DNA of 44,945 nt, from contig JARLHC010000033.1 in the NCBI GenBank assembly GCA_031292455.1, positions 1 to 44,945 of the forward strand. Reading direction: 5' to 3'. The notes under the pieces were generated by a model. It had not been told where the DNA came from, ran no database searches, and saw only the letters and a program-made list of their open reading frames with translations. Source of the stretch: Ignavibacteriaceae bacterium (GTDB lineage: Bacteria; Bacteroidota; Ignavibacteria; Ignavibacteriales; Ignavibacteriaceae). The number at the start of each line of letters is the position of its first letter. Positions within the stretch are counted from its first letter, which is position 1. Shown here piece by piece: positions 1-44,945 of the stretch. The position numbers were made by a program, and so were the translations under genes.

Positions 1-576
1 AAGAAGATCCCAATAGGAGCAGGAATGGGAGGAGGAAGCAGTGACGGTGCTGCAGCACTGCTGGCGTTTAATACGATCTATGATTTTAAATTAACACAGG
101 AAGAGTTATTTAGTTTAGCATTGAAGATTGGTTCAGACGCGTCGTACTTTATTGATCCCAGGCCGAAATATGCGACCTCACGCGGAGAAATATTTGAGCC
201 AATTAGTTTAATTATAGACAGGCCAATTTTAATTGTTAATCCGGGCATACACATATCAACCTCATGGGCATTCGGCAAGGCGGGCACCAGGGTTCCGAAG
301 TTCAGGTTAAGTCAGATTGGATCAGAAGATCATAAGGGTTTATCTTTTCTAAAAGACAGAGTTACAAATGATTTTGAATCTATTGTTTTTAAAGAGTATC
401 CTGAAATAAGGAAGATTAAAGAGCAGTTATACGAGTGTGGTGCAGAGTTTGCTTTAATGACAGGGAGCGGATCGACAGTATTTGGAATCTTTACTGAGAT
501 AACGCAGGCGCATAATGCAGCGTTAAAATTTCCGTCAAATTATTTTACATTTATAGACGATCAGGCGGCTAAATAA
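1..576 (+). CDS. ispE: 4-diphosphocytidyl-2-C-methyl-D-erythritol kinase, C-terminal part (5' truncated)
   Basis: The reading frame is open from base 1, so the gene starts before the window and about 191 residues are visible. The first residues carry the GHMP-kinase ATP-binding loop (PIGAGMGGGSSDGAAAL), and a second glycine-rich motif (MTGSGSTVFGIF) lies near the C-terminus. The order and spacing fit IspE, which phosphorylates CDP-methylerythritol in the cytoplasmic MEP isoprenoid pathway. Another GHMP kinase is possible, but the two motifs match IspE best. The stop codon is TAA at 574-576. The first internal ATG (25) falls inside the nucleotide-binding motif and is not the real start. Confidence 0.88.
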   Translation, partial: KKIPIGAGMGGGSSDGAAALLAFNTIYDFKLTQEELFSLALKIGSDASYFIDPRPKYATSRGEIFEPISLIIDRPILIVNPGIHISTSWAFGKAGTRVPKFRLSQIGSEDHKGLSFLKDRVTNDFESIVFKEYPEIRKIKEQLYECGAEFALMTGSGSTVFGIFTEITQAHNAALKFPSNYFTFIDDQAAK

Positions 577-753
577 GGGGGAAAATGCAGGAAAGAAGGA
601 TCATTAACTCTTTCGAATATAAGCGACGGGATGCCAGAAAGTGCTTGTAAACGCGGGGGAAAGCTAAATGTTTTATAAAATAAAGTTAGATCGTTGAATT
701 ATATAATATAAATGATTATGTTATTATGTAATTAATAAAAGGGTCAGGGAAAA
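577..753 (+). other. Intergenic leader with no recognised element
   Basis: This 177-base gap starts moderately G-rich and turns very A+T-rich near 690-745. I compared it with c-di-GMP and other common leader motifs and saw no convincing match. It probably carries the promoter of the small gene at 754. The sequence just before that ATG is purine-rich (AGGGTCAGGGAAAA) and could serve as a ribosome binding site. Confidence 0.3.
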
Positions 754-990
754 ATGGCAAAGATTAACTTTACGCACAAAACACAGAACGATCAGTTAAG
801 GATCTTAAATGATTATCTTATCAGGAGAGCTCAGCATAAGACACAGAGGGAAGTTACTGTAGACCAGATAGTTAATCGATTTAAGCATAACCGCTGTTAT
901 ACGAATAAAGCGAAAGCAATTTATTTTTCAAGATTGCTTCACATATTAGAGAATACGAAAACAGAGGTTCAATCAGAGACACAGAGTTAG
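754..990 (+). CDS. Small basic protein of unknown function (78 aa)
   Basis: I do not recognise the family. The protein is strongly basic (many K, R and H) with predicted helical character and no signal peptide or membrane segment. The middle (residues ~30-65) alternates basic and hydrophobic residues, as nucleic-acid-binding helices often do. Only one Cys is present, which argues against a zinc ribbon. Support for a real gene is the purine-rich RBS (AGGGTCAGGG), an ATG start and its position alone between two confident genes. Function is unassigned; RNA or DNA binding is only a guess from charge. Confidence 0.55.
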   Translation: MAKINFTHKTQNDQLRILNDYLIRRAQHKTQREVTVDQIVNRFKHNRCYTNKAKAIYFSRLLHILENTKTEVQSETQS

Positions 991-1012
991 ATCCATTAAA
1001 TCAGAGAACATC

Positions 1013-1465
1013 TTACCGGGGATACAGTCCAATTACTTTATTAATGAATCTATGTATTTTATGAATGGACGCGACTGGTTCCAAATGCATCAAGATGCAT
1101 TGTTTATGGACAAAATTAACTCCATTTCTTTCACACAATTCCAAAGCTTCTTTTGATTCAGAACCAGGCTGGAACCAAATATTTTTAATATTTGCATTCA
1201 GCGCATCATGGACTACCTTAACAGCCTGAACAGGCGGGACTATAATCAATGCTGCATCGACCTGATTTTTTAGTTCAGTTAAACTATGGTAACAGATATT
1301 ACCCATGATAGAGTCAGCATTTGAATTAACGGGAATGGCATTATGACCAGAAGAGCGGAGTTGTTTGAATGCAGAATACCCAAACTTCAGGCCGGTTCTA
1401 GATACCCCGACCACAGCAATATTCTTTGCGGAGAGGAAAACTTCAATAGAGTTCAATGTAGCCAT
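1013..1465 (-). CDS. CoA-binding domain protein (YccU-like)
   Basis: This 150-residue protein is a single Rossmann-type CoA-binding domain, about the usual length for the stand-alone YccU family. The N-terminus has the beta-alpha-beta nucleotide loop (KNIAVVGVSRTGLKFGYSAF). It continues with the family pattern of a proline-containing strand (AIPVNSNAD) and a central strand (DAALIIVPP), then a strand ending in WFQPGSES. The family binds CoA or acyl-CoA in the cytoplasm, but its physiological role is unclear. An AAGG-containing stretch lies just upstream of the ATG. It is transcribed convergently with the 754 gene and in the same direction as the PorD-like gene upstream of it. Confidence 0.85.
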   Translation of the reverse strand: MATLNSIEVFLSAKNIAVVGVSRTGLKFGYSAFKQLRSSGHNAIPVNSNADSIMGNICYHSLTELKNQVDAALIIVPPVQAVKVVHDALNANIKNIWFQPGSESKEALELCERNGVNFVHKQCILMHLEPVASIHKIHRFINKVIGLYPR

Positions 1466-1539
1466 GTAACCTCCAGAAGGTTAATTATTATTTCCAAGGA
1501 ATAAGAGAAGTAATTCTTTCTTTTTACTAAAACAGAATT

Positions 1540-2421
1540 CTACCCTCCGAAAAAGGCATCATCATACTTTTTTGCGTGTGCAGGATCTATTTTTTTTAAT
1601 GTTTGATATATATCCCTGTTAGGATAGACTTTAAAGCGTTCGGCCATTTCGCCGCTTTTAGAATCGAAGAAGACCTTCATGAGGACAGTATTGATATCGT
1701 TTTTAGCCCTAATATTATCAATGGCGTTAACGAGTTTGGCCATATTTTTAATAGCGATATTCTGATTCCAGTCAAAGACATCGAGACCATTATAATGGTA
1801 CTCATAAAAAGCTTCTCGGAAGGGGCGGTATTTCTCGCTCATGAGATCTTCCACAAGTCCTCTCCTGCTGAAGGATGCGCTGCTATTCTGCCAGCCATCA
1901 GAGTAAGCACTAGTAGCCCCAAGATTAACGAGATCCAGAGCCTTTGAAAAATATCTTGTACCACTGAGTTTATCAAAGCTATCAGCATCGAGACCAATAA
2001 TAACATTTACATAATAGTCCAAGAAACTAGTAATGGGATCATAGACAGACTGATTAGAATTGAGGGGCTGGTCTTTCTGGTACGAAAATCTCCAGGTACC
2101 ATCATTTATATTAAGCATAAGTGAATTCTGGGAGCTATGGTACAGCGGCCGTTGTGAAGTAACAACGACCTGAGCAGTATAGTTAGGTTGATCGGCGGTC
2201 TGAAGGAGGATATTCATAGAGCATTCAATCCTTCCGCCTTCCCATTTTTCCGGAGTAAATTTAGTCTTATTAAGATAGTCTTCCACCACCTTTTGAAAAC
2301 CCATAAGAGGGTCTCTAGAAGAGGTCTGCAGCTTATCCATATTTACAGTAATCTGGCAATTTAATTCCTGAGATAAGCCGACAGAAACAAAAGCCAGGAA
2401 GATAAAAAGGAAGTATTTCAT
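1540..2421 (-). CDS. porD: DUF4835 / type IX secretion PorD-like protein
   Basis: The 293-residue product has an N-terminal signal peptide (MKYFLFIFLAFVSVGLSQ, cleavage after Gln likely). The mature N-terminus (ELNCQITVNMDKLQ) is the hallmark of DUF4835 proteins, named PorD in T9SS-bearing Bacteroidota. A second conserved segment, TKFTPEKWEGGRIECS, follows. Two cysteines in the mature N-terminal third (in ELNC and RIECS) may form a disulfide. The mechanistic role of PorD in T9SS is not settled; it is periplasmic or outer-membrane associated. The gene is divergent from a PorV-like gene 79 bp away. A T9SS substrate is encoded further along the window (33840-37649). Confidence 0.8.
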   Translation of the reverse strand: MKYFLFIFLAFVSVGLSQELNCQITVNMDKLQTSSRDPLMGFQKVVEDYLNKTKFTPEKWEGGRIECSMNILLQTADQPNYTAQVVVTSQRPLYHSSQNSLMLNINDGTWRFSYQKDQPLNSNQSVYDPITSFLDYYVNVIIGLDADSFDKLSGTRYFSKALDLVNLGATSAYSDGWQNSSASFSRRGLVEDLMSEKYRPFREAFYEYHYNGLDVFDWNQNIAIKNMAKLVNAIDNIRAKNDINTVLMKVFFDSKSGEMAERFKVYPNRDIYQTLKKIDPAHAKKYDDAFFGG

Positions 2422-2500
2422 ACACTGACCACTAAATAATTTATTTTATTGATTTAATATAGAAATTTACATATATATTAAACAATGAATTAAAATTTCT

Positions 2501-3355
2501 ATGCGGGTTTTATTTCACCTTTTAATAATTAGTGCTATTACATCGTTCTCCTATGGTCAGATGAATCCGGGAGCTAAGCAGATATCTATGTCCAATTCAG
2601 ATGCAGCTCTTTCGGACGATGTTTTTGCACTTTTTAATAATCCTGCCGGGTTAGCACAACTTAACTGGCGGGAGGTAGGGATATATTATTCCCCTGCCCC
2701 ATTCGGGTTAAATGAATTAAAGAATGCATATATAGCATACGTTGAACCATTAGGTTTCGGTTCCGCAGGAATAGGAGCGATGACATATGGATTTGAATTA
2801 TACCGTGAGTCCAAAATACTGCTCAGTTTTTCAACATCATATCTTCATAAATTTTTTGCAGGTGTTTCCTGTAACTATCATTTAGTTTCAATTGAGGGAT
2901 ACGGGAATAAAGGAGTTATTTATCTAAATACCGGATGTTTAGGATATTTAACAGACGACCTAAGGATAGGTTTTTATGTTCAAAACCTAAACAGAGCTTC
3001 ATTCATTTCCGGTGAAGACGATATACCGATTATCCTGGATGCAGGGTTGAGCTATAATATTTATTACAACTTTAGTTTAAACTTTGCTTTAGAAAAAGAC
3101 ATAAGATACAAAGCATCGATAATGTCGGGGATCAATTATGATATAATCGACAATCTCTCATTAAGAATAGGATATGCAAATGAACCTGCCAAGTTCAGCT
3201 GCGGTATAGGGATACATTATTCCATCTTTAATTTTGATTATGCGGTATTTACCCATCCTGATTTAGGATTGACACATCAGGCAGGGATTATCATATCATT
3301 TGATAAAGAAGGGAACCGTACAAAGAATATCAGAGAATATTTAGATATAAAATGA
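2501..3355 (+). CDS. PorV/PorQ-like outer-membrane beta-barrel protein
   Basis: The 284-residue protein starts with a signal peptide (residues 1-19, ending SFSYG-Q). The mature N-terminus has the PorV/PorQ/UPF0164 signature: NPGAKQISMSNSDAALSDDVFALFNNPAGLA, where the early NPG...A..ISM..S and the NNPAGLA motif are diagnostic. The rest is alternating aromatic/polar beta strands ending in an aromatic-rich strand, as in FadL-like barrels. PorV-type proteins escort T9SS substrates; PorQ-type proteins have related roles, and I cannot separate them here. Its stop overlaps the next start by 4 bases (ATGA), so the two are translationally coupled. It is divergent from the PorD-like gene. Confidence 0.75.
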   Translation: MRVLFHLLIISAITSFSYGQMNPGAKQISMSNSDAALSDDVFALFNNPAGLAQLNWREVGIYYSPAPFGLNELKNAYIAYVEPLGFGSAGIGAMTYGFELYRESKILLSFSTSYLHKFFAGVSCNYHLVSIEGYGNKGVIYLNTGCLGYLTDDLRIGFYVQNLNRASFISGEDDIPIILDAGLSYNIYYNFSLNFALEKDIRYKASIMSGINYDIIDNLSLRIGYANEPAKFSCGIGIHYSIFNFDYAVFTHPDLGLTHQAGIIISFDKEGNRTKNIREYLDIK

Positions 3356-5340
3356 GATTTCATCCGTTGTTGTTGATTTGGAGCGTGATGATACCCGGAA
3401 TGATAATTGCGCAGGATGAGGATTCGACATCGGTTATATCGGATCAATTGATCGAGAACGTTGTATCTGAGCCAGTTACAAATAACGAGGAGTTAAATGT
3501 AATTGATTATTTAGAAGATCTGAAGAAGGAGCCAATAAACATAAATAATGCAGATTTAACCGAGCTACAGAAGATACCCGAACTTGATATTAATTACGCA
3601 GCATTAATAATAAAGCACAGAGAGAAATATGGTCATTTCTTTTCAACCGGCGAATTATATTCTATAAAGGATCTGCCGAAATACATAGTAAACGATATTA
3701 AACCCTTTATAACAATTGGTGATACAAAAAGTAAGGATATAGAGACCAAGGATGCAAACTATTCAATTCCAGATTTCACCGATATTAATTTCCGATCGCG
3801 TTTATCATATAGTTTAAATGACAACAGCCAGTCATATAAAGATTTTGCAGGATCCAGACTTAAATTATACAACAGGCTTAATATCCGAAACGGGCTGGGA
3901 GAAGCCGGTATACTTACAGAAAAGGATGCCGGGGAAAGGTCATATTATGATTTTATTTCATTCCATTTACAATTAAAAAACATATGGGATAGAGGGAATA
4001 TAGTACTTGGGGATTATTCATTTGAATTTGGCCAGGGACTGGTCTTATGGGGTCCTGTTGGATTTTCCAAAGCCACAGATGCAATATTCCCGACAAAAGT
4101 AAGAGAGAGCAAAATCCTTCCATATAACAGTACAGATGAAAACCGTTTTTTCAGAGGAATAGCAACCTCATTAAAATATAATGGATTTAATTTCTCATTC
4201 TTTTATTCCAATCACAGGTTAGATGCATCAATTGATACTGGTTCAGGAGCTATTTCAAGTTTAATTACAACGGGGTATCACAGAACTAAATCAGAGTTAA
4301 AAGACCGAAATCTAACGAGGGAGATGATCCTTGGGGGGAGCGTACATTATCGGATCAATGATATATGCCATTTAGGAATCCTTTATTTCAGTTCTAATTA
4401 CGACAGACCGTTCAGGGGATCTTTAATAAATACACCCAAGGGGAGCAAATTTCAATACTTATCTACGAGTTATGAGTCGAACATTATCCCTTCAATATAT
4501 ATTTCCGGAGAAATTGCATATGATTTCAATTCGATTGCTTCTTTAAATACATTCCAGATCTCATTCGATAAGAATTTTCTTTTTGTAAGTTCCATTAGAA
4601 ACTATCCCAGTAATTTTATATCTCTACATGGAAACAGTCTAGCCGAGCAGAGGAGCAAGGTACAGAATGAAATAGGTTATTATAACGGATTCAAATTACT
4701 GACCAGATACGGCACTCTTAACTTTTATTATGACCAGTTCAAGTTTCCATTGGGGGGGTACAGATTTCCCATAAGCAACGCAGGAGAAGAATTTCTAGTT
4801 AGTTACTCAAATACTATTAAAGAGGATATTAACATCAAATTAAATTACAAATATGAGGATAAGGACTATTTAGTTGACCAGGAGGATCAGAGATCAATAG
4901 TAAGAAGAGGAAGGAATGATGTAAGGTTATTATTGTCGTGGAATTTATTGAAAGAAGTAAGTATAAAATGCTTAGCGGAGTATAATGGCATAAGGATTAA
5001 AGAGGTAAACAGGATAGAAGAAGGGGTACTATTAGGGAATTCATTAATACTTAATTTAATAAATAATTTGAAGTTTACAGGGACAGTATGTTTTTTCAGA
5101 ACAGATTCTTACTTTTCATCAGTATATGAATATGACGGCAGCATACGAGGTTTAGTAAGAGGAGAGGTTTTATACGGAGAGGGGGTTAAATTAAGTTATT
5201 ATATAAATTATAAGCTAATAGGGGGAGTTAATTTCTCATTACAATATTCGGAGATAATTAAACCGAAAGAGCAATTGATTAATCCACTTTATTCAAATTT
5301 AACAGACAATTTTACATGTCAAGTTGAAATAATATTATAA
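3352..5340 (+). CDS. Outer-membrane barrel with N-terminal helix-hairpin-helix domain
   Basis: The 662-residue product begins with a signal peptide (residues 1-20, ending MIIAQ). Residues ~50-125 hold a ComEA/T2SK-type helix-hairpin-helix pair (ININNADLTELQKIPELD, then a second HhH with DLPKYIVNDIKPFITIG). The remaining ~520 residues alternate hydrophobic and polar strands rich in Y, F and N, as expected of a large outer-membrane barrel. Proteins with this HhH-plus-barrel design are common in Bacteroidota and lack an assigned function. In an exported protein the HhH domain may bind extracellular DNA or act as a protein-protein module; that is inference. It overlaps the upstream PorV-like gene by 4 bases, suggesting the two barrels are made together. 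Confidence 0.75.
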   Translation: MRFHPLLLIWSVMIPGMIIAQDEDSTSVISDQLIENVVSEPVTNNEELNVIDYLEDLKKEPININNADLTELQKIPELDINYAALIIKHREKYGHFFSTGELYSIKDLPKYIVNDIKPFITIGDTKSKDIETKDANYSIPDFTDINFRSRLSYSLNDNSQSYKDFAGSRLKLYNRLNIRNGLGEAGILTEKDAGERSYYDFISFHLQLKNIWDRGNIVLGDYSFEFGQGLVLWGPVGFSKATDAIFPTKVRESKILPYNSTDENRFFRGIATSLKYNGFNFSFFYSNHRLDASIDTGSGAISSLITTGYHRTKSELKDRNLTREMILGGSVHYRINDICHLGILYFSSNYDRPFRGSLINTPKGSKFQYLSTSYESNIIPSIYISGEIAYDFNSIASLNTFQISFDKNFLFVSSIRNYPSNFISLHGNSLAEQRSKVQNEIGYYNGFKLLTRYGTLNFYYDQFKFPLGGYRFPISNAGEEFLVSYSNTIKEDINIKLNYKYEDKDYLVDQEDQRSIVRRGRNDVRLLLSWNLLKEVSIKCLAEYNGIRIKEVNRIEEGVLLGNSLILNLINNLKFTGTVCFFRTDSYFSSVYEYDGSIRGLVRGEVLYGEGVKLSYYINYKLIGGVNFSLQYSEIIKPKEQLINPLYSNLTDNFTCQVEIIL

Positions 5341-5341
5341 T

Positions 5342-6394
5342 TTATTTCAAACCATTAACAAAGAACATATCAATTTCCCCCATGCCTTTAGCATTCAATT
5401 TACCTCTATACTCGCAGTCATAAACATCTTTAACCAAATCGTAAGTATTGCGAGTAATATTGATTTTCCCGGGTTCACAAGAGTTTTCCATTCTGCTTGC
5501 AATGTTGACAGTATCTCCCCAGACGTCATAGGTAAATTTATGTGTTCCGACAATTCCGGCTACCACCTGTCCACTATTAACGCCTATTCTTAATTTCCAT
5601 TCCGGTAATTGTTTCAGATTTAACTTATTCATATATTCGAGCATTTTGAAAGCCACCTCAATTATTTTCAAGGCATGGTCATCACTTTCTTTCGGCAGCC
5701 CCCCGCCGATCATATAAGTATCCCCAATAGTTTTCATTTTTTCAAGTCCGGCATTTTCAACGAATACATCGAATTTATGGTAAATCTCATTAAGCTGGCC
5801 AACCACCTTGACGGGTTCATGTTTTTGAATTAAACCGCTAAAATCGTGAAAGTTACAGAACATAATAGTAATAGCTTCAAATAATCTTGGAGCAATTGAG
5901 CCATTTTTTTTAAGTTCCCGCACAATAGCAGCAGGAAGAATGTTCAGGAGAAGTTTGTCAGTTTTTTTCTTTTCCTCTTCGAGTTCTAAAGTTTTAAGTT
6001 TCAGGAGAGATTCAATCTTATGTTTATATAAGCCCATTTCTATAGCAGAATGCAGACCTTTCTGGTCGAATGGTTTAACCAGATATCCGAAGGGTTCCGT
6101 AATTTTTGCTTTATGAAAGGTTTCTTCGTCAGTCAGACCGGTAATATAAATAACGGGGATATCAAACTTTCTTCTGATAGCTTCAGCAGCTTCAATGCCA
6201 GAAATCCCACCGCTCAGCATTATATCCATTAACACCAGATCGGGTTTTAATTCACCAGTAAGGTCAATAGCGGCTTCACCGGACTTTACAATATTAACAA
6301 CCTCATAACCAATTCGCTCAATTGTTTTTTTGATATCAAGTCCTATAATCTTTTCGTCTTCGACTATAAGAATTCTGGGTTTTAATTCATTCAT
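5342..6394 (-). CDS. Receiver-class III adenylate cyclase fusion, metal-site Asp replaced (paralogue B)
   Basis: Residues 1-125 form a receiver domain (acidic pocket E12/D13, phospho-acceptor D57, K107 in VKPF). A charged coiled linker (125-150) leads to a class III nucleotide cyclase domain (~165-350). In the cyclase, the first metal-binding Asp is Asn (N181, in MFCNFHDFSGL). The second Asp (D225 in KTIGDTYM), the adenine-recognising K221/D290, N297 and the transition-state R301 are all present. Cyclases work as dimers with two shared sites, so this subunit can supply the K/D/N/R half but only a damaged metal half. It lies 31 bp downstream of its paralogue (6426-7520), which has the opposite defect. 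No membrane segments are seen. Product would be cAMP by family; cGMP cannot be excluded. Confidence 0.85.
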   Translation of the reverse strand: MNELKPRILIVEDEKIIGLDIKKTIERIGYEVVNIVKSGEAAIDLTGELKPDLVLMDIMLSGGISGIEAAEAIRRKFDIPVIYITGLTDEETFHKAKITEPFGYLVKPFDQKGLHSAIEMGLYKHKIESLLKLKTLELEEEKKKTDKLLLNILPAAIVRELKKNGSIAPRLFEAITIMFCNFHDFSGLIQKHEPVKVVGQLNEIYHKFDVFVENAGLEKMKTIGDTYMIGGGLPKESDDHALKIIEVAFKMLEYMNKLNLKQLPEWKLRIGVNSGQVVAGIVGTHKFTYDVWGDTVNIASRMENSCEPGKINITRNTYDLVKDVYDCEYRGKLNAKGMGEIDMFFVNGLK

Positions 6395-6425
6395 TGGAAG
6401 TATAGTATATTAATGGAATAACTTA

Positions 6426-7520
6426 TTAACCGGAAACAGGGACTGATTCTATTTTTCTATTTACATTTAAAGATTTATCAGCAATCACATAATACATATC
6501 TATTTTCCCGTTTCCCGGGATGTCAATAGCGCCCCTATATTCACAGTCAAATTCGTCTTTTATCAGATTAAAAGTAGCTGCTGTAACATTTATTTTCCCA
6601 GGGATGCTATGCCGTTCCATCTTACTAGCCAAATTCACTGTATTCCCCCATACGTCATAGCTATATTTAATTTTGCCAACGACACCTGCAACGATATTGC
6701 CAGAATGAACTCCAGCTCTCATTTTCCATTCATGTTTAGATGTATTATTCCGTGCAATAATCATATTCTGCATCTCGATGGCTGCTCTAACAATATTTAC
6801 AGCATGCTCTTTAGTTTCGACCGGAAAGCCACCTCCTACCATATAGGAATCGCCAATAGTTTTTAATTTTTCAAGGCCATATTTATTAATAATCTTATCG
6901 AAGTTCATGAATATTTCATTAAGTTCTGCTACCAATTCACCCGGGGGCATATTTGAAGCAAGCCGGGTGAAACCTTCAAAATCAGTAAACAGCAGGGAGA
7001 CACATTCATAATCCCTTGGTTTTATGACCCCTTTTTCTTTCAATTCCTTAATAATCTGGATAGGGAGAATATTCTGCAAAAGTAGGTCGGACTTTTCCTT
7101 TTCAGCTTTGAGTTCCTGTGTTCTTTCTTTAAGCTTTTTATTTATATCATGTTTATAAAGAGCCATTTCGATAGAAGTATGTAGTGTCCTTTCGTCATAG
7201 GGTTTCAAAATATATCCGAAAGGTTCAGTCAGTTTAGCTTTTTCCAATGTTGCAGTATCTGCGTATGCAGTAAGATAAATAACCGGGATGTCATGAGTAT
7301 TCATTATTTCCTCGGCAGCATCAATGCCAGAAATTTTTCCATCAAGCATAACATCCATAAGGATCAAATCCGGCTTCAGATCAACTGCTTTCTGAATTAC
7401 TTCCCTTCCATTTCTACAAGAACCGATTACCTTATAGGACAGTTTTTCCAATGTTTTAGCTATATCGATAGCAATAACAGCCTCATCTTCGGCAATCAAA
7501 ATACGACAGGGTTTTTCCAT
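6426..7520 (-). CDS. Receiver-class III adenylate cyclase fusion, transition-state Arg replaced (paralogue A)
   Basis: The 364-residue protein has the same layout as its downstream neighbour: receiver (1-125; D56, K106 in LKPY), coiled linker (~125-150), cyclase (~165-350). The metal pair is intact (D180 in LFTDFEGFT; D224 in KTIGDSYM). K220, D289 and N296 are kept, but the transition-state Arg is Lys (K300 in VNLASKME). That is a conservative change which usually lowers activity strongly in this family. It is first in an apparent two-gene minus-strand unit. The pattern suggests that it pairs with the 5342 product to build one complete active site. Phosphorylation of the receivers presumably controls dimerisation. 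Confidence 0.85.
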   Translation of the reverse strand: MEKPCRILIAEDEAVIAIDIAKTLEKLSYKVIGSCRNGREVIQKAVDLKPDLILMDVMLDGKISGIDAAEEIMNTHDIPVIYLTAYADTATLEKAKLTEPFGYILKPYDERTLHTSIEMALYKHDINKKLKERTQELKAEKEKSDLLLQNILPIQIIKELKEKGVIKPRDYECVSLLFTDFEGFTRLASNMPPGELVAELNEIFMNFDKIINKYGLEKLKTIGDSYMVGGGFPVETKEHAVNIVRAAIEMQNMIIARNNTSKHEWKMRAGVHSGNIVAGVVGKIKYSYDVWGNTVNLASKMERHSIPGKINVTAATFNLIKDEFDCEYRGAIDIPGNGKIDMYYVIADKSLNVNRKIESVPVSG

Positions 7521-7901
7521 CAGCTTTTTGTAAAATTAGTTAAGTAAATAATCCGAAATATTCGATTATAACCTTACACTATCCAGACAAAATATGTGTT
7601 TAAAAAATAATTATTTTTTATATTGAAATAAAATCCCGATAATATATCATCCTCTCACATATCCATGATACTTATAATCAATTTACAAGATTTATTCATT
7701 ATTAACAGGGGAATATTATTATACCAAAATTCTTTGTTTATAGATAATCAAACAGATACCCGGTTTTAATAAAATAATATACTAAAACATACCTAAAAGA
7801 ATGAGTCCTCTTTTCTTTTATTAGACTAAATATATATATTTGTAACCAAATATATAGTATGAGCATTTTTAGGGATAATATTAAGAAATTGTAGGCTTTT
7901 A
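7521..7901. other. Divergent promoter region, A+T-rich, no gene
   Basis: This 381-base gap separates the minus-strand cyclase pair from the plus-strand multi-receiver protein and must hold both promoters. It is extremely A+T-rich, with several TATAAT-like stretches (for example around 7610-7640 and 7830-7860). I cannot single out one promoter with confidence. No open reading frame with a plausible ribosome binding site was found on either strand. Confidence 0.4.
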
Positions 7902-10253
7902 ATGCAAAGTTCAAAAATAGAATTTCTTTCCAAGTATAACGATCTATTAAATATAGCGTTAAAGTCCCAACAGGATTTTCCGGATATAATATCAGATTAT
8001 CTTGTCAGCGAATATGAACTTGAAGCTGTTACAATATTCAAAATAGCTGATAATTTAACCCTTTCTGTTTTAGGCAGATCATCTTCGGCAAAAAAATCGT
8101 TCATAAAGAACGCTAACTTTGAATGCAATAATTGCTTTTGCATAAAATCTGCAGCTGATTTTAATCAAATAAACATGCAATCGGATTGTGAAATTCAGAT
8201 TACGGATTACATGATCTATGAGGTCTGCATAAAGTTTAAATACTCGAATAATACTGCATTAATAAAGATTGCAAAAAAGACGCCATTCACGAATATTGAC
8301 CGTGATCAGATAAGAATGGTTAGTTTTGCCTTAGGTAATATTTTCACTATCTGGGCAGGAAACGAAAAGAAAGAATCGAATTTAAGTTCAATTATAATTG
8401 ATATTGCAAGTGAACTCCGGACACCAACCAACAGCATAATGGGATTCATATCACTACTGAATGAAGATAATCTTTCTTCATCGCAGGCGGAATATGTTTC
8501 CACAATGAAAGAGAACGCACATTATCTGCTTGCATTAATGAATGATCTTATAGATTTAGCCAAATTCGATTCAGGGCAGATTAAGGAATCTCCTGCAACA
8601 ATTAATCTCAAGAATTTTGTAGGAGATATAGTAAAAACATTTACGGATAAGATCGATCAGAACAAGATAGAAATTCTGACTAATTTTGATAAGATTCTAC
8701 CAGAAACGGTTAAACTAGATTCGCAAAAGTTAAAGTATATTTTAATCAATATAATAGCTAATTCTTTACGGCTTACAGAAAGAGGGAAGATAACAATCAG
8801 CATTTCCTCCAGTATTCCGGGAAGAATCAATTTCAGGATATCCGATACATCTGCCGGTCTATCTTCTAATAAAGTAAAAGAATTTTTCAAACCATTCTCA
8901 ATTACAGACCTATCAAATAATAAAACCGGAAACGCCACAGGGTTAGGATTGGCTCTTTCGAAGCTATATATAGAATTTTTGAATGGGAACATTGATATAA
9001 GTTCTTCACTGGGAAAGGGGACTTCCTACAATTTCACTATAAAAGTTGATGATTTACCGATAATTGAAAGCACGATCACTTCCCTTCCCAAACCGGGGAA
9101 AAAGAACAGAGTATTAGTTGTAGAAGATGATTATGCCACATCGAAGCTATTAAGCAATTACCTGAATAAATGGGGTTATGAACCAGTTATAGTGAATTCT
9201 GCCGACCAAGCTCTTAAAGCGATAGAGAAGGAAGTGTTCCTTGCTGTATTAATGGATATTGTTTTACCAGATGCAAATGGCTTTGAACTTCTTAAGCAGA
9301 TCAGAGAACATAAGAATTCAAAAAATACACCAGTTATTGTGTGTTCAGTAGAAGCCGAGCAGCAGAAAGCGTTCTTAATGGGAGCGGTTGAATATTTTGT
9401 TAAACCCATTAAATACAAATTTTTAGTTGAGGTACTTACAAGCTACAGGCTTAAAAAAGACAGTAATATTCTCGTAGTTGATGATGATGTGCCGACATTA
9501 TCGTTAATCAAAGAAGCGATAATACAGGCAGGTTATAATGCGATAGCGGAATCTCATTCTGCAAAGGTCTATAGTATGATTGAGGATATGCATCTGGATC
9601 TTGCAATAATAGACTTAGACATGCCGGAATTAAATGGTTATGATCTGATAAAGCAGATTAAGTCAGATCCTAAATTTTCAAAGCTTCCAATAATAATATA
9701 TACGGGAAAGGAAAACTATAAGGATGATTTAAAGAAAATAGATGGATTGTTTACAGAACTGCTTCAGAAATCGAGCAGCAATATTGAAGACCTATCCGAT
9801 ACAATAAATCAGATGATTAACAGATATGATGAACCTACACCGCCTGAAGTAGTGGCTGCACAGAAGGACGGAGTAAAGATACTTCTAGTAGAGGATTATA
9901 AACACTCCCAGATTATTGTAACGAGACTACTCAAGAAGAATAATTTTGATTCAATAGTCGTAGTAGAGAATGGTGCAGAGGCAGTAGATCAGGTAAAGAA
10001 ACAAAAATTTGATCTTATACTGATGGATATGCAAATGCCTATAATGAATGGTTTCGAAGCTACAGAAAAGATTAGATTAATGCCCGAATATAAAGATACC
10101 CCAATAATAGCCCTCACTGCATTTGCAATGAAGGGAGACAGGGAAAAATGTTTAGACGCAGGTGCCACGGATTATATTCCTAAGCCAATAGACAGCCAAG
10201 AATTTATCCAAAAAGTAAAATATTATACTGAGTTAAAAGTAAGCATTAGCTAA
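7902..10253 (+). CDS. Hybrid histidine-kinase-like protein with three receivers, phospho-acceptor His lost
   Basis: Domain order in 783 residues: an N-terminal ~150-residue sensor-like region (GAF-like by position) containing a Cys cluster C75/C78/C80; a HisKA-like segment (~160-230); an ATPase domain (~270-385); receivers with acceptors D452, D571 and D709. The H-box reads DIASELRTPTNSIMGF: the invariant His before ELRTP is Ser (S170). The ATPase G1 box is DTSAGL instead of DTGxG, while the N box (NIIANS) and G2 (GNATGLGLAL) look intact. The protein should therefore not autophosphorylate on His. It may bind ATP and act as a phosphate hub or sink through its three receivers. No transmembrane segments are seen, so it is cytoplasmic. 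It is divergent from the two receiver-cyclases, whose receivers are candidate partners. Confidence 0.85.
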   Translation: MQSSKIEFLSKYNDLLNIALKSQQDFPDIISDYLVSEYELEAVTIFKIADNLTLSVLGRSSSAKKSFIKNANFECNNCFCIKSAADFNQINMQSDCEIQITDYMIYEVCIKFKYSNNTALIKIAKKTPFTNIDRDQIRMVSFALGNIFTIWAGNEKKESNLSSIIIDIASELRTPTNSIMGFISLLNEDNLSSSQAEYVSTMKENAHYLLALMNDLIDLAKFDSGQIKESPATINLKNFVGDIVKTFTDKIDQNKIEILTNFDKILPETVKLDSQKLKYILINIIANSLRLTERGKITISISSSIPGRINFRISDTSAGLSSNKVKEFFKPFSITDLSNNKTGNATGLGLALSKLYIEFLNGNIDISSSLGKGTSYNFTIKVDDLPIIESTITSLPKPGKKNRVLVVEDDYATSKLLSNYLNKWGYEPVIVNSADQALKAIEKEVFLAVLMDIVLPDANGFELLKQIREHKNSKNTPVIVCSVEAEQQKAFLMGAVEYFVKPIKYKFLVEVLTSYRLKKDSNILVVDDDVPTLSLIKEAIIQAGYNAIAESHSAKVYSMIEDMHLDLAIIDLDMPELNGYDLIKQIKSDPKFSKLPIIIYTGKENYKDDLKKIDGLFTELLQKSSSNIEDLSDTINQMINRYDEPTPPEVVAAQKDGVKILLVEDYKHSQIIVTRLLKKNNFDSIVVVENGAEAVDQVKKQKFDLILMDMQMPIMNGFEATEKIRLMPEYKDTPIIALTAFAMKGDREKCLDAGATDYIPKPIDSQEFIQKVKYYTELKVSIS

Positions 10254-10313
10254 ATAACCTTTTCCTCTCCGCTTCCTTTCTATATTATTTTATATAATTG
10301 AAAATAAATACAT

Positions 10314-11771
10314 ATGATTAACAATATTCCTCGAGTAAGATTTGCTCCCAGTCCAACCGGATATCTTCATGTCGGCGGATTAAGAACCGCATTATACAAT
10401 TATCTTTTTGCAAGAAACAGCGGAGGTAAATTCATATTACGCATAGAAGATACGGATCGTAACCGTTATATCCCCGGTGCCATAGAGAATCTAATATCAA
10501 CATTAAAGTGGGCCGAGATTGATTATGATGAAGGACCTGATATAGGAGGAGAAAATGGCCCATACTTACAATCGGAGCGTCTTGATATATACAAAGAACA
10601 TGCAGATATCCTTATCAAAAACAAAAAAGCATACTATTGTTTTTGCAGCGCTGAGAGATTAGCTTCGCTGCGTGAAGAACAACAGAAGCAAAACATTCAG
10701 ACAAAGTATGATAAGCATTGTCTTAACCTATCCGATGAAACAATAAGCCAGAACCTATCAAAAGGACTTCCACATGTTGTTAGGTTGAATGTAGAGCCCG
10801 GAAAGATTATAAAGTTTAGAGATCACATACGTGAAGAGGTAGAGTTTTCAAGTGAAGTAGTAGATGATCAGGTTTTGATTAAGTCTGATAAATATCCGAC
10901 ATATCATTTAGCCAACGTAGTAGATGACCATTTAATGAAAATAACGCATGTTATAAGAGGAGAAGAATGGCTTTCTTCCACACCGAAGCATATAATTCTA
11001 TATGAAGCCTTTGGATGGGAAATACCAGTATTCGCGCATTTACCATTACTGTTAAATGCTGACCGATCAAAATTAAGCAAAAGACAGGGTGATGTAGCAG
11101 TTGAAGATTATAGAAACAAAGGATATTTAAAAGAAGCATTGATCAATTTTGTAGCACTGCTAGGATGGACAGCAGGTGATGACAAAGAATATTATGATAT
11201 AGATGAACTTATTTCCAAGTTTTCTTTAGACAGAGTAAATAAATCAGGAGCAGTATTTAATATTGAAAAACTTAACTGGTTAAACGAGGAACACTTACGC
11301 AGGAAGAGTGATGCGGAACTTCTTCAGATGTTACGTACCGAGTTAAGTGAATCTAAATATTCGACGCTTACATATACGGATGAATATTTAATAAGTGTAA
11401 TAAGAGTTATGAAGGAAAGAGTTTCATTCATTAAAGAAATATTGGAAAAAGGATATTACTTCTTTGAAGAACCGTCATCATATGAAGAAGCAGTAGTTAA
11501 GAAAAGATGGAACAATCAGTCGGCTGAAATATTAAAATTATATGGAGAGAATATCCGAGCTATAAATTCCCCTACAAAAGAAGATTATGAAAATATACTT
11601 AAAAACACAGCGGCACAGTTTAATACTGGCAACGGAGATGTAATTCATCCATTACGCTTAGCTGTTTCAGGAATAGGAGGAGGGCCGGGAATTTTTGATA
11701 TTTTATATATTATAGGCAGAGAAAAGACATTAAACAGAATAAACACAATAATAGAAAAATTAAACAAATAA
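10314..11771 (+). CDS. gltX: Glutamyl-tRNA synthetase
   Basis: The 485-residue class I synthetase has the HIGH-type motif ([18 protein letters not shown], residues ~10-27), the KMSKS-type motif (SKLSKRQGD, ~245-255), and a C-terminal anticodon-binding region with the [13 protein letters not shown] element typical of bacterial GluRS. The length is normal for the family. It charges tRNA-Glu in the cytoplasm. glnS begins 4 bases after its stop, so they are very likely co-transcribed. An internal Cys pair (YCFCSAE) after the HIGH region recalls the zinc-binding site of some GluRS enzymes. Confidence 0.96.
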
Positions 11772-11775
11772 TAAG

Positions 11776-13461
11776 ATGGAAGAGAATTTCAATACAGTTG
11801 CGCCCTCAAATTTTATAAGAGATATTATCAACGAGGATTTAAAGACAGATAAGTATAATGGGAGAGTTCACACCCGTTTTCCTCCTGAACCTAACGGATA
11901 TTTACACATAGGTCATGCAAAATCTATTTGTTTGAATTTTGGAATTGCACGTGATTATAATGGACTTTGCAATCTCCGATTTGATGATACCAATCCTTCA
12001 AAGGAAGAAGTTGAATATGTTGACTCAATTGAGGAAGATGTAAGGTGGCTTGGATTTGACTGGGAGGACAGAAAGTATTATGCATCGGATTATTTCGACC
12101 AGCTATATGAATTTGCAATTCAATTAATCAGGGAAGGAAAGGCATACGTTGATTCTTCAACTGCCGGTGAGACAAAAGATATGAGGGGTACACCCACTGA
12201 ATCAGGGACAGAATCCCCAAACCGTAACCGCTCAATTGAAGAAAATTTAAGACTATTCCATGGAATGAAGAACGGCGAATTTGAAGACGGTGCTCATATT
12301 TTACGTGCCAAGATAGACATGTCATCTCCGAATATGATTATGCGAGACCCAGTGATGTACAGGATTAAAAGGGCAACTCATCATCGTACAGGAGATAAAT
12401 GGTGCATATACCCCATGTATGATTATGCTCATCCGATATCAGACTGGATCGAAGGAATAACACATTCAATTTGTACATTGGAATTTGAGATTCACCGTCC
12501 TTTGTATGACTGGTTTTTATCTGAACTTCATCTTGAAAACCGTCCACAGCAAATAGAGTTTGCACGATTAAATTTAAGTTACACTGTAATGAGTAAAAGG
12601 AAGCTTCTTGAATTAGTGGAGAAAGGTCAAGTATCCGGATGGGATGATCCGAGGTTGCCAACAATATCAGGATTGAGGAGGCGGGGATATACACCAGAAT
12701 CGATTCGTTCATTCTCAGAAAAAATAGGAGTTGCGAAGCGTGATGGAACAATTGATGTGGCATTGCTTGAGCATACCATCAGAGAAGATTTAAATAAACG
12801 CGCCCCACGGGTTATGGCAGTACTTCGTCCATTAAAGGTTACAATAACCAATTACCCTGAGGGACAAACAGAGGATCTTGATGCGATAAATAATCCAGAA
12901 GATCCGTCCATGGGAAAAAGAGTAATACCCTTCTCGAGAGAGATTTATATAGAGCAGGATGATTTTCGTGAAATCCCTCCCAAGAAGTTTTATCGTCTTT
13001 ATCCAGGCAATGAAGTCCGGTTAAGGTACGCATATATCATTAAATGTAACGAAGTAATTAAAAATGAATCCGGAGATATAACCGAACTTTACTGTACATA
13101 TGATCCTGAGACTAAGAGCGGAACAGGGAGTGCCCGCAGTGTAAAGGGGACAATTCATTGGGTATCAGCGCGACATGCTATAAAAGCTGAGGCGAGACTA
13201 TATGACCGGTTATTTGAAACAGAGGATCCTTCTGGGGACAAGGAAAAAGATTTTAAGGATCTGATTAACCCAAAATCATTAGAAGTAATAGACAACTGCC
13301 TTATAGAACCCCACCTGGCAAACGTTAAGCCTGGGGAAAAGTTCCAGTTTGAGAGACAAGGTTATTTCTGTGTTGATCCATTAAGTACAAAGAGCAAGAT
13401 AGTTTTTAACAGGACAGTGCCGTTAAGAGATTCCTGGGCTAAAATAGAGAAAAAGCAATAA
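11776..13461 (+). CDS. glnS: Glutaminyl-tRNA synthetase
   Basis: The 561-residue product carries the GlnRS HIGH motif ([21 protein letters not shown], near residue 35) and the KMSKS motif ([12 protein letters not shown]), followed by the GlnRS-specific two beta-barrel anticodon domain ([16 protein letters not shown] ... [15 protein letters not shown]). The length is close to the Escherichia coli enzyme. It charges tRNA-Gln directly, so this organism need not rely on transamidation of Glu-tRNA-Gln. It follows gltX by only 4 bases. Confidence 0.97.
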
Positions 13462-13525
13462 ACTTTACTTGAATATAAGTTTAATATACGCTAATATTGG
13501 TGCTCAATTTTAATGAATTTATGAT

Positions 13526-13611
13526 GCCGAAGTGGCGGAATTGGTAGACGCGCTGGACTCAAAATCCAGTCTGGCTTACACCAGGTGCCGGTTCGAGTCC
13601 GGCCTCCGGTA
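13526..13611 (+). tRNA. tRNA-Leu (anticodon CAA)
   Basis: This is an 86-base tRNA with a long variable arm, as expected of tRNA-Leu. The anticodon stem-loop CTGGA-CTCAAAA-TCCAG places CAA at positions 34-36, reading UUG. The variable arm is CTGG-CTTA-CCAG-like (13571-13584). The T arm GCCGG-TTCGAGT-CCGGC spans 13587-13603. The acceptor stem GCCGAAG/CTCCGGT has a G-U pair at position 1-72 and one A-C mismatch. The 3' CCA is not encoded (discriminator A13611 is followed by CAT). Confidence 0.95.
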
Positions 13612-13838
13612 CATGAAATTATTCATTTCCTAAAAAGCAAGGGTAAGGGGGTTATTATTTTTATGAAATGGATACTGTGTGCTTCAGAACACCCCTTATA
13701 ATTATTCGAAAAAGATAGATAGCGCTTTCAAAAAAGAATAATTATGTTTCCCCAGAAAATTTGCTGAGAATAATTATTATACGATATGCAAAATCAAATT
13801 CATTTTCCTCAAATACACACCTAAATTATCCCATAATT

Positions 13839-14216
13839 ATGCAGAAAGGTATTAAAATACTAATAGTTGAAGATGAAGCGATAACTGCCATGTATCTTCA
13901 GATGCGATTAAAAAAATTGTCATATGAAGTAGTGAAGCCTGTTGGATCAGGAGAGAATGCTATTCAAGTTGCACAGCAAGAATGTCCTAATTTTATACTA
14001 ATGGATATTGGTTTAGCAGGGAAGCTGGATGGAATACAGACTGCAAGGGAAATACTTCAATTTAGCGATGCTTATATAATATTTATGAGTGGTTATAATG
14101 ATGATGAATTGCGTGAGCAAGTAAAATTATTACAGCCATCTTCCTTTCTTTTGAAACCTATAGGAGTAAATGATATAGTCGGAATAATAGAGATGCAACA
14201 AAAGGAAGCATCATAG
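13839..14216 (+). CDS. Stand-alone response-regulator receiver
   Basis: The 125-residue protein is a single receiver domain: acidic pocket E11/D12, phospho-acceptor D56 (ILMDIGLAGKLDG), a Ser in the switch position (FMSGY) and K in LLKPIG. I chose the ATG at 13839 because it begins right at the domain. The upstream in-frame ATG at 13761 would add 26 residues unlike any receiver extension. There is no output domain, so it acts by protein contact or as a relay. The GLAGKLDGI segment resembles the receivers fused to the cyclases at 5342-7520. Its end overlaps the convergent hom gene by 6 bases. Confidence 0.85.
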   Translation: MQKGIKILIVEDEAITAMYLQMRLKKLSYEVVKPVGSGENAIQVAQQECPNFILMDIGLAGKLDGIQTAREILQFSDAYIIFMSGYNDDELREQVKLLQPSSFLLKPIGVNDIVGIIEMQQKEAS

Positions 14217-15416
14217 TTTAGTAATAACATTATTAAGAAGAAGAATATTTACACCCAAATCATCAGCCCAATCTGATTTTATAAGTTTATCGAAATTTAT
14301 TTTACCAGTAACATAATTTTCTCCCTTTGAATAATACCTTTCATATATTTCCTCAAACTTATTTACATCGATTTTAGCCGGATCAGCAGATCTTACAAAG
14401 ACTTCCACCAAGAAATTGTTATCAATAAAACCATTAGTAATCTGATTCTTTTTCTTATACTCATACCTATAATCATAGCTCAATGCAGAAATATCAGAGA
14501 GCACTGCTGAAGCAGTAGGGAATGCGCCAGCACCTTTACCGATAAAGATGTTTTTGTCGGCAAAGCTACTTTCAGTAACAATACCATTAAAAACATTATC
14601 CACTCCATACAATTCATTATTTTCATTAACTAATTCAGGCATAACAAAAGCTGCAATACCGCCATTATTTAGTTTTTGAGCCCTAGCAATAAGTTTTATT
14701 TTACAATGCCGTTCGAATGCAAACTTAGCATCGAAATTATTAAGCCGGCCGATGCCTGTATTAAAAATCTCTTCCGGCTTTACAGTAACACCGAAGGCAT
14801 GGGTTAATAGAATTGTCAATTTATATTTCGAGTCATATCCTTCAAGATCGAGGGCAGGGTTACTTTCTACATACCCCTTGCTCTGTGCAAGTTCCAGAGC
14901 TTCCTTATAACTTTTATTATTGCTAAAGATCTCCGTGAGTATATAATTGGTAGTGCCATTCATAATTCCGCTAAATGAATATAAGAGATCATTATCATAA
15001 TATTCTTCGAAATTTCTTACCAGCGGGATACTTGCACAACAAGCAGCCTCATAGAGAATCGGGGTATTATATTTTTCCTGTAATAAGAGAAGCTCCTGAA
15101 GATTCTCGGCTATCATTTTTTTGTTAGCCGTAACAACTGCCTTTCCCTTAGTCAATGCTTCCACAGCAATTTGAAATGCTTCATCGGCATCATCGATTAC
15201 TTCGACAATTACATTGATCCCGGGGTTGTCAAGTATATCTTTCTTATCGTAGGTAAAATACTTGCTATTAATATTTCTTTTTTTCTCTTTATTCTTAACA
15301 CATATTTTTACGATTTCAGCTTTGAAACCAAGGTTATTATCAAGGACATTAAATAGCCCTTCACCTACGCAACCAAAGCCGAACACTCCAAGTTTAATTT
15401 TATTTCTGGTAACCAT
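14211..15416 (-). CDS. hom: Homoserine dehydrogenase
   Basis: The 401-residue enzyme reduces aspartate semialdehyde to homoserine. The N-terminal NAD(P) loop is GVFGFGCVGEGL, the catalytic-region lysine pair is in VTANKKMIAE, and the family signature GIMNGTTNYILTEI and GYDSKYKLTILLTHAFG follow. Many homologues end in a full ACT domain. Here only about 60 residues follow the catalytic domain, so the threonine-feedback module looks short or absent. The gene sits 14 bases after metB and shares its SAM-II leader, so it is likely tuned to methionine/SAM supply. Its 3' end overlaps a convergent receiver gene. Confidence 0.93.
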   Translation of the reverse strand: MVTRNKIKLGVFGFGCVGEGLFNVLDNNLGFKAEIVKICVKNKEKKRNINSKYFTYDKKDILDNPGINVIVEVIDDADEAFQIAVEALTKGKAVVTANKKMIAENLQELLLLQEKYNTPILYEAACCASIPLVRNFEEYYDNDLLYSFSGIMNGTTNYILTEIFSNNKSYKEALELAQSKGYVESNPALDLEGYDSKYKLTILLTHAFGVTVKPEEIFNTGIGRLNNFDAKFAFERHCKIKLIARAQKLNNGGIAAFVMPELVNENNELYGVDNVFNGIVTESSFADKNIFIGKGAGAFPTASAVLSDISALSYDYRYEYKKKNQITNGFIDNNFLVEVFVRSADPAKIDVNKFEEIYERYYSKGENYVTGKINFDKLIKSDWADDLGVNILLLNNVITKL

Positions 15417-15430
15417 TATTACTCCTTTTA

Positions 15431-16621
15431 TCAGACATAAATTTCAAGCGGTACAGACTTATTTACCGGTGCAGAATTATTAAGGGCATTAAGGGCCTGT
15501 TCAAGATCTTTGATCTGGTCCTCAGCATCCTCCAACCCGACAGATAACCTAATAAGGCTATCAGAAACTCCCCCAAGCAAACGGCGTTCTCTTGGAATGG
15601 ATTTATGCGTCATTGTAGCAGGATGGCATAAGAGACTTTTAGCACCACCTAAACTCTCCGCAAGCTTAAATATTTTAGTTGAGGTAACGAATTTGATGGC
15701 ACTTTCCTCAGTATCCTCTTTAAGAGAGAAGGAGACAATACTGCCGGGCAGCTTTTGCTGCTTCTTGGCGACTTCATAATTGGGGTGACTTTTTAAACCC
15801 GGGTAATAGAGTTTTTTAATTTCAGGTCTTGTTTCAAGGAACTCAGCGACTTTCTGAGCATTAGCGGCATGTTGTTCAACTCTAATCTTTAATGTTTCAA
15901 TACTTCTAATTATGAGCCAGCTATCAAAGGGAGCAAGGACGCCGCCAGTAGCATTCTGAATATATTTTAATTTCTCACCTAATTCGTCAGAGTCAGTTAC
16001 CAGTAGACCAGCCAGTACATCAGTATGTCCTCCAAGATATTTAGTAGCGCTATGGAGCACAATATCAGCACCCAATTTAAGTGGTTTCTGGAAGATTGGG
16101 GTAGCGAAAGTATTATCGACGCAGACAAGGATGTTATGTTTTTTTGCAATATCAGTAATCTTTTTAATATCAGAAACTTTTAACAAAGGGTTTGTAGGGC
16201 TTTCAAGCCAAATAAGTTTTGTTTTAGGAGTTATAGCTTTTCTGACATTTTCAGGATCGGTTGTATCGACAAATTTTATAGTTATACCGAATTTATTGTA
16301 AACGGTAGTGAATAATCTGAATGCTCCGCCGTAAATATCGTCGACTGCAAGGACTTCATCGCCAGTTTCCAAAAGCTTTACAACGCAGTCAATAGCAGCG
16401 AGGCCGCTTGCGAAAGCGAGCCCATTCTTACCCCCTTCCAGGGCAGCGATTACATTTTCCAGTATTTTTCTGGTAGGGTTATTAGTCCTAGTATAGTCAA
16501 AACCTTTATTAACACCGGGAGCTTCCTGCCGATAAGTAGAAGTCTGATAAATCGGGACAGCGATAGAGCCAGTTAGCGGGTCGACCGGTATTGATTCAAG
16601 GATAGCAGTTAATTCGTTCAT
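15431..16621 (-). CDS. metB: Cystathionine gamma-synthase-type PLP enzyme
   Basis: The 396-residue protein belongs to the Cys/Met-metabolism PLP family. Visible motifs are the N-terminal VPIYQTSTY, the SGLAAIDCV cofactor loop, the conserved DNTFATP, the PLP lysine in HSATKYLGGHTDV, and the C-terminal substrate loop SLGGAKSLLCHPATMTH followed by LIRLSVGLEDAEDQIKDLEQAL. Sequence alone cannot fully separate gamma-synthase from cystathionine lyases or O-acylhomoserine sulfhydrylase. Pairing with hom under a SAM-II leader favours methionine synthesis. The RBS AAGGAA lies 7 bases before the ATG. Confidence 0.88.
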   Translation of the reverse strand: MNELTAILESIPVDPLTGSIAVPIYQTSTYRQEAPGVNKGFDYTRTNNPTRKILENVIAALEGGKNGLAFASGLAAIDCVVKLLETGDEVLAVDDIYGGAFRLFTTVYNKFGITIKFVDTTDPENVRKAITPKTKLIWLESPTNPLLKVSDIKKITDIAKKHNILVCVDNTFATPIFQKPLKLGADIVLHSATKYLGGHTDVLAGLLVTDSDELGEKLKYIQNATGGVLAPFDSWLIIRSIETLKIRVEQHAANAQKVAEFLETRPEIKKLYYPGLKSHPNYEVAKKQQKLPGSIVSFSLKEDTEESAIKFVTSTKIFKLAESLGGAKSLLCHPATMTHKSIPRERRLLGGVSDSLIRLSVGLEDAEDQIKDLEQALNALNNSAPVNKSVPLEIYV

Positions 16622-16666
16622 AAAAGTATTCCTTATTTAGTTATTATAATTATATTTTCTTAACAC

Positions 16667-16691
16667 AAAAAAACCCCGCCAAAAGCGGGGT
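16667..16691 (-). terminator. Intrinsic terminator of the promoter-proximal-to-metB SAM-II switch
   Basis: Read on the minus strand, the stem ACCCCGC/GCGGGGT (7 bp, 5-base loop) is followed by seven U residues. Its UUUUGGC loop/stem segment is complementary to the GCUAAAA of the adjacent aptamer (16711-16718). Aptamer folding and terminator folding are therefore coupled. Confidence 0.88.
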
Positions 16692-16707
16692 CAATAAACT
16701 TACCCAA

Positions 16708-16761
16708 GACTTTTTAGCAAACAATTTACGTCGCTGCAATATGTCACAAATTCCGACGATT
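16708..16761 (-). promoter_or_regulatory. SAM-II riboswitch, second copy (nearest metB)
   Basis: Read on the minus strand, a P1 stem CGUCG/CGACG encloses a long loop, GAAUUUGUGACAUAUUGCA, that matches the SAM-II loop pattern GAUUUAAC..UAUUGCA. It is followed by the A/U-rich GUAAAUU and the conserved pseudoknot tail GCUAAAAAG. This order (P1, U-rich loop with AUUGCA, A-rich strand, GCUAAAAAG) is diagnostic of SAM-II, an H-type pseudoknot that binds S-adenosylmethionine. It leads directly into its own terminator and then metB. Confidence 0.87.
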
Positions 16762-16773
16762 CGTATTTAAAGC

Positions 16774-16796
16774 AAAAAACCCGCCAAACAGCGGGT
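16774..16796 (-). terminator. Intrinsic terminator between the two SAM-II copies
   Basis: On the minus strand the stem ACCCGC/GCGGGT with loop UGUUUG is followed by U6. GCUGUUUGGC in this hairpin can pair over 10 positions with GCUAAACAGC of the upstream aptamer (one G-U pair). The corresponding segments of the other copy pair as UUUUGGC/GCUAAAA. The co-variation between the two copies supports a real aptamer-terminator switch. Confidence 0.87.
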
Positions 16797-16810
16797 AAAT
16801 AAAATCCATA

Positions 16811-16863
16811 GGCTGTTTAGCATTTATTTTATGTCGCTGCAATTCGCTTTAAATTCACGACTC
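16811..16863 (-). promoter_or_regulatory. SAM-II riboswitch, first copy (distal)
   Basis: On the minus strand, P1 is GUCGU/GCGAC around a loop GAAUUUAAAGCGAAUUGCA, close to the SAM-II consensus GAUUUAACCGUAUUGCA. It is followed by AUAAAAUAAAU and the pseudoknot strand GCUAAACAGC. Every SAM-II landmark is in order and at the expected spacing. The copy differs from its neighbour in P1, loop middle and tail, so this is not a recent exact duplication. Confidence 0.88.
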
Positions 16864-16886
16864 AATATTTCTAAAGAACTATACGA

Positions 16887-16914
16887 AATATAAACAAGAA
16901 TATTTAAAAAACAA
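16887..16914 (-). promoter_or_regulatory. Putative promoter for the metB-hom leader
   Basis: On the minus strand a TTGTTT -35 box (16909-16914) and a TATATT -10 box (16887-16892) are 16 bases apart. They would start transcription about 20 bases before the first SAM-II aptamer. The region is A+T-rich, so the match is suggestive only. Confidence 0.4.
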
Positions 16915-16953
16915 ATCCTCAGGAAATAATTTTAATAAACGTAATTAAAATCA

Positions 16954-17343
16954 CTATTTAACTTCATTATATTTTTTGAGATTCTTATCGACTATAGACA
17001 ACAAATCTTCTTTAGAAAGAGGTTTGGAGATATAATCATCGAACCCTTCTGCTAAAAACTTTTCTCTATCCCCTGCCATAGCGAAGGCAGTAAAAGCGAT
17101 CATAGGGACTTTATCATAATCCGGAAATTTCCGTATTTCCTTGAGAACATCCATTCCGGTCAATTTTCCTTTAAGGCCAATGTCAAGAATGACAACATCG
17201 TAGAGAGTTTCTGAAGCTTTTGAAATAGCAGCCTCAGCAGTTTCTACAGCATCTACTAAGGCTTTGTTTTTATAGACGTAAGAAACGTAAAGTCTTGACA
17301 TTTCGTCATCATCCAAAACCAGCAATTTCATTTTTTCTTCCAT
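16954..17343 (-). CDS. Stand-alone response-regulator receiver
   Basis: The 129-residue single receiver domain has the acidic cluster DDDE (residues 11-14), phospho-acceptor D54 (VILDIGLKGKLTG), T in AFTAFAMAGDREKF and K in ISKPLS. The FTAFAMxGDREKxLxxGxDxYIxKP stretch is very similar to the third receiver of the 7902-10253 protein (LTAFAMKGDREKCLDAGATDYIPKP), a class typical of partners of hybrid kinases. There is no output domain. It lies upstream of the SAM-II leader on the same strand, but the promoter and terminators between them suggest separate expression. Confidence 0.85.
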   Translation of the reverse strand: MEEKMKLLVLDDDEMSRLYVSYVYKNKALVDAVETAEAAISKASETLYDVVILDIGLKGKLTGMDVLKEIRKFPDYDKVPMIAFTAFAMAGDREKFLAEGFDDYISKPLSKEDLLSIVDKNLKKYNEVK

Positions 17344-17621
17344 AAAACATTCCTTGCTACTAATAAACTAAAATAGCTTATTTCTGTAAATCAAATATAC
17401 TCTTCCTTAAGAGGAATTTCTAATAAAATAAATAATTTTACGATATCAATATATTAAGCCGTAAAATGAAACTGATTAAGGAATTGAATATTATTTTTCA
17501 AAAACACCAGAGAAGCTATGAACAGCAGTACTTTTAGAGGGACTATTTTTATAATAAATGACCTTATAACATATGACAAACAAGTAATAGTTTTAACTGT
17601 TTAATTTTTTAATTTGTGGGC

Positions 17622-19244
17622 ATGTATAAAAATTTCTTTTTTCTGAACAAGTTTGCAATTGAAGCCGATAATGAATTAAGGGGATATTCATTGACTAATG
17701 CTTTTACACAGGATAAAGAGAAGCTTATATTGGCATTACGGTCGGGGGTGACAGAGAAATTTATTGAGATGTCAGTAAATCCCAGCGTTCCTTTTATTGT
17801 TTTGAGAAATAAATACAGCAGGGCCAAGAAGAATAGTATAAGTTTTTTTGAATTACAGCTTCCGATAAAAATATTATCGGTTGAGACAGCTTTATATGAT
17901 AGAATAATTAAAATAAGAGCTGAAAAGTGTGCTTTGTATTTTTTAATAAGGGGAAAGCATTCAAATACGGTGATGATTACTCATGAAGGCAAATTACTTC
18001 CTTTTAAAAATATTGATAAAGAGACAGAAGCAGCATTAGTAAAGGAGCTTGGTGATTTACATTTTTCGGACAAATTCTCTTATCCTAAATTTGAAATATC
18101 AGAAACAGAAACTCCTGATTCATTAAGAAAGAAATATTCTTTTATTGGTAAGGAAATAATAAATGAATTAAAGCACCGTTTAGAAAATAAGGATGTGGGT
18201 TTAAATAAAGAGCTTAAGAAAATATTAGAGGAAGTTGAAAAGAACAAACCAGCAGTTTTTTCTTCCAATAAATTTGATTCAATTGAGTTGGGCATAGAAA
18301 CATTCAGATCTATCCCCTACTCAGAAAGAACAGCGTTTGAATCTACAAGCGAAGCAGTGCATTATTATTTAGGGAAAAAGCAATCGCAGGGAAATATATC
18401 CGAGATAAAGAAAAAGATTATACGACATATTAAGAGAGAGATGGAAAGACTTTCTACAAAGCTTAATAATGCAGATATAATTTCAAAGAGGGAAAGCAAG
18501 GAAGAGGTTTACAACAAATACGGGAACCTTCTTTTAATAAATTTGGATAAAATAAAACCCCGTATGGCTAAGGTTACGATTGAGGATATATATGAGGGGA
18601 ATGTAGTAGACATACCAATTGATCCATCTCTTTCACCAGACAAGAATGCAGAGCTTTATTTTGATAAAGCAAAGGATGACAGGATAACACGGGAGAAAGC
18701 CAAGGAAATGAAAGAGAAGTTCTTAATCGAATTTAATAAGCTTAAAAATATTCATGATAATATTGATAAAATTGAAGAGAAGGGAGACCTTATATCTATT
18801 ATGAAAGAACTTAAAATAAAAGATGACGAGACTAATCCTGTAAAGGATGAGCTAAAGAACAAATTCAAGAGGTATATAATAGACGGCAAGTATTATGTAT
18901 TTGTCGGGAAGGATTCTCAGAACAATGATCTGCTAACAGTAAAGTTTGCGAAGCAAAATGATTACTGGTTTCATGCCCGAAGTGTTCCCGGTTCGCATGT
19001 GGTATTGAGAACAGAGAACACAAAAGAGAATATGCCTAAAAATATTCTAAAGAAGGCAGCGGCATTAGCAGCATACCACAGCAAAGCAAAAACAGCCGGG
19101 TTATCTCCTGTTTCTTATACTCAGAAGAAATATGTAGTTAAGAAAAAAGGGATGGAGCCAGGAAAGGTAGCTCTTTTGAAAGAGGAGGTATTGCTGGTAA
19201 GGCCTGAGATACCAGAGGGGTGTGAATATATTACAGAGGATTAA
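17622..19244 (+). CDS. rqcH: NFACT/RqcH family protein (ribosome quality control / RNA-binding)
   Basis: About 540 residues with NFACT-N at the N-terminus, a long charged helical coiled-coil middle (~200-400), and a C-terminal NFACT-R (DUF814) domain with the hallmark DYWFHARSVPGSHVVLR. Bacterial RqcH binds stalled 50S-nascent chain complexes and adds C-terminal Ala tails. Some homologues were called fibronectin-binding proteins. I chose ATG 17622; a GTG 6 bases upstream (17616) is in frame and would add two residues. Length and domain order match Bacteroidota homologues. It is monocistronic as far as the window shows. Confidence 0.88.
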   Translation: MYKNFFFLNKFAIEADNELRGYSLTNAFTQDKEKLILALRSGVTEKFIEMSVNPSVPFIVLRNKYSRAKKNSISFFELQLPIKILSVETALYDRIIKIRAEKCALYFLIRGKHSNTVMITHEGKLLPFKNIDKETEAALVKELGDLHFSDKFSYPKFEISETETPDSLRKKYSFIGKEIINELKHRLENKDVGLNKELKKILEEVEKNKPAVFSSNKFDSIELGIETFRSIPYSERTAFESTSEAVHYYLGKKQSQGNISEIKKKIIRHIKREMERLSTKLNNADIISKRESKEEVYNKYGNLLLINLDKIKPRMAKVTIEDIYEGNVVDIPIDPSLSPDKNAELYFDKAKDDRITREKAKEMKEKFLIEFNKLKNIHDNIDKIEEKGDLISIMKELKIKDDETNPVKDELKNKFKRYIIDGKYYVFVGKDSQNNDLLTVKFAKQNDYWFHARSVPGSHVVLRTENTKENMPKNILKKAAALAAYHSKAKTAGLSPVSYTQKKYVVKKKGMEPGKVALLKEEVLLVRPEIPEGCEYITED

Positions 19245-19435
19245 AGCAGTTCTGTTTTTTTATACAAGACGATCTTTACCTAATTCCGCCACATGCTAAC
19301 AATGATAGCAACTAAGCTGTTCGGATATGTTCTATAAATAGAATATATCCTTTCGCATAAATCAGCAGAATAATAGCGATCTGCTAGAAGATTGGTTAAA
19401 CTATTATTAATTGTTTTCCCCTAAATAGTAATTTT

Positions 19436-19463
19436 TTTTGCCATTTTGGGGAAAATGGCAAAA
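19436..19463. repeat. Perfect 12-bp inverted repeat with GGGG loop
   Basis: TTTTGCCATTTT is followed by GGGG and its exact complement AAAATGGCAAAA. The element sits within poly-T and A-rich flanks. It has no downstream U run in either direction. It could be an RNA-processing or mRNA-end stabilising hairpin, or a protein-binding palindrome. Confidence 0.6.
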
Positions 19464-19510
19464 TAGTAGTCAAATGTGTGTTCGGGAAAATGAGGAGTTT
19501 TGTTAAGAAT

Positions 19511-19542
19511 TAAGTAAGAACTGAGTAACAATTTCTTACTTA
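19511..19542. repeat. Perfect 10-bp inverted repeat
   Basis: TAAGTAAGAA and TTCTTACTTA are exact complements separated by 12 bases. The arm motif recurs just after (TTACTTCTTAGTAAG), so alternative foldings are possible. Confidence 0.5.
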
Positions 19543-19751
19543 CTTCTTAGTAAGTTGTTAGTCAGTTGTTAGGTGGTTTAGTATTTTTTGTTAGTTGGTT
19601 TTGTATTCCGTAAGTCTACTGTGTCGCTGACGGGTTACCAGATTTCATTAAAGTACTTTTGGATTGATGCAAAAGCACTCAAAAAATCCATACATCAAAT
19701 AAGAAACAAATAAGGATATTGCATCACGATCTGAATGAGGACAAACTGGGA

Positions 19752-21134
19752 TCAGATTATCGGGAGAGTGATTATGAAACAGGTGCCGGGATGTGTTTCA
19801 TCCTGTAAAGATGAGGGGCTTTCGACGCGGATTGTACCGCCATGTTTTGTAAATATCTGTTTAACTACAGTAAGACCCAGGCCCACACCTTCATATCCTT
19901 TATGCCTAATATTTGATCCTCTGAAGAATTCCTGAAATATGCTATCAATATCGCCAGCAGGAATGCCCACACCATTATCACAAAACATAAGTTCTATTCC
20001 ATCAGCAATATCGTTCATTGTTATTACAACTTTGCCATACTTATCGACATATTTAATTGTGTTAGAAATAATGTTTGAAAATCCTATTTCAAGAAGGAAT
20101 TTATCGCCCAATATTTTTCTTTTATTTTTCCGATTATCTATAAGAGTAAAGTTAATTTCTTTGGCTTCTATCTGCATTTTAAGTTTTTCGTGAGCTGAGC
20201 CAATGAGTCGTTTTACATCAAGTTCTTCTTTGCCGAGATCATCGAGGAGTTTAAGCCGACTGATTTTTAGAATATTGTTAATCATCTGAATAGCTTCATC
20301 GGATCTAGCTCTTGTTCTTTTTAATCTCGTTTCAATTTCAGAACTAAGGGGGCCGAGATATTTTCCGAGGATAAGATCAAGATATGACTGTACAGCAGAT
20401 ATCGGGGTTTTAATTTCATGAACAACCCCGGTAATATAGTTTTCTTTCTCAATTTCAGCTGCGTTTAATTTATCGAGAGAATCTAAGAGATTTTCCTCCA
20501 TCTTATATAACCTGTTAGCCATTTCATTAGCCAGCATTACAGTAATAATAATAACGAAGGCAAAGACAGCGAGGGAGACGCAGATAAATGATAAATTATT
20601 ATAGAAAGGAAATTTCAAGAACCCTGCAATTCCATGATGCACTATCAGTCCGAAGTGTTCTGCAAAAACGATTGCAGAAAACACTATGATAACAAGGCAG
20701 GCGGATGAATAGATAACAAATCTAGGTAATATCATACTACCGATAACCATATGAAAAATAAAGAGCAGAAAGAGCGGACTTTCAATTCCTCCGGTATAAT
20801 AAACGAGTAAGCATAGAGCGTAAAGATCAAGGATCATTTGGACAATTGAGAAATGAACAGGATTAAACCCTTCCTCGGAGTTTTTAAGATATTTCTGAAG
20901 TCTTGTTAAAATTATATTATACAGGAAGATTGAGAGAGTAATAGAACTAATAGCATAGAACTGAGTAGGGGTAAAAGAAATTCTGAAAAGGAGCCTGGTA
21001 GAAGTGAGAAATACAACGAGCATGAGGACTGCGCTATATCTCAGCTTAATGAACCAGGAATTCCTTGCTTTAATGGAATCCCAGAATTCCTCATAATGCT
21101 GTGCCCAAGGGGGAATTAATGAGACCATATTCAT
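19752..21134 (-). CDS. Membrane sensor histidine kinase
   Basis: The 460-residue protein has six predicted membrane segments in residues ~31-202 (for example LMLVVFLTSTRLLF, LFLLFIFHMVIGSMI, FAFVIIITVML). A coiled linker leads to HisKA with H239 (GVVHEIKTPISAVQ), then the N box (IGFSNIISNTIKYV), G1 (FCDNGVGI) and G2 (YEGVGLGLTVVKQI). All catalytic boxes are intact. There is little periplasmic sequence, so it probably senses a membrane or redox signal. It is the last gene of the hydrogenase operon, 79 bp after hydA1, with a hairpin in the gap. It may feed the receivers encoded upstream in the same operon; that is inference from position. Confidence 0.87.
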   Translation of the reverse strand: MNMVSLIPPWAQHYEEFWDSIKARNSWFIKLRYSAVLMLVVFLTSTRLLFRISFTPTQFYAISSITLSIFLYNIILTRLQKYLKNSEEGFNPVHFSIVQMILDLYALCLLVYYTGGIESPLFLLFIFHMVIGSMILPRFVIYSSACLVIIVFSAIVFAEHFGLIVHHGIAGFLKFPFYNNLSFICVSLAVFAFVIIITVMLANEMANRLYKMEENLLDSLDKLNAAEIEKENYITGVVHEIKTPISAVQSYLDLILGKYLGPLSSEIETRLKRTRARSDEAIQMINNILKISRLKLLDDLGKEELDVKRLIGSAHEKLKMQIEAKEINFTLIDNRKNKRKILGDKFLLEIGFSNIISNTIKYVDKYGKVVITMNDIADGIELMFCDNGVGIPAGDIDSIFQEFFRGSNIRHKGYEGVGLGLTVVKQIFTKHGGTIRVESPSSLQDETHPGTCFIITLPII

Positions 21135-21171
21135 TAATGGTAAGATAATAATTTTGGATTAAACTTCCCCG

Positions 21172-21199
21172 GTACTCTCTCCGGTAAAGAAGAGAGTAC
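21172..21199 (-). other. 9-bp hairpin between hydA1 and the membrane kinase gene
   Basis: GTACTCTCT and AGAGAGTAC are exact complements around a 10-base loop. There is no U tract after it on the minus strand. It is more likely a processing or stability hairpin setting different levels of hydA1 and kinase message than a strong terminator. Confidence 0.5.
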
Positions 21200-21213
21200 G
21201 CGAGAAAGAATAA

Positions 21214-23091
21214 TTACAAGATAAATTTACCTCGTTTAGTATAATGGGTATGGAGAAGCTGGTGACTTAGCTTGCTACAAGGACCTTCAGTAAGAAACTT
21301 TTCATACAGAAGTTTAACATGAGGATTCTCATGTGATTTCCTAAGTTCCAGAGATTCATCTTCGGCATAAATAGCCTGAGCTCTTTTTGTCCTGATCTCT
21401 TCAGAGGTAGGGATAGGCTGACCGCCGCCGCCCAAACATCCTCCTGGACATGCCATTATTTCGACGAAGTGAACATCATTAAGCTCACCCTTTCGAAGCA
21501 TTTCCATTACCTTAGTTGCATTTGCAGTTCCATGAGCAACAATAAATTTAACTTCAACACCTTCGAGGAATTTATATGCTTCAACACAGTTCTCGAGTTT
21601 TACTGAAGCTTGTTTGATACCTTCGAAGCCGCGGCAGGGAGTAATATTAAGATTCTTAAATGGCACTTCCCTACCGGTAACGAGCTCATAAACAGTACGA
21701 AGGGCAGCTTCCATAACGCCACCGGTAGCACCGAAAATAAGTCCAGCGCCAGAAGCATCACCGAACGGGTCATCGAAATGACTCTTGGGCATTTCGGGTA
21801 AATAGATACCTGCTTCTTTAATCATCTTAGCCATTTCCCTAGTAGTCAGGCCATAATCTACATCTTTGAATCCAGAGGAATTCATTTCAGGACGGTTGCA
21901 TTCGAATTTCTTGGCTGAGCAAGGCATGAGTGCAACAGTAACGATATCTTCAGGATTTATTTTTGCTTCCTTGGCATAGAATGTTTTGGTAATAGCGCCA
22001 AACATCTGCTGAGGAGATTTAGCTGTAGACAGGTAATCGAGATATTCGGGATAGAAATGTTCGATAAACTTTATCCAGCCCGGGGAGCACGAAGTAAACT
22101 GGGGAAGTTTAACTGATTCATCTTTATCGACGAGAGCTTTTTTAAGTCTGTTCAAAAGTTCAGTACCTTCTTCCATAATAGTAAGATCAGCAGTATAATT
22201 AGTATCGAAAACCTTATCGAATCCGATTCTTTTTAATGCAGTATTAAGTTCCCCTGTAAATGATTGTCCAGGTTCAATACCGAATTCCTCACCAATAGCG
22301 GCACGAGGAGAAGGGGCAGTTTGAATTACAACATGTTTAGTAGGATCATCGATAGCATTCCATATCTGGTCACTAGGATCATTAGCTCTAAGGGCACCTG
22401 TAGGACAGCGATTGATACACTGACCGCAATTAATGCATATAACATCAGACAATGGTTTATCGAGGAAAGTACCGACATGAGTTTCATGACCTCTGTCGAT
22501 TGCTTCCAGGCAACCTACTTCCTGAAGGTCGATGCAAGTTCTAACGCATCTTTTGCAGAGAATACATTTATTCATATCCCTGACAACAGAAGCGGAGGAC
22601 CTATCGACCTGAAATTTAGGAGTAGTAATATGTCCAAAAGTATAATTATCAACTCCATACTCCTTAGCGAGAGTTTGAAGTTCACAGTTTTCATTCCTGA
22701 AGCATGAGTAGCATTCGCCGTAATGTTCACTAAGCAGAAGATCAATGATATGTCTTCTTGCTTTTCTAACCATAGGAGTAGAAGTATGAATTTTAATCGG
22801 AGAAGTAATAGGGAAAGTGCATGAAGTTTGTAAAGTTCTCATTCCATCAACTTCGACAACGCAAATGCGGCAAACGCCCGCTACACAGAGGTCGGGGTGG
22901 TGGCAAAGAGTTGGGACATGTATCTGGTTTTCCTTACAAGCTTCCAGAATAGTAGCGCCGAATGGGACAGTAACTTTCTTTTCATTTATTTCAATAGAGA
23001 TAGTTCCGCCGATTGTAGTAGTATCTTCCGGTTTCTGAACCTTAAAAGGCTGCTGACTTACCGGTATTCTTGGGTTATTTTCTTTAGCCAT
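21214..23091 (-). CDS. hydA: NADH-linked [FeFe] hydrogenase catalytic subunit HydA (copy 1, TSCSP variant)
   Basis: Domain order in 625 residues: an N-terminal 30-residue extension; a [2Fe-2S] ferredoxin domain (C63, C74, C77, C91); a His-Cys3 [4Fe-4S] site (H123, C127, C130, C136); two [4Fe-4S] sites (C176-C186 and C219-C229); the H-cluster domain with L1 TSCSPGW (C335, S336), L2 MPCSAKK (C391) and L3 MACPGGCLGGGGQP (C548, C552); and a fused small-subunit tail. It fits HydA of trimeric HydABC, which exchanges electrons among H2, NADH and often ferredoxin in the cytoplasm. L1 differs from the usual TSCCPxW by Ser at the second Cys, while copy 2 is canonical. The start overlaps the hydB1 stop by one base. 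HydEFG maturases are not in the window. Confidence 0.92.
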   Translation of the reverse strand: MAKENNPRIPVSQQPFKVQKPEDTTTIGGTISIEINEKKVTVPFGATILEACKENQIHVPTLCHHPDLCVAGVCRICVVEVDGMRTLQTSCTFPITSPIKIHTSTPMVRKARRHIIDLLLSEHYGECYSCFRNENCELQTLAKEYGVDNYTFGHITTPKFQVDRSSASVVRDMNKCILCKRCVRTCIDLQEVGCLEAIDRGHETHVGTFLDKPLSDVICINCGQCINRCPTGALRANDPSDQIWNAIDDPTKHVVIQTAPSPRAAIGEEFGIEPGQSFTGELNTALKRIGFDKVFDTNYTADLTIMEEGTELLNRLKKALVDKDESVKLPQFTSCSPGWIKFIEHFYPEYLDYLSTAKSPQQMFGAITKTFYAKEAKINPEDIVTVALMPCSAKKFECNRPEMNSSGFKDVDYGLTTREMAKMIKEAGIYLPEMPKSHFDDPFGDASGAGLIFGATGGVMEAALRTVYELVTGREVPFKNLNITPCRGFEGIKQASVKLENCVEAYKFLEGVEVKFIVAHGTANATKVMEMLRKGELNDVHFVEIMACPGGCLGGGGQPIPTSEEIRTKRAQAIYAEDESLELRKSHENPHVKLLYEKFLTEGPCSKLSHQLLHTHYTKRGKFIL

Positions 23092-24302
23092 TATTTGCTC
23101 CCATTGCCATTATGAAAGAATATTTCGTCTTTGAAATTTTCAAGGATAGAGATGAAGGCATTAGGGCTTGACTGACCGAGTCCGCATTTAGATGCAACCT
23201 GCATAGTTTTACCAAGATCTTTCAAAGTATTTATATAACCGAAAGTATAATCCCCGGATTTAATTTTTCTTACACCTTCGAGCAGTTTAGTGTTACCTAT
23301 TCTGCAGGGGGTACATTGACCACAGGATTCTTCCACGAAGAACTCCATAAAGTTCTCGAGTACATGAAGCATATCCCTTGATTCATTAAAAATAATAACG
23401 GATCCGCCGGTAGCAATATCCTCATAGGCAAGGAACCTATCGAATTTGTTTTTAGGGATACATACGCCGGAAGCACCGCCTACCTGAACTGCTTTAGTAT
23501 TTTTAGCTCCCACGAGTTGAAGCAGAACATAGAGAGAAGTACCCCAGGGGAGTTCATATACGCCAGGTTTTTCGCAATCACCTGAAATTGAGAAGAGTTT
23601 AGAACCAGTGGATTTATCAGTGCCGTGTTGTTTAAACCATTCACCGCCTTTGACCATTATATGGGGAACGGAGGAAAGTGTTTCAACATTATTTACCACA
23701 GTAGGGAATCCAAGGTAGCCAGTATTAACCGGATAGGGGGGGCGATTTCTTGGTTCACCTCTATGGCCTTCGAGAGATTCGATAAGGGCAGTTTCCTCGC
23801 CGCACACATAGGCACCGGAACCGAGCCGGATGCTAATATCGAAATCGAAACCTTCTTTGCCAAGAATATTTTTGCCAAGGAGGTTATCATCCCTCATTTT
23901 CATTAAATAATCCTCAAGTTGTCCGAGGAAGTATTCATATTCACCGCGGAGGTAAACAATACCAGTTTTAGCACCGATAGTATAGCCGGCAACGACCATG
24001 CCATCAAATACCAATTCAGGGTATTCCATAAGAAGGACTCTATCTTTAAATGTACCGGGTTCGCCTTCATCAGCGTTGCAAACGATAAATTTCTTATCAG
24101 CAGTTGAAGCAGCGACGAGCATCCATTTAGTAGATGTAGGGAAGCCAGCTCCGCCTCTTCCTTTGAGGCCGGAAGTTTTCAATTCGAACAAAACATCTTC
24201 GCGAGGAATGCTAATTACTTTTTTAATTGCATCGCCGCGGGTATATTTAGAAAACAGTACAGGGCCAGTTCTTTTTTTAATTTTATCTAATTTAGTTTCC
24301 AT
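23091..24302 (-). CDS. hydB: HydB/NuoF-type NADH-binding flavoprotein subunit (copy 1, minimal form)
   Basis: The 403-residue protein is a bare NuoF core: NAD/FMN glycine-rich loop (GLKGRGGAGFPTSTKW), acidic loop (CNADEGEPGTFKDR), CGEETALIESLEG, and the [4Fe-4S] site ESCGQCTPCRIG with a distal Cys in SKCGLGQ. It lacks both the N-terminal thioredoxin-like [2Fe-2S] domain and the C-terminal ferredoxin pair seen in copy 2 (30943-32928). By family it moves electrons between NADH, FMN and the hydrogenase clusters. Its stop overlaps hydA1, and hydC1 lies 9 bases upstream. Confidence 0.92.
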   Translation of the reverse strand: METKLDKIKKRTGPVLFSKYTRGDAIKKVISIPREDVLFELKTSGLKGRGGAGFPTSTKWMLVAASTADKKFIVCNADEGEPGTFKDRVLLMEYPELVFDGMVVAGYTIGAKTGIVYLRGEYEYFLGQLEDYLMKMRDDNLLGKNILGKEGFDFDISIRLGSGAYVCGEETALIESLEGHRGEPRNRPPYPVNTGYLGFPTVVNNVETLSSVPHIMVKGGEWFKQHGTDKSTGSKLFSISGDCEKPGVYELPWGTSLYVLLQLVGAKNTKAVQVGGASGVCIPKNKFDRFLAYEDIATGGSVIIFNESRDMLHVLENFMEFFVEESCGQCTPCRIGNTKLLEGVRKIKSGDYTFGYINTLKDLGKTMQVASKCGLGQSSPNAFISILENFKDEIFFHNGNGSK

Positions 24303-24311
24303 AATAATTCC

Positions 24312-24791
24312 CTACTCCACTTCTTTTAAAATGTTGACAGCTTTTTCGGGATCAAGCCGGGTAAATACCTTTTCATTAATCAGCATAGCCGGGCCCTGAT
24401 CGCACATACCCATACAATTAGTATGTTCAAGGGTGAATTTTTTATCTTTGGTAGTTTCCCCGAAGGAGATGCCAAGTTCTCTAGTAAGAGCGTCCTCGAT
24501 ATTCTGTTTACCAGCCATATCGCAAGATATAGTTTGGCAAAGTTTAATAGTATTTCTTCCCTGAGGTTCGGAGTGCAGGAAGGAATAGAATGAAATGACA
24601 CTGTTGACTTCAACAGGATGAATATTTAACAAACGTGCGATTTCCTGCTGAGCGAAATCTGATATGTGATTATGTTTCCTCTGTATATCCTGAAGAATCT
24701 GGAGCAAAGAAGATCTGTCCATACCATATTTATCCACAAGAAGCTCAATCTCTTCAGAGAGAGCATTTTTTTCAAATACTAGCATAATCAC
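24312..24791 (-). CDS. hydC: HydC/NuoE-type [2Fe-2S] subunit (copy 1)
   Basis: The 159-residue thioredoxin-like ferredoxin has a helical N-terminal domain (residues 1-75) and four cluster cysteines in the NuoE pattern (CQTISC, then CMGMC). Its length is typical. It is the small electron-transfer subunit of HydABC. The start overlaps the upstream receiver gene by 4 bases, so translation of the hydrogenase is coupled to that of a signalling protein. Confidence 0.93.
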   Translation of the reverse strand: MIMLVFEKNALSEEIELLVDKYGMDRSSLLQILQDIQRKHNHISDFAQQEIARLLNIHPVEVNSVISFYSFLHSEPQGRNTIKLCQTISCDMAGKQNIEDALTRELGISFGETTKDKKFTLEHTNCMGMCDQGPAMLINEKVFTRLDPEKAVNILKEVE

Positions 24792-25168
24792 CTTTCAATA
24801 TGTTTATGTAAAAGTTTTTCCACCTTTTGAATGAGCTGAGCGGGAGAAATAGGTTTTTCCACGTACTCATCAACAGGCACCATTTCATTGACTCCATAAT
24901 CCATACCGATGGTTTTGGAGATAGAGGTATACATAATAATAGGTGTAGTGATATTATTCTTCCGGAATTTCTGAGCAAGAAAGAAGCCGTCGTCGGGTTC
25001 ATTCATCATTACATCAAGAATTATAAGATCCGGGGAGTTGTCCACAACAATCTTATATCCATCGTCGGGATTATTTGCAGTAATTACTTCGTGACCCTTA
25101 GAAGTAAGCACCAAACTACTAGCGTCGAGGATATCAGGATCGTCATCTATGATAGCTATTTTGGCCAT
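24788..25168 (-). CDS. Stand-alone receiver, hydrogenase-operon type 1
   Basis: The 126-residue single receiver domain has acidic pocket D8-D10, acceptor D52 (LIILDVMMNEPDDGFFLAQKF), T in YTSIS and K in VEKPIS. The loop after D52 is two residues longer than usual and acidic (MNEPDDGF), a feature shared with the receiver at 26743. There is no output domain, so it must work by protein contact or phosphate relay. It overlaps hydC1 by 4 bases. The neighbouring kinases (25208, 27158, 19752) are candidate donors. Confidence 0.88.
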   Translation of the reverse strand: MAKIAIIDDDPDILDASSLVLTSKGHEVITANNPDDGYKIVVDNSPDLIILDVMMNEPDDGFFLAQKFRKNNITTPIIMYTSISKTIGMDYGVNEMVPVDEYVEKPISPAQLIQKVEKLLHKHIER

Positions 25169-25207
25169 AACGAATCATTCCTTTTATTTATTGATTTGTG
25201 TTAATTA

Positions 25208-26734
25208 TTATACTGACTGTATATTATTTAAAGTAACTTTATTTTCTTTCAAAGCATTATCCACAACGGGGAGGAAAACACGGAAGGTGGTCCCTGTTCC
25301 GAATTCACTTTCGACCTCAATTTTACCGGCATACGAATCAATAATTCTTTTCACTATAGATAAACCAAGTCCCGTACCGCTTATATCTTTAGTGAACTCA
25401 TTTTTTACGCGATAGAATTCATGAAACAATTTATCTTTTTCCAAGGGCCTCATTCCGATACCAGAATCTTTAATCTCAGTTACCAAGTAATCATCATTTT
25501 TTTCAATATTAATTACAAGAGAGCCATTCTGCTTATTATATTTAATTCCATTGCTTACAAAATTAGTAAATAAGCGGGTAATTTCATCCTGATCCCCTTT
25601 AAATAATGGATTTATTTCTGAGGATTTAATATTAACATTTAGATTTCGCTTTTTGATTTCAAGCTGGAAGAGGTCCATAATATTCTTAATAATATCAAGA
25701 ATGTTCAGCTCTTTAATTTCGCGCTGAGTAGTTTTCATTTCCATTCTTGAAATATCGAGCAGATCGTTTACCATTTTCAGAAGAGAGTCAAGTCTAACAA
25801 TCGATCTATTTATGAATTCGTTCTGTTTATCAGGAGACAAGTTCATTGATTTATCGGAGATAAGTTTTAGAAATCCATATACAGCAGCAATTGGAGCCTT
25901 CAATTCGTGAGAGACCATTGATACAAACTGAGACTTAAGAAATTCGATTTTCTTAAGCTCGGTAATATTTTTAATTACTATGGCAACACCCGCAAGAGAT
26001 CCATCTGGTGCAGGAACAGGAGAAGTAGTAGCTTCAACAAACAATTCGTTATCGGCTTTCATCTGAAGCTGGACAGTTAATGATCTCTTTAGATACTCAG
26101 ATGAGTTCAAGAATTGTTTAACCTGTTCAGCCAGTTTTTCAGGCAGTTTATCAATTATATATTCTTCAATTTTAATATTCTTAAGCGCAAGGAATTTAAG
26201 AGCGGAAGGATTATACAGTACAGCTTCACCGTTTTTATTTATGACAAGGACGCCATCGGAAATAGAATTGATTATTGTATTGAGTCTTGTTTTTTCGAAA
26301 GCAACCTCAAGAAGTCTTTCTTCTCTTTCCTTTTGCCATCTTTCCTTCTGCAGATTAAGTTCTCTTTTTTCCAGACCTTTACTAATCTGAAGGAGGAGTT
26401 CATCGGGAGAGAAGGGTTTTGGTATATAGCTGAACGCGCCAACTCTGGTAGCTTCAATTGCAGTATCATAACTGGCATAAGCAGTAGCGATAAAACAAAC
26501 GGTATTAGGATATTTTTTTATTATTTCTTTAAGGACAAGGATACCATCAAAATCAGGCATCTTCATATCGATAATTGCGGCATCGAATTCAGTGGAAGTT
26601 CCTAAAGCGATTCCTTCGGTACCATTTTCTGCAGTAACAACATCGAATCCTTCTTTTTCGAGGAGCCGTTTAGTGCCCAGCCTGAGGCCTTTTTCATCAT
26701 CGACAATAAGAATTTTCTGTTTTAGAAGATCCAT
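25208..26734 (-). CDS. Receiver-PAS-histidine kinase (hybrid relay kinase)
   Basis: Domains in 508 residues: an N-terminal receiver (acceptor D56 in AAIIDMKMPDFDG), a charged coiled linker (~120-150), a PAS domain (~150-260, LNTIINSISDGVLVINKNGE...), HisKA with H276 (FVSMVSHELKAPIAAV), and an ATPase domain with G1 (EIKDSGIGM) and G2 (GTGLGLSIVKRI). There are no membrane segments. A receiver ahead of the kinase means another kinase can control it, which makes it a middle step of a relay. The PAS domain may bind a redox cofactor or small ligand, but none can be named from the sequence. It lies 8 bases after the receiver gene at 26743. Confidence 0.9.
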   Translation of the reverse strand: MDLLKQKILIVDDEKGLRLGTKRLLEKEGFDVVTAENGTEGIALGTSTEFDAAIIDMKMPDFDGILVLKEIIKKYPNTVCFIATAYASYDTAIEATRVGAFSYIPKPFSPDELLLQISKGLEKRELNLQKERWQKEREERLLEVAFEKTRLNTIINSISDGVLVINKNGEAVLYNPSALKFLALKNIKIEEYIIDKLPEKLAEQVKQFLNSSEYLKRSLTVQLQMKADNELFVEATTSPVPAPDGSLAGVAIVIKNITELKKIEFLKSQFVSMVSHELKAPIAAVYGFLKLISDKSMNLSPDKQNEFINRSIVRLDSLLKMVNDLLDISRMEMKTTQREIKELNILDIIKNIMDLFQLEIKKRNLNVNIKSSEINPLFKGDQDEITRLFTNFVSNGIKYNKQNGSLVINIEKNDDYLVTEIKDSGIGMRPLEKDKLFHEFYRVKNEFTKDISGTGLGLSIVKRIIDSYAGKIEVESEFGTGTTFRVFLPVVDNALKENKVTLNNIQSV

Positions 26735-26742
26735 TATATTAA

Positions 26743-27156
26743 CTATTTAGTTATATGATCCGAAAAGAATATCTCTAATTTATTGACTAAATCATCTATA
26801 ACAATCGGTTTATTCAGAATGCCATCGCAATTGATCCATTCTTTTTCTTCTTCAGTAGAAGCACCGAACTTGAAGCCAGTAATATAAGTAGCCGACGTAA
26901 GGATAAATACGGGGATCTTTTTCCCATGCTCATCTTTTTTGATTTTATGTGCCAGAATGAACCCTGAATCGTGCTCTTCCATAATCAAGTCAAGTATTGC
27001 AGCATCGGGGAGTTCAAGCTTGAATACTTCCCAACCTTTTTTACTTCCTTCGGCAGTTACGACTTTGAACCCTTTGGATTCAAGAAGGATCTTATTCTGA
27101 TCGAGCAGATCCAGATCATCATCGACTAATAATATTTTCTTATCTACAGATATCAT
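26743..27156 (-). CDS. Stand-alone receiver, hydrogenase-operon type 2
   Basis: The 137-residue single receiver has acidic pocket D12-D14, acceptor D56 (AAILDLIMEEHDSGFILAHKI), T in ILTSAT and K in LNKPIV. It shares the long acidic loop after the acceptor (MEEHDSGFxLA) with the receiver at 24788, and the two are likely duplicates. It sits a single base after the sensory hydrogenase-kinase stop, so the two are the likeliest kinase/receiver pair in this operon. There is no DNA-binding output domain. Confidence 0.88.
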   Translation of the reverse strand: MISVDKKILLVDDDLDLLDQNKILLESKGFKVVTAEGSKKGWEVFKLELPDAAILDLIMEEHDSGFILAHKIKKDEHGKKIPVFILTSATYITGFKFGASTEEEKEWINCDGILNKPIVIDDLVNKLEIFFSDHITK

Positions 27157-27157
27157 T

Positions 27158-29164
27158 TTAATTTACCTTTATTTCAGAATTTATAAGCTGCTTGTTTATT
27201 ATTTTAGGCAGCTTAACCTTAAATGTTGTCCCTTTTCCAACTTCGCTTTGGAAATTTATAAATCCATTATGCATTTTAATTATGCCATAGGTGATAGCCA
27301 GGCCAAGACCCGTACCCTTGCCTATTTTTTTAGTAGTAAAGAAAGGAGTAAAGACCTTACTGAAGTTTTCTTTTTGAATTCCCTGACCGGTATCCCTTAT
27401 TTCAGTTACAAGATAATCTTCCTCCTCATACATTTTAAAGCTAAGTTGTTTTTCGGTACTTTCTTCCATAGACTCGCAAGCATTGTTGATGAGATTTATA
27501 AACACCTGCTGTATCTGGTCCTCATCGCCCTCAATAAAACAATCTTTAGTCAATTTATCAGATATTATTTCAATTTTACGATAGGCAGGGTTTAATTTAG
27601 CCGTCTTGACAATTTTAGCCAGCAGCTGGTTCATATTGATTTTGGCAATATTCAATTTTCCCTGGCGTGCAAAATTAAGTAGATTGGCGACAATATTTTT
27701 ACATCTATTAGCTTCTTCGAGAATAAGGGACAGATCTTCGGAATTCTGGTTATGATCTATTTTCTGTTCCAGTTCTTTTTTAAGCATAGATGTGTACAGA
27801 ATTATTGTACTTAAGGGGTTATTTATCTCGTGAGCAACACCGGCGGCAAGCTGACCTATAGAAGCAAGTTTTTCAGCAGACTGCAGTTGTTCCTGAGTAT
27901 CTTTGAGATCGTCATAAGCTTTGCCGAGTTTATCAATAAGATACGGGAGGCACATTTCTTTTTCTGCGAGATCTTTGGCTATAGCAATTGCATATTCCCT
28001 GCAGGTAGCGTAACCGCATGCACCGCAGTTTAATTCATCAGAGGAAGAAAATTTATTTGTTTCGGCAAGTATTTCCTTAATCTTTTCTTCCGGGGGGACC
28101 GGTTTTCTTTGATTCTTGTCAGAAAACTCTCTTGTTAAATCGAGATCCCTGCTGTTATAGATATTACTTTTCCAAAGCTGTTTATCGATGGAATGAACTT
28201 TCTGTTCAATATACTTAATTACTTTTTCCCTTTTTGAATAGTAGTTAAGGTCAGAAGCTATAGCGGGACCGCTAATGCACCCTTCGCAGAAAAGGATATC
28301 AACAAACTTAGCATTTATCTGATTGTCGTTAATTTCATCTATTATTTCAAGTACTTTCAGTTTCCCTTCTACAACAATAATTTCTTTTTCGAGAATATCT
28401 CCTGAAATATTAGCTGTTTTTAACATACCGCCAGCGAGGGAATAGGATTTTCCCATAAATGCATGTGGAGGATCAAATTCAGATTCTTCCAGATCATTAA
28501 GGTCAATATTTTCCTGCTCAAATATTTTTTTCAATTCAGAGAACGTAAGGACGGCATCGATTGCACCAGCCACTTCAGGATCGAGATATTCCTGTTTTTT
28601 AGCAACACAGGGGCCAATAAAAACGACTTTAAGATCTTCAACCGAATTAGCTTTAAGGTATTTTCCTATAGCAATCATAGGAGAGACTATTTTAGCCAAA
28701 TTGGGAACAAGATTGCCGCGATATTTTTCTATATAGTTTATAACGGCAGGGCAGCTAGAACTAATAATGGTCTGTTTATTTTCTGATTGGAATTCTTTAA
28801 GATACAATTCGCTTACCAAATCGGCACCGAATGCGGTTTCAACGACATAGTTGAATCCTAATTTTTTCAATGCAGTAGCGACTTTACCATAATTTTTGGG
28901 GAAGGAGGCAGCAAAAGAAGGAGCGACTACGGCTGCTACAGGATAGTTAGGGATGAGATTTTCGAATACATACTCAGAATTGCTAAATATTCTTTTGGCG
29001 TTCTGTGAGCAGACTTTTACGCAATGGCCGCAAACAATGCATCTTTCTGAAATAACCGCAGCCTGCCCATTGATCACTTTAATTGCCTGAGCCGGACATT
29101 CCCTTATGCAAGAATAGCATCTTTTACATTTATCAAAAATAGTGCTGACTATACTGTCATTCAT
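27158..29164 (-). CDS. Sensory [FeFe] hydrogenase fused to a histidine kinase (HydS-like)
   Basis: Domains in 668 residues: two [4Fe-4S] ferredoxin sites (C13-C23, C42-C52); an H-cluster domain with L1 SSSCPAV (C138), L2 IGPCVAKKQE (C186) and L3 LFCEGCISG (C293, C296); a FeS domain CGACGYATC...C (C380, C383, C388, C405); a coiled linker; HisKA with H445 (GVAHEINNPLST); an ATPase domain with N (NLINNACESM), G1 (EIRDTGQGI) and G2 (GKGTGLGLAITYG). All four H-cluster ligands are kept, but the proton-transfer Cys before the L1 ligand is Ser and L2 lacks the Met, as in low-activity group C/D sensory hydrogenases. It should sense H2 or redox state and phosphorylate receivers. It lies directly downstream of hydA2. 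Confidence 0.92.
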   Translation of the reverse strand: MNDSIVSTIFDKCKRCYSCIRECPAQAIKVINGQAAVISERCIVCGHCVKVCSQNAKRIFSNSEYVFENLIPNYPVAAVVAPSFAASFPKNYGKVATALKKLGFNYVVETAFGADLVSELYLKEFQSENKQTIISSSCPAVINYIEKYRGNLVPNLAKIVSPMIAIGKYLKANSVEDLKVVFIGPCVAKKQEYLDPEVAGAIDAVLTFSELKKIFEQENIDLNDLEESEFDPPHAFMGKSYSLAGGMLKTANISGDILEKEIIVVEGKLKVLEIIDEINDNQINAKFVDILFCEGCISGPAIASDLNYYSKREKVIKYIEQKVHSIDKQLWKSNIYNSRDLDLTREFSDKNQRKPVPPEEKIKEILAETNKFSSSDELNCGACGYATCREYAIAIAKDLAEKEMCLPYLIDKLGKAYDDLKDTQEQLQSAEKLASIGQLAAGVAHEINNPLSTIILYTSMLKKELEQKIDHNQNSEDLSLILEEANRCKNIVANLLNFARQGKLNIAKINMNQLLAKIVKTAKLNPAYRKIEIISDKLTKDCFIEGDEDQIQQVFINLINNACESMEESTEKQLSFKMYEEEDYLVTEIRDTGQGIQKENFSKVFTPFFTTKKIGKGTGLGLAITYGIIKMHNGFINFQSEVGKGTTFKVKLPKIINKQLINSEIKVN

Positions 29165-29193
29165 ATTTTTAGTTCAACGGCATAGCCATTGAT

Positions 29194-30921
29194 TTAATTT
29201 TTCAGGGTTTTTTTCCTGTTAACGTAATCAGTATGTAATATATCGTGAGCTTTATGAGAATTCGGTTCAATAAAATATTCTTTGTATAAAGCTTTAATAG
29301 ATTCATTCTCATATGATCTTCTAGATTTCATTTCCATATCAATCTGGTAGAGAGCTTTCATTCTCTTAACAACCTTTTCAGGAATCTGGTGTATAGGCTG
29401 ACCGCCTCCATTTATACATCCTCCGGGACAGGCCATAACTTCGATAAACTGATATTTAGATTTATTTTCTTTAATATCATCAATAACCTGACGGACATTT
29501 CCGATTCCATTAACGACTGCGATATTTAAAACAGTTCCATCGATATTGACGACAGCTTCTTTAAGGCCATCCAGTCCTCTAATACTTTCAAACTCAAGGT
29601 GTTCGAGATCCTTGCCTGTCATTTTATAATAGGCAGTTCTCAAAGCTGCTTCCATAACACCTCCGCTAGTTCCGAAGATAGCAGCAGCACCAGTAGATTC
29701 GCCGAGTGGGTTATCGAAAGTATCCTGAGGAAGTCCTTCAAAGTCGATACCTACCATTTTGAAGAACCTAACAAGTTCCCGTGTAGTAAGAACTGCGTCG
29801 ACATCCGGGTGAGTTTCTTCAGACAACTCGGCCCTGTTGGACTCATATTTCTTAACAGTACAAGGCATAATAGAAACAACGAAAATATCTTTAGGGTTTA
29901 TACCCATCTTCTTTGCGTAATAAGTTTTTAATACAGCGCCTTCCATTTCGTGCGGTGATTTGCAGGAGGAGAGGTAAGGGAGTATTTCAGGATAATTAGA
30001 CTCAGCAAATTTAATCCAGCCAGGGCAGCAACTTGTAAACATCGGAAGAGGGGCATTATTTTTAATTCTGCTAATAAGTTCAGCAGCTTCTTCCATTATA
30101 GTAAGATCTGCAGCAAAGTTAGTGTCGAAGACTTTTTTAAATCCCAGGCGTCTAAGTCCGGTAACGAGCTGGCCGGTAACATCGGTGCCAAGGGGGAAGT
30201 GATATTCTTCTCCGAGAGAAGCCCTAACTGCCGGGGCGACCTGAACGATGACGTATTTTGATTTATCCCTTAATGCATTTGAAACTTCTTTTAAAGTACT
30301 TTTTTCTCTTAAGGCAGCGGTAGGGCAAACGAGAATACACTGACCGCAGAGAATACAGTCACTAATATTAAGACCCTTATTGTATGGGGTAGTGACGATA
30401 CTAGCGAAGCCACGGTTAGTGAAGTCGATAGCGCCTACTTTTTGAATCTCATGGCATACCCTGACACATCTACCGCAGAGGATACATTTTGCAGGATCTC
30501 TTTCCATAGAAGCGCTTGAGATATCGATAGCGTGATCCTTAGTTTCGCCGACAAAGCGGTGTTCCCTAAGGCCGTATTTTTCAGAAAGATCCTGAAGCTC
30601 GCAGTTTTTATTTCTAACACAGATTAAGCAATCCTGCGGGTGATTTTCGACGAGCAATTCGACAATAGTTTTTCTTGCTCTTCTGACCCTAGGGGAATTA
30701 GTATCGACAACCATACCTTCGTAGATCGGGAAGGCGCAAGAAGGGACAAGTCCTCTCTGCCCTTCTACTTCGACGGAACAAATCCTGCACGCACCGGTAG
30801 GGATCAGATCTTTAAGATGGCAGAGAGTAGGGACGGAGATACCGACAGATTTTGCGGCATCGAGGATAGTCATTCCTTCTTCAGCATTTACTTTTATATT
30901 ATTTATAGTTAACTGGACCAT
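29194..30921 (-). CDS. hydA: NADH-linked [FeFe] hydrogenase catalytic subunit HydA (copy 2, canonical)
   Basis: The 575-residue form starts at ATG 30921, preceded by a good Shine-Dalgarno (GGAG, 7 bases); an upstream in-frame TTG (30936) is less likely. Domains: [2Fe-2S] (C34, C45, C48, C62), His-Cys3 site (H94, C98, C101, C107), two [4Fe-4S] sites (C146-C156, C189-C199), and an H-cluster domain with L1 TSCCPGW (C298, C299), L2 MPCTVKK (C354) and L3 MACPGGCINGGGQP (C498, C502). It is canonical throughout. It resembles copy 1 over its length but lacks the N-terminal extension. It is expected to be the H2-active subunit of the larger HydABC, 21 bp after hydB2. Confidence 0.94.
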   Translation of the reverse strand: MVQLTINNIKVNAEEGMTILDAAKSVGISVPTLCHLKDLIPTGACRICSVEVEGQRGLVPSCAFPIYEGMVVDTNSPRVRRARKTIVELLVENHPQDCLICVRNKNCELQDLSEKYGLREHRFVGETKDHAIDISSASMERDPAKCILCGRCVRVCHEIQKVGAIDFTNRGFASIVTTPYNKGLNISDCILCGQCILVCPTAALREKSTLKEVSNALRDKSKYVIVQVAPAVRASLGEEYHFPLGTDVTGQLVTGLRRLGFKKVFDTNFAADLTIMEEAAELISRIKNNAPLPMFTSCCPGWIKFAESNYPEILPYLSSCKSPHEMEGAVLKTYYAKKMGINPKDIFVVSIMPCTVKKYESNRAELSEETHPDVDAVLTTRELVRFFKMVGIDFEGLPQDTFDNPLGESTGAAAIFGTSGGVMEAALRTAYYKMTGKDLEHLEFESIRGLDGLKEAVVNIDGTVLNIAVVNGIGNVRQVIDDIKENKSKYQFIEVMACPGGCINGGGQPIHQIPEKVVKRMKALYQIDMEMKSRRSYENESIKALYKEYFIEPNSHKAHDILHTDYVNRKKTLKN

Positions 30922-30942
30922 TAAAGTCTCCAACAATCAAAT

Positions 30943-32928
30943 TTAATTAACGTTAATAGCCTGGAACCTGCAGGACTCTAAGCACATACCGCACTTAATA
31001 CATTTATCCTCAATGATATAATGGGCCTGGTTCTTTTCGCCCATAATTGCATCGGCAGCACATTTTCTAACACACACACCGCATCCAGTACAAATACTGT
31101 TGTCTATAGTATAGGTTAATAATTCTTTACAGACACCGGCCGGACATTCCCTATCGTACAAATGAGTTTCCCATTCATCTTTAAAATATCTCAGACCAGA
31201 CAGAACGGGATTAGGGGCTGATTGTCCTAATCCGCAGAGAGAAGTATCCCTGATTACATCGCCGAGACGTTTAAGATGGACAATACCTTTAAATCTCTGG
31301 AGTTGATCTTTTTTATTCTTAGTATTTTTATAGCTAACGGGGATACGTTCAATAATTTCGAGCATACGTTTAGTACCTTCCCTACAAGGAACGCACTTGC
31401 CGCAAGATTCGGTTTGAATAAAAGTAAGGAAGTATTTAGCGACATCGACCATACAGGTATCTTCATCCATAACAACGAAACCGCCCGATCCCATCATAGC
31501 GCCAACTTCTTTGAGGGATTGATAATCGACCTGAGTTTTCATAACGCTATCGGGGAGGCAACCGCCGGAAGGACCACCGATCTGAACGGCTTTGAACTGT
31601 TTATTAAATGGGATACCGCCACCGATCTTAAAGACGATATCTTCAAGAGTAGTGCCCATAGGGACTTCGACAAGTCCTGTGTTCTTTATCTTGCCGCTAA
31701 GTGCGAAGACTTTAGTTCCTTTAGAATTGGCGGTACCGATTGATGAGAACCATTCGGAGCCGCGATTGACAATTCCTGCAACATTAGCGAAAGTTTCGAC
31801 ATTATTTATGCAAGTAGGTTTACCAAATAAACCGGAGATACTGGGGAATGGGGGTCGAGGGCGAGGCATACCTCTTTTGCCTTCAATGGAGGCAATGAGA
31901 GCAGTTTCTTCGCCGCAGACAAAAGCGCCTGCACCTTTTTTAACTTTGAGATCAAAGCTAAAATCGCTATCGAGTATATTATTACCGAGGAGGCCATATT
32001 CTTTACATTGTTTAATTGTATTTTCTAATCTTTTAATTGCTAATGGATATTCTGCACGGCAGTAAACATATCCTTTAGAGGCGCCGATTGCGTAGGCGGC
32101 AATGAGCATACCTTCAACAACTCTGAAGGGATCGCTTTCCAGTACAGATCTATCCATAAAAGCACCAGGGTCACCTTCATCCGCGTTACAGATGAGGTAC
32201 TTCTGATCGGTTTTCATTTTGAAGGCAAGTTCCCATTTCTTACCTGTAGGGAAACCAGCTCCTCCCCTACCTTTCAAACCGCTATCAATGATGTTTTTAA
32301 TAACCTCTTCGGGTTTGAGGAGGCGGATAACTTTATCGAATCCTTTAAAGCCGCCATAAGCCAAATAAGTATCGATAGAATTCGGATTTATAACACCGCA
32401 ATTTTCGAGTACAATCTTAAGCTGATGTTTGAAGAAGGGGTCATCATTTATAGAATCGAGTTCTTCAGAAGGTTTACCATAGGTACCTAATAATTTTTCT
32501 TTAAAGATAGCTTTTTCGACAAGAGTTTTCTGAATAAACTTAGGGACAATTTTGGGAGTGATTTCGCAATAGGAAATTCTATCCTGTCCGGGTAATTTAA
32601 TATCGACAATTACTTCTTTAGCGCAATATCCAACGCAGCCGGTAACTTCAATATGGGCGGAGATATTGAATTTTTTGAGTTCAGCGATAATAGCGTCTTC
32701 AACTTTCTGAGCGCCAGCAGCCAAACCGCAGGTACCCATACCGATAAAGATAATAGGGACTTCATGTTCCAAGTATTTTAGTCTATTAGTTAGATTAGTA
32801 AACTTATCCTGGCAAGATTTATCATGATGGCACAATGGGCCTTCCGAGCAACATCTTACGAACAATTCGCAAGGTTTTTCGGGAGTATGCCAACATTCGT
32901 TACAGCATTTATCTAAAAAAGTTTTCAT
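30943..32928 (-). CDS. hydB: HydB/NuoF-type NADH-binding subunit (copy 2, extended, Cys-rich N-terminus)
   Basis: The 661-residue protein has four parts. Residues 1-40 are a Cys-rich extension with eight cysteines (C8, C9, C12, C20, C26, C27, C33, C39) and two His. Residues ~55-130 are a thioredoxin-like ferredoxin domain with an incomplete Cys set (GMGTCGLAAGA, then CVGYC). Residues ~190-560 are the NuoF core (GLKGRGGAGFPTGKKW, CNADEGDPGAFMDR, ESCGKCVPCREG). The C-terminus holds two [4Fe-4S] sites (CTGCGVCVRKC, CIKCGMCLESC). The core binds NADH and FMN; the extra clusters suggest a longer electron path, as in bifurcating HydABC. The N-terminal Cys block is not part of the textbook HydB. It overlaps hydC2 by 4 bases. 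Confidence 0.93.
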   Translation of the reverse strand: MKTFLDKCCNECWHTPEKPCELFVRCCSEGPLCHHDKSCQDKFTNLTNRLKYLEHEVPIIFIGMGTCGLAAGAQKVEDAIIAELKKFNISAHIEVTGCVGYCAKEVIVDIKLPGQDRISYCEITPKIVPKFIQKTLVEKAIFKEKLLGTYGKPSEELDSINDDPFFKHQLKIVLENCGVINPNSIDTYLAYGGFKGFDKVIRLLKPEEVIKNIIDSGLKGRGGAGFPTGKKWELAFKMKTDQKYLICNADEGDPGAFMDRSVLESDPFRVVEGMLIAAYAIGASKGYVYCRAEYPLAIKRLENTIKQCKEYGLLGNNILDSDFSFDLKVKKGAGAFVCGEETALIASIEGKRGMPRPRPPFPSISGLFGKPTCINNVETFANVAGIVNRGSEWFSSIGTANSKGTKVFALSGKIKNTGLVEVPMGTTLEDIVFKIGGGIPFNKQFKAVQIGGPSGGCLPDSVMKTQVDYQSLKEVGAMMGSGGFVVMDEDTCMVDVAKYFLTFIQTESCGKCVPCREGTKRMLEIIERIPVSYKNTKNKKDQLQRFKGIVHLKRLGDVIRDTSLCGLGQSAPNPVLSGLRYFKDEWETHLYDRECPAGVCKELLTYTIDNSICTGCGVCVRKCAADAIMGEKNQAHYIIEDKCIKCGMCLESCRFQAINVN

Positions 32929-33419
32929 ACCAAATTCTTTTCCGTTGTTGATTCAGCCTGTTTTGGTTTAGGCGAACCGGTAAATTTCTTTAATATAGTA
33001 GGGATTTCCTTAACAGTAAGTCTTCCGAAATATTCATCATTTATAGTGATAACGGGGGCGATACTGCATGCGCCGATACAGTTAACAACTTCAATAGAGA
33101 ATTTTTTATCGCGTGAAGTCTGGCCGGCTTTAATATTTAATGCACTTTCAACTGCATATAATACATTGGAGGAGTTTTTAACATGGCAGGCAGTTCCGCG
33201 GCAGACTTTGATTACATTTTCGCCGAGGGGAATTAACCTGAACTGATTATAAAAAGTTGCCACTCCATATACTCTACTAAGAGGAAGGCCGACATAATCG
33301 GCAATTTCCTGAAGTGCATCTTCGGGTAAATAGCCATAAATATTCTGGACATCCTGAAGGAGTGGAATTAAACTGCTTTTATCCTTAGGCGGATAATCTT
33401 GAAAAATTTGTGAGTGCAT
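32925..33419 (-). CDS. hydC: HydC/NuoE-type [2Fe-2S] subunit (copy 2)
   Basis: Thioredoxin-like [2Fe-2S] protein with cluster cysteines CRGTAC and CIGAC in the NuoE pattern and an N-terminal helical domain (QDVQNIYGYLPEDALQEIADYVGLP). I chose ATG 33419 (164 residues). The upstream in-frame TTG (33446) would lie above the transcription start predicted from the -24/-12 element at 33453-33468. An AAAGG lies 12 bases before the ATG. It is the first gene of the 11-gene hydrogenase operon and overlaps hydB2 by 4 bases. Confidence 0.92.
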   Translation of the reverse strand: MHSQIFQDYPPKDKSSLIPLLQDVQNIYGYLPEDALQEIADYVGLPLSRVYGVATFYNQFRLIPLGENVIKVCRGTACHVKNSSNVLYAVESALNIKAGQTSRDKKFSIEVVNCIGACSIAPVITINDEYFGRLTVKEIPTILKKFTGSPKPKQAESTTEKNLV

Positions 33420-33452
33420 CTTCGTAGTGACCTTTAATTTTCGCAATACATA

Positions 33453-33468
33453 AGCATATTAAGTGCCA
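33453..33468 (-). promoter_or_regulatory. Sigma-54-type (-24/-12) promoter for the hydrogenase operon
   Basis: On the minus strand the sequence TGGCACTTAATATGCT matches TGGCACG-N4-TTGCW at all key positions, with the invariant GG-N10-GC spacing. Predicted transcription starts near 33442, about 22 bases before the hydC2 ATG, which agrees with the start chosen for that gene. No sigma-54 activator gene is present in the window. Confidence 0.7.
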
Positions 33469-33774
33469 GAGTAAAAAGTAATGAATATTGCTTTAGGGCG
33501 ATTAAACATGATTATTGCTAAAATATGCTTGAACTTTTCTTAAATATTAGAAAACAGTATCCCAAAATAGAAATAGTTTAAGGGGTGATGATAATCACGT
33601 ACAAATATGTAATTTATTTGGCAGGATTCTTGATGGAGGGCAAAAGAATAGGGAGTGGACTAATAACTGTGGGTATTCTGCGAGTATTCTATGGGTATGA
33701 AGACCATAGCAGGATATAGGATGGAGCTTATGGAGGATATAATCATTTATATAAGAGGAAGGGATAAATAAAAA
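33469..33774. other. Upstream region of the hydrogenase operon; one doubtful small ORF
   Basis: This non-coding stretch would hold activator-binding sites for the sigma-54 promoter. An imperfect palindrome-rich, A+T-rich part lies near 33490-33560, but no clear enhancer pair stands out. A plus-strand ORF of 43 codons (33588-33719) follows AAGGGG very closely; I do not count it as a gene. Confidence 0.35.
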
Positions 33775-33812
33775 AGCCGTCCCCAAAACCAGCACATGGG
33801 ACGGCTCTTTTT
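33769..33812. terminator. Bidirectional intrinsic terminator after the pectin methylesterase gene
   Basis: A 9-bp perfect stem AGCCGTCCC/GGGACGGCT (33775-33783 and 33798-33806) with a 14-base loop is flanked by A5 on the left and CTTTTT on the right. It can therefore terminate transcription from both sides. It lies 28 bp past the esterase stop on the minus strand. Confidence 0.8.
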
Positions 33813-33839
33813 GCCATTGGTCTATTATGACGAGTATAT

Positions 33840-36800
33840 TTATTTCACAAGTATCATCTTTTTGGTAGAAGTGAAATTCTGTTTTCCATCCAAAGAGACA
33901 GCTTTAATACTATAGAAGTAGACGCCGCTTGAGAGCAATTTGGCATCAAAAGTAGTTTCATAAGATCCAGCACCCTGTACACCGCTCACAATTTCATTGA
34001 CTGTCTGGCCAAGGGAATTATAGATAATAAGCTTAACATTGCTGTCGAAAGCCAATGAATAGCTTATTCTAGTAGACGGATTCCATGGATTAGGATAATT
34101 CTGAGACAGGTTATAGGAAGCCGGTGCAGCGATTGCGGCATTAATAATACTGCTATAAGAATAGGTTCCGTCGTTATCCAACATTTTCAGGCGGTAACTA
34201 TATTTGCCAGCGTTTACATTTTTATCAGTAAATGAATAGGATTTAGGTGAATTACTGAGATTAGCTGCTTTAACGGAGGCAATTTTCTGCCATGTATCTG
34301 AGTCAGCTTTTTTCTTATACACTTCAAAAGAGGAGCTGTTTTTTTCTGTTGATGTATTCCATTTGAGCAAAACGCTTGCATCTTTTGTTTCGGCGGTAAA
34401 TGAAGACAATTCTACCGGCAATCCTACATAGCTAAATAAGTTTCCGTCAACATATATCAGAGAGGGAGTCCAGTTAGCAGCATAGGAATAACCAGAGCCT
34501 TTATTATTTTTCGAAAAGATATTAGCTATTGTATAAGTTGAGGCCTGTACATCAGTAATAGTTTGAGGCTGATTAGCGCCCGGCCATGCAGAATTCATAA
34601 CTGCTCTTGATTGAGCACCAGGACCGTAGCATCCATATTCAGAATAGAGAGAAGGGTTAGGTCCCATGACAGTCCAGCCGGCTATATTGACAGTAGCAGG
34701 TTCGTAACAATTGATATAGACAGTTTTAGGGGCATTCTGCCATGGTCTTCCCAAATAGAAAGTAGTCATAGGTTTACTATCAGCCCCGGAATCTCCAGCA
34801 GCCGTAGAACCGATAGTAGAATTGAGGAATACATAACCATAAGAATACCCGAATTCAGTAGCACCGGCGGTTAATACCCCGCCCTGCCTGTTGCAATAGA
34901 TAGTACAGTTATCAAAGAGAGCGACATCGTGCCCGAAGATAAAGTCTACAGAACCTTCAACATAACAGTTGTAATTGTAAATACGGTCAGGACCTGTAAG
35001 ACCACCCTGGGTATAATAAGTATCCTGATATCCAAGCATTCTGCAATTGTAATATGACTGCCTATCCCCATTAGTGCGCAGAGCGACAGCCTGGGCAGAA
35101 GTAACGCCCGGGGCATAAGCATTAGAGGTGTTCTGGAAGGTGATATCCTGAGCCTGGAAATCAGCTGCATCGATAGCAACAGAGTATGATGTATTGGTAC
35201 CGTTACTCAGAACTCCGTTTGTAGTGCGGTTGTTACCGGCGTAATCATCATAGGTTATAATAGTACGATCTCTATTCTGTCCTTTCAGGACAACATTTAT
35301 TTTTCCTGCAGCCAGAAGAGGTTTTTCGTAATATGTTCCTTCGGCGACATAAATAAACCAATGCCCGGTATAATTTGATGGAACTGCATTGAAAGCATCA
35401 GTAATAGTAGTATAGTCACAATCATGACCCGGAGTTCCGCCTTGTTTAACAAGTCTATAAACATCGGGCTGCGGGGCAGGGGTTGTGAATGAAACTTCAG
35501 ATCCATAGGAAGTACCAGAACTATTGGTTGCATAAGCACAAACATAGTAAGTTGTTCCCAGAGTGAGCCCACCGATGGGTGCTGTGAAAGTACCTTCTCC
35601 GCCAGCCCCAGCACTGTTATAGTCAATTGCAGTAGAGAGAGTAGGGTTCTGAGCAGTACCCCAGCAAATCCCGCGGTCAGTAATAGTAGAGCCACCCCAA
35701 GCAGAAATAGTTCCGCTTCCAGTAGCGCTTGTATTTACATTATTAGTTACTGCATTAGTAACAATAGAAGGAGTAGAAAGACTGGACAAAGTTGTGAATG
35801 TTAATTCACTTCCATATGCAGTTCCGGCACTATTAGTTGCGTAAGCACGGACATGATATGTATTTCCTGCTGTAAGTCCGGTAATAGAACTTGTAAATGG
35901 AGTTGAAGTAGTGCCGTCAGAAGTATGGGCATCTGAAGTAGTAGGAGTACCGCCTAAATTCCAGCATACTCCTTTAGCCGTAATAGTAGCATTACCATCG
36001 TTAGAAATGACACCGCCGCTTGTTGCAAAAGTAGTAGATATCAATGTAATAGTATTTGTAGAAACAGTTGGTAATATTGCTACAGAAGCGGGATTAACGT
36101 GAGCAATAATAAAATCGTTAGTTGTTAAATAGCCAAGGCCAGTAGATGACCCGAAAGAATTGGAAAGAATAGTTCCAGCATTATTAGCTGTACCGCTTCC
36201 ACCAAGGTTAATCCAATGGACAGCGCTGCTATCCTGAGCAATTCTAATATTGTCTTTATTACTGACATCGACACCATCATTTGTATTATAGCTTAACTGA
36301 ATGGTAGCTGATGATACGTTAGCGCCTGTTCCTTTAACAATGTGAACATATCGAGCAGTGGAAACCGCATCAAGTGCAAAGGGAAGCGTATAAGACGGGA
36401 CAGGAGATTCCTTAAGTTCTGCAGTGTACACTGTTGATGTAGCTGCATCCTGTGTTAAGGTTAAAGTAACCGGCCGGGAGACACTTCCTTTGCCTAATGG
36501 CAGATTTAGGACTTTTGATGTATTGACAGCAACTGTAGATGCAAGAGGCCCGTCGATATAGCCGGAACCGGACACTACACTGGTTGCAGCAACTGTAATT
36601 ATATTTGTTGCAGAAGTAATAAATTTTCCATTTGTAAGAACAAGATAGCCGGGGTTAGTAGCGGAGCCCACAGCTATAGGTGCATTAAGCTGAACAGCAG
36701 AATTATTCATTACGCCATAACTTAAATTCTGATTTGCGTTAGAGCTGGTATATGAGAAATTCTGAGTACCGTTGGATTTTGAGAAGATAAGTATTGTGCC

Positions 36801-37649
36801 AATGGCTTTATTAGATGGAAGAACAAACTGGCCTGTTCCGGTAGCCGAGAAATCACCATTCAGATACCAGGTACCAAAACCACCAGAGCCTCCGCATAAA
36901 TTGAACTTTCCGCTTGAAACAGTAATACTACCACCAACAGTTACATTATATTGGGCCGCCCCGCTTGAACCTGAGACAGTAAGATAGCCACCGTTTACAA
37001 TGACATTGCCATTTATTTTAATGTTTCTTGTTGTAGCGGCATTAGTCATTCTAAATTGGTAAGCGGCTGCAGTACCAGATGCTGTAACGGTAAGATCTCC
37101 ACTAACAGCAACCGGAACAGCGGCAGTACTATCCCAACTTAAATTCAAGTTTGTAGTTTGGCCAGGGCAGTTCCAAGTAAAATTATAAAATGATTGAGCA
37201 TTATTACCAGGAGAAGTGCCTGTTGTTCCTGATACGATACACGTTGATCCGGAATTCCATATTGACATGGGAATTGAGCCACTGGCGAGAGCATGTTCAT
37301 AAGTACTACCGTTATTGAATGTAAATGAATAAGGCACGGAGGTAGTAGCGGTTATAGCGGCCGTAGCTTTTAAATAACCATTTACAATAACCGGTATGCC
37401 ACTATTTATAGTTAAAGGGGCCGCAACAGTTATTGTATGGCCGCTTTGAATAGTAATAGTGCCAGAAGATCCGGTAGGTGCTGCTACTGCATCATTCCAG
37501 GTAGTTCCATCATAGGTTTGCCATGAAGTAATATCCGCCCAATTGCCTGATTGTTTGGATTGAAAATCACCTGCTGAGGCAGCAAAAAGATTAAATGATA
37601 AAAATAGGGTGAGAAGGGCAACAAGAGAAAAGGTAACGTATTTGTTCAT
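33840..37649 (-). CDS. Secreted pectin methylesterase (CE8) with T9SS sorting tail
   Basis: The 1269-residue protein has a signal peptide (1-24, ending LFAASAG) and a ~500-residue beta-rich N-terminal module starting GDFQSKQSGNWADITSW. Two Fn3-like repeats follow (~530-725; each has T-GVCW ... AYATNSxGT-YGSE-FTT), then a CE8 pectinesterase domain (~731-1075) with QAVALRTNGD, GYQDTYYT, GSVDFIFGHD and LGRPW supplying the catalytic Gln, two Asp and Arg. The last ~85 residues form a type A T9SS signal (NYPNPWNPSTRISYSL ... KKMILVK). It removes methyl esters from pectin outside the cell, preparing it for the pectate lyase encoded nearby. Its own promoter and operators lie at 37769-37837. Confidence 0.93.
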   Translation of the reverse strand: MNKYVTFSLVALLTLFLSFNLFAASAGDFQSKQSGNWADITSWQTYDGTTWNDAVAAPTGSSGTITIQSGHTITVAAPLTINSGIPVIVNGYLKATAAITATTSVPYSFTFNNGSTYEHALASGSIPMSIWNSGSTCIVSGTTGTSPGNNAQSFYNFTWNCPGQTTNLNLSWDSTAAVPVAVSGDLTVTASGTAAAYQFRMTNAATTRNIKINGNVIVNGGYLTVSGSSGAAQYNVTVGGSITVSSGKFNLCGGSGGFGTWYLNGDFSATGTGQFVLPSNKAIGTILIFSKSNGTQNFSYTSSNANQNLSYGVMNNSAVQLNAPIAVGSATNPGYLVLTNGKFITSATNIITVAATSVVSGSGYIDGPLASTVAVNTSKVLNLPLGKGSVSRPVTLTLTQDAATSTVYTAELKESPVPSYTLPFALDAVSTARYVHIVKGTGANVSSATIQLSYNTNDGVDVSNKDNIRIAQDSSAVHWINLGGSGTANNAGTILSNSFGSSTGLGYLTTNDFIIAHVNPASVAILPTVSTNTITLISTTFATSGGVISNDGNATITAKGVCWNLGGTPTTSDAHTSDGTTSTPFTSSITGLTAGNTYHVRAYATNSAGTAYGSELTFTTLSSLSTPSIVTNAVTNNVNTSATGSGTISAWGGSTITDRGICWGTAQNPTLSTAIDYNSAGAGGEGTFTAPIGGLTLGTTYYVCAYATNSSGTSYGSEVSFTTPAPQPDVYRLVKQGGTPGHDCDYTTITDAFNAVPSNYTGHWFIYVAEGTYYEKPLLAAGKINVVLKGQNRDRTIITYDDYAGNNRTTNGVLSNGTNTSYSVAIDAADFQAQDITFQNTSNAYAPGVTSAQAVALRTNGDRQSYYNCRMLGYQDTYYTQGGLTGPDRIYNYNCYVEGSVDFIFGHDVALFDNCTIYCNRQGGVLTAGATEFGYSYGYVFLNSTIGSTAAGDSGADSKPMTTFYLGRPWQNAPKTVYINCYEPATVNIAGWTVMGPNPSLYSEYGCYGPGAQSRAVMNSAWPGANQPQTITDVQASTYTIANIFSKNNKGSGYSYAANWTPSLIYVDGNLFSYVGLPVELSSFTAETKDASVLLKWNTSTEKNSSSFEVYKKKADSDTWQKIASVKAANLSNSPKSYSFTDKNVNAGKYSYRLKMLDNDGTYSYSSIINAAIAAPASYNLSQNYPNPWNPSTRISYSLAFDSNVKLIIYNSLGQTVNEIVSGVQGAGSYETTFDAKLLSSGVYFYSIKAVSLDGKQNFTSTKKMILVK

Positions 37650-37768
37650 AATGACTCCTGCTTGTGCATTATTGTTATAAATGAAAGTTAATTACATCAA
37701 TTTCTATCGGGTAAGTAATGAATAAATAGTGATTGATTCCGAATTAAAACACTTAGAGCAAGAATTCC

Positions 37769-37837
37769 GTAAACGTTTAATTAAACGTTAAATTTAACGT
37801 TTACTTAAATTTATATAAATTGGTGTATTAAAAGCAA
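37769..37837 (-). promoter_or_regulatory. Promoter with overlapping palindromic operators for the pectin methylesterase
   Basis: Minus-strand -35 TTGCTT (37832-37837) and -10 TATAAA (37810-37815) are 16 bases apart. Directly downstream (37769-37804) are three CG-centred boxes exactly 12 bp apart. They form two overlapping perfect 18-bp palindromes of the form AACG-N10-CGTT (37772-37789 and 37784-37801). The arrangement suits a LacI-type repressor blocking elongation. Confidence 0.7.
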
Positions 37838-37994
37838 TAGGGACACATTTTTTTTTAATAATAGTCTTACTACCAGATTTATTTATAATAAAGAGACGCG
37901 ATTAAAGGGAATGCAAATTGAGAATTAATAATCGGAAGTGAATAAAGTACATTGGAGTAAAAAGGGCAGAATGATCAAACAGTCTATTAATTGA

Positions 37995-39029
37995 TCATCT
38001 TTCCACTCTACCTGAACCGCCGCTTTTCATTAGTTTTTCAACCTCATCAATAGTAATAAGATTAAAATCACCTGGTATTGAATGTTTGAGACAAGAGGCA
38101 GCGACAGCAAATTCGAGAGCTTGTTTTGAATCCGATTTATTTAATAGGCCATAGATTAATCCGCCTGCAAATGAATCCCCCCCCCCTACCCTGTCAACAA
38201 TATTAATATCATACCTAGCGGACCTATAGGGGGAAGAACATTCCTTATTATCGACAAGAAGAGCGCTCCATCCATTTCTTGAAGCAGAATAGCTTTCTCT
38301 CAAGGTAATAGCAACTGATTCGAAGTTAAATATTTGTTTAAGAGTCTGGGCCAGAAGGAAGTAAGCCTGTTCGTCCAGCTGTCCTTTGTTGACATTGGAT
38401 ATACCAGCTTTAAGGCCAAGGCTTTTTTCTGCATCTTCTTCGTTAGCGATACAAACATCTACATATTCCATTAAAGGGATCATTACGGATTGAGCTTCTT
38501 TTTCAGACCACATCTTTGCCCGAAAATTGAGATCACAGCTTATTTTAACCCCTGCTTTTTTTGCTGCGATACATGCATCAGTTAACGCTTCCCTGGTATC
38601 TATGCTGATAGCGGGAGTTATGCCTGTCCAATGAAACCAGGCGGTATTTTCAAAAACCATATTCCAGTCAATTTCCCCTTTACGGATTCCGGCAACAGAT
38701 GAATTTGCCCTATCATAGATAACTTTAGAGGGACGCTGGCTAGCTCCGGTTTCAAGGAAATATATTCCTATTCTATCTCCTCCTCTAACAATAAATTCGG
38801 TATTAACGCCGAATTTTCTTAAATGGTTTAGAGCCGACTGCCCAATCTCATGCTTAGGAAGTTTAGTGACAAAACAGCTATGCAATCCATAATTGGCTAA
38901 GGAGACCGCAACATTAGCTTCTCCCCCACCATAGGTCACATCAAAATCATCAGCCTGAATAAATTTTAAGAATCCTTTGGTGGAAAGTCTTAACATAATT
39001 TCCCCAAAAGTAACCACTTTATAATTCAT
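37995..39029 (-). CDS. kdgK: 2-Keto-3-deoxygluconate kinase-like PfkB sugar kinase (copy 1)
   Basis: The 344-residue PfkB-family kinase has the N-terminal sugar-binding signature (VTYGGGEANVAVSLANYG) and the C-terminal catalytic signature (DRVGGGDSFAGGLIYGLL; Asp in GGGDS is the base). FDVTYGGGEANVA, the WFHWTGITPAIS region and DLNFRAKMW fit KDG kinases, which make KDG-6-phosphate in the Entner-Doudoroff-like end of pectin breakdown. It lies 55 bp after the pectate lyase gene, probably in the same unit. No KDPG aldolase gene is in the window. Confidence 0.85.
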   Translation of the reverse strand: MNYKVVTFGEIMLRLSTKGFLKFIQADDFDVTYGGGEANVAVSLANYGLHSCFVTKLPKHEIGQSALNHLRKFGVNTEFIVRGGDRIGIYFLETGASQRPSKVIYDRANSSVAGIRKGEIDWNMVFENTAWFHWTGITPAISIDTREALTDACIAAKKAGVKISCDLNFRAKMWSEKEAQSVMIPLMEYVDVCIANEEDAEKSLGLKAGISNVNKGQLDEQAYFLLAQTLKQIFNFESVAITLRESYSASRNGWSALLVDNKECSSPYRSARYDINIVDRVGGGDSFAGGLIYGLLNKSDSKQALEFAVAASCLKHSIPGDFNLITIDEVEKLMKSGGSGRVER

Positions 39030-39084
39030 ATTTTATAATCCAGTTGCCAGTTGTTGCAGAGTAATTATTTAGAGTCACTACTAT

Positions 39085-40914
39085 TTACTTATCACTTACA
39101 TTTAATTTAAGTTTAACCTGTTTATCGAAATAGGTTCCCGGAGGAACTTGTCTTCCAACAAAGTTTGTATTATTGTTATCTACAAATGTCATATCATCTC
39201 CGGATATAAATCCATCTCCGTTTAAGTCGTTTACTGCATGATAATCAAAGTTGGTGTTATCATTATCTATACCTGTCATATCATCACCGCTGACAAAACC
39301 GTCCTGATTAAGATCGCCGCTATATATGCAATACTTACCGCCATGAAGTGACATCGGGTATGCGCTTCCGTCTGTATATGCTTTATTCAGAGCAGTTGTG
39401 AAATCATAGCTTAATGCACCGCCTGTAAAGCTAACTGCTGTTGCACTCCAGGTTTCTATTGTGTTTATACTTTTAACTACAATATAATAGTTTGTTCCGT
39501 TAACTGCTGTTGTATAAGTGAAAGTTCCAACACCAGCGGTAGTAAGAGTTCCTGTCTTTGCTTCCACCAAAGCAAAAGGAGACGTGGCATTATGTAATTC
39601 CACTGTAACAGTAGGAGTAATAGACATTGATGTTCCGCCAGCGACATACAATGCTTCAATAAGTGCAGTAAGATTAAGGTTAAGACTTGTATTTGTAACA
39701 ATGTACTCGAACGCCCCAATATCAGGTGCGCTTCCAGAATAAGGCAGACCTACATTAACGCCGGCATCAATGAACTGACTTCCTGCTTTCAATCTAAAGA
39801 AACCGTTATCAGGAAGATTTCCATTTGCCTGGCGGGGTGCGGTAGCAAGAGAAGTGTCAATACTTACAAAATCTGCTGAAGTGGGGGTCATATTCGGCCA
39901 GCTATTATTGGACAAGGTTGCATTACTTATTGTAACAGTGCCAGTATATGAGATACAATTCTTAATAACATGTAGACCTGTGATAGGGCTGTTGGTAAAA
40001 TGAAAATTATCCCCTTTATTTCTATATGCGAGACAGTTATATAATGTTATACCGGCAGTATCATTATTTTCGTCATAGCCTCTTCCGGTATCTCCTGCAT
40101 TATCAAATGAAACACAATTCTGGACCAGATGATGGGTAGCTACATAATTACCACCAAGTTTAAATCCATTGCCGTTATTGCCGGACAGAGTACCGCTCCA
40201 ACTGTTCACGCCATTTCTAAAAGCGAAGCAACTATCAATTTCGACTAAGCTATCAGCCATCCATAAATCAAAACCATCATCAGAATTCTGCCATGCCCGG
40301 CAACCTTTAAATACATTTCCTTTTCCGATATACCATTTAGGAGAAAAACCATCGGCATTTCCGCCACCAGTAGGAGCGTCATAGTTAAGATAGGAGTCAG
40401 TATTAAGAATCAAATTATGGCTTGGATAAAGGCCACTATTAGTGCCCCCGCCAAATTGGAATCCTGAATTCCTGTTGCTATGAATCTTACAAGCTTCGAT
40501 GGTATTATAGTGACCAGTACATGCGATCCCATTGTGTCCGGCATGCATTATCTCGAGTCCTTTAAGGTGGTAATAATCGCCGCTTATCGAAAACCCATCA
40601 GTTCCGACGGATTCACCGGCAAAGTCAATAACAGGTGTTTCATTGGGATAGGCCCAGATTTTAATAGTGCTAGCTGCAGTAGCGACTTTTGTAAGGGAGA
40701 TTTTAGCAGAATAGGAATAAGTTCCTCCTCTCAAATAGATATAGCCGCCTGTGCTACTCATCTTTCCGTTTGCGTAACTAATCGTTAGGAACGGCTGGGT
40801 TATTGAACCAGGATAGGAATCGCTACCATTGACAGGATCAACGTAATAAGTTGGCTGTGCAAATAAAGAACCAGATAACAGAAGCAGTGCAATTAGACAA
40901 GATCTCATGTTCAT
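39085..40914 (-). CDS. Secreted family 9 pectate lyase with dockerin-like C-terminal cassette
   Basis: Domains in 609 residues: signal peptide (1-19, ending LFAQ), a right-handed beta-helix (~25-405), a linker, a beta-sandwich-like segment (~413-525) and twin Ca-loop repeats (GDLNQDGFVSGDDM at ~533, NDLNGDGFISGDDM at ~562) like a dockerin. The helix has PL9 active-site residues D188 (NADGF), D212, D213, D216 (NSDDGFD) and K252 (GNGFKLGG). Each is exactly 21 residues lower than the Pel9A residues as I recall them (D209, D233, D234, D237, K273). There is no T9SS tail. It cleaves polygalacturonate by Ca-dependent beta-elimination. It is first in an apparent unit with kdgK copy 1, under the shared operator at 40933. 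Confidence 0.9.
   Translation of the reverse strand: MNMRSCLIALLLLSGSLFAQPTYYVDPVNGSDSYPGSITQPFLTISYANGKMSSTGGYIYLRGGTYSYSAKISLTKVATAASTIKIWAYPNETPVIDFAGESVGTDGFSISGDYYHLKGLEIMHAGHNGIACTGHYNTIEACKIHSNRNSGFQFGGGTNSGLYPSHNLILNTDSYLNYDAPTGGGNADGFSPKWYIGKGNVFKGCRAWQNSDDGFDLWMADSLVEIDSCFAFRNGVNSWSGTLSGNNGNGFKLGGNYVATHHLVQNCVSFDNAGDTGRGYDENNDTAGITLYNCLAYRNKGDNFHFTNSPITGLHVIKNCISYTGTVTISNATLSNNSWPNMTPTSADFVSIDTSLATAPRQANGNLPDNGFFRLKAGSQFIDAGVNVGLPYSGSAPDIGAFEYIVTNTSLNLNLTALIEALYVAGGTSMSITPTVTVELHNATSPFALVEAKTGTLTTAGVGTFTYTTAVNGTNYYIVVKSINTIETWSATAVSFTGGALSYDFTTALNKAYTDGSAYPMSLHGGKYCIYSGDLNQDGFVSGDDMTGIDNDNTNFDYHAVNDLNGDGFISGDDMTFVDNNNTNFVGRQVPPGTYFDKQVKLKLNVSDK
39280..39672 (-). repeat. Dockerin-like C-terminal cassette, copy 1 (inverted relative to 44551-44945)
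   Basis: 131 codons of the pectate lyase (from LTALIEALYVAGG to the first SGDD loop) align without gaps to the end of the protein encoded from 42859. I count about 16 differing residues, and the DNA is similarly close. The two copies lie in opposite orientation. Confidence 0.85.
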
Positions 40915-40932
40915 ACTAAATTTCCAAATTTA

Positions 40933-40997
40933 TTAAACGATAAAGTAACCGTTAAAGGTCTCTCAATTAAAATAAGATAAAATTGATTTATTAACAA
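40933..40997 (-). promoter_or_regulatory. Promoter and operator for the pectate lyase-kdgK unit
   Basis: Minus-strand -35 TTGTTA (40992-40997) and -10 TATTTT (40969-40974) have 17-base spacing. The operator 40933-40956 begins just past the expected start, with two CG-centred boxes 12 bp apart (reading AACGGTTACTTTATCGTT on the minus strand). The same box pair occurs at 37769, 42664 and, half decayed, 42293. Confidence 0.62.
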
Positions 40998-41094
40998 GTG
41001 ATGGAGATAAATAATTACAAGAATTCAAAGAATACGAAATTCTATTAAAAACAGTTGAATATTCAGAAAAACTTAAGAAATCAATATTTATATT

Positions 41095-41127
41095 AAAAAA
41101 GCCGGAGGCAATAGATTCCGGCTTTTT
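41095..41127. terminator. Bidirectional intrinsic terminator after kdgK copy 2
   Basis: A-run plus GCCGGA pairs with TCCGGC plus T-run (AAAAAGCCGGA / TCCGGCTTTTT), with a 10-base loop. It lies 28 bp past the stop of the minus-strand kinase gene. Confidence 0.85.
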
Positions 41128-41154
41128 AGATTATATACTATACATAATTGAGAT

Positions 41155-42237
41155 TCATCGTTGAATGCGAGCAGAGCCTCCCTTAGCAAAAGCACGAACT
41201 TCTTCAAGAGTTGCCATTGATGTATCGCCCGGGAAAGTAGTAAGGAGAGCGCCATGAGCCCATCCTAATTTTACAGCTTCTTCCGGTGACTCACCTGAAA
41301 GCAGGCCATATATGATTCCACTTGCGAACCCATCGCCTCCACCGACGCGATCAAATACATGAAGTTCAGCGGTAGGGGCTGTATATGTTTTACCGTTTAT
41401 CCACGCAACAGCGCTCCAGCTATGATGAACAGTAGAGTGAACTTCCCGCAAGGTAGTGGCGACTGCTTTTACCTTAGGATATTTGGCAACTACTTTATCG
41501 ATCATTCCGAAAAAGGTAGAGGGGTCGAGTTTAGATTTTGCTGCTACTTCAGGGCCAGGGACATCGAGACCTTTCTGAAGATCTTCCTCATTGCCGACCA
41601 GGAAGTCGACATTTTCAACTATACGGGCTATAACTTCAACGGCCTTCTTCTGGCCGCCCCAGATATTCCATAATTTTTCGCGGTAATTAAGATCAAAGCT
41701 AGTAACAGCGCCAGCCTGTTTAGCAGCTTTCATACCTTCGATAATAAGTTCTCCGGTAGATTCTGAAAGAGAAGCAAAAATACCTCCACTATGGAACCAG
41801 CGCACCCCATTCTTAAATATTGTTTTCCAATCAAAATCTCCCGGTTTTAAGAAGGAAGCAGCTTCATTGCAACGGTTATAAAATACAACAGGAGCGCGGA
41901 CACCAAATCCCTGATCGCTATAAACCGTAGCCATATTAGGACCGTTAACACCGTTATGTTTAAATTCTTTGTAAAAGGGTTTAACGCCCATTGCCCGGAC
42001 ACGTTCAGCTATCAATTCACCGATCGGGTAGTTGACCATTGCGCTAGCAACTGCCGTGTTCATACGGAAGCAGTAAGCAAGATTAGCAGCGACATTAAAC
42101 TCTCCCCCGCTAACATGTATTTTACATTCATTTGCTCTCCTAAAGGGGATGTGCCCGGGATCAAGCCTGTGGACCAATGCGCCGAGTGAAAGAAGATCCA
42201 AAGCGCCATCTGATTTTATTGATAAACCATTATCCAT
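41155..42237 (-). CDS. kdgK: 2-Keto-3-deoxygluconate kinase-like PfkB sugar kinase (copy 2)
   Basis: The 360-residue PfkB-family kinase has HVSGGEFNVAANLAYCF at the sugar-binding lid and DRVGGGDGFASGIIYGLL at the catalytic Asp. It shares the WFHSGGIFASLS and SFDLNYREKLWNIWGG patterns with copy 1 but is clearly divergent and longer. Two similar kinases in one pectin locus may act on KDG and another keto-deoxy acid (for example 5-keto-4-deoxyuronate products), which the sequence cannot decide. It is a single-gene unit with its own operator at 42293-42319 and a strong terminator. Confidence 0.83.
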   Translation of the reverse strand: MDNGLSIKSDGALDLLSLGALVHRLDPGHIPFRRANECKIHVSGGEFNVAANLAYCFRMNTAVASAMVNYPIGELIAERVRAMGVKPFYKEFKHNGVNGPNMATVYSDQGFGVRAPVVFYNRCNEAASFLKPGDFDWKTIFKNGVRWFHSGGIFASLSESTGELIIEGMKAAKQAGAVTSFDLNYREKLWNIWGGQKKAVEVIARIVENVDFLVGNEEDLQKGLDVPGPEVAAKSKLDPSTFFGMIDKVVAKYPKVKAVATTLREVHSTVHHSWSAVAWINGKTYTAPTAELHVFDRVGGGDGFASGIIYGLLSGESPEEAVKLGWAHGALLTTFPGDTSMATLEEVRAFAKGGSARIQR

Positions 42238-42292
42238 ATTAATTCCTTATATCTTGTTAAACAAAGTGAAGAATTTGACCTGATTCAATAAA

Positions 42293-42363
42293 TTTACTTA
42301 AACGGTTACTTAAATATTTCTCAAATGAGAAAGAAAGTTAGTTAATATGAAAATGTATGTCAA
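42293..42363 (-). promoter_or_regulatory. Promoter and operator for kdgK copy 2
   Basis: Minus-strand -35 TTGACA (42358-42363) and -10 TAACTT (42335-42340) have 17-base spacing. The operator TTTACTTAAACGGTTACTTAA region (42293-42319) has one perfect CG-centred box. Its partner position 12 bp away has decayed to AT, so this may be the weakest site of the set. Confidence 0.6.
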
Positions 42364-42621
42364 CATTATTATTACATTAGCAAAATTTTATTACAAATTC
42401 ACCTGTCAAAATTCAATCCGGCATCATTGATAAAAGATAACGGATATTGAAATTCAAAATTGATTTTATAATTAAAGTGGACACAGGAACTATAAATTTC
42501 CGGAATAATGCAAAACCAGACCTTAAAGAAGGCAGAAATGGAAATACCAGACAGGATATTGTTATCGATTTTGAGAAATTACTATTATGGATAGAAACTT
42601 TTCTATTCTTTCTGATTTTTC

Positions 42622-42689
42622 TTGACATTAGCTGAAATATTTGTAATTTTTTAGTCAATAAATCTTTATCGTTTACTTAATCGATAAAG
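42622..42689 (+). promoter_or_regulatory. Promoter and operator for the large secreted protein at 42859
   Basis: Plus-strand -35 TTGACA (42622-42627) and -10 TAATTT (42644-42649) have 16-base spacing. They are followed by a perfect inverted repeat CTTTATCG-N10-CGATAAAG (42664-42689) with CG steps 12 bp apart, placed about 8 bases past the expected start. A further half site (GTTACTTAAAT) lies at 42713. The leader to the ATG is about 200 bases and shows no other feature. Confidence 0.65.
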
Positions 42690-42858
42690 TAGATATTTGT
42701 AATATGTATATTGTTACTTAAATTTTTATTCAAATCTTTCTTCCTGACATTATGAAAATTGTTTATCAGTTTTCCTGCTCAATCATTTACTTCTTTATTT
42801 CAGGTAATTCTATTCAGCAATTTCATTTTTTCAATAATTATATCAAAAAGGAACTAGT

Positions 42859-44945
42859 ATGAAAAAACTTAGATTACTTCTCGTATGCCTTTTTATTATC
42901 GGATTGATCACTGCTCCGACCATGTTTGGAGCAAATACAGGTGATTTTCAATCAGCCGGATCCGGTAACTGGGGAACTTTAGCTACCTGGCAGACCTGGA
43001 ACGGAACAAGCTGGGTGGCAGCAACTTCAATACCCGACTCTAACATTACCACAGGACTATTGGTTACAGTTCTAAGCGGACATAATGTTACAGTTGCAGC
43101 TACTATTGGTGTTTCCAATGTAACAATTAATTCAGGAGGAACGGTAACTGTAACAGCTCCAGCAGTTCTTTATATTACCAAATCAGGGATGACTGTAAAT
43201 GGATCACTTATTATTGGGGGTAATGCACCTACAGCCACACCTTATACAGTAACAGTAACATCAGGTGTTTTAACAGTTGGAGGCACGGGCACTGTTTATT
43301 ATGATCAGGGAGCTGCGGCAACAGCCACAAAGGGTGCTCTTCCAAATGCAACATGGCAGACAGGTTCCACACTTCAAGTTGATTCCACTGGCGGAGCAAC
43401 TGCTGCAAGTTTTGGTGCAGGCGGAGGACAGAATTTTTATAATTTAATATGGAACGTAACGAATTCGAGTGCAAATTTTGGATTGAGCTTATACACCAAT
43501 ACTATTGGCGGAAATGTATCAGTATTAAAAACCGGTACCGGCCGTTTACAATTTTTCGGCAGCAACCCAGGCACACTTAAAATTTTGGGGAATCTTATTG
43601 TTTCCGGTGCAGCCAACGTTACCAGTCAGGGCTCCAGCACTGCCAATATAAATGATACAATTTTTGTTTATGGTAAAGTAAATGTGAGCACAACCGGTAA
43701 CTTTTCAGTAGCCCGTGGTTCTCAGGGAGGTGCTACTGGCGGTACTTCAACATCAATATGGAATTTCCTAGGTGATTCTGTTAAAATAATTGCAGCAACA
43801 ATGCAGAACTCAGATACTGGTTCATCAGTCGCAAAATTTGTATTCAAAAAAAGTGGCACCCAGTACCTATCTATATCGACTACCACTGCAAGCGGAAATG
43901 CATTCCCGATTGAAGTAGATGCGGGAACGACTGTATCGCTTGCATCTCCAGTTAATGTAACGACATTATATTTGAATGGAGGTATTATTAATTCATCTGC
44001 ATCAAATCCATTAATAATGGGTTGGTGGACAGGCACAACACTTACAAGCGGAACGATCAGTCCTACCGCTCCGGGTAGTTCGACAAGTTATGTTAACGGA
44101 CCTATGGCATATTTAGTTGCTGCTGCAGGATCTACTACTAAAACATATGCAATCGGAAAAGGCGGAGCTTATCGTCCGGTAAAATTATCACTTAATCAAA
44201 GTGCTGCAACTCTTTCAACTTATACAGCAGAGATGTTCAGTGCAGCACCTCCTTCATATACCCTGCCCGGAACATTGAGCAGCGTATCTTCTGTAAGATA
44301 TTATAAGATTTCAGAAACAGCAGGAGGATCAGCGTTTACTGCCGGATCAGTTTTATTGAATTATGATACAGACGACTTAGTAAATAATGCAGCAGTATTA
44401 AGAGTTGCAAAGGATGATGGTTCAGGCAACTGGGTTGATTTAGGGGGTTCAGGAAGTGCAGACAACACCGGAACCATAACATCAGCTACAGCCTTTACAA
44501 CTTTAAGTAATAATTATTTTGTACTTGCTAAATCAGAGAGAGTATTGACACTTAAAGCTTTAATTGAGGCCTTATATGTAGCAGGCGGAACAGCAATGCC
44601 GATTACTCCAGATGTTACAGTAGAACTGCATAATGCTACTTCTCCTTATACATTAGTTGAATCCCAGACAGGCACATTAAGTACAGCAGGTGTTGGAACA
44701 TTCAGTTTTGCAACTGCAGTAAACGGAACGAACTATTATATAGTAGTAAAAAGCATGAATACAGTAGAGATCTGGAGCGCCACAGCAGTTAGCTTTACAG
44801 GCGGTGCATTAAGCTATGATTTCACAACTGCTCTGAATAAAGCATATACAGACGGAAGTGCAGATCCAATGTCACTTCATGGTGGTAAATACTGCATATA
44901 CAGCGGCGACTTAAACCAGGACGGTTTTGTCAGCGGTGATGATAT
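42859..44945 (+). CDS. Large secreted beta-rich protein with dockerin-like repeats (3' truncated by window)
   Basis: Open to the window end (695 codons seen). RBS AAAAAGGA lies 7 bases before ATG 42859. A signal peptide (1-25, ending PTMFGA) leads into GDFQSAGSGNWGTLATWQTWNG, the same module that begins the pectin methylesterase. The two stay alignable for ~500 residues (for example NGPMAYLVAAAG / DGPLASTVAVN; PSYTLP; NWVDLGGSGSADN / HWINLGGSGTANN). The last ~130 residues match the pectate lyase cassette and end inside the first Ca loop (GDLNQDGFVSGDD). The segment shows no catalytic domain; one may lie beyond the window. It is presumably cell-surface or extracellular and co-regulated with pectin enzymes through the operator at 42664. 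Confidence 0.88.
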   Translation, partial: MKKLRLLLVCLFIIGLITAPTMFGANTGDFQSAGSGNWGTLATWQTWNGTSWVAATSIPDSNITTGLLVTVLSGHNVTVAATIGVSNVTINSGGTVTVTAPAVLYITKSGMTVNGSLIIGGNAPTATPYTVTVTSGVLTVGGTGTVYYDQGAAATATKGALPNATWQTGSTLQVDSTGGATAASFGAGGGQNFYNLIWNVTNSSANFGLSLYTNTIGGNVSVLKTGTGRLQFFGSNPGTLKILGNLIVSGAANVTSQGSSTANINDTIFVYGKVNVSTTGNFSVARGSQGGATGGTSTSIWNFLGDSVKIIAATMQNSDTGSSVAKFVFKKSGTQYLSISTTTASGNAFPIEVDAGTTVSLASPVNVTTLYLNGGIINSSASNPLIMGWWTGTTLTSGTISPTAPGSSTSYVNGPMAYLVAAAGSTTKTYAIGKGGAYRPVKLSLNQSAATLSTYTAEMFSAAPPSYTLPGTLSSVSSVRYYKISETAGGSAFTAGSVLLNYDTDDLVNNAAVLRVAKDDGSGNWVDLGGSGSADNTGTITSATAFTTLSNNYFVLAKSERVLTLKALIEALYVAGGTAMPITPDVTVELHNATSPYTLVESQTGTLSTAGVGTFSFATAVNGTNYYIVVKSMNTVEIWSATAVSFTGGALSYDFTTALNKAYTDGSADPMSLHGGKYCIYSGDLNQDGFVSGDD
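44551..44945 (+). repeat. Dockerin-like cassette, copy 2 (cut by window end)
   Basis: The sequence encodes LKALIEALYVAGGTAMP through GDLNQDGFVSGDD. It is gap-free against 39280-39672 on the opposite strand, with long runs of identical DNA near the end (the AYTDGSA to SGDD part). It is the second copy of the inverted pair. Confidence 0.85.

Follow-up and report, generated by a model that had tools for sequence, protein, structure and literature searches.

Class III cyclases that work as heterodimers are known in eukaryotes. The mammalian membrane adenylyl cyclase carries C1 and C2 on a single fused chain; C1 possesses the metal ligands and lacks the catalytic Arg and Lys1065, and C2 possesses Arg and Lys1065 and has lost metal ligands. 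Human sGC has one working site and its homodimers are inactive (PMC3591389). Its subunits are separate proteins, of which alpha provides the metal ligands and beta the Arg and Lys. NeoR of Rhizoclosmatium globosum supplies the metals and lacks the Arg (K459, an R-to-K replacement), RGC1 gives the base-selecting residues and the pair has one working site; removal of the dead-site metal Asp, as in RGC1-D379A, resulted in ninefold higher activity of this fungal enzyme (PMC12264004). According to a 2022 review, bacterial class III enzymes homodimerize with the monomers contributing equally, and no fused dimer was known in bacteria (PMC9552081). Homodimeric bacterial cyclases of the Rv1625c/Cya type possess all residues in one chain and form two equivalent sites. 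Our literature searches, which were limited to open-licence papers, found no natural bacterial class III heterodimer. As far as we found, the single-site split is known in animal and fungal cyclases and is apparently undescribed in bacteria.

In this study, two adjacent genes, termed A and B, were analyzed in a contig of an Ignavibacteriaceae bacterium (JARLHC010000033.1; 44,945 nucleotides, hereafter the window). Judged from their residues, A and B probably form a heterodimeric, receiver-regulated class III adenylyl cyclase with a single catalytic site, of which dimerization, activity and gating are all predicted features.

Domain organization of A and B

The two genes and their domains are located as follows.

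6426..7520, minus strand: gene A, 364 aa, transcribed first; receiver, 40-residue helix and class III cyclase domain; putative metal-giving subunit without the catalytic Arg
5342..6394, minus strand: gene B, 350 aa, downstream; receiver, helix and class III cyclase domain; Arg, Lys, Asp and Asn retained, first metal Asp lost
6395..6425, minus strand: gap of 31 nt between the stop of A and the start of B
7170..7502, minus strand: receiver domain of A, residues 7-117; D12, D56, T84 and K106 intact
6038..6373, minus strand: receiver domain of B, residues 8-119; D13, D57, T85 and K107 intact
6486..7019, minus strand: cyclase domain of A, residues 168-345 (PF00211)
5351..5884, minus strand: cyclase domain of B, residues 171-348 (PF00211)

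Both open reading frames and the 31-nt gap were as described in an earlier sequence-only reading of this DNA. A and B were 50% identical and lie in different reading frames, and in both the helix between the receiver and the cyclase domain is about 40 residues long. The receivers matched the Pfam profile PF00072, and the Asp phospho-acceptor, acidic pocket, Thr and Lys that mark response regulators were invariant in all 29 proteins compared. The cyclase domains matched Guanylate_cyc (PF00211) with E-values of 1e-52 for A and 8e-54 for B (178.5 and 182.4 bits, respectively; cut-off 21.9 bits), by which both proteins belong to the class III nucleotidyl cyclases. The AlphaFold2 single-chain models of A and B had mean pLDDT values of 90.3 and 91.2, respectively. 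In Foldseek, the solved folds closest to them were 5o5l and 5o5k, soluble domains of bacterial Cya, a similarity to the homodimeric Rv1625c/Cya type.

Active-site residues of A and B

The positions that distinguish the two active sites are listed below.

6981..6983, minus strand: A D180, first metal Asp, kept
6849..6851, minus strand: A D224, second metal Asp, kept
6621..6623, minus strand: A K300, at the position of the transition-state Arg, which is lost
6516..6518, minus strand: A P335, at the position of the second phosphate-binding Lys (equivalent of C2 Lys1065), which is lost
5852..5854, minus strand: B N181, at the position of the first metal Asp, which is lost
5720..5722, minus strand: B D225, second metal Asp, kept here and replaced by Asn in the sister species G001
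5492..5494, minus strand: B R301, transition-state Arg, kept
5387..5389, minus strand: B K336, second phosphate-binding Lys, kept

The remaining site residues are K220, D289 and N296 in A and K221, D290 and N297 in B. In a HMMER alignment with solved mammalian cyclases, K300 of A fell on the C2 arginine and N181 of B on the first metal Asp. All residues named in the sequence-only reading (D180, D224 and K300 of A; N181, R301, K221, D290 and N297 of B) were correct; it had missed the Pro335 of A in place of the second phosphate-binding Lys, which B retains as K336, and the retained second metal Asp of B, D225. Different from the homodimeric bacterial type, neither chain possesses the full active-site set, as A lacks the Arg and the Lys and B lacks the first metal Asp. 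The residue logic of that reading, by which in the window only the A-B heterodimer has a complete site, holds.

The R-to-K replacement in A of the window is conservative, and activity would be lowered rather than certainly abolished. Loss of the catalytic Arg reportedly lowers but does not abolish cyclase activity (Yan et al. 1997). The base-selecting residues carried the adenylyl signature, with Lys in 20 of the 20 paired proteins found in this study and Asp in 19 (Glu in A of G075). Lys and Asp at these positions indicate that ATP would be the substrate.

Tandem pairs in related genomes

The survey covered 80 genomes of the family and 164 of the order. Tandem A-B pairs were identified in 10 genomes of three genera, all within one family; the residue at the Arg position of A is given in brackets.

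Genus g1: G000, the window genome (K), and G001 (K)
Genus g4: G031 (T), G066 (I), G071 (A), G072 (K), G074 (K), G075 (I) and G076 (I)
Genus g6: G006 (L)

The gaps of the other nine pairs ranged from -32 to 179 nt, and A was always first. Both metal Asp residues were present in the upstream A of all 10 pairs, and the equivalent of C2 Lys1065 was lost from A in 9. The Lys, Asp, Asn, Arg and Lys1065 equivalent were all present in B of all 10 pairs. Moreover, the phosphate loop YRG...K..G did not vary among the B proteins and was degenerate in those of type A, whereas the position of D224 was invariant in A and variable in B. The metal positions of B were N/D in the window, N/N in G001 and D/A in G006 and were intact in the other 7 pairs. 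The B metal losses thus occurred in two lineages, the window genus and G006, each time beside an A with both metal ligands. Because A keeps the metals without the Arg and B keeps the Arg and Lys, an A-A dimer has no complete site and an A-B dimer has exactly one, which was the case for all 10 pairs; a B-B dimer has none in 3 pairs and two in 7.

The expectation that the split would be kept in relatives was therefore largely borne out, in that A without Arg and with both Asp residues accompanies B with Arg in every pair. Metal ligands were missing from B in 3 of the 10 pairs only, and elsewhere the mirror-image split is therefore incomplete. This qualifies the sequence-only reading, as B looks competent as a homodimer in the other 7 pairs. 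Homodimers of one subunit, most likely B, might be the catalysts, with the partner as a regulatory pseudo-subunit that competes for dimerization or binds ATP. In addition to the intact B in 7 of 10 pairs, this explanation draws on the fungal RGC1-cat, which alone is active as a homodimer although its natural partner is NeoR (PMC12264004). The metal ligands of B are, however, lost in the window genus and G006 (N/D, N/N and D/A), which makes B-B unlikely as the sole enzyme there, A-A lacks the Arg in all pairs, and no third enzyme is at hand: a Pfam search of the window genome, which is 97% complete, found PF00211 domains in A and B only. Catalysis by homodimers is thus unlikely. A and B were also the sole PF00211 domains in 7 of the 9 other paired genomes.

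No B without A was found among the 164 genomes of the order, and among the bacterial families searched the A/B duplication was seen in one only. This co-inheritance in tandem, with A first, agrees with the heterodimer and is also compatible with other models.

Phylogeny and selection

For comparison, 86 domains of related cyclases, encoded at 80 loci in other genomes, were examined; the search patterns by which they were retrieved did not include the metal Asp, Arg or second Lys positions. All seven catalytic residues were kept in 84 of them and the Asn was missing from 2; loss of a metal Asp, the Arg or the second Lys was found in none of the 86. The residue split between A and B is beyond chance, as judged by this comparison. 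When the catalytic columns were masked for tree building, a minimum of 11 Arg/Lys changes mapped to A and none to B, whereas the 3 metal changes mapped to B and none to A (Fisher p 0.003, with minimum parsimony counts treated as independent). A general tendency of this cyclase group to lose the Arg was ruled out by the same 86 domains, yet G018 and G096 show Arg loss without a pair.

The ten B proteins were clustered together (85–88% bootstrap). They were separated at 96–99% support from an A-like group that comprised all A proteins, the lone A-type proteins described below, g29 and G011, which places the duplication before the genera involved. Both groupings also disfavour separate duplications in each genus. 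An AU test on a clade of A plus the lone g4 proteins gave a p of 0.16, by which that clade is neither rejected nor shown. The dN/dS values of the A and B cyclase domains were 0.04–0.10; thus, both are under strong purifying selection and neither is decaying, and gene decay was ruled out as an explanation.

A-type cyclases without B

An Arg-less A-type cyclase without B was identified in seven genomes, five of g4 and two of g18. The Arg is replaced by Leu in the five g4 genomes (G004, G067, G068, G069 and G073), of which two are less than 90% complete; G004 and G067, which are 98–99% complete, contain no further class III cyclase. The lone cyclases of g18 (L067 and L069 in G018 and G096) are fused to a propeller and have Phe or Leu in place of the Arg. 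In G011, an A-type gene with an Arg-to-Phe replacement lies at a contig end, so it may have a B partner. In the tree, the lone g4 genes grouped with A, a moderately supported placement which suggests that B was lost from these genomes after the duplication. Two further lone A-like cyclases, in G029 and G101 (L043 and L105), possess the Arg and lack the second phosphate-binding Lys; their Arg was either never lost or was regained after loss of B.

Given these seven genomes, Arg loss is not strictly bound to a partner. The dN/dS values of the lone g4 A genes were about 0.05–0.08, and this conservation implies that A has some use without B. It is therefore conceivable that A acts on its own as a cyclase that is Arg-independent or of low activity, whose metals, Lys, Asp and Asn are enough for slow, regulated cAMP synthesis, and that B is an accessory copy. 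The persistence of the lone genes under purifying selection, the free variation of the Arg position in A (K, T, L, I and A) and the lowered rather than abolished activity that is said to follow Arg loss would all agree with such a role. Nevertheless, we regard it as rather improbable, since A has lost, besides the Arg, the second phosphate-binding Lys and the residues of the YRG loop, which are invariant in B, and since B is equally constrained and, across the 164 genomes of the order, was always accompanied by A.

Genomic context

The window genome encodes 8 cNMP-binding proteins. Among these, a CRP/FNR-type regulator has the typical Glu...Arg-Ser pocket for the nucleotide, and a similar pocket motif occurs in two more. 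CRP-type helix-turn-helix proteins were present in all 10 genomes tested.

The neighborhood of the pair is common to the family. In the window, positions 1540-5340 encode a DUF4835 protein, a 284-aa protein and a 662-aa helix-hairpin-helix protein; after the 662-aa gene, the family-wide order is cyclase(s), a kinase-like gene and a gene resembling glutamyl-tRNA synthetase. One intact propeller-cyclase fusion is at the position of the cyclase pair in G023. A stand-alone receiver protein (13761-14216, plus strand) lies a few kb from the pair, past two aminoacyl-tRNA-synthetase-like genes. Elsewhere in the same class, one genome carries about five tandem cyclases of about 670 aa (G200:C64:3702-12191); the one copy whose active-site residues were examined (L092) is intact.

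The divergent neighbor of the pair (7902-10253, plus strand) encodes a hybrid histidine-kinase-like protein with HisKA, HATPase and three receivers, in which Ser takes the place of the phospho-acceptor His (IASELRTP). The corresponding position is Ser in G001, Gln in G004, G067 and G068, and His in G006, G029, G101 and G023. The phospho-acceptor is lost repeatedly in the kinase-like gene beside the cyclase locus.

That this neighbor also lacks its phospho-acceptor His in the window genus, together with the lesions in both A and B, raises the question of whether A and B are both pseudo-cyclases that serve receiver-driven signaling or nucleotide binding and make no cAMP. Such a role is very unlikely: the lesions of A and those of B affect opposite halves of a single composite site and leave the full set to A-B in all 10 pairs, the other catalytic residues hardly vary and CRP-type regulators are present.

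Proposed mechanism and comparison with known systems

In the proposed heterodimer, A would give both metal-binding Asp residues (D180 and D224), and B would give K221/D290 for adenine selection, Asn297, Arg301 for the transition state and Lys336 for phosphate binding. The other site, related to this one by pseudo-symmetry, combines the metal positions of B with the Arg/Lys side of A and would be broken. As both receivers have complete phosphorylation residues, they possibly form a two-input gate on the cyclase, in which phosphorylation of the intact receiver on the long helix of each subunit might determine the geometry of the dimer or the choice of partner. The cAMP produced would serve the CRP-type regulators in the cell.

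Similar to A and B, NeoR/RGC1 combines a metal-Asp subunit without the Arg, with the same R-to-K replacement, and a partner with the base-selecting residues and the Arg; that partner is intact, as is B in 7 of the 10 pairs. These seven pairs would resemble NeoR/RGC1, and the window genus and G006 would resemble C1/C2, in which both sides are split. Different from NeoR/RGC1, which is eukaryotic, membrane rhodopsin-fused and makes cGMP, A and B are bacterial, soluble and receiver-fused and carry the Lys/Asp signature of ATP use. C1 is like A, and C2 is like B of the window and G001, but A and B are soluble, are encoded as separate proteins and derive from a duplication seen in a single bacterial family among those searched. 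sGC shares with A and B the separate subunits and their division of metals from Arg and Lys; its haem-NO sensor, cGMP product, animal origin and lack of receiver domains set it apart. The increase in fungal activity upon removal of the dead-site metal suggests, by analogy, why B could lose its metals.

We tentatively propose that the family evolved the C1/C2-type split independently as a two-gene, receiver-controlled obligate heterodimer, with two phosphorylation inputs converging on a single catalytic site, and that its members represent stages from a defective A with an intact B to two complementary defective subunits. Against an obligate pair stand the seven genomes with a lone Arg-less A-type cyclase, the complete B in 7 of 10 pairs and a B metal loss that amounts to three substitutions. 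The related genomes offer natural intermediates, in which B is intact, has lost one metal ligand, has lost both or is absent. If the proposal is true, this series would show how asymmetric cyclases arise, namely that a duplication followed by losses in the two opposite halves can produce the asymmetric design of eukaryotes ahead of any gene fusion, and A and B would provide a soluble system for probing the dead second site and a receiver coincidence gate.

Follow-up and report, generated by a model that had tools for sequence, protein, structure and literature searches.

A predicted X-module-dockerin-like cassette in a pectin locus of an Ignavibacteriales genome and its apparent exchange with the T9SS tail

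The type II X-module-dockerin dyads (XDoc) of the clostridial scaffoldins CipA and ScaA are C-terminal modules in which a beta-sandwich is followed by twin Ca-loop helices. The cassette described here resembles them in its predicted whole-cassette fold (Z 12.5-14), its C-terminal place and its order of parts, with just 16-19% identity across the aligned residues. Unlike them, it occurs in many copies on secreted proteins of Gram-negative T9SS bacteria instead of on one scaffoldin, and no cohesin partner was found in cassette-rich genomes. Enzyme-borne dockerins (PF00404; XDoc-Xyn10 of Acetivibrio cellulolyticus) share with the cassette the tandem DxNxDGxxxxxD loops and the symmetric positions 10 and 11; in contrast to them, the cassettes of this locus have no PF00404 match in a whole-protein scan, no scaffoldin was found, and the hosts extend to nucleases, proteases and lyases. 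The known T9SS CTDs are of several unrelated types that have dedicated shuttles (PMC10202324, PMC12618676). Like them, the cassette is C-terminal and is found, within the same genomes, on proteins with a signal peptide, and on homologous hosts it exchanges with type A; unlike them (TIGR04183/PF18962, B, C), it is unrelated in sequence, sometimes internal and about twice the length of type A, and its T9SS dependence is putative. In the case of the Cloacimonadota, 'Ca. Stygibacter' encodes cohesin/dockerin proteins, comprising dockerin-tagged enzymes and a T9SS-anchored (CTD) scaffoldin (PMC8542988); this organism is comparable as a Gram-negative with dockerin-tagged enzymes, whereas no counterpart of its cohesin scaffoldin was found here. 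The genome paper of Melioribacter roseus describes cellulase genes without a dockerin or scaffoldin domain (PMC3534657), and we found no paper on XDoc modules of T9SS bacteria.

The window, i.e., the whole stretch of 44,945 nucleotides analysed, is the entire contig C48 (1-44945) of an Ignavibacteriales MAG (G000; 96.7% complete, 171 contigs). Its pectin locus (Table 1) encodes a PL9 lyase composed of a signal-peptide-like N-terminus, a beta-helix domain (residues 13-308) and a C-terminal cassette of about 185 aa that is common to the lyase and the protein starting at 42859. Whole-protein profile scans detect no T9SS tail (Por_Secre_tail, TIGR04183/PF18962) on the lyase, while the methylesterase provides a contrasting C-terminus within the same locus, its type A tail scoring 28.4 bits with PF18962 and 32.4 bits with TIGR04183; the first-pass annotation had read both proteins in the same way. 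Its estimate of 131 gap-free codons with about 16 differences between the two cassettes also holds, a recount giving 133 gap-free codons, 116 identical residues and 17 amino-acid differences, from LNLTALIEAL (lyase residue 413; 39678 downwards) and LTLKALIEAL (residue 563 of the 42859 protein; 44545 upwards). The same codons contain 40 synonymous changes (332 of 401 nt identical), and the differences are clustered, with one identical run of 77 nt that none of 1000 shuffles reached.

Table 1. Features of the pectin locus and of its two cassette copies
Feature	Position	Strand	Basis
Pectin methylesterase with T9SS type A tail, 1269 aa	33840..37649	-	PF01095 E 1.7e-47
PL9-type pectate lyase, 609 aa	39085..40914	-	ORF; PF22842 E 2e-20
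Cassette copy 1, X-dockerin-like module, lyase residues 408-594	39133..39693	-	profile match + structure model
X-module-like beta-sandwich of copy 1 (boundary approximate)	39334..39693	-	beta-strands in model
Ca loop 1 of lyase, DLNQDGFVSGDD	39280..39315	-	sequence + coordinates
Helix MTGIDNDNTNF after lyase Ca loop 1	39247-39279	-	model helix 137-149
Ca loop 2 of lyase, DLNGDGFISGDD	39193..39228	-	sequence + coordinates
Helix MTFVDNNNTNF after lyase Ca loop 2	39160-39192	-	model helix 166-177
Secreted 695-aa protein, function unknown, open at contig end	42859..44943	+	ORF
Cassette copy 2, residues 563-695 of 42859 protein, truncated by contig end	44545..44943	+	alignment to copy 1
Ca loop 1 of 42859 protein, DLNQDGFVSGDD	44908..44943	+	sequence

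Chance resemblance is excluded because the genome contains 17 cassette matches, at E 4.6e-129 to 1.8e-18, and the module is thus not confined to the two genes in which it was initially seen. A genome collection encodes 444 relatives, with 8-23 copies found in each of the six other cassette-richest genomes; a cultured T9SS species, Flavobacterium buctense (locus L122), carries a distantly related copy. The hosts are functionally mixed, including pectin lyase, nucleases, proteases, sulfotransferase and FISUMP proteins, and a signal-peptide-like N-terminus is present in 144 of 150 cassette proteins versus 151 of 362 neighbours. The cassette ends at most 5 aa from the stop in 132 of 180 proteins and at most 30 aa in 158; it is internal in eight, most of which then continue into intact domains (FISUMP, Endonuclease_NS) with no T9SS tail. 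No NCBIfam model covers the cassette; in the scanned cassette proteins, the most that the C-terminus reaches is a borderline match to a Pfam dockerin.

A high-confidence AlphaFold model (pLDDT 90.8, pTM 0.86) predicts that the cassette adopts the type II XDoc fold of an X-module-dockerin dyad. In VIA, clostridial type II XDoc chains fill the first eight rows (Z 12.5-14.0, rmsd 3.2-3.4, 144-152 residues) and span the whole cassette (model residues 1-186), the next, unrelated row falling to Z 6.6, and the best Foldseek matches are 4fl4 (E 2.3e-4) and 2b59 (E 1e-3). This assignment covers the close cassette subfamily only, because the model of the distant subfamily (A3) is poor (pLDDT 54). At the sequence level, a cassette profile searched against the PDB matches mostly dockerins (best E 8.5e-4), and Dockerin_1 matches 16 of 26 cassette members at E<=0.1 (best 3e-5); two copies of the source genome exceed the PF00404 gathering cut-off, and both window proteins fall below it in the whole-protein scan. 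The dockerin pattern of two 22-residue repeats, each a DxNxDGxxxxxD Ca loop plus helix, is present, 162 of 176 copies having two loops or more and 160 exactly two. The dockerin-like beta-sandwich with twin Ca loops suspected at first reading is therefore borne out, and in the model it is specifically X-module-dockerin-like. Such a shared fold, itself a prediction, does not prove binding.

On homologous hosts, sequence comparison indicates that the cassette and the T9SS type A tail can stand in for each other. Four pairs of homologous hosts differ in this respect: tandem paralogues at L077 (89% identical), C163/C85 (73%), the 42859 protein and a protein on C49 (60%, over the first ~530 aa, the latter ending in a T9SS tail), and the PL9 lyase and the PL9 on C49 (39%). 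Only one of about 180 cassette proteins combines the cassette with a type A tail.

Within genomes, the cassette copies are homogenised. The 21 copies of G000 and G001 (the latter from the same genus) taken together all find their best match in their own genome; unrelated hosts inside one genome bear cassettes that are 75-90% identical, while homologous hosts (regions 52-76% identical) bear cassettes only 50-55% identical. Identical nucleotide runs between copies reach 77-128. T9SS tails display no equal within-genome homogenisation (small sample). A second regularity concerns the two Ca-loop repeats, the helix of repeat 1 being 52% identical to its own repeat 2 versus 18% to repeat 2 of other genomes, an excess reached by none of 10,000 permutations. 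It is largest at positions 10, 13, 14, 17, 23, 21, 20 and 11 and absent at positions 2, 4, 6, 8 and 15. Residues specific to the lineage thus recur in both repeats at the positions of dockerin recognition (10, 11, 13, 14, 17 and others), of which 10 and 11 are published specificity determinants (PMC8063739). In 17 of 45 genomes, a better match than the own repeat 2 is found in repeat 2 of some other genome, and the symmetry could be partly inherited from intragenic duplication.

No partner of the cassette was identified by any method applied. In the source genome, at 96.7% completeness, no cohesin is found either with PF00963 (E<=1) or with the class-specific profile A2 built from class members, and a cohesin partner encoded there was rejected as a candidate; none of the six other cassette-richest genomes has a PF00963 cohesin above the curated cut-off. 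Cohesins adjoin related cassettes only in more distant genomes (G361, G053), an arrangement that speaks for a docking role of the cassette as well. The neighbour genes likewise yield no candidate: none of the secreted families encoded next to cassettes turns up again in many genomes. A cohesin is present in 13 of 31 cassette genomes versus 79 of 361 without cassette, but there is no association beyond taxonomy, because the within-class counts are about equal (about 12 of 24 versus 39 of 80; all counted by hand). Altogether, the original interpretation is supported for the dockerin-like fold, the role as alternative to the T9SS tail and the spread by duplication and gene conversion, the last in line with alike within-genome copies on unrelated hosts and long identical runs; its cellulosome-like cohesin partner is not supported here.

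The explanation towards which we lean is that the cassette is an enzyme-borne, X-module-dockerin-like docking tag that serves in place of T9SS anchoring. It builds on computed evidence: a module common to the hosts, the fold predicted for it, the conservation of its Ca loops, the symmetry code, homogenisation within genomes and the T9SS swap. In such a model, secreted proteins of T9SS-bearing Ignavibacteria/Bacteroidota would be exported with a Sec signal peptide and bear one of two C-termini, a T9SS tail or the tag, which would fold round two Ca2+ ions, whose binding we infer from the loops. Its two-fold symmetric face, with a lineage-specific code common to most copies of a genome, would attach the enzyme to one shared partner at the envelope or on the cell surface, and in this way the cassette may anchor proteins and form complexes. 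The partner would not be a recognisable cohesin in G000, and tags would move between unrelated hosts by duplication and stay alike by gene conversion. Against this explanation count the failure to find a cohesin in the source genome, or one over the cut-off in six cassette-rich genomes, the about equal within-class cohesin counts, the possible origin of the repeat symmetry in intragenic duplication, the lack of a partner and the outer-membrane export route it would presuppose, since we know of no export route for proteins without a T9SS tail.

The main rival, unlikely in our judgment though to be taken seriously, holds that the cassette is a further T9SS sorting signal beside types A, B and C, a co-opted dockerin-like fold that needs no cohesin and is recognised by SprA together with a PorV/PorP-like shuttle. 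Replacement of type A tails among nearly identical paralogues, the mostly C-terminal position, cassette-rich genomes without cohesins and the existing diversity of CTDs with dedicated shuttles all agree with it, as do several encoded PorV-family proteins (18 matches in G000) and SprA in 33 of 33 cassette genomes versus 320 of 392 of the phylum sample; this enrichment, however, is confounded by one SprA-less family. Internal cassettes followed by intact domains and a homogenisation not seen to the same extent in T9SS tails count against it, as do the symmetric, lineage-specific recognition positions, which are unexpected of a sorting signal. We consider it improbable that an ordinary cohesin is the partner, its gene either absent from the MAG or too divergent for the profiles. 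This would suit the XDoc fold and the more distant genomes G361 and G053, where related cassettes adjoin T9SS-tailed cohesins and are also borne on cohesin proteins, as well as the T9SS-tailed cohesin about 25 kb from a cassette cluster in G002 and four cohesin matches in G001; yet the single-contig genomes G020 (four cassettes) and G161 (two) and the six cassette-rich genomes lack a cohesin over the cut-off, and G007, with its 10 cohesin matches, has no cassette. Equally little is expected of a partnerless Ca2+-stabilised C-terminal cap that folds and protects secreted proteins, its spread neutral or mildly useful: mixed hosts and the failure to find a partner fit, but homogenisation within genomes and the symmetric coupling of recognition positions point to a shared ligand, and the swap with an anchoring tail also counts against it.

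To our knowledge, dockerins are known almost only together with cohesins. Here, an XDoc-like tag has multiplied and been homogenised in genomes without detectable cohesin, while swapping with the T9SS anchoring tail. It may tentatively be proposed, as something close to an even question, that this large unannotated family of C-terminal tags with the XDoc fold gives T9SS bacteria a second route of surface delivery, whether as a T9SS sorting signal of a new class or by docking with a non-cohesin receptor; either version would imply that recognition of the dockerin type was redirected to a new partner. What the tag binds, and whether it replaces T9SS sorting, thereby become testable, and hundreds of secreted proteins would gain an annotation. 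For protein assembly, a Ca-dependent pair of tag and receptor of Gram-negative origin would be a new tool as well.

The window ends inside a cassette: contig C48 breaks in a repeat, since its final 40 nt recur in the copies on C49 and C106, and copy 2 is cut after Ca loop 1 because the window is the full contig. Beyond 44945, no exact overlap of at least 15 nt exists among the contig ends compared, and therefore the second loop of the 42859 protein was not reconstructed. The second Ca loop of the lyase (39193-39228) lies below position 39280, at which the first-pass annotation had begun its feature.

In the first-pass annotation, a near-identical dockerin-like cassette was described on two pectin-locus proteins, the PL9 lyase and the secreted protein encoded at 42859, and this alignment holds: the two copies run together over 133 gap-free codons, in which 17 amino acids differ and another 40 codons show synonymous changes. 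The same annotation was right that the lyase, which ends 15 aa past its cassette, lacks a T9SS tail (type A C-terminal tail, TIGR04183/PF18962), while the neighbouring methylesterase has one. NCBIfam has no model covering the cassette, and Pfam gives weak dockerin or EF-hand signals only. When the predicted structure of the lyase copy (pLDDT 90.8, pTM 0.86, from a 26-row alignment) was compared with solved structures by VIA-align, the eight best rows were without exception type II X-module-dockerin modules of clostridia (Z 12.5-14.0; rmsd 3.2-3.4 Å over 144-152 residues, which is nearly the full cassette); an unrelated protein came next, at 6.6. Foldseek concurs (4fl4, E 2.3e-4; 2b59, E 1e-3), the sequence profile independently matches mostly dockerins, and at least two Ca loops are found in 162 of 176 copies. 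As modelled, the fold itself is an already known one, of X-module-dockerin type.

The cassette extends well beyond this pair. A protein search gave 17 matches in the genome and, for each of three relatives, 4-6; one of these relatives belongs to the same genus, the other two are single-contig genomes from the same family, and counts in other genomes were lower. When 84,980 species genomes were scanned, 444 encoded relatives emerged, the best 79 of the 444 loci all coming from records named as Ignavibacteria or Bacteroidota members, and 31 of 392 phylum-sample genomes match at E<=1e-6. Conserved clusters of 3-4 adjoining cassette genes, with nuclease, protease and other hosts, occur in four genomes; at their flanks lie secreted proteins, T9SS-tailed or other. 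The window comprises all of contig C48, one of 171 in the assembly, and stops at 44945 because of the cassette repeat: its final 40 nt recur in copies on contigs C49 and C106, and the end sequence of C106 recurs in the lyase copy. C60, a 3030-base contig bearing a cassette copy (L057), has identical sequence at its two ends when read outwards, its final 90 nt matching its first 90 in reverse complement, which is an assembly artefact or an inverted repeat.

Coordinates of cassette-related features (L-numbers, loci fetched around cassette genes; G000:C49, contig C49 of this genome; other positions, the window)
Feature	Position	Strand
Lyase alignment start, LNLTALIEAL	39678 downwards	minus
42859 ORF alignment start, LTLKALIEAL	44545 upwards	plus
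Methylesterase with T9SS tail	33840-37649	
Second PL9 locus (L045)	G000:C49:22000-37864	
Cassette gene cluster	L060:6891-16158	
Cassette gene cluster	L061:4962-11395	
Cassette gene cluster	L088:1580-8017	
Cassette gene cluster	L086:2169-9666	
TPR-like protein (example among others)	L125:317-1798	minus
TPR-like protein (example among others)	L111:2959-4434	minus
TPR-like protein (example among others)	L093:2367-3839	minus
PMT_2+TPR glycosyltransferases	L046:3324-14998	
PMT_2+TPR glycosyltransferases	L058:15174-19167	
PMT_2+TPR glycosyltransferases	L056:11326-13359	

Cassette proteins that reach a natural end number 180; in 132 of them the stop lies within 5 aa of the cassette and in 158 within 30 aa, and a single protein carries both cassette and T9SS tail. 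Of the 150 complete at both ends, 144 begin with a signal-peptide-like stretch by a simple hydrophobicity rule, versus 151 of 362 neighbours. Tandem arylsulfotransferase-like paralogues (L077) are 89% identical over 385 aa with cassette and T9SS tail exchanged, as are S1/P1-nuclease-like proteins on C163 and C85 (73%). Over 532 aa, the 42859 protein shares 60% identity with a C49 protein that has a T9SS tail, and at the same C49 locus lies a PL9 lyase, also T9SS-tailed, with 39% identity to the window's lyase. Since homologous hosts end in either the cassette or a T9SS tail, the cassette occupies the place of an anchoring or sorting tail. This second PL9 locus, probably of pectin/uronate type, carries another cassette protein and, by sequence appearance, uronate-isomerase-like, transporter-like, SusC-like and aldolase-like genes.

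In their tree, cassettes from one genome mostly fall together. For all 21 of this genome and the same-genus genome G001, the best match lies within the genome of origin, which is not so for T9SS tails (6 of 10, a small sample). Homologous Endonuclease_NS and S1/P1-nuclease-like hosts of the two genomes are 52-76% identical in their host regions and only 50-55% in their cassettes; on unrelated hosts inside one genome, cassettes are 75-90% identical. Within copies 81-88% identical, runs of 77, 102 and 128 identical nt exceed all shuffles; the longer two involve contig-end copies, the 77-nt run (lyase versus C49) being internal to both contigs.

Positions 10 and 11 of dockerin repeats are specificity determinants, and dual binding rests on sequence symmetry between repeats (PMC8063739). 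Across both repeats of 165 copies from 45 genomes, the post-loop-1 helix is 52% identical to the post-loop-2 helix of its own copy, versus 18% for other genomes (maximum 22% over 200 cyclic comparisons); none of 10,000 permutations reached the observed value. The excess is greatest at positions 10, 13, 14, 17, 23, 21, 20 and 11, and close to zero at 2, 4, 6, 8 and 15. Plain recent duplication would raise all positions equally. In 17 of 45 genomes another genome's second repeat fits better than the own one, as expected if related genomes have common codes. Within a genome, the putative recognition code is common to most copies but not to all; the cassettes of this genome form two code groups, SGDD-type and LSD-type.

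The reading rated highest, and modestly favoured, is that of a docking tag: the cassette of a secreted enzyme would dock on a lineage-specific, non-canonical receptor and hold the enzyme there. Inferred for these proteins are the binding of Ca, the partner, the location and the route of export. The chief rival of the docking tag, a novel type of T9SS sorting signal, explains why the tails swap, why the cassette is C-terminal and why cohesins are lacking; it fails to explain internal copies with intact downstream domains and the symmetric code, and seems rather unlikely. The proposed cohesin-like partner did not emerge: this genome encodes a T9SS (SprA, the PorV family and 112 matches to the type A tail) but gives no match to PF00963 or to a class-specific cohesin profile. 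No cohesin exceeded the cut-off in the remaining genomes richest in cassettes (8-23 copies found) or in the single-contig genomes G020 and G161, and a hand count within the class gave no association between cohesins and cassettes. In two more distant genomes (G361, G053), cohesin-T9SS proteins adjoin proteins combining a cohesin with a related cassette, so that branch may have a link to cohesins. That profiles or assembly missed a cohesin partner is improbable, and a stabilising cap with no partner is equally hard to credit; both are less likely than a docking tag or a sorting signal.

The closest published case is that of Cloacimonadota, in which dockerin enzymes occur with a CTD-bearing cohesin scaffoldin (PMC8542988). 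For Melioribacter roseus, which is related within the same broad lineage, the cellulase genes were reported to lack dockerin and scaffoldin domains (PMC3534657). What appears new is the setting, as we found no description in the literature of X-dockerin-like tags carried by enzymes of T9SS bacteria that trade places with T9SS tails where no cohesin is detectable.

A family of ~490-aa helical-repeat (TPR-like) proteins, with no Pfam family above cut-off, directly adjoins cassette genes and may regulate or accompany them: of 22 copies in 7 genomes, 20 lie 20-700 bp from a cassette gene, often divergently, all loci having been fetched around cassettes with no control set. Cassette genes of this genome and its same-genus relative also have tandem PMT_2+TPR glycosyltransferases at their flanks, whose architecture resembles that of TMTC O-mannosyltransferases.
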